The notes under the pieces are model-generated. The model saw nothing but the letters and a program-made list of their open reading frames with translations, made no database searches and was not told the DNA's origin. From IMG/VR virus record IMGVR_UViG_3300010354_000400, positions 1 to 29,829 of that record: 29,829 nt of DNA; one strand, 5' to 3'. Below are positions 1 to 29,829 of this stretch, piece by piece. The stretch is from a virus. Position numbers and translations under genes: made by a program. How positions within the stretch are numbered: position 1 is the first letter of the stretch; every line of letters begins with the position of its first letter.

Positions 1-2
1 CG

Positions 3-50
3 TTCCTCAACCGATTCGCGGATGTGATTGCGAACCCGTCCACGCGATGA
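3..50 (+). CDS. C-terminal end of an unidentified plus-strand gene (partial)
   Basis: The window opens inside what is probably the last part of a gene. Reading from base 3 gives FLNRFADVIANPSTR and then TGA. Reading from base 2 is also open, to a TAA at 59-61, so the frame is not certain. A strong terminator hairpin follows at 84, which fits the end of a transcription unit. The peptide is too short to identify. Confidence 0.3.
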   Translation, partial: FLNRFADVIANPSTR

Positions 51-83
51 TTGCCGCATAAAGCAATCCCAACCCCTTTCAAT

Positions 84-115
84 CGGGAATGGCCTAAAAA
101 CCATTCCCGTTTTTT
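84..115 (+). terminator. Rho-independent terminator
   Basis: A perfect 9-bp stem (CGGGAATGG at 84-92 with CCATTCCCG at 101-109) has an 8-base loop and is followed by six T. It has the polarity of a plus-strand terminator and closes the unit that enters from the left. Confidence 0.85.
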
Positions 116-123
116 GTATTCAA

Positions 124-145
124 ATACGGATATAAAGATCCGTAT
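124..145. other. Small perfect hairpin between two terminators
   Basis: ATACGGAT (124-131) pairs with ATCCGTAT (138-145) around a 6-base A/T loop. There is no T-run, so it is not a standard terminator. It is the middle one of three consecutive hairpins at 84-181. It may be an RNA-stability element or a protein-binding palindrome; the sequence does not decide. Confidence 0.4.
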
Positions 146-157
146 ATAATTATTGAT

Positions 158-188
158 AACGGTCGAGGAAACTCGACCGTTTATTTTT
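158..188 (+). terminator. Rho-independent terminator with GAAA tetraloop
   Basis: AACGGTCGAG (158-167) pairs perfectly with CTCGACCGTT (172-181) around a GAAA tetraloop, followed by a T-rich stretch. It is a second terminator about 70 bases after the first, just before the converging minus-strand gene that ends at 227. Confidence 0.8.
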
Positions 189-212
189 GTTGATAGTAAT
201 TTGTTGATAGTA
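186..212. repeat. 13-bp direct repeat, two copies
   Basis: TTTGTTGATAGTA occurs at 186-198 and again at 200-212, one base apart. It lies in the short non-coding gap between the terminators and the end of the minus-strand gene. No function is evident. Confidence 0.5.
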
Positions 213-226
213 TTTGACCCTTGAGC

Positions 227-412
227 CTAAGATCGTTTTTTGCCTTTTTGGTAGAAAGACTTATCAAATTCTCTGTCATCCATTGCTTCATCTCTCTCTT
301 TTTCTCTTTGCTCTTCCTCTTCTTTTTTCTTTTTCTCTGCTTCATCATATTCAATGTCAAGAGATAATTGTTTTTCAGTTAGAAATGGCAATAAATCTTT
401 AAATCTTTTCAT
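227..412 (-). CDS. Small charged protein with capsid-targeting-like N-terminus
   Basis: This 61-residue protein starts MKRFKDLLPFLTE, which matches the pattern of T4 capsid targeting sequences (short amphipathic helix ending in [L/I]xE). The rest is extremely charged, with a run of Lys and Glu around residues 27-45 that should form a single helix. The start is supported by AAGGTGA upstream and by an ATGA overlap with the stop of the preceding gene, so the two are translationally coupled. If cut after LTE, a basic/acidic peptide of about 48 residues would remain in the head. I do not recognise the mature part. It is the last gene of the minus-strand unit that comes from the PAP2 gene. Confidence 0.7.
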   Translation of the reverse strand: MKRFKDLLPFLTEKQLSLDIEYDEAEKKKKEEEEQREKERDEAMDDREFDKSFYQKGKKRS

Positions 413-855
413 GATTCACCTTTTTGTTTATCTTTTATACTGTTAACAAACAAAGCTTTTAATTTTTCATCATTTTGCAAACCAGCAAGTAATTTTTTCA
501 ATGCTGCAAATTCGAGTGCACTTGCACCTTGTCTATCTTTATACCCCAAATGTTTTGCAACTTCTACTTGAGTCATTGGGTTGAATGAATGGAAAGTATC
601 ACGGTGTGGTGTGTTCTCTGCATCTGGAAATGGAACAACTTCATTTGCAAGTCTACCACTTCTTCCTCCTCCTCTTGCATTAGTATTAATAATATCAGAA
701 TCACTTCCAGCAACTGCTCTCATAATCTTTGCATGTTCTGGATCGTATGCAGATGTTGTATCATACAAAGGATCATGAATATTTAATCTTGGATCTTCTG
801 GTGTTCCAAATCTTAAGTCTGTTTCAGATAATAGTTGTTTAAATGTTTTCATCAT
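409..855 (-). CDS. Hypothetical protein with capsid-targeting-like N-terminus
   Basis: The 148-residue protein begins MMKTFKQLLSE, almost the same as the T4 internal-protein leader (MKTYQEFIAE), with a predicted prohead-protease cut after LSE. The remainder contains a Gly/Arg patch (ARGGGRSGR near residue 62) and a C-terminal half that looks helical. No known domain was recognised. Two ATG codons stand in tandem (855 and 852). The first has the leader GGAGTACA, identical to that of the gene starting at 1915, and its ATGA overlaps the stop of the PAP2 gene. I infer a head-packaged protein expressed late from the promoter at 1517-1524. Confidence 0.75.
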   Translation of the reverse strand: MMKTFKQLLSETDLRFGTPEDPRLNIHDPLYDTTSAYDPEHAKIMRAVAGSDSDIINTNARGGGRSGRLANEVVPFPDAENTPHRDTFHSFNPMTQVEVAKHLGYKDRQGASALEFAALKKLLAGLQNDEKLKALFVNSIKDKQKGES

Positions 856-1511
856 TGTACTCCGATTAAATTATTTTTTATTATAGCATTTGCAATGTGC
901 TTTGATATTTCATTATCAGATGGGTAATGTAGTCCTGCATGTAAACGACTTGTTCTCATTTTACATGTGAATGTGTTAATCTCATCCGAATGTAATGGAC
1001 TTAGTTTAGACAAAACATATTCCATGATATATGAATCAAGAGCGTGACCAGATGGATATGCTGGATGAAGTGCTGTGTGTGATATTGCAGTTTGAAATGG
1101 AACATTAAACGCTGCTGCAAATTGTTCTGGTCTTGCTCTGTTATGATATTTTTTAAGATAAAACATCACTGGTGTAATTTTATCAAGAATATCAGGCAAA
1201 AAATGTGATGGTAATATTAATCCAATTTGCCTTGCAAATTTATTGTACATTTCATTTTCATCATTTTCAGAATTTATTGCAAATAATAAATCATCTTCAG
1301 TTACATCATTCATTATTTGTTTTAGCATCATAAGTTCACGAAGTGTTTCATTATCATTGGGATGCTTCATATTTTCAAATTGTTTCATTAATCCAGTTTT
1401 ACGAAAATGAGAGATGATTGGATCATCTTCTCTTATTTTTGCATTGTCGTGTGGTAAAAGATCACCGTACACAACTCTTGGATTATTTAAATATTCTGTA
1501 AATCTTTGCAT
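852..1511 (-). CDS. PAP2-superfamily phosphatase
   Basis: The 219-residue product carries the full PAP2 phosphatase signature with correct spacing: K120-x6-R127-P128, P153-S-G-H156, and S188-R189-x5-H195-x3-D199. H156 and H195 are the expected catalytic histidines. Known members are acid phosphatases, lipid phosphatases and haloperoxidases. There are no membrane segments, so this is a soluble type like class A acid phosphatases. The N-terminus MQRFTEYLNN resembles the capsid-targeting leaders of the neighbouring genes but lacks the final Glu. The start was chosen because a TATAAATA late promoter ends 5 bases upstream; an upstream in-frame extension would run through a terminator. Its substrate is unknown. 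It may act on phospholipid or nucleotide phosphate during lysis or after injection. Confidence 0.85.
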   Translation of the reverse strand: MQRFTEYLNNPRVVYGDLLPHDNAKIREDDPIISHFRKTGLMKQFENMKHPNDNETLRELMMLKQIMNDVTEDDLLFAINSENDENEMYNKFARQIGLILPSHFLPDILDKITPVMFYLKKYHNRARPEQFAAAFNVPFQTAISHTALHPAYPSGHALDSYIMEYVLSKLSPLHSDEINTFTCKMRTSRLHAGLHYPSDNEISKHIANAIIKNNLIGVQ

Positions 1512-1516
1512 AAATT

Positions 1517-1524
1517 TATTTATA
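1517..1524 (-). promoter_or_regulatory. T4-type late promoter TATAAATA
   Basis: The minus strand reads TATAAATA, a perfect T4 late promoter core, and ends 5 bases before the ATG of the PAP2 gene at 1511. In T4, transcription starts about 6 bases after this box, which would place the RNA start at or next to the start codon. Confidence 0.75.
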
Positions 1525-1525
1525 T

Positions 1526-1560
1526 AAAAGAAAACGAGGGGAATCTTCCGCCCCTCGTTT
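1526..1560 (-). terminator. Rho-independent terminator
   Basis: AAACGAGGGG (1532-1541) pairs with CCCCTCGTTT (1551-1560). On the minus strand the stem runs into TTTTCTTTTAT, so it ends the holin/spanin transcript. It sits directly upstream of the late promoter that restarts transcription for the PAP2 unit. Confidence 0.85.
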
Positions 1561-1575
1561 CCTCTCCAATCCCTT

Positions 1576-1830
1576 TCACGGATTATTTTTTCGTGGCAAT
1601 GGATCTCTTTCACTTACATATGAAGGTGGTACGCAATACCAACCTTCAGGAAGTGGAACCTGGTGGTTGCTGAGTACCCATTCCCCCTGTTGGAGTGTGT
1701 ATACCCTCACTCTGGCGTTCGGTCCCAGTCGAATGGGTGAGTCCTCTGGGATGAAGACGGTTCTGCTCCCGCAGCCATTCATCAATACGAGAACCAGCAC
1801 GGCGAAGACGCTCACGGTCAATGTCCGCAT
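1576..1830 (-). CDS. Small lipoprotein, outer-membrane spanin candidate
   Basis: The 84-residue reading begins MRTLTVSVFAVLVLVLMNGC. It has a short basic start, a hydrophobic core and a Cys at the end, as in a lipoprotein signal peptide. The mature part (residues 20-84) is short and rich in Pro. It overlaps the 1646-1915 gene out of frame over 185 bases and extends 70 bases beyond it. Overlapping i-spanin and lipoprotein o-spanin genes next to a holin are typical of Gram-negative phages such as lambda (Rz/Rz1). This start was chosen over longer in-frame ATGs because it gives a clean signal peptide. The Shine-Dalgarno site is weak. The lipobox (LMNGC) is imperfect, so the spanin role is inferred. 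Confidence 0.6.
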   Translation of the reverse strand: MRTLTVSVFAVLVLVLMNGCGSRTVFIPEDSPIRLGPNARVRVYTLQQGEWVLSNHQVPLPEGWYCVPPSYVSERDPLPRKNNP

Positions 1831-1915
1831 CAACTGCTGTATTGCTTGCTTGGATTCTTTTTTCCAACCAGTTAAATAAGGCAAGTGCGACTTGTGCGAC
1901 AATTTTTTCAAGCAT
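1646..1915 (-). CDS. Putative inner-membrane spanin-like protein
   Basis: The 89-residue product has a moderately hydrophobic N-terminal helix (MLEKIVAQVALALFNWLEKR), a charged helical middle (about residues 25-55) and a Gly/Pro/Thr-rich tail. It lies between a holin-like gene and an overlapping lipoprotein gene, the place and gene arrangement of an i-spanin. The N-terminal segment is too amphipathic to be a convincing transmembrane anchor, so membrane insertion is uncertain. The leader is GGAGTACAATG. Possible alternatives are a peripheral membrane protein or an unrelated small late protein. The overlap with the lipoprotein gene is the main reason for the call. Confidence 0.5.
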   Translation of the reverse strand: MLEKIVAQVALALFNWLEKRIQASNTAVDADIDRERLRRAGSRIDEWLREQNRLHPRGLTHSTGTERQSEGIHTPTGGMGTQQPPGSTS

Positions 1916-1927
1916 TGTACTCCAATA

Positions 1928-2122
1928 TTATGCTGCTGGTGGGGTTTTATTCGAGGCATCTTTTGCCATGATAAGACCAATTCCAGCGATTACAGCAGCA
2001 ATTGTTGCTGCAAAATCAACAGCGGTTGTGGCGTCGCCATCAAACCATGCTTTGAGTGCTGCACCCACTGCTACTAATATTGCACCAATTCCTGCGATTG
2101 TAGTATTTCTATTTTCTGCCAT
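1928..2122 (-). CDS. Putative holin, two membrane segments
   Basis: This 64-residue protein has two hydrophobic, Ala/Gly/Ile-rich segments (about residues 8-26 and 36-53) separated by a short charged turn (WFDGD), and ends GIGLIMAKDASNK. The small size, two-helix hairpin and position next to a spanin-like pair fit a class II type holin, which would make holes in the inner membrane at lysis. I recall similar short proteins ending in a 'GLI.AKDA' motif from other phages, but this cannot be confirmed here. The Shine-Dalgarno site (AAAGGAG) is strong. A TATATATA sequence near 2142, one base off the late consensus, may be its promoter. Confidence 0.65.
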   Translation of the reverse strand: MAENRNTTIAGIGAILVAVGAALKAWFDGDATTAVDFAATIAAVIAGIGLIMAKDASNKTPPAA

Positions 2123-2155
2123 TGTAAACTCCTTTACTAGTATATATATTGGTAG

Positions 2156-2335
2156 ATGAGTAAAGACAAAAGATACAATAAGTTTCTAAAGTCTGCACTG
2201 CGGTCGAGCGACCCTGAACAATTACTTTCAACCCAATTTCTTCAAACAATAGAGAAAGAGTCAAAGAAGAGGAAAATAGATCCTCTTTTATTTTTCTCAC
2301 ATAATAAAAAATATATGAAGAAAATAAAATACTAG
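2156..2335 (+). CDS. Small basic hypothetical protein (59 residues)
   Basis: An ATG at 2156 opens a 59-codon frame ending TAG at 2333-2335. The product starts MSKDKRYNKFLKSALRSSD and ends in a Lys/Tyr-rich tail. It is basic and mostly helical, with no recognised domain. It fills the gap between the divergent holin gene and the next plus-strand gene, and a terminator-like hairpin follows it. The Shine-Dalgarno signal is weak (GGTAG). An overlapping minus-strand frame (2109-2300) has less protein-like composition, so I prefer the plus-strand reading, without certainty. Confidence 0.5.
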   Translation: MSKDKRYNKFLKSALRSSDPEQLLSTQFLQTIEKESKKRKIDPLLFFSHNKKYMKKIKY

Positions 2336-2368
2336 TGCCGCATGGGCTTTCGCTACCGTAGGGACTAG

Positions 2369-2400
2369 GGGGGAGTTAACATAGTAACTCCCCCAACTTT
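2369..2400 (+). terminator. Terminator-like hairpin
   Basis: GGGGGAGTTA (2369-2378) pairs perfectly with TAACTCCCCC (2385-2394) around a 6-base loop. The tail (AACTTT) is only weakly T-rich, so termination strength is uncertain. It separates the small gene at 2156 from the late promoter at 2400. Confidence 0.6.
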
Positions 2401-2407
2401 ATAAATA
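2400..2407 (+). promoter_or_regulatory. T4-type late promoter TATAAATA
   Basis: A perfect TATAAATA box ends 6 bases before the ATG at 2414, immediately after a terminator-like hairpin. It probably starts late transcription of the plus-strand block, giving an RNA with little or no leader. Confidence 0.75.
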
Positions 2408-2413
2408 AAATTG

Positions 2414-3127
2414 ATGAGAATTAATGACAAACATATTTTTACACTTTCGGGAGAATTGATTCAAGGGCGGGGAAATGCTTCTCATGAAATGTTATTAGGA
2501 GATAATTCGTTAACGATACCAATCGGAAGAGGATTTGTGCATGGACATATTTGGAATTCACCATATCCAAATGAAGGAACGACTGATCACTACTTAAATT
2601 ATGCTATAAATGATAATATCGGTATGAGTGATATGAATTATACTTACATGGGTCAGAAGGCAAAACCAAAGCACTATGAACCAGCACTGAGAACTCTTTT
2701 ACAACATTATTCTCAAAACCCAGAAAGAAAATTTAAAATATCTTTAGGAATAGGTGATGAAGAAGATCCATCTCATCCTGTTGTTAGAAGATATAAAAGA
2801 GCAACTGGGAGGGAAGCACCTTCTCCTTTTGATGGATTTGTTGATCTCACATCAATTGATGATATTAAAAATTTTATAGGTAAAAGCAAGGCAGAAATAA
2901 AAAGAAAAAGATTAAGCAGAGAGTTACCAGCAGTTGATACATCAAGACTTGGAAGAGAACCATCAATGTCACAAGGAAATATGACAACTGCTGAATGGAA
3001 CTTTTGGAGAAGAAAAGGTCTTGGTGATTCGTACATACCAATCATGACATTCAAAGAGTTTATACTAGAGAACAAACATGAAAAAATTCAAGAGAATCTT
3101 ATCGGAAACAATTCGCAAAACTGGTAG
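2414..3127 (+). CDS. Hypothetical virion-block protein with C-terminal targeting-like motif
   Basis: The 237-residue protein is not recognised. It starts MRINDKHIFTLSGELIQGRG and has a basic stretch around residues 160-172 (KSKAEIKRKRLSRE). Near the C-terminus is IMTFKEFILENK, which looks like the capsid-targeting peptides found at the N-termini of its neighbours, here about 24 residues before the end. ATG 2414 was preferred to TTG 2411 because a late promoter ends 6 bases upstream and there is no Shine-Dalgarno site, so translation may be leaderless. The 3' end overlaps the start of the next small gene by 50 bases. It is presumably a late, possibly head-associated protein. Confidence 0.75.
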   Translation: MRINDKHIFTLSGELIQGRGNASHEMLLGDNSLTIPIGRGFVHGHIWNSPYPNEGTTDHYLNYAINDNIGMSDMNYTYMGQKAKPKHYEPALRTLLQHYSQNPERKFKISLGIGDEEDPSHPVVRRYKRATGREAPSPFDGFVDLTSIDDIKNFIGKSKAEIKRKRLSRELPAVDTSRLGREPSMSQGNMTTAEWNFWRRKGLGDSYIPIMTFKEFILENKHEKIQENLIGNNSQNW

Positions 3128-3242
3128 TGATTATACAATCTACAGTGAAAAAGGTAAGAAACTCGGTAAGTATGACAGTAAAGAAGCAGCAGAGAAAAGA
3201 TTAAAACAGATAGAATGGTTCAAGAGACATAGGAATTATTAA
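3078..3242 (+). CDS. Small basic protein with capsid-targeting-like N-terminus (54 residues)
   Basis: An ATG at 3078, inside the end of the previous gene, opens a 54-codon frame. The product starts MKKFKRILSE, a clear capsid-targeting-like leader with a predicted cut after LSE. The rest (TIRKTGSDYTIYSEKGKKL and on) ends in a basic helix. Its TAA overlaps the ATG of the lysozyme gene (TAATG), so translation is coupled. If cut, it would leave a basic 44-residue peptide, plausible as a packaged DNA-binding peptide. I recall similar short 'YTIYS..GK.LG.Y' proteins from marine phages, but this is unverified. Confidence 0.8.
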   Translation: MKKFKRILSETIRKTGSDYTIYSEKGKKLGKYDSKEAAEKRLKQIEWFKRHRNY

Positions 3243-4009
3243 TGAAAACATTTAAACAATACTTAGAAGAAAATCGTCTAGCATCATTTGCAACCGCAGC
3301 AGCACTAGCATCAGGTGCAATGGCAGCACCCCCAAAACCAGAAGCATTGATGAAAGCGACTGACTATATTAAGGGTAAAGAAAATTTCATTGATACTGCA
3401 AGACCCGATGAGATTGCCACAGGAAAACCGTTAATGATTGGTTATGGAACTACAAGAGTATATCCAGATGGCACACCAATTAAACCAACCGACAAAATCA
3501 CAGAACCAGAAGCAGCACAGCATCTGTCAAGTCACATTAGTAGAATGACTCCACGAATGGAAAAGATCCCAGGTTGGGATGAAATGGATGTCGGAAAACA
3601 AGCAGCACTCATGAGTTTTGCGTACAATACAGGTGGTGCATTCTATGGAGCAAAAGGATATGAAACAATCAGTGGTCATTTACAAAGAAAAGAATGGGAT
3701 AAAGTTCCAGAAGCAATGAAATTATACAATAAATCAGGTGGAAAAGTTAGAGGTGGTCTTGTTACCCGTCGCGCAGAAGAAGGACAAATGTGGTCTGGTG
3801 GTTCTCAAACGAAACCAGCACCAACACCAACTACACCCACAACAACCACACAAAAACCAACAACAGCAAATGTTCACAGCGTAGGCAAGGGTGATAATTT
3901 ATCAAGAATTGCTAAAAAATATGGAACTACAGTTGAAGAGATATTAAAAAAGAATCCATCAATTAAAGATCCGAATAGAATTGATCCAGGACAAAAGATA
4001 AACTACTAA
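3242..4009 (+). CDS. Lysozyme (glycoside hydrolase family 24) with C-terminal LysM domain
   Basis: The 255-residue protein has four parts. Residues 1-10 (MKTFKQYLEE) are a capsid-targeting-like leader. Residues 13-30 are an Ala-rich, weakly hydrophobic stretch like a poor signal peptide. Residues 38-185 are a T4/lambdoid-type lysozyme with the probable catalytic Glu47 (KGKENFID), the IGYGTT motif at 66-71 and RRAEE at 176-180. After a Pro/Thr linker (191-210), residues 211-255 form a LysM peptidoglycan-binding domain. It should cut the glycan strands of peptidoglycan. The leader suggests it is packaged in the head rather than being only the lysis endolysin. The Ala-rich stretch could instead serve export. 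It is coupled to the preceding small gene by TAATG. Confidence 0.9.
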   Translation: MKTFKQYLEENRLASFATAAALASGAMAAPPKPEALMKATDYIKGKENFIDTARPDEIATGKPLMIGYGTTRVYPDGTPIKPTDKITEPEAAQHLSSHISRMTPRMEKIPGWDEMDVGKQAALMSFAYNTGGAFYGAKGYETISGHLQRKEWDKVPEAMKLYNKSGGKVRGGLVTRRAEEGQMWSGGSQTKPAPTPTTPTTTTQKPTTANVHSVGKGDNLSRIAKKYGTTVEEILKKNPSIKDPNRIDPGQKINY

Positions 4010-4012
4010 ATA
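4006..4012 (+). promoter_or_regulatory. Late promoter-like CTAAATA
   Basis: CTAAATA lies across the lysozyme stop codon and ends 5 bases before the ATG at 4018. It has the same close spacing as the perfect late promoters in this window, with the first bases differing from TATAAATA. Confidence 0.5.
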
Positions 4013-4017
4013 TTTCT

Positions 4018-4596
4018 ATGATTGAAAAATTAGTACAATCTCTACACGAATCGGTTAAAAAAAGAAATAACCCAGAAGCATATGTTATTGATAAACCAAG
4101 TGATGCTGAAATAATTCATAGAGGTTATGTTCGTGATGCAACATTCCCCCTTAAATATGATTTTCTTCCCAGATCAAAAGGAAAATCAAAAAATGAAGGA
4201 ACTCATGTTTATCATTTCAAAGCAGATGATGGAACTGGTATTATAGAAATAGATCACAGAGTAAATGAAAGTATAGCAAGTGGTCATGAAACAACATCTA
4301 CAATCTCACATGAATTAAATGGCGTAGAAACAGATGTTAATCTTCGAAGAACTTTATTACCAGCAGTACAACACCATGTGAGATCGCATGATCCTGATGT
4401 CCTTAAAATTAAAAAAGGATTTAAATTTACAAAAGAACTTATTGATCGAATAGATCCAGATGGTAACATATTTGATGTATCAAAGACAGATTTTGGTACT
4501 ATTTTAAAGAAAAAAGCACCAATAGACGAAAAATCAAAGAGAATTATCTCTCATCTCAAAAAGAAGATGAGCATAAATAAAAATAAGGAGAATTAA
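4018..4596 (+). CDS. Hypothetical protein with capsid-targeting-like N-terminus
   Basis: The 192-residue protein starts MIEKLVQSLHES, an amphipathic leader with a possible cut after LHE. The middle is mixed alpha/beta with several His (HVYHFKADDGTG near residue 62; HHVRSHDPD near 121), and the C-terminus is strongly basic (HLKKKMSINKNK). No family was recognised. A CTAAATA late box lies just upstream, and no Shine-Dalgarno site is seen. The basic tail and the leader fit an internal head protein, which is an inference. Confidence 0.75.
   Translation: MIEKLVQSLHESVKKRNNPEAYVIDKPSDAEIIHRGYVRDATFPLKYDFLPRSKGKSKNEGTHVYHFKADDGTGIIEIDHRVNESIASGHETTSTISHELNGVETDVNLRRTLLPAVQHHVRSHDPDVLKIKKGFKFTKELIDRIDPDGNIFDVSKTDFGTILKKKAPIDEKSKRIISHLKKKMSINKNKEN
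4572..4579 (+). promoter_or_regulatory. Late promoter-like CATAAATA
   Basis: CATAAATA lies inside the end of the previous gene, 18 bases before the ATG at 4598, with a good AAGGAG site between. This is the normal arrangement of a late promoter with a short leader, unlike the leaderless ones elsewhere in the window. Confidence 0.5.
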
Positions 4597-4597
4597 T

Positions 4598-4807
4598 ATG
4601 CCAAGATTACCAATTGTAGGAAAAAGCGTAAACCAAACTGTATCTCAAGCAGGGGAGAATACAAGAAGAATGGTTGGCGAAAGAATTTCTGGTAGAACTC
4701 AAGGTCTAGCAAATGTTCCAAGAAGAACTAGAGAAAATGCTGGGGAGTTCAGACAACGCTATATGCAAAAAATGCAGTCTTCAAACGAAGCTGGCGGTAG
4801 AGGATAA
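4598..4807 (+). CDS. Small Arg-rich hypothetical protein
   Basis: The 69-residue protein is rich in Arg, Gln and Gly (MPRLPIVGKSVNQTV, then several RR pairs), basic, without hydrophobic segments or a recognised domain. The start is well supported by AAGGAG seven bases upstream. It sits between two head-type genes and the zinc-ribbon gene, in a tight same-strand series. A nucleic-acid-binding or structural role is possible but not shown. Confidence 0.7.
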   Translation: MPRLPIVGKSVNQTVSQAGENTRRMVGERISGRTQGLANVPRRTRENAGEFRQRYMQKMQSSNEAGGRG

Positions 4808-4812
4808 AATTT

Positions 4813-5112
4813 ATGCCTAATTATGGTTTTATATGTGAGGGGTGCAATCATTCTTTTGATAAACTTTTACCAATCAATGATAGGGAAGTTCCACTCAAAG
4901 AAGATTGCCCCCAGTGTGGCGAAAAAAAGATAGTTAAAGATTTTGGTTCTATGAAACAAGCATTAAATTCAGATAGTCTATTAACACCAAATAAAGTAAC
5001 TGGTGGTAGATGGAACGAATTGATGTCTAGAATGAAACGCGGAATTCCAAAGAGATATCATGAAAATTTGGATGGAGCATCCAGAAACACAGGAAGAAGA
5101 TGGCTAGGATAA
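4813..5112 (+). CDS. FmdB-like zinc-ribbon protein
   Basis: The 99-residue protein has an N-terminal zinc ribbon: C8-x2-C11 (ICEGC) and C33-x2-C36 (CPQC), preceded by the MPNYGF start typical of the FmdB/regulatory zinc-ribbon family. The remaining 60 residues are basic (MSRMKRGIPKRYHEN) and unknown. Similar zinc-ribbon proteins are common in bacteria and T4-like phages, with no firm function. The start has GAGG upstream. The last 13 bases overlap the start of the next gene. Confidence 0.75.
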   Translation: MPNYGFICEGCNHSFDKLLPINDREVPLKEDCPQCGEKKIVKDFGSMKQALNSDSLLTPNKVTGGRWNELMSRMKRGIPKRYHENLDGASRNTGRRWLG

Positions 5113-5489
5113 CTTTTAAACAATTTATTGAATTAAATGAAGATCAAGATTTTATATCCAGCACAATGGGTATGATGCCTCCTAAAAAAATAAAAAACCC
5201 AAACACTGGTGTGCTTGAAGACAATCCAGAGTATGAACGAGAACTTAAAAAGTTTTCCAATTTTCCGTCAGGAACTGATACAATTAAAATAGACACACAA
5301 AAACCAGAAGGAACAGAATTTAGAGCAGACGAAATGCCAAAAGTAGTTCGTTCTGGTGGTAGAGCAAAGAAAAAAGCAGAGGATACTATGGGAGTTCCAA
5401 AGACCAATGAATACTTCTTCAAAGGTATGGGAATGTTCTGGTTACCTCCATCTGCATACACTCCAGATGTAACTGTAAGAGAAAGATAA
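5100..5489 (+). CDS. Hypothetical protein with capsid-targeting-like N-terminus
   Basis: The 129-residue protein begins MARITFKQFIELNED, with the ITFKQFIxLNE core of a capsid-targeting leader and a predicted cut after LNE. The rest is hydrophilic and Lys/Pro-rich, with a more hydrophobic end (GMGMFWLPPSAYTPDVT). It overlaps the zinc-ribbon gene by 13 bases, with an AGGAAG site before the ATG. I do not recognise the mature domain. Its neighbours on both sides carry similar leaders, so packaging into the head is likely but inferred. Confidence 0.75.
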   Translation: MARITFKQFIELNEDQDFISSTMGMMPPKKIKNPNTGVLEDNPEYERELKKFSNFPSGTDTIKIDTQKPEGTEFRADEMPKVVRSGGRAKKKAEDTMGVPKTNEYFFKGMGMFWLPPSAYTPDVTVRER

Positions 5490-5492
5490 TAA

Positions 5493-6911
5493 ATGAAGCA
5501 CCAAGAATTTTTACAGCACCTCAGCAATCTCAGTAAAAAACCAATGAATTTAAAAGAAGCACTGGTCGATGATCCTGTTGAACCAGGAAAAGCAAAAGCA
5601 CCTGGAGATGCTGGTGGTAGAGTTGCAAAAGCAGCATACGATTCAACACTTGGTGCATATGGTGACTATTGGAATAGAGAAATGAATAAAGTCAGTGCAA
5701 CTGATGCTGCTGCAGCTGAAAGAATGGATCGTGAGTATGACGATTTACAAAAAGTTGAAGAACTACTAACAAGTGGTCAAATAACTGGAAAACAAGCAAG
5801 TGAAATGACAAGAACTTGGAAGAAAAGAGCACTTGCAAATCAAGGAGAAGATAAAGTTCAAAACTGGTTAGAAACTGGAGAAAGAGTAGCAGATACTGCA
5901 TTTAATGTTGCAACAGATGCTCTTACTTATACTCCAGCATTTGGTGTTGCTGCTGGCCTGAAAGGATTAAAATCAGCAGTTGATACATCAAAAGCATATG
6001 CTGGCGTTCCCACTTATAAATCAAAAGAAGAAAATATTCAAAGTGCGGTAGAACAAGGAGTTGGATCAGTTACTCTTGGTGGTATAAAATATATCAAACC
6101 AATCACTCAATATGGCGCAGGACTTGGCAAAAAAGCAGCAGAGAAAACAGTAGAAAAAGTAGCAGCAACTAAATTAGGAAAACCAGTAGTCGATACAGGT
6201 AGAAAAGTAGTACAAAAAACTGAAGAAATTGCTGGTGCTGTATCACAAAAAGCAGGACAACTCACACAACAAGCAAAAGAGAAAGTGATTGCATCAACTC
6301 CACAAGCAGTAAAAGATGCAGCAGCAAGAGCAGCATCTACTGCAAAAAATATAAATCAAAGATTTGCTTATGACCCAGCAGGAGCCGCTGGAGGTGCAGT
6401 AATAGCAGATTTCACAACACCAGAGGAAGCAGGAATTGGGGAGCGTCTTGGAAGAATAGCAACTGGTATGTTTGTTGGTGGTAAAATTGCACCAGGTCTT
6501 GTAAAGCCATTAGAAGCAGGATTCAAGCAATCTTCTGTGGGTAGAGGTGTTGCTGCTGTCGAGAGAGCAGCAGATACAGCACTAGGAATGGCAAAAAATA
6601 TCCACAAAATGCCAGAAGTTATGGTAACTCAAGCAGTTAGAGATACATTAAAAACTGGAAGACCCCCAATAGCACCAAAACAATCAAATATTTCTTCTGC
6701 ACACGCTGCTGAACAAGGTGAAGCAAGAGTTGCAACAGCACATCAACGAGAACAAGGTGATGCAAAACTTTTTGATATACACGCTGCTGAACAAGGTGAA
6801 GCAAAAATAGCAGCACAAAGAGCAAGAGATGAAGCAGCAAGACTGAGAAGAAACGAACTAATCAAAAAAGGTAAGATCAAACCAGAACCACCAACAGAGG
6901 GACCACAATGA
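5493..6911 (+). CDS. Ala-rich hypothetical protein with 13-residue tandem repeats
   Basis: The 472-residue protein starts MKHQEFLQHLSN, related to the targeting leaders of its neighbours but without the final Glu. Residues 30-150 are helical and charged. Residues 150-390 are Ala/Gly/Lys-rich with amphipathic stretches. Residues 404-442 are three 13-residue repeats (HAAEQGEARVATA and variants), followed by a basic Pro-rich end. The low-complexity, long-helix character resembles internal or ejected virion proteins, but no family was identified. It is 4 bases from the previous gene and overlaps the next by ATGA, in the same late operon. Confidence 0.75.
   Translation: MKHQEFLQHLSNLSKKPMNLKEALVDDPVEPGKAKAPGDAGGRVAKAAYDSTLGAYGDYWNREMNKVSATDAAAAERMDREYDDLQKVEELLTSGQITGKQASEMTRTWKKRALANQGEDKVQNWLETGERVADTAFNVATDALTYTPAFGVAAGLKGLKSAVDTSKAYAGVPTYKSKEENIQSAVEQGVGSVTLGGIKYIKPITQYGAGLGKKAAEKTVEKVAATKLGKPVVDTGRKVVQKTEEIAGAVSQKAGQLTQQAKEKVIASTPQAVKDAAARAASTAKNINQRFAYDPAGAAGGAVIADFTTPEEAGIGERLGRIATGMFVGGKIAPGLVKPLEAGFKQSSVGRGVAAVERAADTALGMAKNIHKMPEVMVTQAVRDTLKTGRPPIAPKQSNISSAHAAEQGEARVATAHQREQGDAKLFDIHAAEQGEAKIAAQRARDEAARLRRNELIKKGKIKPEPPTEGPQ
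6702..6818 (+). repeat. 39-bp tandem repeat, three copies, in coding sequence
   Basis: Three in-frame 39-bp units encode HAAEQGEARVATA, HQREQGDAKLFDI and HAAEQGEAKIAAQ. The outer copies share a perfect 26-bp match (6701-6726 and 6779-6804), and the middle one is more diverged. This suggests unit duplication with later drift in a surface-exposed helix. Confidence 0.75.
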
Positions 6912-7918
6912 GCAATAATTTTCGTACAGAACAAGAAAAGATAAAGAATTTCCTAACTGAAGATATAATAGGAGTTGCAGCAAGAGAAGTTGCAAAAGGT
7001 GCAGCAAAGTCTGCTGCTAAAGAAGCTGCTAAAAGTGCAGCAAAGTCTGCTGCTAAAACAGCAGCAAAAGAAGCAGGAGAGCAAGTCGCCAAGGCAGGAA
7101 TAGAAACTGTCGCTGCTCCAGTCGCTGCTGCTGCTGAAAAAGCAGTATCTACAGAACCAAAAGCAGCAACTGTAACCACAATTCCACCAGAACTTGAACC
7201 AATTTTAAGACCAAGATCAAAACCAGAAGACAAACCAGAAATTAAACCAGATGATAAATCAGAATCAAAACCAGAAGCAGTAGTTCCTGGTCAAGAAACT
7301 CCATCGTGGGTTGATTCTTGGGGTCTTCCACTTCTTGGTAAATTGCTAGGATTAAAACTAGGATTTAACCCATTCGCGGGTGGTCAACCACAACCACAAA
7401 GTAAATCAGAAACTGGAACAAAAACAAAGACTGCAACTGCAACTAAAACAAAAGAAAGTGATCTCACTGGTCCAGATTTACTTTCTGTACCAAGAGGTTC
7501 ATCAACTCCACAGTATGCATATTCTTCGACAAACTTTGCACAAGAAACTTCCCCTGTATTTCAGAGAGAAGTTAGTAGGAATAAAGTTGCAGAAGATTTA
7601 AATCTTGCAGATGTTTTAAGAAAGAAAACCATTCTAAACCTTTTATCAGAAGAAGATATAAAGAGTCTAGAACCTAGCATAAGTGGTCCTCGTTCTCCAC
7701 AAGCAGCAAGAATGCAAGAGAGAAGTCTCAGCACAATGTCAACACCAGACACTCGTAAAAATAGAGCAAATGCAATTCAAAGAATGAAAGATGCAATTGC
7801 TGCCATGAATGTTGAGACACCAAAACCAACAATCAATCCAAAATACGCGGGTATGCCTATCAGTGAAAAATCTAAAAAGATTCCAGCAACAAAGAAGATT
7901 CTCCAGAAACCATCTTGA
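6908..7918 (+). CDS. Ala/Lys-rich protein with targeting-like N-terminus and histone-H1-like repeats
   Basis: The 336-residue protein has EKIKNFLTED at residues 10-19, a targeting-like peptide with a possible cut after LTE. Residues 22-60 are a run of AAK/SAAK repeats resembling histone H1 tails or bacterial H1-like proteins. Residues 95-130 are a Pro/Lys/Asp-rich linker. A hydrophobic patch (WGLPLLGKLLGLKLGF, about 138-153) could touch membrane. A second LLSEED motif lies near residue 250. Overall it is basic and probably DNA-binding, but no family is known to me. It overlaps the previous gene by ATGA. Its stop codon lies in the -35 box of the sigma70 promoter that follows. Confidence 0.75.
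   Translation: MSNNFRTEQEKIKNFLTEDIIGVAAREVAKGAAKSAAKEAAKSAAKSAAKTAAKEAGEQVAKAGIETVAAPVAAAAEKAVSTEPKAATVTTIPPELEPILRPRSKPEDKPEIKPDDKSESKPEAVVPGQETPSWVDSWGLPLLGKLLGLKLGFNPFAGGQPQPQSKSETGTKTKTATATKTKESDLTGPDLLSVPRGSSTPQYAYSSTNFAQETSPVFQREVSRNKVAEDLNLADVLRKKTILNLLSEEDIKSLEPSISGPRSPQAARMQERSLSTMSTPDTRKNRANAIQRMKDAIAAMNVETPKPTINPKYAGMPISEKSKKIPATKKILQKPS
6999..7057 (+). repeat. 23-bp perfect direct repeat in the AAK-repeat coding region
   Basis: GTGCAGCAAAGTCTGCTGCT and three more bases occur at 6999-7021 and 7035-7057, a 36-bp period. They encode duplicated GAAKSAAK/SAAKSAAK units of the H1-like stretch. Confidence 0.7.
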
Positions 7919-7943
7919 CTTTTAAAATAAAGGATGGTATAAT
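7915..7943 (+). promoter_or_regulatory. Near-consensus sigma70 promoter
   Basis: TTGACT (7915-7920), a 17-bp spacer and a perfect TATAAT (7938-7943) form a host-type promoter. It is the best sigma70 promoter I noticed here and lies exactly between the late AAK-repeat gene and the exonuclease gene. The RNA start should be near 7950, a few bases inside the annotated reading frame. Confidence 0.8.
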
Positions 7944-8624
7944 ATGGTTGTGATTGGTAACTTTACACATAATTTTCTTACTGAACTTAACGAACCAAAC
8001 TTTGAGGTTATTGAGAAAGGGGAAGTCCGTCTGTATAAAACACCAGACGGACTTTTTCCATCCGTAACCACAGTTACTGGTCATGAAAATAAGAAAAAAT
8101 ACAAGAACTGGAGGCAAGAAAATACCAAGGAATCCCAGCGTGTCTGTGACCGTGGTACTCTTCTCCATTCTAACATAGAATCTTATTTACTCAACGAGCA
8201 TGTTGACATGAATAATGAATCTCCTGTATTTGATCTTTTTAATCTTATCAAGAAAGAGGTGGATAAGATTTCCGATGTCTACGCCCTCGAACAATTCCTA
8301 TGGGGTAAAACCGTAGGACTTGCAGGACGAGTGGATTGTATTGCAAAATACAATGGTGTTCCTTCAGTCATCGACTTCAAGGCAAGCACTCGACCCAAAC
8401 GCAAGGTAGATATTCAACATTATTATTGCCAAGCAACTGCATACTCTTTGATGTTGCAGGAAAGAACTGGTATTCAAATACCAGATATTGTCATTTTGAT
8501 TGCAAATGAACAGGGGTTCTGTCAGGTGTTCAAGGAGAAGGTAATTAACTTCGTTGAACCACTCAAGCAGTGCATAGATACATACCGTAGAGAGGTAAAT
8601 CTAGATGCACTTATTCAAGAATGA
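7944..8624 (+). CDS. PD-(D/E)XK-family exonuclease
   Basis: The 226-residue protein carries the RecB/Cas4-type nuclease core: His75 in RGTLLHSNIE, Asp131 in GLAGRVD, Asp144-x-Lys146 in VIDFKAS, and Gln163 in YYCQATAY. This matches motifs of phage exonucleases that act in DNA degradation or recombination. It probably works early, in host DNA breakdown or recombination with UvsX. A sigma70 promoter abuts the ATG. The expected RNA start lies 5-7 bases downstream of that ATG, so the true start may be GTG at 7950 (third codon). No Shine-Dalgarno site precedes either. The 3' end overlaps the next gene by 20 bases. Confidence 0.85.
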   Translation: MVVIGNFTHNFLTELNEPNFEVIEKGEVRLYKTPDGLFPSVTTVTGHENKKKYKNWRQENTKESQRVCDRGTLLHSNIESYLLNEHVDMNNESPVFDLFNLIKKEVDKISDVYALEQFLWGKTVGLAGRVDCIAKYNGVPSVIDFKASTRPKRKVDIQHYYCQATAYSLMLQERTGIQIPDIVILIANEQGFCQVFKEKVINFVEPLKQCIDTYRREVNLDALIQE

Positions 8625-8985
8625 TATTAATCGTAAAGGTTCACAAACCTGGTTAAATTGTAATGACAATTCCCGATCAAATGTTTACCGTAATTTATTT
8701 ATTAAGGAAAACGGTGGCAATTTTAAACGGGTAGGAGCGTATTGGGAGTGGACAGACAACACAAAAGTTGATAGTATAAATGATGATAGTATACAACAAT
8801 CTGATACCCCGAAAGAAAAAACTTGGGTGTTTGAAGATGCAACAGGTGAGAGACACACCACAACTAATCTCACAGAGTTCTGCAAAACAAATAATTTATC
8901 AAGAGCAAAAATATACGAATTGATCAATAAGACAAGAAATAGTCATAAAGGATACAAATTCGTAACAATCGAAAACCCCGCATAG
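8605..8985 (+). CDS. Small protein with intron-nuclease-type DNA-binding repeat
   Basis: The 126-residue protein has an unrecognised N-terminal half (FIKENGGNFKRVGAYWEW). Its C-terminal 40 residues (TTTNLTEFCKTNNLSRAKIY, then KGYKF) look like the NUMOD1/IENR helix-turn-helix repeat found at the ends of homing endonucleases. No nuclease catalytic motif is visible, so it may be a remnant or a stand-alone DNA-binding protein. It overlaps the exonuclease gene and shares its sigma70 promoter. Its stop codon lies inside the terminator hairpin, closing this two-gene early unit. Confidence 0.7.
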   Translation: MHLFKNDINRKGSQTWLNCNDNSRSNVYRNLFIKENGGNFKRVGAYWEWTDNTKVDSINDDSIQQSDTPKEKTWVFEDATGERHTTTNLTEFCKTNNLSRAKIYELINKTRNSHKGYKFVTIENPA

Positions 8986-8996
8986 CGGGGTTTTTT
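8972..8996 (+). terminator. Rho-independent terminator
   Basis: AAAACCCCGC (8972-8981) pairs with GCGGGGTTTT (8985-8994) around ATA and runs into six T. It ends the exonuclease unit, and a late promoter follows within a few bases. Confidence 0.9.
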
Positions 8997-8998
8997 AT

Positions 8999-9006
8999 TA
9001 TAAATA
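8999..9006 (+). promoter_or_regulatory. T4-type late promoter TATAAATA
   Basis: A perfect TATAAATA starts three bases after the terminator's T-run and ends 6 bases before the ATG at 9013. No Shine-Dalgarno site lies between, so the mRNA for the 1123-residue protein is probably leaderless. Confidence 0.8.
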
Positions 9007-9012
9007 CTCTAT

Positions 9013-12000
9013 ATGATAAATGAAAATGAAACAACTGGATCTTTAGGACCAATTACCATAACTTTCGGCAAATTTAGTCCACCTCATGTGGGTCATCATG
9101 GTGCTGCTCAGTTTGGAGCAGATTATGCTAGAAAAAATAATATGGACTTCAGAGTGTATACAAGCAAAAAGCACATGAAGAAATTAAAAACACCAAGACC
9201 ACACGCAGAAACTCCACTCAGTCCAGAACAAAAAGCAAAACATCTTCCAAGAGTTCTTGGTGTCGATAAAGTTCATTTTGAAGAAAGTCCATATTCAACA
9301 ATAGAGAGCTTACTCGCTGCTGGTCATTCTCATGTACATATAATTCTTGGTTCTGACCGCATAGAAGATACTGCTCCAGGATTACGAGAAAAATACGGAG
9401 ATAGAGTTGTTCCTGTTCAGTTTGGAGAAAAAAGATCAGAAGGTAAAAAGGGTATTGCTGGTGCATCAAGCACAAAGATGCGTGAACATGCAAGAGCAAA
9501 CAACTTTGAAGCATTCAAAGGAATGTTACCAGGACATGTACCAGAAGACCACGCAAGAGAAATGTTCAGTGATGTTCGTGGTGGTTTAAAAGCAGCAAAG
9601 TTAGATTTAGTAGAGAATACAAATCGTAAATTTAGTCGTAAAGAACCACTATTCCCATCAATTGAACATGCTGCAGATCACTGGGGTCTTGTTCACATTG
9701 GTAATGGAAAATACCGTCACTTCACTGGTGCTGGTCATGTATTTGGTACTGATGAATTAAAATTCATGCAACACTATGGAGTCATGCGTGACCCAGAAGT
9801 ACAACATCAGTACGAACAAATACTTGGAGAAGAAGTATCTGCACAAACAAGAATTAAACTTTCTCGCATTGCAAAAAGAACTGCAAAGATTCGTGCTGCA
9901 AAAAGAAGAGCGCGTGTTAAAAGAAGAAGAAATGTCAAGCAATTAAAAGGTAGAGCGACACAAGATGTAAAGAATCAACTTCGTCATCGTTATTACAAAG
10001 GAAGTTGGCAGAAGTTAGGATTTTCTACTCGCGCAAGAATTGATTCAAATGTTAACAAGAGAAAGAAAATTGCAGATTCAATGGTTCGCAGAATCTTTCC
10101 AGATGTTATACGAGGAGAGAATGAAAGACTTCGCAAAGTCAATACAAGAAAAGAATCAGTTGAGGAATTGCTTCTTCCATTATTAACAGAAGCAAGAATA
10201 GGTCAAAGAAAATTAAGATCTGGTAAAATTGGTGCAAATAGTGCAGCAGAGAGATCGGGTGCACGCAAAAGAAAAAGAAAACAAAGAGCAAAAGAAGACG
10301 CATCAAAAAGCACAGGAAAAACAACAGGCTCTGTTAAAGGTCATTATGCAGTAGTTCGTGCTACCTCTGGTAAGAACGAAGGTGATCTTATGATTGTAGA
10401 TCGTCATTCATACAATTCAAGAGTTCATGACATTGTTGTTGCTCCAGATAAGTTCACAATGGCAGCTGGTGAAAAATTACTTGATGATGAAAACTTCACA
10501 CAAACAGATTCATCTGTCTCTCTCTTTGGAAAAATAAAAGGAGAGAAATCAGCAAAACTTCCAGCAAATAAACAAGAAGCAAAATTTGCTGAACCAGCAA
10601 AAAAAGCAAAAGCAAAAGCAAAAGCAGAAAAAGAAGATAAGGGACCAACACCAGAACAAAAGAAAGCACAAAAACAAATGATGCCAGAAGAACCTGGTGA
10701 ATGGGATGTTGTTCCTGGTAATATTGTTGCAAAAAGAAAACAAGGAAGATATGACACTGAAGCAACATCACATGATGCTTCAACTCTTGAACTTGGTCTT
10801 ATTGCAAGTGTGAACATGGCACTGGGAATGGATCCAAAAACTCAAGTCTCAGAAGGATTAATGTCAAAAGATGATATGATGAAAGTAATTAAAAATCCAC
10901 ATCAATCATTTTTACCAGCAGCGCAAAAAATTGCACAAGCAGTAATTAAAAAGTTTGGTCCAGGAATATCAATCCAATCAACAGGTAAAACTATAGAAGG
11001 TGTTGACTTAACAAAAGAAGCACAAGCAGCAGGAATAGTAAGCAAAACTGCAAAGACCGATGCATTAATCAAAGAAAGAAAAACAGGAAAAATAGTTTCT
11101 AGAGCTTCTGTAAAAATTGGTGATGAAACACAAGCAGCATCTGGTAATTGGCAAGACACTCATAGAGGATTGCAAGTTTCAATTGATGTAGCAAAAGAAC
11201 TTGGAATAAAAGTTCCAGAAAAAGCACAGAAAAAAATAAAAGAAATGCAAGAATTTCTTGCTAGTGATGAATATGGAGGAACTTCTCTTACAACAGCAGG
11301 ACCAACAGAGTTATATACAGTTGGTGGAAACAGAGGAGTATTTAAAGGCGAAGACAAAAGAATTTTAAGCAAAGAAAAATCAAATCAAAAATTAACTGAT
11401 ATGTATAATGATTTTGAAAAGAGTTTCCCAGAGATTGCTGCAATATACAAATACGTTCAAGTAACAGGTATTCACAAATTTGATAAAGATAGTCCAGCAG
11501 TAGCAGACACAATGCTTGCATCAACACTTGACGGTACTCAAGTCAAAATTGAACCAATCACAGTTGATCTGATGAAAAAAACTAATTCGCAATTAATATC
11601 AAGATTTAAATCTGGAAGAGTAAAAGGAAGTAAGGCAGAGGAAAAAGAAGTACAAAGATTAATCAAAATTGCTGAAAGTCAAGGGAAAAAAATTCAAGCA
11701 GAAGAGTTAAGAAAAATATATGCATACAGAAATGTTGCTAGACTGTTAATGGAATCTAAGTTTGAAAAAGCAAACGAAAACTACGACACAACCCCTTTGA
11801 CTAAACTTGATGGATTTCAACTATTAAAGATGTTAGTAGAAAATGCATATGAAGATTCCATGACTCAAATTGACACACCAGAACTGCCACCAGATCAAAT
11901 AAAAGCAGCACTTGAAGATATGAAGCAAATTGCTGAACAAAATCCACTCATGTGGTTTGAGATAATGTATCCATTATTCGAATACGAAATGACACCAACA

Positions 12001-12384
12001 ACAATCAATTGGTTAGATGTTTTACGAACAGATGGATACACAACAAATAAAGTGTATATAAATGGTAGAGAAATTCTAATACCAGTTGAAACACCAATGA
12101 ATTATCCTGCACCTGGAATGGAAATTCCAACGGTCAATGTCGAAGAATCATATCTAACAGAGAAAAGAAATTATCGCAAAGAATATGATAATTATCATGG
12201 CAAACCAGAGCAGAGAAAGAATCGTGCTGGAAGAGTAAAAGCAAGAAGATTAATGATAAAGATGGGAAGAGCACGCAAAGGTGACGGCAAGGATATAGAT
12301 CATAAAGACGGAAATCCAAGAAATAACGGAAAGAACAATCTACGAGTTCGTAGCAAATCAGCAAATAGGGCAGACAATGATTAA
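9013..12384 (+). CDS. Large multidomain protein: nucleotidylyltransferase, basic modules and C-terminal HNH-like domain
   Basis: This 1123-residue protein is a chain of modules. Residues 12-190 are a cytidylyltransferase-like domain with HVGH (25-28), LGSDRIED (112-119) and a late SSTKMR motif (152-157). Residues 280-375 are a very basic helical module (IAKRTAKIRAAKRRARVKRR). Residues 394-510 form another unit. A Lys/Ala-rich linker follows (520-545). Residues 615-760 contain KTDALIK...RASVK, which may be a degenerate PD-(D/E)XK-like core. Residues 1053-1123 are HNH-like, with DGKDIDHKDGNPRNN. Candidate prohead-protease sites ([L/I]xE) fall between modules: LGE 271-273, LTE 391-393, LME 912-914, LTE 1048-1050. 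I read it as a late head-cargo polyprotein. This is inference; it could also work uncut. Confidence 0.8.
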   Translation: MINENETTGSLGPITITFGKFSPPHVGHHGAAQFGADYARKNNMDFRVYTSKKHMKKLKTPRPHAETPLSPEQKAKHLPRVLGVDKVHFEESPYSTIESLLAAGHSHVHIILGSDRIEDTAPGLREKYGDRVVPVQFGEKRSEGKKGIAGASSTKMREHARANNFEAFKGMLPGHVPEDHAREMFSDVRGGLKAAKLDLVENTNRKFSRKEPLFPSIEHAADHWGLVHIGNGKYRHFTGAGHVFGTDELKFMQHYGVMRDPEVQHQYEQILGEEVSAQTRIKLSRIAKRTAKIRAAKRRARVKRRRNVKQLKGRATQDVKNQLRHRYYKGSWQKLGFSTRARIDSNVNKRKKIADSMVRRIFPDVIRGENERLRKVNTRKESVEELLLPLLTEARIGQRKLRSGKIGANSAAERSGARKRKRKQRAKEDASKSTGKTTGSVKGHYAVVRATSGKNEGDLMIVDRHSYNSRVHDIVVAPDKFTMAAGEKLLDDENFTQTDSSVSLFGKIKGEKSAKLPANKQEAKFAEPAKKAKAKAKAEKEDKGPTPEQKKAQKQMMPEEPGEWDVVPGNIVAKRKQGRYDTEATSHDASTLELGLIASVNMALGMDPKTQVSEGLMSKDDMMKVIKNPHQSFLPAAQKIAQAVIKKFGPGISIQSTGKTIEGVDLTKEAQAAGIVSKTAKTDALIKERKTGKIVSRASVKIGDETQAASGNWQDTHRGLQVSIDVAKELGIKVPEKAQKKIKEMQEFLASDEYGGTSLTTAGPTELYTVGGNRGVFKGEDKRILSKEKSNQKLTDMYNDFEKSFPEIAAIYKYVQVTGIHKFDKDSPAVADTMLASTLDGTQVKIEPITVDLMKKTNSQLISRFKSGRVKGSKAEEKEVQRLIKIAESQGKKIQAEELRKIYAYRNVARLLMESKFEKANENYDTTPLTKLDGFQLLKMLVENAYEDSMTQIDTPELPPDQIKAALEDMKQIAEQNPLMWFEIMYPLFEYEMTPTTINWLDVLRTDGYTTNKVYINGREILIPVETPMNYPAPGMEIPTVNVEESYLTEKRNYRKEYDNYHGKPEQRKNRAGRVKARRLMIKMGRARKGDGKDIDHKDGNPRNNGKNNLRVRSKSANRADND

Positions 12385-13627
12385 GTTATCAGAAGATCTC
12401 CGTCGTTGGTTCAAAGAAAAATGGACTGCACAAGATGGTTCAGAGTGTGGTGACTATAAAGGTCGAGGAAGAGTAAAGTGCAGACCATCACGCAAAGTAT
12501 CTGATGAAAGTCCAGAAACTTGGAGTGAAATGTCACCAAAGGAAAAGAAAAAAGCAGTCAGACTCAAACAAAAAGCACACAGAGAAGGAAAGCAATTTAG
12601 TTCTCATAAATCAGGTAAAACGTGGGATGGTAAGAAAAACAAGTACAGACCAAAAAAGAAAAGGTTAAAAGAAATGTTTGAAGCACTAAAACAACTATTG
12701 GCAGAAGCAAAAGAGAAAAAACCATACAAGGGATTCAAGAAAGGCAAGAATCACCCAGAGGGTGGTCTGTCTCGCGCAGAAGCACGCAGACAAGGAATTC
12801 ATGCTGGTATTGAAACCAAAGAAGAAGCAAAGCGCAAAGGTGGTTTTGGTAAACTTTCTGGTAAAACACAAAAACGTAGAAAGTCTTTCTGTGCTCGTAT
12901 GTGTGGAATGAAGAGAAGAAGAACTAGTGCAAAAACTGCCAGAGATCCAAAAAGCAAGATCAATGCAGCACTCCGAGTGTGGGGATGCAAATGTGGTGGC
13001 AAATCTAGAAAACAAGTTAAAGAAGAGTTCATTGGAATGATTCTTGAGAAGAAGGGTTCTTGCTGGAGTGGCTATAAGCAAGATGGTATGAAGAAAAAAG
13101 GTGGAAGAATGGTTCCAAACTGCGTTCCCACCAACGAGTCAGTTCAATTAAACGAAGGCAAAAATAAACCAAAGAATAAAAAATTATGGGCAAAAGCAAA
13201 AGCACTTGCTCGTCAAAAATTTGATGTATATCCATCAGCGTATGCAAATGGATGGGCAGCAAAATGGTATAAAAAGAAAGGTGGTACTTGGGTGTCAGAA
13301 AATTTAAATTATATTCAACAATCAGTTAAAGAAAAATTCCTTGCAGAAGGATGTGGTTGTGGTGGAGGTAATAAACCAAAACCAAAACCAAGACCAGTTC
13401 AAAAACCAAAAGGAAATGATCTGAACGAAGAAGTAAAGAACGAAGCACATCGTGGAAAAATGTCAAGAAAGATGATTAAGAGTAGAGATGCCCGAGCAAA
13501 AAGACTAAAAGGTGTAGCAAAAGTTGTTGTTAAGGGAGATACACCTCTTAATGCTCAACATCGTCTTGCAACTTATATTGAATGGAAAATGAAAAAGGGC
13601 AAAAAGAAGAAAGGCGATGCTGACTAA
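12377..13627 (+). CDS. Very basic modular protein, probable polyprotein of DNA-binding peptides
   Basis: The 416-residue, Lys/Arg-rich protein is built of short modules separated by [L/I]xE sites: LAE at 108-110, ILE at 222-224, LNE at 258-260, LAE at 322-324 and LNE at 349-351. The modules are: 1-100, starting SEDLRRWFKEKW; 111-215, with RRKSFCARMCGMKRRRTSAK; 225-255, a Cys/Gly unit ending MVPNCVP; 261-310, with YPSAYANGWAAKWYKKKGG; and 352-416, a basic tail. I recall several of these as separate small proteins in marine phages and some large viruses, without known function. Cys pairs could bind zinc. The start overlaps the preceding stop, so translation is coupled. Confidence 0.8.
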   Translation: MIKLSEDLRRWFKEKWTAQDGSECGDYKGRGRVKCRPSRKVSDESPETWSEMSPKEKKKAVRLKQKAHREGKQFSSHKSGKTWDGKKNKYRPKKKRLKEMFEALKQLLAEAKEKKPYKGFKKGKNHPEGGLSRAEARRQGIHAGIETKEEAKRKGGFGKLSGKTQKRRKSFCARMCGMKRRRTSAKTARDPKSKINAALRVWGCKCGGKSRKQVKEEFIGMILEKKGSCWSGYKQDGMKKKGGRMVPNCVPTNESVQLNEGKNKPKNKKLWAKAKALARQKFDVYPSAYANGWAAKWYKKKGGTWVSENLNYIQQSVKEKFLAEGCGCGGGNKPKPKPRPVQKPKGNDLNEEVKNEAHRGKMSRKMIKSRDARAKRLKGVAKVVVKGDTPLNAQHRLATYIEWKMKKGKKKKGDAD

Positions 13628-13630
13628 ATA
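13624..13630 (+). promoter_or_regulatory. Late promoter-like CTAAATA
   Basis: CTAAATA overlaps the stop codon of the basic polyprotein gene and is followed by an AGAGGT ribosome site and the ATG at 13646. Unlike other late boxes here, this one leaves room for a leader. Confidence 0.5.
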
Positions 13631-13645
13631 AGAAAGAGGTAACAT

Positions 13646-14158
13646 ATGCATAACTACACAATACCATATACAGAATATAAAAGTATATTCTCTCCATTTG
13701 ACGCAGAAACCGTACAAGGGAAAATGCGTCTTAATCCACAAACAAATGAGGGACTGCACAGAATCAATTCAATGATTAATCATTGGTTAGGTTCTAAAGG
13801 AACACTAAATCCCCACAATGCTGTTGTTGAATTGAGATATAAACTTAATCATTTAAATCTTGATTTTCCTTTAACTTCAAATACACCAATTGAAAGCACA
13901 AATACATTTGAGGTAACTCATGGTAATGTATTCGGTGCTACTCCCGAGACTGATCTCTCAAAGGGATTTGATCATGGAGCAGATCTTCCACGTTATACTC
14001 TTACCGTAACAATGGGTAAAGATGAAGATGGATTTAAATTAAGCGGAAGACTAGAACCAAAAGATAAAACTATCGCAGAAGCATGGGATAAGAAAATCAA
14101 GAGCGAGAGAAGAGTAGATAAAGTAAAGAAGATGATTAAGAACAAAAAGAAGAAGTGA
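13646..14158 (+). CDS. Hypothetical protein with basic C-terminus
   Basis: The 170-residue protein is not recognised. It starts MHNYTIPYTEYKSIFSPFD, has a mixed alpha/beta middle (YTLTVTMGKDEDGFKLSGRL, about residues 117-136) and ends in a strongly basic helix (KKMIKNKKKK). It has a good AGAGGT site and an upstream late box. No targeting leader or [L/I]xE site is seen at its start, unlike most neighbours. It is separated from the next gene by one base. Confidence 0.7.
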   Translation: MHNYTIPYTEYKSIFSPFDAETVQGKMRLNPQTNEGLHRINSMINHWLGSKGTLNPHNAVVELRYKLNHLNLDFPLTSNTPIESTNTFEVTHGNVFGATPETDLSKGFDHGADLPRYTLTVTMGKDEDGFKLSGRLEPKDKTIAEAWDKKIKSERRVDKVKKMIKNKKKK

Positions 14159-14159
14159 A

Positions 14160-14534
14160 ATGTTAAAATTAAATAGTGATAATTTTATTCTTTATGCGAT
14201 GAAGATGTATAATAGCACATCATCCTCTGGTCTTACTGAATTTTATGAAGATATTAATCGAATAAAATACATTAAAAGACTGTTGATAAAGTATAAAAAA
14301 AATCATGATTTAAAAGAAAGACTTATTCTTAATCATATAATAATATTACAAAATGTATTTGGTGCAGAAGCGTGTTCTAGAATTTTATTTCATAAAATTC
14401 ACAAGGATTTACATTCATATTTAAAATCGTTTTTGGCATACCTACAATATCTACCAAAGTATATACCAGAGGTAGATATAACAACTATAAATACTGACCA
14501 CAGAATTGATAAAATTTTAAGAGAATTAAAATGA
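14160..14534 (+). CDS. Conserved-looking helical protein of unknown function
   Basis: The 124-residue protein is all-helical and lacks low-complexity sequence. It contains LTEFYEDINRIKYIKRLL and LKERLILNHIIILQNVFGAE. I recall this pattern ('F..DL.RIKYIKRL' with 'LKERLILNHII') from conserved small proteins of T4-like marine phages whose function is unknown; I cannot verify it here. It overlaps the following ligase-like gene by ATGA. The low-complexity-free, well-packed look suggests an ordinary soluble late protein and not head cargo. Confidence 0.75.
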   Translation: MLKLNSDNFILYAMKMYNSTSSSGLTEFYEDINRIKYIKRLLIKYKKNHDLKERLILNHIIILQNVFGAEACSRILFHKIHKDLHSYLKSFLAYLQYLPKYIPEVDITTINTDHRIDKILRELK

Positions 14535-15955
14535 TACATGTAATAGATCTGATAAAACAAATTACTTACATCACAGAAGCAGCGGAAGCAGAAACAACTG
14601 GTCACATGACTCACATGTCTGACTGGAAACTTTATGGCAATTCTATGGAAGATCTAGAACACGCAGAAGCAATGCACAGATTTATGAATGGTCAAGAAAC
14701 AGAAGGTCACAGTGTATCCTGGAAGATAGACGGTGAGACTAGTTTAACCTTTGGTAAAAAGCAAGACGGTAGACATTTTGTTGCTTACAAAAGCGCAAAG
14801 AATCATTTTCATACTCCAGAAGAAATAGAAGCAGCAGGAGTTCCTTGGGCAGAAGCAGGAAAAAGATTATTAAAATATGTGACTGAGATGAATATTAAAC
14901 CAGGTCATGTATTTCAAGGTGATTTGCTGTGGACTAACCGTGACAAAGAAATTCATGACGGGACACATATAAAACCAAATACTATTCCGTATAAACCAAC
15001 TCATCATGATGTAGGTATTGCTGTACACAGTCAATATGAAATGGATCATGCTGGCAATTTAAATAGAACAACAAACGCACCAGAGGTTTCACAAATTAAA
15101 CATGAAAAAGTATTTGCTCCAGATTTACAAATCAAACCTGGTCAAATAATGCTCACAAGAGAACGAAACAAAGCAGTTGGTGAATCTCTCACAAAAGCAA
15201 GATCTCTAATGACACCAGAGGTTCAAGAGTATGCAAATTCACTTGCAACCAATAAAAATATGCAAAAGTTCATACAAGAGTATGCAAATGAAGTAGTTGC
15301 AACTACTGGTAAGAGAGATGTTGAGTCGTTAAAAACATATCTTCATAAACCAATCATGGGCACAAGAACATCTTATGGGTATATGGAGAAAGCAACACAA
15401 AGAAACAAATCAGAAAAAAGCAGAGCAGGACTTGTAAAAGAAATAGAAGATCACATAAACCAACACGGTGATAAGTTATCAGCAATGTTCCAATCAATGC
15501 AACATGTTGCTGATGCAAAACACCACATGCTAGATCAATTCAAGGCACATGGTCACACAGCACCATTACAAGTTCATGGTGGTGGAGAACACGAAGGTGT
15601 GGTTTCAGCGTTTGCTAAAAAGAAACCAGGAATGATTAGTGGAATTATTGGTCGTCTTGCAAAACTCACCAGAGAAGGAATATCTGGATTCAGTGCAAGA
15701 AACCGTAGACGAGGTGTTGAAAAGGGATACACCAAAGAACGTGAAATTCCTCACCCAGAAGTACCATTTATCGAAAACAACAATCTTAAAGAAGAAATGG
15801 CAGTTGGTACTGGTGCTGGTCTTGCAGGACTTGGTGGACCAAAAGATGTTGCAGTTCCTGTTGAAGCACAGAAGCGTTACACTCGCTCTGGTCCAATGAG
15901 AAGAAAAAGAAAGATTGCAGAGTCTTTTTTAAATTCCAATAACTTCATGAAATAA
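14531..15955 (+). CDS. Ligase-like nucleotidyltransferase with capsid-targeting-like N-terminus
   Basis: The 474-residue protein begins with a leader ending ITYITEA (residues 11-17), with a predicted cut after ITE. Residues 58-200 look like the adenylation fold of ATP-dependent ligases and capping enzymes: K65-I-D-G68 fits the KxDG nucleotide-attachment motif, GRHFVAYKS (about 80-88) fits the following strand, and HVFQGDLLW (about 125-133) resembles the ligase 'xEGE'-type motif. Residues 230-340 are helical. The C-terminal part is basic and Gly-rich (RLAKLTREGISGFSARNRRR), with a NLKEEMAVGTGAGLAGLG segment. Phages carry RNA or DNA ligases, but activity here is unproven. It overlaps the preceding gene by ATGA and overlaps the antisense resolvase gene by 27 bases at the end. 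Confidence 0.7.
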   Translation: MIHVIDLIKQITYITEAAEAETTGHMTHMSDWKLYGNSMEDLEHAEAMHRFMNGQETEGHSVSWKIDGETSLTFGKKQDGRHFVAYKSAKNHFHTPEEIEAAGVPWAEAGKRLLKYVTEMNIKPGHVFQGDLLWTNRDKEIHDGTHIKPNTIPYKPTHHDVGIAVHSQYEMDHAGNLNRTTNAPEVSQIKHEKVFAPDLQIKPGQIMLTRERNKAVGESLTKARSLMTPEVQEYANSLATNKNMQKFIQEYANEVVATTGKRDVESLKTYLHKPIMGTRTSYGYMEKATQRNKSEKSRAGLVKEIEDHINQHGDKLSAMFQSMQHVADAKHHMLDQFKAHGHTAPLQVHGGGEHEGVVSAFAKKKPGMISGIIGRLAKLTREGISGFSARNRRRGVEKGYTKEREIPHPEVPFIENNNLKEEMAVGTGAGLAGLGGPKDVAVPVEAQKRYTRSGPMRRKRKIAESFLNSNNFMK

Positions 15956-16483
15956 TTGCTTACAGATATAGTATGAATCAACTATATCGCTAACAGGACT
16001 ACCGATCATTGTCCTATTGGGTGTTATCATAGTCTGTAAATCAATTTTAGTTTCATCAAAGAAAGATTTGAACATCATTTCTTTATCTGAATTTCCTTTA
16101 CCAGTTGCTAATTTTTTAACAACAGTTGGTTCTATAATATCTACTGGAAGAGATGCTTGATACAGTTTATATTTTAATATTCCTGTGTTCTCTGCAATAT
16201 TAAACACTCTACCAGTGGCATTGTATGCGTACCCTTCTAGGGCGATTCTAGAGCATCCAATGACTACCCTCATCACCCAGTCAGATATTGAACCGTAACG
16301 CTCGCAATCCCCATCGTAGTCGTCAAACAACTCACCATGAATATTGCCATGAAATGTAGTTGCATATTTTTTAATATCTGTGAGATAATAAAATGAACAA
16401 TTATTAAAATTAAATTTGTTCTTTGTGTCGAAGACACAAATGGAAGGACCGTTTAAAGAATAATCAATTCCAGCAATATGCAT
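15929..16483 (-). CDS. RuvC-like Holliday-junction resolvase
   Basis: The 184-residue protein has the RNase-H-like RuvC core. Acidic residues are D7 (HIAGIDYSLNG), E83 (ALEGYAYN), and D166 and D169 (VSDIVDSYYICK), matching the four catalytic acids of RuvC. A GKGNSDKEMM motif lies in between. It should resolve branched DNA before packaging, the role of endonuclease VII (gp49) in T4. Two in-frame ATGs exist (16489 and 16483). I chose the second because the protein then starts MHIAGIDYS as in the family, and because the late box ATAAATA would place the RNA start between the two. It is a single minus-strand gene between plus-strand blocks. Confidence 0.85.
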   Translation of the reverse strand: MHIAGIDYSLNGPSICVFDTKNKFNFNNCSFYYLTDIKKYATTFHGNIHGELFDDYDGDCERYGSISDWVMRVVIGCSRIALEGYAYNATGRVFNIAENTGILKYKLYQASLPVDIIEPTVVKKLATGKGNSDKEMMFKSFFDETKIDLQTMITPNRTMIGSPVSDIVDSYYICKQLFHEVIGI

Positions 16484-16492
16484 AATCATATA

Positions 16493-16499
16493 TATTTAT
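16493..16499 (-). promoter_or_regulatory. Late promoter ATAAATA for the resolvase gene
   Basis: The minus strand reads CATAAATATAT just before the resolvase start. The box ends 9 bases before the preferred ATG at 16483 and 3 bases before the alternative at 16489. No Shine-Dalgarno site is visible. Confidence 0.6.
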
Positions 16500-16511
16500 G
16501 GAGAAATTCAG

Positions 16512-17030
16512 ATGAACAGATCACAAATAGAAAAATTCAAACAAGCTTTGGGTAAAGTATTTGAAAATGACGAAGGTAGATGGGACAGAGATAAAAGAAT
16601 AAAAGCAGAAGAAGCAGCAAAGCAAGCGGAACAACAGAGAAAAGCAAAAGAACAGCAAGATAGAGTTAAAGGTTGGGGTTCTCAAGATTTTATGTCTGAT
16701 GAAGACAGAGCAAAGAAAGGTCTTCCACCAGCAGAGAGTACACCACCCCCACAAGCACCAAATCCAAAACTTTCTCCAAGCGGATCGTACCTAGAAACAA
16801 ATCCAAAATTTGATTTCAAAAAAGCAGGACAAGACTTAGCAGCAAAAGACGCTGCTGAAAAAGCAAGAAAAGAAGCAGCAGATAAAGCGTGGATGCAAGA
16901 CCAAGACGCAAAAGCAGCAAAAAGAGAAAAACAAGACAGACAAGATGTATTTAAATGGCGTATGAAGCAATTAGGTACAGAGGATAGACCTGGAAGTTAT
17001 TATGGGGAAACCAATCCAAATGAAAGATAA
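16512..17030 (+). CDS. Coiled-coil, Ala/Lys/Gln-rich protein
   Basis: The 172-residue protein is almost wholly charged helix: residues 28-52 (RIKAEEAAKQAEQQRKAKEQ) and 105-150 (AAKDAAEKARKEAADKAW) should form coiled coils, with a Pro-rich linker between (about 74-90). The N-terminus (QIEKFKQALGKVFENDEG) is a weak match to the targeting leaders of the left-hand genes. No family was recognised; a scaffold-like or internal virion role is possible. A GGAG site precedes the ATG. It forms a one-gene unit closed by a strong terminator. Confidence 0.7.
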   Translation: MNRSQIEKFKQALGKVFENDEGRWDRDKRIKAEEAAKQAEQQRKAKEQQDRVKGWGSQDFMSDEDRAKKGLPPAESTPPPQAPNPKLSPSGSYLETNPKFDFKKAGQDLAAKDAAEKARKEAADKAWMQDQDAKAAKREKQDRQDVFKWRMKQLGTEDRPGSYYGETNPNER

Positions 17031-17048
17031 AAACTAAATCATAAAAGA

Positions 17049-17074
17049 AAAAGGGGTCTTACGACCCCTTTTTT
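17049..17074. terminator. Bidirectional terminator
   Basis: AAAAGGGGTC (17049-17058) pairs with GACCCCTTTT (17063-17072) around TTAC, with T-runs on both strands. It sits between the converging coiled-coil gene and the tubulin-like gene and can end both transcripts. Confidence 0.9.
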
Positions 17075-17076
17075 GT

Positions 17077-18267
17077 TTACTCAAACGGATGTTTTTCGTC
17101 AAACATCTTATTATCAAAATTTAATTTAAACTGTTCCAGTCTCTTTGCTGGTATCTTTAACCCAGACACAAGAGTATATAACCGTAGAGTTGGTTTGTCA
17201 TCCTCGTATATGCCTCTGTGGAAGGTCGCATTTGGCACTAGGGACGATAGGGTATCAAACCCATAAGATAGACTGTCCATGAGTCCTGGGGTGTTTGCCA
17301 TCAATTCCTTGCCACCAACAGCACAACAAGCAGCAAATGTACCATTTGAGATATCAATTTCAGCAAGAAGAGTCTTGTCTATATTACTTTTAATTGATTT
17401 TGAGATTTCAGTTTCATTTGAAGTCTTGGATGCTGGTTTATTTCCATCAATGTTCATCTTAGACACACCCATTACCATCACACCACCACAACGGAAGGTT
17501 GTAGCGTAATCAGTTGGATCAAACGAGGTGTATTGAGAAGGATGCTTGGAAAGTACATTAAAGATATGAAACAAACCAGAAACTGTACTGTTTATAGTAT
17601 TCCAGAATTCCTTGACTGTTAGATTGCTATACATTTTTTCAATTCTAGCATTGTCAAGAATAACAAGAGGTGATATTTCCTTGCGTTCTGCTTGACCACC
17701 TATTTGTTTGAGAACTCGGTAAGCGTTATAAGAAACCTTTGGGGATGTGGACTCACCGCGAGTAGGTAGAGACATGACAACACCTACACGCTCTTCTGGG
17801 TTATCATGACCAATGAACTTCATATACTTCTTTGCAATGTCAATTAGTACAAGTGATGAACCGCTTCCGCTACCACCACCAGCACCAATACAAACCATAA
17901 TGTGGTCCACTTTTGTGCCATAGACTTTACGCATGAGATCAAATATCTCTTGTTTGTATTTGACTGTTGCATTTGCTCCACGCTCCATATCTTTTCCTGC
18001 ACCCTCTTCTCCTATATCTAATAGAAGTTTTTGTGTATCTGGAATGCCTAAAAGTGCAAGATCCTGTTTAGATGTATTGACTGTTATGCATTTCTTATAT
18101 CCACGGTCGTAGAAAGCCTTTGCAAGTCTTCCACCACCCTGACCAGAACCTATCCATGCAAATACATGTGATCCGCCACTCTCGTCCTGTACTTCTTCCT
18201 GTACAGAATCTGGTTCTTTATAATCTTCTAACTCTAGGTCTGGTATTTGTAAATCGGGAATATCCAT
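17077..18267 (-). CDS. Tubulin/FtsZ-superfamily GTPase
   Basis: The 396-residue protein has the full set of tubulin/FtsZ loops in order: T1 GSGQGGGR (40-47), T3 GEEGAGKDMERG (86-97), the T4 signature GAGGGSGSG (128-136, the FtsZ GGGTGTG region), T5 PTRGE (168-172), T6 VILDNARI (202-209) and helix H7 (WNTINSTVSGLFHIF). T7 is FDPTDYATTF with D250 and D253, the acids that drive GTP hydrolysis in the next subunit. It should therefore form dynamic filaments. An acidic 33-residue N-terminal extension (IPDLQIPDLELED) is unusual. Phage tubulins are known for centring or transporting phage DNA (PhuZ, TubZ). AAGGAG precedes the start, 9 bases after the cohesin-like gene, so it is the last gene of a late operon. 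It is much nearer to FtsZ in motif shape than to eukaryotic tubulin. Confidence 0.9.
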   Translation of the reverse strand: MDIPDLQIPDLELEDYKEPDSVQEEVQDESGGSHVFAWIGSGQGGGRLAKAFYDRGYKKCITVNTSKQDLALLGIPDTQKLLLDIGEEGAGKDMERGANATVKYKQEIFDLMRKVYGTKVDHIMVCIGAGGGSGSGSSLVLIDIAKKYMKFIGHDNPEERVGVVMSLPTRGESTSPKVSYNAYRVLKQIGGQAERKEISPLVILDNARIEKMYSNLTVKEFWNTINSTVSGLFHIFNVLSKHPSQYTSFDPTDYATTFRCGGVMVMGVSKMNIDGNKPASKTSNETEISKSIKSNIDKTLLAEIDISNGTFAACCAVGGKELMANTPGLMDSLSYGFDTLSSLVPNATFHRGIYEDDKPTLRLYTLVSGLKIPAKRLEQFKLNFDNKMFDEKHPFE

Positions 18268-18276
18268 TTTTTCTCC

Positions 18277-19578
18277 TTAAGGTAATATACCGTTAACTGT
18301 TGCTCCGTTTTGTGCTCCAAGAACACTGACTCCTGGAATACTGCTGCCAATTGGCATAGATTCATCGGATACCCATAGACCAATAAATCTTGGATCATTT
18401 TGTTTTGCAATTTCAATCTTTGTTGTATTGAAGTCTGCAACAACTTTAAAGTTTAAAGTAACAATTAAAGTTTCTTTATCATAAAAAGTTTTATTTCCAA
18501 GTTGACTCAACCAATTATGTGATGCATTACCATCCTTTGGTACTGAAGATTCATTAATGTTTCCTGCACCTGGCATTGGAAGAGCATTTTCCATGCTTGG
18601 TGGTGCACCAGTTTTATTTAATCCTGTAAATTCAAGAACATTTGGATCCCAAACAAAGTTGGTGCATACAGATGAAAGCAGTTGTGGCTTTGTCTCTGGT
18701 TTAATCATAATCTGAACTGGAATCGTATCACCAATCTTAAACTTAGTAACTGGTGCTTTCAAGTAATGAGCAACCTTGTAATCTGCTGGAACACCAAACA
18801 TAATTTGCTCACCTTGGTTTCGAGTTTCCTTCAAAACGTTTGTGCCAGTTGTTGGGCTTCCATCAATCTTGGTTGTGATTGTGTTTCCTTGACTTATGGT
18901 TGTTGGGAGTGTTCTGATGAATGCTCTCTGTTGTCCCCATACAGGTAGATAAAAATCATCCTTGACCAAGAATCGAATTTTTCCTAGAAGACGATATCCA
19001 CCTTGCCACATATATCCATCAAAGTTCCATTGATAATACATTGGTTTTAGTGATGGGGTGCGTAATTCTGGTGCTTTCAGTGCTTCTGAGTGAAAGAGAA
19101 ATACGCCATCACTGAGCATTGTCTGTTGTACCTTTGTTGCATCCATAACATTTTTATCAAATGCTGGACCAAAAGCAGTGGTATCAACTGGTAATAACTC
19201 TAATCTGGTGTGATCGTATTGTACTACAACATCAGATGAACGATAAATGCTGAACATAGCAACAGTTTTACCGTTCACAACTTTTGTCTTGGTAATGGGC
19301 ATTGCCATAATATCTGCTGTTATGATCTGTCCTTTGTGAGCAATTTGCCCGTATCTAGTGTTACCATTCCATGTTTTATTTGCCCAATCACAAGAGAGAT
19401 ATAGTTGATATCCAATTGTAGGATCAATAAAATATGGTGTATATACAGTTGCAGGGGGAACTGGAACTAACTGAATTGTTCCATCTGGTTGCGGAACTTT
19501 AGTTGGTGGTGTTTGTGCATCCACTGAAAATGTAATTACAAACGCAAACAGTAAACCTAGTAAATTTTTAATTTTCAT
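18277..19578 (-). CDS. Exported protein with cohesin-like domain
   Basis: The 433-residue protein has a clear signal peptide (MKIKNLLGLLFAFVITFSVDAQ, likely cut after about residue 21). The body is beta-rich and Trp/Tyr-containing. The C-terminal third (about residues 280-420) resembles a cohesin-type beta-sandwich: KIGDTIPVQIMI, then VWDPNVLEFTGLN, later LIVTLNFKVVADF, as in 'yDp..lef' cohesin motifs. No anchor or C-terminal barrel signal is seen, so it is probably periplasmic, released, or attached by binding. A secreted beta-sandwich protein in a phage late operon is unusual. AAGGAAATC precedes the start, which overlaps the nuclease gene by 11 bases. The N-terminal domain is unidentified, and the cohesin call is moderately sure. 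Confidence 0.75.
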   Translation of the reverse strand: MKIKNLLGLLFAFVITFSVDAQTPPTKVPQPDGTIQLVPVPPATVYTPYFIDPTIGYQLYLSCDWANKTWNGNTRYGQIAHKGQIITADIMAMPITKTKVVNGKTVAMFSIYRSSDVVVQYDHTRLELLPVDTTAFGPAFDKNVMDATKVQQTMLSDGVFLFHSEALKAPELRTPSLKPMYYQWNFDGYMWQGGYRLLGKIRFLVKDDFYLPVWGQQRAFIRTLPTTISQGNTITTKIDGSPTTGTNVLKETRNQGEQIMFGVPADYKVAHYLKAPVTKFKIGDTIPVQIMIKPETKPQLLSSVCTNFVWDPNVLEFTGLNKTGAPPSMENALPMPGAGNINESSVPKDGNASHNWLSQLGNKTFYDKETLIVTLNFKVVADFNTTKIEIAKQNDPRFIGLWVSDESMPIGSSIPGVSVLGAQNGATVNGILP

Positions 19579-19963
19579 ATGATTTCCTTTTTTCTATTAA
19601 TAAACTGAAATCTTTATTTTTTGCATCACCGTTATACTCCCAAGCATAACCTTTTTCAATCAGTAATTTATTGATGCAAATATTATTATCTCCATAAATT
19701 TCTCCAAGTATTCTTCCGTACTTGTCATCCTTTGTAGTTCTAATTTTTAAATTGTTTTGATTAATTAACCAAATTGCAAGAAACTCTTTTGCTTCTGATG
19801 CAAGAATTCTTTCTTGATCATTTTTGCTATTTGATTCTGGTGTATCCACCCCAGTGAGTCTAGTTCTTTCCTTGTGAAAAACATTGAACCCTAGATCAAA
19901 TAAAATATCTACAGTGTCACCGTCAACAACTCTGAGAATTTGTTTTATTGCATATTCATACAT
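19568..19963 (-). CDS. Thermonuclease-like (SNase-family) nuclease
   Basis: The 131-residue protein matches the staphylococcal-nuclease fold: VVDGDTV (12-18), R35 and LTGVDTPE (36-43, including D40 and E43), YGRILGEIY (82-90, R84), and KGYAWEY near the end. The catalytic R35, E43 and R84 are all present. It lacks a signal peptide, so it acts in the infected cell, perhaps in host DNA or RNA breakdown, or after lysis. The start at 19963 was preferred to an in-frame codon 8 residues upstream because the late box CATAAATA ends 5 bases before it. It overlaps the end of the glycosyltransferase transcript region and the start of the exported gene. Confidence 0.85.
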   Translation of the reverse strand: MYEYAIKQILRVVDGDTVDILFDLGFNVFHKERTRLTGVDTPESNSKNDQERILASEAKEFLAIWLINQNNLKIRTTKDDKYGRILGEIYGDNNICINKLLIEKGYAWEYNGDAKNKDFSLLIEKRKSYEN

Positions 19964-19967
19964 ACGA

Positions 19968-21023
19968 CTATTTATGCTTACAACCAAGTAACTTTACCCA
20001 TTCCCTAGTTGCCTTATCATTCCATTTATTTAAAAGCATTTTATTTATTCTATTTAATCCATATTTTCCAAATTTAGTTGCCAATTTCATAGCACCTAAA
20101 GCATCAGACGAAGAATTTGTTTGTACCTTACATAAAGAATTTACAAAAGAAATTTCAGTAGAAGCAACAATAGGAATTCCCTTGTGGATGAAATCAGCAG
20201 CAGTGATATTAAAAGTTTCACTAAAAGAAACTTGCATTCCAAGGTCCATCTGACCAACTAAATTTAAAAAATCAGCATGAGGATACCAGGGGTGCTCGAC
20301 CAATCTAGAGTCTTGTCTATCTTTAAATAAATTTCTTAAATTAGACAGAACATTTGAAATACCATGTTGTGCTGAATTTGCCTCATGCTCAGAAACATTA
20401 ATGTGTACTGCAACTGGTTGTTGAATCTCTTTTGCAAATTCTATTGCCCATACTGCTTGCTGTAGATGGTTTTTGAGTGGTCGTAATGCACCAAATATTC
20501 CAATATGAAACTCATCAGTATCTCTCACATATGGAACAGAAGAGGAACAATTGGATGAAGGATAATAAATGTTTGGAGAATAAGTTATATTATGTCCGTA
20601 TATACTTTTTAAATTTTTATAGAACTCTTCGCTGTTTGCAGTTAATTCTATATCAATCCCTTCTTTTCGTAAAAGCATATACTGATTCATCCAATCAAAT
20701 GCAATACCCTCTGTTGCAATGAATGGACTTTTTGAATGTAGTCTTATATGCCATTTAACATTTGGGTGCAACTTTGATAATATTCTAAACTTATCAGGAA
20801 CAACCCATATTGCTTCTATGAAAACATCTGTTGGTTTAAACAGATGAACTTCTTTGTCTATGCAATTATTATCAACAACTTGCACAACTTTAGATTCTAT
20901 TCCAAGTTCTTGCAATTTTCTTGCAACAAAATCACAAGAGTTATATAACCCATATGCTTTTGTCATCTGACCGTATGCATATCTTTGTTTTATAACAAAA
21001 AGAACTTTTCTTTCTTTTGACAT
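19968..21023 (-). CDS. Glycosyltransferase (GT-B, family 4-like)
   Basis: The 351-residue protein has a two-domain GT-B layout. The C-terminal domain shows FHIGIFGALRPLKNHLQQA (about residues 172-190), a linker strand, and MDLGMQVSFSETFNITAADF (about 260-279) followed by GIPIVAS. The ExxxxxxE-like pattern of GT4 enzymes is only partly kept (SETFNITAADF). It should transfer a sugar from a nucleotide-sugar donor; the acceptor may be DNA, virion protein or cell-surface glycan. It has no membrane segment. AAAGGAATTCC is the ribosome site. A TATACATA box at 21041-21048, one base off the late consensus, may start this operon, after the terminator that ends the upstream unit. Confidence 0.8.
   Translation of the reverse strand: MSKERKVLFVIKQRYAYGQMTKAYGLYNSCDFVARKLQELGIESKVVQVVDNNCIDKEVHLFKPTDVFIEAIWVVPDKFRILSKLHPNVKWHIRLHSKSPFIATEGIAFDWMNQYMLLRKEGIDIELTANSEEFYKNLKSIYGHNITYSPNIYYPSSNCSSSVPYVRDTDEFHIGIFGALRPLKNHLQQAVWAIEFAKEIQQPVAVHINVSEHEANSAQHGISNVLSNLRNLFKDRQDSRLVEHPWYPHADFLNLVGQMDLGMQVSFSETFNITAADFIHKGIPIVASTEISFVNSLCKVQTNSSSDALGAMKLATKFGKYGLNRINKMLLNKWNDKATREWVKLLGCKHK
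19969..19976 (-). promoter_or_regulatory. Late promoter-like CATAAATA inside the glycosyltransferase 3' end
   Basis: CATAAATA on the minus strand overlaps the stop codon of the glycosyltransferase and ends 5 bases before the nuclease start at 19963. The nuclease, cohesin-like and tubulin-like genes can therefore be transcribed late without the glycosyltransferase. Confidence 0.6.
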
Positions 21024-21040
21024 GGAATTCCTTTTATTAG

Positions 21041-21048
21041 TATGTATA
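21041..21048 (-). promoter_or_regulatory. Possible late promoter TATACATA
   Basis: TATACATA on the minus strand differs by one base from TATAAATA, between the terminator at 21053-21078 and the glycosyltransferase start. It is plausible because the upstream unit ends at that terminator, but it is unconfirmed. Confidence 0.35.
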
Positions 21049-21052
21049 AAAG

Positions 21053-21078
21053 AAAACCCCCGCTTTCACGGGGGTTTT
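21053..21078. terminator. Bidirectional terminator
   Basis: AAAACCCCCG (21053-21062) pairs with CGGGGGTTTT (21069-21078) around CTTTCA, with T-runs on both strands. It ends the minus-strand replication/metabolism unit after the outer-membrane protein gene, 23 bases downstream of its stop. Confidence 0.9.
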
Positions 21079-21101
21079 CGAGAAGGAAGAATTGGTTGAA
21101 T

Positions 21102-21860
21102 TTAGAACTTAAATCCAACACCAAATGACATTACAGTATCCATGTCCTCAAAATCAAGATCATCGGTGACTGCAAATCCTACGCCAGCATTTAGCGCAAC
21201 GTTATTAGCAATGTTATATGATGCATTTGGTCCAACAACAATAACATTTTGACCATCAGTGTAAAATTGTGAAAGTTCTCCACCAACCTTAAACTTGTCA
21301 GATACCTTGTACTTGACTGAAGTAGTTGCTTCAAAAACATTATCTTCCACAAATCCACCAAACACGGGCATGTAAGTATAGTCATTGACTAGAGTATACT
21401 TGACTGTTTGATTAACATCAACATCACCCCAAGATAGTCCAAATACAGCACCACCCGAGAAAGTTGCATCACTTGATGAATAATCACCATCAAGTGGTAG
21501 TGCTACTCCACCAACAAGGTCTACCCAAACCTTGTCGAAAGTAAATGCCTTCTTATATTTAAGACCAACTTGGACATCGCCTAGTCCAGTTGAATATCCA
21601 GAAAAATTATTATCACTGTTATTATAAATTGGGAGATTAATATCTGCTTGAATATTTTCGTCAATATTAAAAGCGAGAGTTGTATCCCATTGTGTGATAT
21701 CGCCACCATCGAAGTTATAAATTGTTACTTCTTCGTTGATGCTAATCTTAAAAGTGTCCGCACAGCAACTTTCCTTGTTCTGTGCTTCTTGTGCCATTGC
21801 AAATCCGTTTGCAAAAAGTGCTACGAGTGCTGATAATACGATAGTTGAGAATTTCTTCAT
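21102..21860 (-). CDS. Phage-encoded outer-membrane beta-barrel protein
   Basis: The 252-residue protein has a typical signal peptide (MKKFSTIVLSALVALFANGF, cut near AMAQ). The mature part is a series of alternating beta-strands: YSTGLGDVQVGLKYKKAF, KVWVDLVGGVALPL, FEATTSVKYKVSDKFKVGGE, and others. It ends SFGVGFKF with a terminal Phe, the sorting signal of outer-membrane barrels. A Cys pair (SCCAD) follows the leader. It resembles porin-like or 'transporter' barrels. It may alter the host surface, for example to exclude other phages, or help uptake; the sequence does not tell. AAGGAG lies before the start. It is the last gene of the RNR unit and is closed by a terminator. Confidence 0.85.
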   Translation of the reverse strand: MKKFSTIVLSALVALFANGFAMAQEAQNKESCCADTFKISINEEVTIYNFDGGDITQWDTTLAFNIDENIQADINLPIYNNSDNNFSGYSTGLGDVQVGLKYKKAFTFDKVWVDLVGGVALPLDGDYSSSDATFSGGAVFGLSWGDVDVNQTVKYTLVNDYTYMPVFGGFVEDNVFEATTSVKYKVSDKFKVGGELSQFYTDGQNVIVVGPNASYNIANNVALNAGVGFAVTDDLDFEDMDTVMSFGVGFKF

Positions 21861-21870
21861 TAAATACTCC

Positions 21871-23787
21871 TTAATTAGTTAAATCTACTAGTTCACACTT
21901 ATCTCCGCTACAAGCGAAGGTTTGTGTCCCTACAGTTTTATCTTCCTTCTCATATTGGGTTAACATCGCCCAATCTACATTCTTAGGCATCTTCTCCAAT
22001 GCCTTAAGATATTCTTCTTTGTTGCATTCTTGATATGGTGCTTGACGATATGAGTGATCGCTGTGTGGTAGGAATGAGATACCACTGATTTCATCAAAGT
22101 ACTTGTATACCCATGCTCCCACTTCCATCCATTCATTTTCACGAACAGTGATTGTAATGGATGGTTTATGCTCACACCAGTGTCGCTGATATGTCAACCA
22201 TAGTTCAAGATGTTCAATTGCTGTCATGTCATTACGAGTTACAGACCCTTCTGCCTTCATCGGGAACGAGAACACCATTGTGTGATCTGGTTTCATTGCG
22301 CATGGTTCTGCTGGGAATCCCATCTCTACCATCATCTGACATAGTGGATCTTTCTTATCTGCACGAACTGTGCGGATATAATACTCACTGTGTCGTGGGT
22401 GAATACCCGATGCAGCATCTGTAAGTTGTGAAACTGTACCAGATGGTTTGATGCATGTAATTGCTGCAGCAGGATTAATGCCAAGAGTCTTTGCATATTC
22501 TTTATTTACTTGGACTGCTAATCCTTTTAGTGACACAAGCGTGTCTGCAACATCAAGAGTTCTCATCATTTTATTGTCAAGAATACCTGTCAGTGAAACA
22601 CCAAGTAGTGCTTCCTCTTCACAATTCTTTCTCCATTCAGATGAAAGGTATGGAAAATGTGTGAGTGCCGCTTGCCATGTTCCTAAGATTGTAGCAAGTC
22701 TTACTTTACGACGAAGAGATTTTACATCATCATCTGGACGAACTACAACTTCAGTGAGATTACAAAATTCACGATCCCTGAGAATAATTTCACTGCATGG
22801 ATTTGTGCCGAATTCATATGTTGAATCGCGTCTTTCTCCAAGTTTAGATACTGTCTTACGACATGCATCTCTATTGAATATACCACGCTCTCCACTCTTT
22901 GATTTGTATAGTGCCACCCACTCATCCATGAACACTCCTATTTCTGGTTTTTCTTTGTACGCGACCGAGTTGTTGGCAAGTGCGCGCTGTGGATTATCAT
23001 TCCACCATGCTCCTGACTTGGCATCTCGCATTCTTTCATCCGTAAGATTGGAGAGACTAATAAGAGCAGATCTACGGACTCCTCCAACCACGACAATTTC
23101 TGCAATTTTGCATACGATATCGTGACATTCGATAGATGTAAGTTTTCTCCCTGCTGCTCTCTTAAAAGTATCAACGGTGAATTTAAATAGATCTTCAAGC
23201 GGTCTTGGTCCAGACGCTCTACCACCGAATGTTTTGAGGCGGGCCCCAGCAGGACGAACTTTTGATACATCCCATTTTGGAATCTGACCTCCAATGAGTA
23301 AGGAGACAAGTTCCTTGTAAGCCTTAGCCCAACCAGCCTTGCTATCTTCCACAATGATCGTGGTGTCAGAATCCGTAAACTGTTCAGCAATCGTCGGAAG
23401 TTTTTCAACATACTGTCTCTCCACACTAAACCCTACACCTGTACCACACATGAGAATGTATAAAATCTCATCGAATGCTCGTATACGATTTACAGCAACA
23501 TATGAACAATTATATCCAGCAACATTATCTCGTCGCAGTGCTTCCCCAGCAGTCATTAATGCTCTCATGCTTGGCATGATTTCAAGGTTAAGAACTGCTT
23601 CTTCTAATTCAGAGCGTAGTTCTTTTGTAACTGTATAATTTTTATTTTCTTTGAGATACGACTCAAAAAAATCAAAATACCGCTTTACAGTTTCCCCCCA
23701 AGATTCTCTTCGTTTTTCTTTTTCTAACCAACGAGCATATCTAGAGGTGTGAATAAATTTCTGATAATCAGAAGGCAGTTCTTTCAT
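21871..23787 (-). CDS. nrdJ: Adenosylcobalamin-dependent ribonucleotide reductase (class II, monomeric)
   Basis: The 638-residue enzyme makes deoxyribonucleotides using coenzyme B12. Key residues are present: C94 (GYNCSY) and C342 (EFCNLT) as the redox pair, C331 with E333 in NPCSEI as the radical site, and a C-terminal C626-x4-C631 (FACSGDKC) that recycles electrons. MCGTGVGFSVERQ near 113-125 is typical of the Lactobacillus-type monomeric reductase (RTPR). It frees the phage from O2-dependent class Ia enzymes but requires host B12. The start at 23787 forms an ATGA overlap with thyX and has GGAG upstream; an in-frame extension exists but is not needed. It works with ThyX and the polymerase to supply DNA precursors. 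Confidence 0.95.
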   Translation of the reverse strand: MKELPSDYQKFIHTSRYARWLEKEKRRESWGETVKRYFDFFESYLKENKNYTVTKELRSELEEAVLNLEIMPSMRALMTAGEALRRDNVAGYNCSYVAVNRIRAFDEILYILMCGTGVGFSVERQYVEKLPTIAEQFTDSDTTIIVEDSKAGWAKAYKELVSLLIGGQIPKWDVSKVRPAGARLKTFGGRASGPRPLEDLFKFTVDTFKRAAGRKLTSIECHDIVCKIAEIVVVGGVRRSALISLSNLTDERMRDAKSGAWWNDNPQRALANNSVAYKEKPEIGVFMDEWVALYKSKSGERGIFNRDACRKTVSKLGERRDSTYEFGTNPCSEIILRDREFCNLTEVVVRPDDDVKSLRRKVRLATILGTWQAALTHFPYLSSEWRKNCEEEALLGVSLTGILDNKMMRTLDVADTLVSLKGLAVQVNKEYAKTLGINPAAAITCIKPSGTVSQLTDAASGIHPRHSEYYIRTVRADKKDPLCQMMVEMGFPAEPCAMKPDHTMVFSFPMKAEGSVTRNDMTAIEHLELWLTYQRHWCEHKPSITITVRENEWMEVGAWVYKYFDEISGISFLPHSDHSYRQAPYQECNKEEYLKALEKMPKNVDWAMLTQYEKEDKTVGTQTFACSGDKCELVDLTN

Positions 23788-24488
23788 GTAGTCTCCTTTG
23801 TCAGCACATACCACGATTCAGGGAAGAGAGGTTGAATAATTTCACCAATCGCTTTTGCATATTCTCTTACCTCCCACTGCGCGTGTGGATCGGATCTTTG
23901 TTTATAAACCCTAGCATACGCAGCAAGGGATCCAGTCCACCACCACTCAGTATAAGTTCCCTGTGGGAGAACAAATCTCGCTTGTTCGGGGGCGACTCCT
24001 TTATCTATAAGGGAATTGTAAACTTCCATGCAGCGATCTACAGCATCTTGATATGTTCTTTGAAAAAGGTTCTTATTTTGTTCATTTTTCACGAAATCCT
24101 CAGACCCTTGCTTTGCACTTCCTGCTGGTTTTTCTCTCCAAAATGGATAATAAATATCAGGAGTATACGAAACATATCTACGAGAAATTTCATTTTCTAC
24201 AAATCCAACTTTATGTTTAAAAAGTTGAGTGCGAATAGAAATTGGTGCTTTAATTCTCAATGTAATTTGTGGATGTGCGAATGGTGTCCAGTGGTTGTGT
24301 TCTGCAAGATAATTAACTAATTTTGAATCTTTTGCAGTAAGATGACCAACACCTTCATGGTCTATTTCTTCCCATTCACTTTCCTTATTAAACGAAACCC
24401 TCGCAGCATTAACAATCGTGAGGTCAGATCCCATGTGATCGACATATTCAACAAATCCAGAATCAAGAACAGTTATTCTTTCATTCAT
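23784..24488 (-). CDS. thyX: Flavin-dependent thymidylate synthase ThyX
   Basis: The 234-residue protein converts dUMP to dTMP using FAD, methylenetetrahydrofolate and NADPH. The ThyX signature is seen at 91-105 as KHKVGFVENEISRRY, matching RHRxxSxNExSxRY with conservative changes (R to K at 91 and 93, and F95 where S/A is usual). NHWTPFAHPQITLRIKAP (65-82) and a C-terminal QARFVLPQG motif are also typical. The length fits the family. It is coupled to nrdJ by an ATGA overlap and overlaps the unknown gene upstream. Together they form a nucleotide-synthesis pair within the replication unit. Confidence 0.95.
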   Translation of the reverse strand: MNERITVLDSGFVEYVDHMGSDLTIVNAARVSFNKESEWEEIDHEGVGHLTAKDSKLVNYLAEHNHWTPFAHPQITLRIKAPISIRTQLFKHKVGFVENEISRRYVSYTPDIYYPFWREKPAGSAKQGSEDFVKNEQNKNLFQRTYQDAVDRCMEVYNSLIDKGVAPEQARFVLPQGTYTEWWWTGSLAAYARVYKQRSDPHAQWEVREYAKAIGEIIQPLFPESWYVLTKETT

Positions 24489-25009
24489 TTTTCAAACCTC
24501 TTTAGCATTTCTGTTTCTTCACCGTATAACTTTTTTACTATGTTCTTGGCAAATAAAATAAAAGATTCGTTTGTTATGAAACCACAAACACCAAAAAAAT
24601 TATTCCAATCTTCTTCGTCAAAGGAATTGTAATCTAATTCTTTTGAATGACGAACAAAATTATCCAAATAATTTTTAATTGCTAGTGGATCTTCTTTGTT
24701 TGTTTTTTTCCTTCGTGTCCACTTATTCAATGCTTCTTCTAATGAATCTCCAAGTTCAATTTTTCCATCAATAAATTTATCATATGCATTTCTTTTCTTC
24801 AATAACATATTATATAATTCATTTAGAAACTTTTTATTATCTTCATGCCAATATTCAAATTGGACACCGTTTGAATTTGTAAATGTACGAGCGTAATCAA
24901 TTGCTCTATGGAACATCTCAGAATCTTGTTCTCTGATATATTCAGCAAATTTAAAATGAAACTCTACAAGTCCAACCAATAAATTATAATCTTTTTCTGG
25001 AATTTTCAT
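24485..25009 (-). CDS. Hypothetical protein in the replication operon
   Basis: The 174-residue protein is helical and charged, starting MKIPEKDYNLLVGLVEFHFK. It has a basic patch (NKWTRRKKTNKED, about residues 95-107) and an aromatic-rich end (EEDWNNFFGVCGFI). No catalytic motif or family was recognised. It overlaps the primase gene by ATGA upstream and thyX by ATGA downstream, so it is translated together with replication proteins. A role in replication or nucleotide supply is possible only by context. Confidence 0.75.
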   Translation of the reverse strand: MKIPEKDYNLLVGLVEFHFKFAEYIREQDSEMFHRAIDYARTFTNSNGVQFEYWHEDNKKFLNELYNMLLKKRNAYDKFIDGKIELGDSLEEALNKWTRRKKTNKEDPLAIKNYLDNFVRHSKELDYNSFDEEDWNNFFGVCGFITNESFILFAKNIVKKLYGEETEMLKRFEK

Positions 25010-25998
25010 TCACATTTTCTCCATATATTAAATGCTAACAGTGCTGATACACCTCTGAATGTGTTTGCTTCGATTATATCACAAGGATTAATTTCAGACA
25101 ACACCATATCATTTATATCTTTAACTTTCATATCTGATGGATAAATACAAATTTTTTCACCATTCGATATTAGAGTTTTCATAATATTTGCTACATTTCT
25201 ACTTCTTGGTTCATTATCAATGATGAAGATCAAATCTTCATTTGGGAAAACCTTTCTAATTTCTAGAAAATTTCCTAGACCCAAGCAAGCAACAGCGTTG
25301 GGAAGAAACAGACTGTCTATCGGACCCTCCACAACAAAGATAGGTTTGCTCTTGTCTACAGTATCCAACCCATAAGTTAATTTTACATTCTCTGTTTTTT
25401 TAAGAGTAATATATTTTGGTTTTATATTTCCAATAGATCGACCCTGGATTCCAATACATTGATTATGCTCATCAAATACAGGAATTAATATTCTTTCATC
25501 CTGTTCAAGTAAATTTGCATATTGAGAATTAAATGTCTTTGCAAAGATACCAAATTGACTTGTGAATCCAAATCTATCCCATTTATTCTCTGGTATCTTT
25601 CTCTTCTTTAAAAATTTAATTGCAACATGATCTGGTGGTAATTCTTCAATTAACTGATATTTAACTTGAGAGGTTATCTTCTCTTGTTTTTCAGTTTGAA
25701 CATCATCAAAAATAACTTCATGTTTCTCCTTAAATTTTTCTAAACAGTATTGTTTGAATAGAGAAGGAGAAACAATTTCTAAAAATTTGTAGATGTTATA
25801 CGAGACTCCACAATTGTGACATTTATAAAAATAACTGTCAGTATTGCTAAAAAAATATCCTCTTGCTTTACTTCTATTCAATTCAGAATCACCACAAATT
25901 GGACATCTACAATTTGCAAGATTAACTTTCTTCCACTTAAATTTTTCAAGAGAAGTGGAAACTAAGTTTACATATTTTTTATCAACGTAAAGAGACAT
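25006..25998 (-). CDS. 61: DNA primase (gp61-like)
   Basis: The 330-residue protein has an N-terminal zinc ribbon (C32-x2-C35 and C60-x2-C63) and a Toprim domain with E224 (VVEGPIDSL) and D261-N-E263 (FIIDNEPRSR). Between them lies the RNA-polymerase core (LLEQDERILIPVFDEHNQ). It makes RNA primers for lagging-strand synthesis together with the gp41 helicase. The start at 25998 makes an ATGA overlap with the gp41 gene; a possible start four codons earlier is less likely. The length is close to T4 gp61. The gene order gp43-uvsX-gp41-gp61 matches T4-like phages. Confidence 0.92.
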   Translation of the reverse strand: MSLYVDKKYVNLVSTSLEKFKWKKVNLANCRCPICGDSELNRSKARGYFFSNTDSYFYKCHNCGVSYNIYKFLEIVSPSLFKQYCLEKFKEKHEVIFDDVQTEKQEKITSQVKYQLIEELPPDHVAIKFLKKRKIPENKWDRFGFTSQFGIFAKTFNSQYANLLEQDERILIPVFDEHNQCIGIQGRSIGNIKPKYITLKKTENVKLTYGLDTVDKSKPIFVVEGPIDSLFLPNAVACLGLGNFLEIRKVFPNEDLIFIIDNEPRSRNVANIMKTLISNGEKICIYPSDMKVKDINDMVLSEINPCDIIEANTFRGVSALLAFNIWRKCE

Positions 25999-27383
25999 CA
26001 GAACTTCCAAGAATCAACATCATTTGATTTAACAAATGATTTACCAGATGAAGTCATTTGTGTTTGTTTGTTTGATGCAGGAATAATTGCTGCTTCTTCT
26101 TTCTTAATATCAAACACCTTCATCTTTGCACGATTAATGCCAAGAATGAATTTACGGTTTGCTGCCGTATCATTATATCTGTTCTTGAGTTGTTTAACCA
26201 TAATTTGATTTAGTTCTGCAAGTTCATCTGTTGTGATTAGCGCAAACATAAAGTCAGCAGTTGCAGGAAGACCAAACGACTCTGATGTATCCTCAAGACC
26301 AACATCAGTGCTTGAATATCCTGATCGTGTTGTTTGTGTAGCACTAAACAGTGGTACACCATATTCTACTGCAAGACCACGAAGTTCTTCTGCAATCGAC
26401 TTAACATACATGTATGAGTTTACATTATTACCATTCTTCAGACGAGCAGAAGCACAGATATTAAGATAATCCACAAAGATAATGTCTGGTTTAAATTTAC
26501 GCTTAAGTGCAAGTTCGTCTAAGAGAAATCTAAAATGATTTACATTTGCTGTCGCAGTTGGATACTCTTTAATGATAAGTTTACCCTTCACACCAGCACT
26601 CAAGTTATTCATCTTCTTTTCATAGACGGACTTTGGTAGTTGTCGCAAATTATCAAGAGTAACATCAAGAAGATTTGCATCAATTCTTTCTGCAATTCTT
26701 TCTTCTGCCATCTCACATGTAATGTACAAAACATTTTGATTTTGTTTCAAACAATTTGCTGCATGATGGCAAAGGAACATAGACTTACCAACACCAGTTC
26801 CTGCCATAACAATATTAAGAGTTTTTGTAGGAGTTCCGCCATTTGTAATTTGATTGAAAAAATCTAAATCAAATGGTATGCGCTTCTCTACGGTATGATA
26901 AAAATCAAAACGCTTCTCGTAGTCTTCTATGTAATCATGACCAATATGAACATCAAAAGAGACAGCAAGTGCCTTTGATAAAATATCAGGAATTGAACCC
27001 TGCGCTTGTTGAGACTTGCCATCAATAATTTGAATGGATTCCATAATTGCATTATAGACTGCTTTTTCTTTACAGAAGTTTTCTGTTTCATTGAGCAACC
27101 ATTCGTTATCACATGTCTCCTTAGTATTCGATATTTCTTCAATGATCGATGAGACACGTTTCATTTCCTCCTGTGTTATGCTTTTATTTTTGTCAAGTAT
27201 AATATATAGTGCTTCTTTTGTTGGAAGATTATTATACTTGATTATAAAATCATGAATGGTTTCAAAAACAAATCGTAATGCTCTGTCATGAAAATACTCC
27301 CTTTTGATAAAGGGAGTTGCTTTTCGTGAATAGGTTTCATTCTTGATTAGGTTGTGGAGTATCAGTTTTTCAATGTCTGTCAT
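25998..27383 (-). CDS. 41: Replicative DNA helicase (gp41-like, DnaB family)
   Basis: The 461-residue protein is a hexameric 5'-3' helicase that moves on the lagging strand and binds gp61. The Walker A motif AGTGVGKS is at 194-201 and Walker [10 protein letters not shown] at 301-309 with D305. [14 protein letters not shown] (221-234) and the SATQTTRSG motif near residue 350 are typical of the DnaB/gp41 RecA-like domain. The N-terminal 140 residues form the helical collar, and the tail ends NDVDSWKF. It overlaps the uvsX gene by ATGA (27380-27383) and the primase gene by ATGA. Confidence 0.95.
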
Positions 27384-28423
27384 TCTTCATCCTCTGGTGT
27401 TTGTTCGCCACCATAACTAAACTTATTGTACACTGCCTTCTCAATCTGGTCAAGCACATCCTTTGTAAAATACTTTTCAGGATTGTCATAGATCGTCTTT
27501 TCAAACACCTTTGATCCGTCAGGTAGTTCAATGCGAGTAGAATTCTTTTTAAAGATTCCACCTTCTACAGCAATATCAACAAGACCATAATAAGGATCAA
27601 GACCGCTATCGTAGTTCAAGCGCAGATCTACCATACTATTTTCTTTAGTAAATCTTCCCTTGTATAGTTTAGCATGAACAATATTACCAACTACTTCTCC
27701 ATCAGCGTTCTTATCCTTCTTCTTTGAAAGATAAACAATAGTTGATGCTGCATATTTAAGACCAGTACCACCACCCATCTCAGACATTGGAACATATGCA
27801 CCAACGACTTGATAAGTGTGATTCGTCATAATCATAGGAATCTTTGCAATACCCAACTTGACTGTAAGTACACGGAATGTTGACTTGACAATTTGTGCGC
27901 GAGTCATGTCGCGTGTCTCTTTACCTTCGGCAGTGTCATTCATCTCTTTAGATGTTGACAACATGCCAAGAGAATCAAGAACAATCATTGTAGGCTTACG
28001 GTCTTCTTCTGCGAGTTCAAGATACTTATCAACAATAGTAATTGCTTGATGACGAAACTCTTCAATTGTTGCCACAGGAAATACTGCTACACGCTTTGGA
28101 TCAATACCACGCTTCTTAAACATCTCTGATGTAACTGCTTGCTCTGAATCAAAGTAAAGAACAACAGCATCGGGATTATCCTTTAAAAACTTAGATACAA
28201 TACCAAGAGTAAAATAAGTTTTACCAGTAGAAGACTCTCCAGCAAGAGCAAGAATTTTATTATTGGGAAGACCACCATAAATGCTTGCAGATAATAGACC
28301 ATTAAAAATATAACAACCAGTATCTACAAATCCATTGACATCTGATCCATCTAACCCATCTGCTACTAGCGATGCGTATTTATTTCCAGAAGATTTAACC
28401 ATAGACGATAAAAAATCACTCAT
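27380..28423 (-). CDS. uvsX: Recombinase UvsX (RecA family)
   Basis: The 347-residue RecA-like recombinase carries out strand exchange and recombination-dependent replication. Walker A is GESSTGKT at 63-70 and Walker [10 protein letters not shown] with D150. The segment [20 protein letters not shown] followed by [12 protein letters not shown] is the DNA-binding loop region of UvsX. The start at 28423 was chosen because AAAGGAATATT precedes it and the protein then begins [12 protein letters not shown], as UvsX does. An in-frame start six codons earlier lies inside the polymerase gene end. It is 10 bases from the polymerase stop and overlaps gp41 by ATGA. Confidence 0.95.
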
Positions 28424-28433
28424 AATATTCCTT

Positions 28434-29585
28434 TCAACCAAATAGGTTTTCTAGTGTAGACTTTCGCTCTGTTGACCACCCAATAGTATCTAGAATAGTT
28501 GTCAGAGGATCAATAAAAGATTTCTCAAATTGAACTTTAGAATCAATATAATCTTTTAGATCAAATTCTTTGGGAAGAGTATTTGGAAAAGAAATTACCT
28601 GATCTTCCCCCCGTGCTCCACCAAGAGGATTTGGTTTCTTGAGAATGAGATATTTGATCTTATCCCCCTCTCCAATCTTCTTGTACTTCTTTCCCAACTT
28701 AAGTTTATCAAGATAATGATTGTAGATCAAAGCACCCTTGACTGCAATGGGTGTTGACTTCTTGTATATTGTATTAGCATCAAAATATTTCTTCATGCCA
28801 TTAACACTGCGAGGAAATGCCATTTGATCTGGAGGTAGTGCATAGAATTCTTCTCTACACTTCTCAACAAAATCAATCAGTTCACTCTCAGTGCCATTCA
28901 TGGTGATATTGATTGCTGTCTTCAAATGTTTACGAACAAACTCAGGAGTCGAACTGCGTGTTGTTTCAATGCCCTTGATCTTAAGTTTTGGTTCATTGTA
29001 ACGAACGCCTTCAGAGTCAAGCACATTGAGCATATATCTTTTCTTTGCAGTCCATATTCCACGGTCTGCAATGACCTCTCTGCCCATCTGCATACGGTTT
29101 TCGTATGCATTCATCTTTGCTGCAAGTTCTTTAAACTTCTTATCAATATATGGAAGTATAATTTCCTCTGCTGCTTTGTTTAGAAAGTCAACAATAGTTT
29201 TGGTATCTGGTTTTGATACTTTTGTTTCACCATCAAACATTGAAACGGATGGGTACACCTTCTCTACAAGATTATTTAAACAAAGATAAACTGAGTCTGT
29301 ATCTGATGCGATAACATAATCAACATCAGTTGTTCCTACTGCTTTGTTGAGATACTTATTAAGTTCTTGACCAATCCATTGAATTGACAATTGACCTGAC
29401 AGAGTAATTGCCTCTGCGAGTTCAGTTGAATAATATCGAAAGTATTGATTGCCTATCGCACCATATGCAGAATTTAATTGAATCTTTCTTACAAGTTGAA
29501 AATTATGATACTTAGAAATATCATTCTCTGTTTGCTTCTTCAACTCAATCAATTCTGCATTGGATAATTTAGATAGGTCTTTCAT
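28434..29585 (-). CDS. 43B: DNA polymerase, C-terminal part of a split gp43 (family B)
   Basis: The 383-residue product covers only the C-terminal half of a family B polymerase. Motif B is [19 protein letters not shown] (about 34-52). Motif C is IASDTDSVY, with two Asp that bind catalytic metals. [10 protein letters not shown] follows as in motif KxY, then the thumb up to ENLFG. The exonuclease domain and motif A are absent. T4 gp43 is about 900 residues. The start (29585) has an ATGA overlap with an unrelated 81-codon gene, so the gene is genuinely separate. Split gp43 genes are known in some T4-like phages and act as two-chain enzymes. The N-terminal partner should lie beyond the right edge of the window. 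No Shine-Dalgarno site is close, so translation may rely on coupling. Confidence 0.9.
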
Positions 29586-29827
29586 AGTTTTTGTTTCCAC
29601 ACTCCATCTATAATTATACCGTAAGATGGAACATCGTCAACGGTTATCTTCTGTACTGAATAACATTGAGATGCTTTCATTCTCTTGCGAAGTTCATTTA
29701 GTTGTTCTGCTTCCGCAACAGCATTTGTTTTCTTTTTGAATAGCAAAAGACCCTTGCGGGCTTCACCCGAAGAGTCCTTGATATTATCCATCACAAATTG
29801 TTTAGTCTCTGTTATAATTCCGTACAT
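29582..29827 (-). CDS. Small hypothetical protein upstream of split polymerase
   Basis: The 81-residue reading starts two bases from the window edge, so it may be incomplete. It contains a basic helical part (KGLLLFKKKTNAVAEAEQL, then LRKRMKAS) and ends in a beta-like stretch ([19 protein letters not shown]). It has no polymerase sequence and no nuclease motif. Its stop overlaps the start of the polymerase C-terminal gene (ATGA). It therefore stands in the break of gp43 or just before its second part. Function unknown. Confidence 0.65.
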   Translation of the reverse strand: MYGIITETKQFVMDNIKDSSGEARKGLLLFKKKTNAVAEAEQLNELRKRMKASQCYSVQKITVDDVPSYGIIIDGVWKQKL

Positions 29828-29829
29828 TA

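Follow-up and report, generated by a model that had tools for sequence, protein, structure and literature searches.

Shuffled basic modules behind head-protease-type sites: a probable head-cargo polyprotein in a T4-like phage

We propose that a 416-aa chain encoded in a 29.8-kb virus record (hereafter the window, i.e., the whole stretch of DNA analysed) is probably a modular head-cargo polyprotein, a variant of the T4-type internal proteins that gp21 would cut into six peptides. The reading frame (Table 1) is intact and encodes a 47.3-kDa product with a pI of 10.3 and a net charge of +75. In the proposed mechanism, this precursor of small basic units would enter a T4-type prohead as one uncut chain, the prohead protease (gp21 family, Peptidase_S77) would cut after the Glu of each [L/I]xE site, and six separate basic peptides would remain in the head, where they would be packed alongside the DNA and, as with T4 internal proteins, probably leave with it on ejection. 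The window carries T4-like phage genes of the gp43, UvsX, gp41 and primase type, and its DNA polymerase is nearest to those of T4-like cyanophages, with S-CREM2 among the best matches. Because no recognised head genes lie in the 29.8 kb, the head-gene context was drawn from relatives.

Table 1. Features of the 416-aa chain and of neighbouring candidate cargo genes (window coordinates).
Feature	Position	Strand	Description
Basic multi-module chain gene	12377..13627	+	416 aa; ATG overlaps upstream gene's stop; relatives have similar leader and start
Site LSE-6	12386..12394	+	leader MIKLSE/DLRRWF; relatives MLNE/D, MDIKE/D; podovirus copy starts MSLRRWF, without leader
Module M1	12395..12664	+	two conserved Cys, 'LRRWFKEKW...CG...KCRPS'; C-terminal half of Pfam DUF5872
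Site LKE-99	12665..12673	+	first of two in M1-M2 linker
Site LAE-110	12698..12706	+	[L/I]xE motif before M2
Module M2	12707..12997	+	DUF6321-like; predicted to fold alone with high confidence
Site ILE-224	13040..13048	+	[L/I]xE motif before M3
Module M3	13049..13147	+	two-Cys mini-unit 'CWxGY...VPNC'
Site LNE-260	13148..13156	+	[L/I]xE motif before M4
Module M4	13157..13300	+	'VYPSAYANGWAAKWY'; N-terminal half of Pfam DUF5872; 46-85 aa standalone ORFs in other contigs
Site LAE-324	13340..13348	+	[L/I]xE motif before M5
Unit M5	13349..13414	+	GCGCGGG plus Lys-Pro repeats; few relatives only
Site LNE-351	13421..13429	+	[L/I]xE motif before M6
Module M6	13430..13612	+	'EVVNxxHxGxMT...RDxxAK...RLATYIE'
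1123-aa upstream chain	9013..12384	+	nucleotidyltransferase (residues 10-205) and HNH nuclease match (residues 1051-1122); phrog_3041, phrog_4590
Lysozyme-LysM protein	3242..4009	+	Phage_lysozyme 3.1e-17, LysM 3.4e-13 (Pfam); MKTFKQYLEE leader, LxE-type site near residue 10
DUF6267 protein	14531..15955	+	Pfam DUF6267 2.9e-22, residues 25-359; leader ending ITE-16 just before domain

Seven [L/I]xE motifs occur in the chain, versus 2.0±1.3 expected from its composition, and none of the seven falls inside a module body, with bodies making up 80% of the chain. Whole-chain shuffles reached seven sites in 0.19% of cases, and 0 of 20,000 also left the bodies site-free. In T4, the gp21 motif is L/I-x-E with cleavage after the Glu, internal proteins carry 10-residue capsid-targeting leaders, and in IPIII an Asp at position 10 prevents processing (PMC9026906); the N-terminal leader here is MIKLSE only, versus those leaders of about 10 residues. 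A reading of the sequence alone had named five sites (last residues 110, 224, 260, 324 and 351), all of which are present, and had missed LSE-6 and LKE-99. The six small basic peptides that it expected from cutting are recovered by computation (2.8–12.8 kDa, pI 9.4–10.7), plus a 6-aa leader. Its description of Lys/Arg- and Cys-rich units stands for charge in all six and for Cys in four of six, units 261–324 and 352–416 having no Cys; a Cys pair is kept in each of M1, M2 and M3. Its claim that four sites lie in amphipathic stretches or at their ends was not confirmed: among the named sites the hydrophobic moment is high at site 110 only, and the mean over 74 junctions (0.263) equals that of shuffled linkers (0.250±0.015), so that amphipathicity is rejected as a common property of the linkers. 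In a low-confidence AlphaFold2 model, three of the five named sites lie at a helix end.

That whole-chain model (pTM 0.21) has linkers with pLDDT <50 and better ordered regions in M3, M4 (~70–92), M6 (~80–85) and the M2 core; M2 modelled alone reaches a pLDDT of 90.9. A single conserved fold for the whole chain, a finding that the sequence-only reading had named as speaking against its proposal, is ruled out by the pTM together with the shuffled module order described below. Solved structures searched by sequence and by fold gave no significant match to the chain, and the alpha-defensin matches of the whole-chain model were discarded (E>2). NCBIfam gave no match for the 416 aa, family searches found in them no peptidase (zincin being the commonest) or known effector domain, and no family or fold match pointed to a DNA-modifying enzyme.

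Individual modules do have families. M1 matches Pfam PF19197 (DUF5872) at 2.7e-12 (47.8 bits versus a curated cut-off of 27.5) over the C-terminal half of the profile only, and the whole DUF5872 profile corresponds to M4 followed by M1. M2 matches phrog_4689 (1.3e-11); against the PF19846 (DUF6321) profile it scores 18.6 bits, under the curated cut-off of 28.5, and in BFVD its predicted fold and sequence match DUF6321 proteins, mostly from cyanophages, and resemble only those. Residues W6, F7, W11, G16, C19 and C30 of M1 are invariant in A3, and the invariant residues of M2 in A2 lie around SFC.RM and LR.W.C.

The proposed joints recur in relatives. Six unit profiles were run against 81 sequences, comprising 79 related loci plus the window and a copy of its own locus, and the modules were found in at least 20 different combinations and orders, and also alone, in other marine phage contigs (e.g., M3-M2, M1-M4-M2-M6, and M1 plus M4 as a pair). 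The [L/I]xE motif had been fixed beforehand by the sequence-only reading and was used without tuning. It lies 10 residues or fewer upstream of 64 of 79 non-redundant internal module starts, versus 14.3±3.3 in shuffled linkers (maximum 25, n=500) and a rate of 8.6% at other positions of the same ORFs. Control motifs ([L/I]E, [L/I]xxxE, Ex[L/I], [L/I]xK and others) stayed near expectation; those above it were [L/I]xxE, whose occurrences overlap joints of the LLxE type, and [VM]xE, possibly a relaxed form of the site. P3 at the joints is L or I (57/30), and P2 is any of 16 different residues. Within module bodies there are 22 sites per 11,962 residues (0.18 per 100 aa) versus 334 per 14,356 outside. 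Loci gathered independently with M4 alone, and aligned on its PSAYA core 21 residues into the module, repeated the pattern, with the site in 20 of 30 chains >90 aa versus 0 of 27 shorter ORFs (Fisher 2.6e-8). Both the separability of the units and the presence of protease-type sites at their starts far beyond chance, as first proposed from the sequence, are supported. The Glu lies at a fixed distance from M1 and from M6, so a structural role before these two modules is possible. A phage collection searched by tblastn (E 0.01) returned nothing for M4 alone and a single match for M1 alone; short basic queries score low, and profiles and IMG/VR scans were therefore used instead.

In the set of named phages, M1 or M2 is encoded by a small gene of its own in podoviruses and other small phages; these genes have neither leader nor site, and several lie close to capsid genes. 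Together with the standalone M4 copies, they agree with the sequence-only reading, in which several of the units exist as separate small genes in other marine viruses. T4-like cyanophages carry M1–M4 in the T4-GC119 family, between gp16 and gp17 in several genomes, a frequent position of this gene family, which has been described only as a hypothetical protein within a mobile cassette (PMC3037559). The strict motif precedes 12 of 27 cyanophage module starts versus 2.4 expected, and many of the others have a relaxed hydrophobic-x-Glu (V/M/F/T-x-E). At podovirus module starts, neither form was found (0/6); the direction of this difference is clear and the numbers are small (Fisher 0.065). In S-SCSM1 the module gene is ORF29, between terS and terL, with most joints in the relaxed form (VSE, MTE and FNE joints occur), and no modules were found in the NMNAT gene cluster of that phage.

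Relatives of the chain also appear among virion proteins. By sequence, S-CREM2 gp160 consists of M1, M3 and M4 with LSE, LEE and ISE joints, gp137 ends in M2, and the cytidylyltransferase gp154 begins MKNFSSFLTE. Contaminants are possible in CsCl virion preparations. Mass spectrometry of CsCl virions detected gp160 by 7 unique peptides (13.1% coverage), gp137 by 4 and gp154 by 3 (PMC10665884 Table 3). S-SCSM1 ORF29 (M1, M4, M3, M2) is annotated as a virion protein, in a phage whose study reports virion mass spectrometry (PMC9602691). The P-HM1 annotation attaches the note 'similar to Synechococcus phage S-SM1 protein' to GC119 and to virion genes (gp13, 14, 15, 18, 19, 20, 21, 23, gp3, GC190, GC400), not to terminase or replication genes; from this pattern we infer that GC119 was seen in S-SM1 virions.

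A separate observation concerns gp160 itself (L138:25343-26236), which contains a near-copy of the N-terminal segment of the phage's own major capsid protein (GFTGAAAPEGPVAGYDPLM versus GFTGAAAPGGPNAGFDPVM). S-SCSM1 ORF97, another product with a virion annotation, starts with a similar segment. The segment in gp160 is possibly a capsid-mimic targeting element.

A suitable protease and its head genes accompany the modules in several contigs. Genes of the gp21 family (S77) occur in G011–G014, which also carry module genes (G012 and G013 look near-identical), and in three more contigs whose M4 carries the site. Another was found in the contig that encodes a relative of the window's FtsZ-like protein. 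The module gene of G014 directly precedes a gp17-gp18-gp19-gp20-gp21-gp22-gp23-like cluster (gp17–20 and gp22 being named from position and sequence appearance), and those of G011 and G013 adjoin gp23. No gp21 was found in those contigs of the M4 search that lack the site, of which several exceed 50 kb; since all of them are fragments, the relation is one of association only. Standalone module copies in contigs and phages where no gp21 was detected are free of sites. Neither gp21 nor gp23 was found in the window or its nearest fragments, which are short. The window is tied to gp21 through relatives; the nearest of these is a contig whose FtsZ-like protein is 66% identical and which has no module match. 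The first proposal of a head-peptide precursor cut by the prohead protease hence gains support from head genes beside modules and from virion detection, both in relatives only; in the window phage itself, gp21 would be the protease and would cut at all sites.

The same motif is rich in the scaffold, and the chain could instead belong to the scaffold or core, in the manner of T4 gp22, gp67 and gp68, whose gp21 fragments mostly exit the head and have no later role. The gp22 proteins of four related phages have LxE throughout (2.5–4.9 per 100 aa), and cleavage of T4 core proteins yields fragments that mostly leave the head (PMC9026906). In related gp23 proteins the LxE sites lie mainly within the N-terminal ~60 aa and are few thereafter; both patterns are those expected for gp21 substrates. 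The module chain, judged by its site distribution, is like neither gp22 nor a random protein, as no sites lie within its modules. We regard a scaffold role as unlikely, since sites are confined to linkers and scarce in bodies, invariant Cys and Trp residues are kept in the modules, standalone module genes stand beside podovirus capsid genes, and multi-module relatives have been detected in mature virions (PMC10665884 Table 3; S-SCSM1).

It is hardly more probable that the chain is packaged uncut, as a multi-domain effector like polyvalent proteins in which the hydrophobic-x-Glu joints serve as flexible linkers or scaffold-docking motifs. The virion RNA polymerase of phage N4 is packaged unprocessed (PMC5512222), and the relaxed motifs at many cyanophage joints would be compatible with such a role. 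However, the L-x-E register is specific, shifted forms being near chance save the overlapping [L/I]xxE; podovirus and standalone copies do without the motif; and in related phages the gp23 propeptide is marked by it too. A gp21-cut head-cargo polyprotein remains our preferred reading.

If the peptides are so released, their job may be DNA packing or early help in a new host. DNA packing is a realistic candidate, held here at somewhat under an even chance, and is favoured because of the charge and because lysines of T4 internal proteins contact DNA (PMC3012670). Host takeover or anti-defence is the less likely of the two, but the mosaicism of the modules means that anti-defence roles, as for IPI, would also fit. 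The chain most likely originated by fusion of once separate cargo genes, with leader plus site kept at each joint.

Several neighbouring genes in the window have MKTFKxxLxE-type leaders. In the 1123-aa chain immediately upstream, the nucleotidyltransferase lies between LxE-4 and LxE-201 and the HNH match starts one residue past LTE-1050; it is probably, on this layout, a second cargo polyprotein of the same build, with no relatives confirmed in a scan of viral contigs. Such nucleotidyltransferases have been seen repeatedly in cyanophage virions (PMC3037559, PMC9602691, PMC10665884). The lysozyme-LysM and DUF6267 proteins are, by their leaders, probable further head cargo, and a sister locus (L114) spreads similar cargo over several genes, the majority of them opening with a leader and site.

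Elsewhere in the window we observed a Tubulin/FtsZ-like GTPase (17077-18267, minus strand; PF00091 at 5.5e-11, TIGR00065 below cut-off) with relatives in 17 viral-contig loci. Two minus-strand proteins have apparent signal peptides, one with an outer-membrane beta-barrel-like family match (21102-21860; PF13557, 1e-8) and one with no family match (18277-19578). A PAP2 phosphatase (PF01569) by overlapping small membrane- or lipoprotein-like frames (1576-1980, 1646-1915, 1928-2122) forms a lysis-cassette-like region (409-2122, minus strand). Two Ala/Lys-rich proteins with imperfect short repeats have LxE near their N-termini (5493-7918, plus strand), and three EQGEA-like copies spaced 39 nt lie there at 6711-6809.

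We lean slightly towards a broader proposal, a polyprotein strategy for head loading in marine T4-like phages, in which cargo is recombined at the sites and any unit placed after an L/I-x-E joint is delivered by the virion as a protein of its own. If true, the repertoire—from two-Cys basic units to a nucleotidyltransferase, an HNH nuclease and a lysozyme—evolves by joint-to-joint shuffling, and the motif predicts hidden virion cargo from sequence alone. Module shuffling would likewise explain why T4-GC119 varies in length and make-up among cyanophages. If the head protease separates fused cargo, large 'hypothetical' genes beside the packaging genes of abundant ocean viruses could be read as strings of delivered proteins, with the joint motif marking the start of each, a prediction testable directly on existing virion mass-spectrometry data.

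The protease gp21, its L/I-x-E motif, head-carried proteins and multi-domain polyvalent proteins are all known already. The classic T4 internal proteins are few in number. In the open-access literature we found no account of serially joined small modules, each preceded by a head-protease joint and exchanged among ocean phages, and nothing on DUF5872 or DUF6321 in phages. The chain would resemble T4 IPI, IPII, IPIII and Alt as variable head cargo with a short leader ending in L/I-x-E and, in T4-like relatives, a gp21-type protease; however, T4 has one cargo per gene, while here six modules share a chain, with a site before each, and shuffle between chains. In T4 gp22-type scaffolds the sites are dense throughout, unlike the seven here. 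With polyvalent proteins of phages and conjugative elements (PMC5512222) it has in common many domains in one chain that is, or is predicted to be, virion-carried, as well as mosaicism and proposed processing, yet those proteins often embed zincin or other peptidase domains and enzymatic effectors, whereas the window chain has no peptidase domain, head-protease-type sites and tiny basic modules. DUF5872 supplies M1 and M4 as its halves and M2 is DUF6321-like, but the DUF5872 profile runs M4 then M1, while in the window the halves are separate, in the opposite order and each with its own site. The closest counterpart described, the T4-GC119 family of marine cyanophages (PMC3037559), shares M1, M2, M3 and M4 and has hydrophobic-x-Glu at many joints; to these the window chain adds M5 and M6, and stricter sites.

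Follow-up and report, generated by a model that had tools for sequence, protein, structure and literature searches.

The tubulin encoded in the window analysed here, a 29,829-base IMG/VR virus record that is itself a fragment, is a member of a large family and no oddity. The family represents a third phage-tubulin lineage, spread over more than 100 contigs of T4-like phages and with no cellular member found, and we think the odds somewhat better than even that its proteins form TubZ-type filaments which, in the lytic cycle, hold phage DNA or the sites of its replication or packaging in position, or move them, with a conserved N-terminal tail serving as the docking peptide. Reviews describe phage tubulins from jumbo phages (PhuZ), from plasmid-like phages (TubZ) and from phage c-st (PMC7950403; PMC7824862; PMC13282480); in the open-licence papers that we searched, we found no description of tubulins from marine or T4-like phages.

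The open reading frame almost certainly encodes a GTPase of the Tubulin/FtsZ family, taking the family assignment alone. The tubulin fold is assigned on the strength of profile matches: the protein scores 43.5 bits against the Pfam Tubulin domain PF00091 (curated cut-off 33), a domain matched by 28 of the 28 family members scanned. A preliminary description of this DNA had placed the gene correctly, leaving out its strand, which is the minus strand, and both the GAGGGSGSG signature at residues 128-136 and the aspartates D250 and D253 that it reported in the T7 loop are indeed there. In tubulin-type GTPases the acidic residues of T7 act across the subunit interface to hydrolyse GTP, and dynamic filaments are formed. 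The aspartate pair shows no variation in a 13-row alignment of diverse phage members or in a 28-row alignment, and the GTPase looks active by sequence. Conservation within the family spans the whole GTPase core, and since dN/dS between the window and its close relatives is as low as 0.03-0.06, a sign of purifying selection, the tubulin gene is more than a product of chance. Part of the family carries a signature loop of the form GxxGGSGGG, for example GVAGGSGGG in the 13-row alignment, and it is possible that GTP turnover is altered in these proteins. The variant, as GVAGGSGGG or GIAGGSGGG, was seen in loci L043, L055, L074, L080 and others like them, with the T7 aspartate pair kept.

Table 1. 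Features of the tubulin locus and of the degenerate paralog; positions refer to the window unless another contig is named.
Feature	Position	Strand	Evidence or remarks
Phage tubulin (TubZ-like GTPase), 396 aa	17077..18267	-	PF00091, TubZ-Bc profile match, tree, dN/dS
Ribosome-binding site AAGGAG, just 5' of the ATG at 18267	18273..18278	-	Sequence
T1 loop GSGQGGG, residues 40-46	18130..18150	-	Nearly invariant (13-row and 28-row alignments)
Tubulin signature loop T4, GAGGGSGSG	17860..17886	-	Invariant among close relatives
T7 catalytic loop YTSFDPTD, residues 246-253, with D250 and D253	17509..17532	-	Asp pair invariant in alignments
Conserved N-terminal acidic motif, residues 2-16 (DIPDLQIPDLELEDY), likely docking peptide	18220..18264	-	
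Variable acidic linker from motif to GTPase core, residues 17-31	18175..18219	-	pN 0.299
Exported protein with signal-like N-terminus, directly upstream of tubulin	18277..19578	-	No Pfam, no PHROG
Intrinsic terminator ending the tubulin unit	17048..17073	-	11-pair stem, then T run; fold z-score -4.91
Intrinsic terminator after the porin-like gene	21052..21079	-	12-pair stem
T4-like gp41-type helicase	25998-27383	-	PHROG 19, 411.6 bits
UvsX/RecA	27380-28441	-	PF00154, 57.7 bits
Degenerate tubulin paralog, 284 aa	L156:1174-2028 (G013, 41174-42028); also L168-L183		

A first scan of viral contigs recovered 17 close relatives of the window tubulin, at 66-93%, a profile scan of IMG/VR viral contigs raised the number of relatives to 91, and a further profile scan of these contigs, centred on a divergent branch, confirmed 138. 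Two scans of genome contigs from 84,980 species yielded no cellular member, although a very divergent cellular relative could escape them because they seek short conserved stretches. The sole match in the genome scans, a distant Woesearchaeota protein at 25% (L153), was rejected as a cellular member, because it carries FtsZ_C and is an ordinary FtsZ. In a search of 50,697 phage records the one convincing, though weak, match was to Bacillus phage G (23%, E 9e-8), and a query from the sister clade again retrieved phage G alone; a search of plasmids gave four weak TubZ-like matches, and the PHROGs held no close family for the phage tubulin. Since isolates, cells and PHROGs yield next to none, the gene belongs, as far as these searches go, almost exclusively to uncultured phages, which, as read from the contig sources, appear to be mostly marine, and the family is apparently confined to viruses.

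We built a maximum-likelihood tree from 29 phage members together with 13 references. All the phage members fall into one clade (support 99/97) that is sister to plasmid TubZ together with phage G (91/90), lies outside FtsZ (99/99) and stands apart from PhuZ; the sister relation to TubZ is moderate evidence, because many of the reference branches are long and drew a long-branch warning from the tool. Aligned as a family with hhalign, the phage tubulins match gp138 of phage G with an E value of 1.2e-18 across nearly the full length, a Paenibacillus plasmid TubZ with 4.6e-18, E. coli FtsZ with 1.4e-11 and PhuZ with 0.003-0.009. Bacillus cereus TubZ-Bc (PDB 4ei7) is the best solved relative by sequence, with CetZ and FtsZ behind it (E 2.7e-14 for the single protein); searched against the PDB, the family profile reaches it at E 1.2e-22. 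The TubZ-like C-terminal domain PF22453 was detected in 18 of 28 members at E values of up to 1, the window protein not being listed among them, and it matched the tubulin of G013, a near-complete genome of the sister clade, with 31.9 bits (cut-off 26). The PhuZ family, PHROG 4733, matched the window protein only at E 0.088. The order of these matches and the tree place the protein on the side of TubZ and not of PhuZ. The tree and the genome scans, with the Woesearchaeota FtsZ at 25% as the only match, also led us to reject a recent copy of a host FtsZ, for which the preliminary description had not taken the gene either.

TubZ proteins pull plasmids apart. With TubZ-Bc and TubZ-Bt (PDB 3m8k) the phage family has in common a T7 loop of the form x[FY]Dx[ST][DE] and, in many members, a match to the C-terminal TubZ-like Pfam domain; unlike the TubZ proteins of type III plasmid partition, however, it is far off in sequence, has an N-terminal motif of its own, lacks the long basic C-terminal tail and belongs to a T4-like phage and not to a plasmid. 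The likeness to the FtsZ-like gp138 of phage G extends to most of the protein, but gp138 has no N-terminal tail, clusters with plasmid TubZ and comes from a 498-kb Bacillus jumbo phage. PhuZ of phiKZ and 201phi2-1, the spindle of the phage nucleus, is likewise a phage-encoded member of the tubulin superfamily that serves the lytic cycle, and by analogy the window tubulin is likely put to a comparable use; the similarity is nevertheless barely detectable, the clade is another one, and the phages are T4-like, with the largest contigs of the family measuring 172-190 kb. FtsZ of bacteria and archaea shares the superfamily and the nucleotide loops, yet the phage proteins fall outside its clade, and their C-terminus bears no FtsZ-type C-terminal peptide.

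The acidic N-terminal extension of residues 1-33, which had been suggested to bind a partner, is both real and conserved. All 66 distinct tails whose T1 loop is complete carry the motif [IVL]Px[LI]x[ILV]E[DA]. None of nine reference tubulins has it, and a nine-residue form of the motif, with an extra position that is Y, F or E, occurs in none of the other open reading frames of the loci (1.64 million residues). Among sequences of the window clade and the next clade, the motif has a mean pN of 0.070, compared with 0.128 for the core and 0.299 for the linker, with pS almost the same in all three, so that residues 2-16 are under more constraint than the GTPase core itself, while the linker that joins the two is the fastest-changing part of the tubulin. 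A motif that is universal and evolves this slowly follows the pattern expected of a docking peptide, and the tail is probably one that binds a partner. In the window clade we identified no adaptor protein.

The gp41-type helicase and UvsX/RecA identify the window phage as T4-like, a label that had been applied to it before and that is right for its replication genes, which also include a gp61-type primase and a family-B DNA polymerase; ThyX and ribonucleotide reductase are encoded as well, and the window contains no terminase or capsid gene. The best matches of the helicase are cyanophages and Methylophilales phages, at ~60%, and the terminase of the sister clade matches that of a Flavobacterium phage at 48%, clues that name no host. 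In the isolates with the nearest terminases, Flavobacterium phage immuto and Microcystis phage Mel-JY01, the terminase region contains no tubulin. Elsewhere in the window, positions 9013-12384 encode a 1123-aa protein with a cytidylyltransferase-like N-terminus and a C-terminal HNH domain, and positions 14531-15955 a DUF6267 protein, often found beside the tubulin in several clades, whose KIDGETS motif is reminiscent of nucleotidyltransferase/ligase active sites.

Two intrinsic terminators bound a unit composed of a glycosyltransferase-like gene, a staphylococcal-nuclease-like gene, the gene of the exported protein and, last, the tubulin, the terminator behind the tubulin being a strong one. 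This order is largely kept in several close relatives, and in several of them the exported protein likewise adjoins the tubulin. The preliminary description had seen here a late operon, which is not established for the window: the leftward run begins with replication and nucleotide genes and has the tubulin at its end, and the late-promoter-like ATAAATA is about as frequent as expected by chance (12 observed against 9.7 expected). The same run of replication and nucleotide genes includes an exported porin-like protein (Phenol_MetA_deg, 21102-21860). For the sister clade a late operon is plausible; in about 50 loci the tubulin stands between genes for small membrane proteins and a block of large terminase, portal and prohead protease, with three genes separating it from the large terminase and portal. 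Because the tubulin follows a replication/nucleotide module in the window clade and accompanies a packaging module in the sister clade, gene order names no single cargo.

The sister clade holds a further tubulin relative. In G013 (171,926 bases), a 284-aa protein with no PHROG, no convincing Pfam domain and no INPHARED match is encoded between DNA polymerase A and gp32/uvsX. Its family, A5, aligns with the tubulin family in hhalign (Prob 92, E 6.5e-7, 171 columns), finds phage tubulins by hmmsearch with a best E value of 2.5e-9 and, in a further search, reaches a true tubulin with a best E value of 2.1e-8; because the hhalign alignments are small (Neff about 2), we regard the homology as well supported, not as beyond doubt. 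Since the signature loop is gone (VVGGGEPVSGISLS) and the alignment to tubulins stops before the T7 region, A5 looks catalytically dead. Its gene lies directly 3' of the polymerase gene in 9/9 loci, followed by gp32 and then uvsX wherever the contig reaches that far. It is present in each of the five sister-clade contigs of at least 60 kb that were tested, and also in two related contigs, one measuring 115 kb, in which no true tubulin was found; it was not found in the window-clade contigs, all of them fragments. G013 also encodes GroEL (71844-73430), a DnaE-type DNA polymerase III alpha (52051-55461) besides its polymerase A, and a long cluster of sugar/LPS-type biosynthesis genes at about 121-147 kb.

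In the reading that we prefer, a T4-like phage would make its own TubZ-type tubulin during lytic infection, and the intact T1, T4 and T7 loops suggest that the protein binds and hydrolyses GTP at the subunit interface and assembles into dynamic filaments; that it would polymerise follows from the known tubulin mechanism taken together with the conservation of these loops. Such filaments may then move phage DNA, or the sites at which it is replicated or packaged, within the host cell or keep them in place, much like PhuZ filaments in giant phages (PMC4244570; PMC13282480). Replicating or packaged DNA offers itself as the context, because the tubulin accompanies the terminase/portal/protease block in the sister clade and A5 sits in the polymerase-gp32-uvsX operon; for DNA positioning, which we infer, this paralog in the replication operon of the sister lineage is indirect help. 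The N-terminal peptide may hold the cargo or an anchor; in plasmid TubZ it is a basic C-terminal tail that serves TubR-tubC in this way. A bolder version, which we consider conceivable but doubtful, is a DNA-moving apparatus of a new kind, in which an active TubZ-type filament with its docking peptide would be joined, in one lineage, by the dead paralog, which would cap filaments or tether them to the phage replisome.

The filaments could, alternatively, deliver proheads to the site of packaging, or keep the packaging machinery in place, instead of positioning DNA. Only three genes lie between the tubulin and the large terminase and portal in the sister-clade loci, and capsids are trafficked by PhuZ filaments in giant phages (PMC13282480), but with the window-clade tubulin placed after a replication/nucleotide module we hold this to be unlikely. 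It seems to us more improbable that the phage tubulin blocks or hijacks host division by co-assembling or competing with FtsZ, the tail binding a partner of FtsZ; interference with host FtsZ had been one suggestion of the preliminary description. Phages commonly target FtsZ, and the core of the tail (in the sister clade, for instance, DIPTL) may resemble the DIP-aromatic core found in the C-terminal peptide of FtsZ; against this, the family forms its own clade, nearer TubZ than FtsZ, its catalytic residues are under strong selection beyond the need of a decoy, and known phage inhibitors of FtsZ are small proteins, not tubulins.

With plasmid TubZ proteins as the closest relatives, and with a review that gives jumbo-phage tubulins a part in chromosome segregation in pseudolysogeny (PMC7824862), the tubulin might also belong to a partition system of the TubZRC type, by which the phage genome would persist as a plasmid in pseudolysogeny, as in plasmid-like phages. 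We looked for the components that define type III partition (PMC7762940). No locus contained a relative of the TubR candidates of phage G, Paenibacillus and Terribacillus, though a divergent TubR could escape this search, or of the MerR/TubY-like protein, and in place of tubC iterons the region 15800-21200 holds only short chance or low-complexity repeats. Chimallin of 201phi2-1 was likewise unmatched in the loci, which include the near-complete G013, the window itself being a fragment. Because no TubR, TubY, tubC or chimallin was found, by these tests, which very divergent forms of the three proteins could escape, the system is neither TubZRC nor a phage-nucleus PhuZ, and we rejected both identifications, the latter also for its weak similarity to PhuZ. 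As the long basic C-terminal tail is missing too, the gene set is that of a lytic T4-like phage, and the sister clade has the tubulin in a late-gene setting, partition in pseudolysogeny strikes us as very unlikely. Least credible of all, and highly unlikely, is a regulatory or metabolic GTPase that has kept the fold and lost the filaments: part of the family does have a variant signature loop, and related phages do encode a clearly degenerate tubulin, but the T7 aspartate pair, which in tubulins acts across the subunit interface, is invariant and the whole core is conserved.

Since a large TubZ-related family exists in T4-like phages, intracellular filaments may not be confined to giant phages. 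Should the dead paralog indeed link filaments to the replisome, non-jumbo phages would possess a replisome-linked viral cytoskeleton with no phage nucleus. Both the N-terminal peptide, conserved as it is, and the degenerate paralog offer direct, testable ways into the question of what the filaments carry, and if the filaments work as we propose, a viral cytoskeleton would be common in lytic phages of ordinary size, without the need of a phage nucleus.
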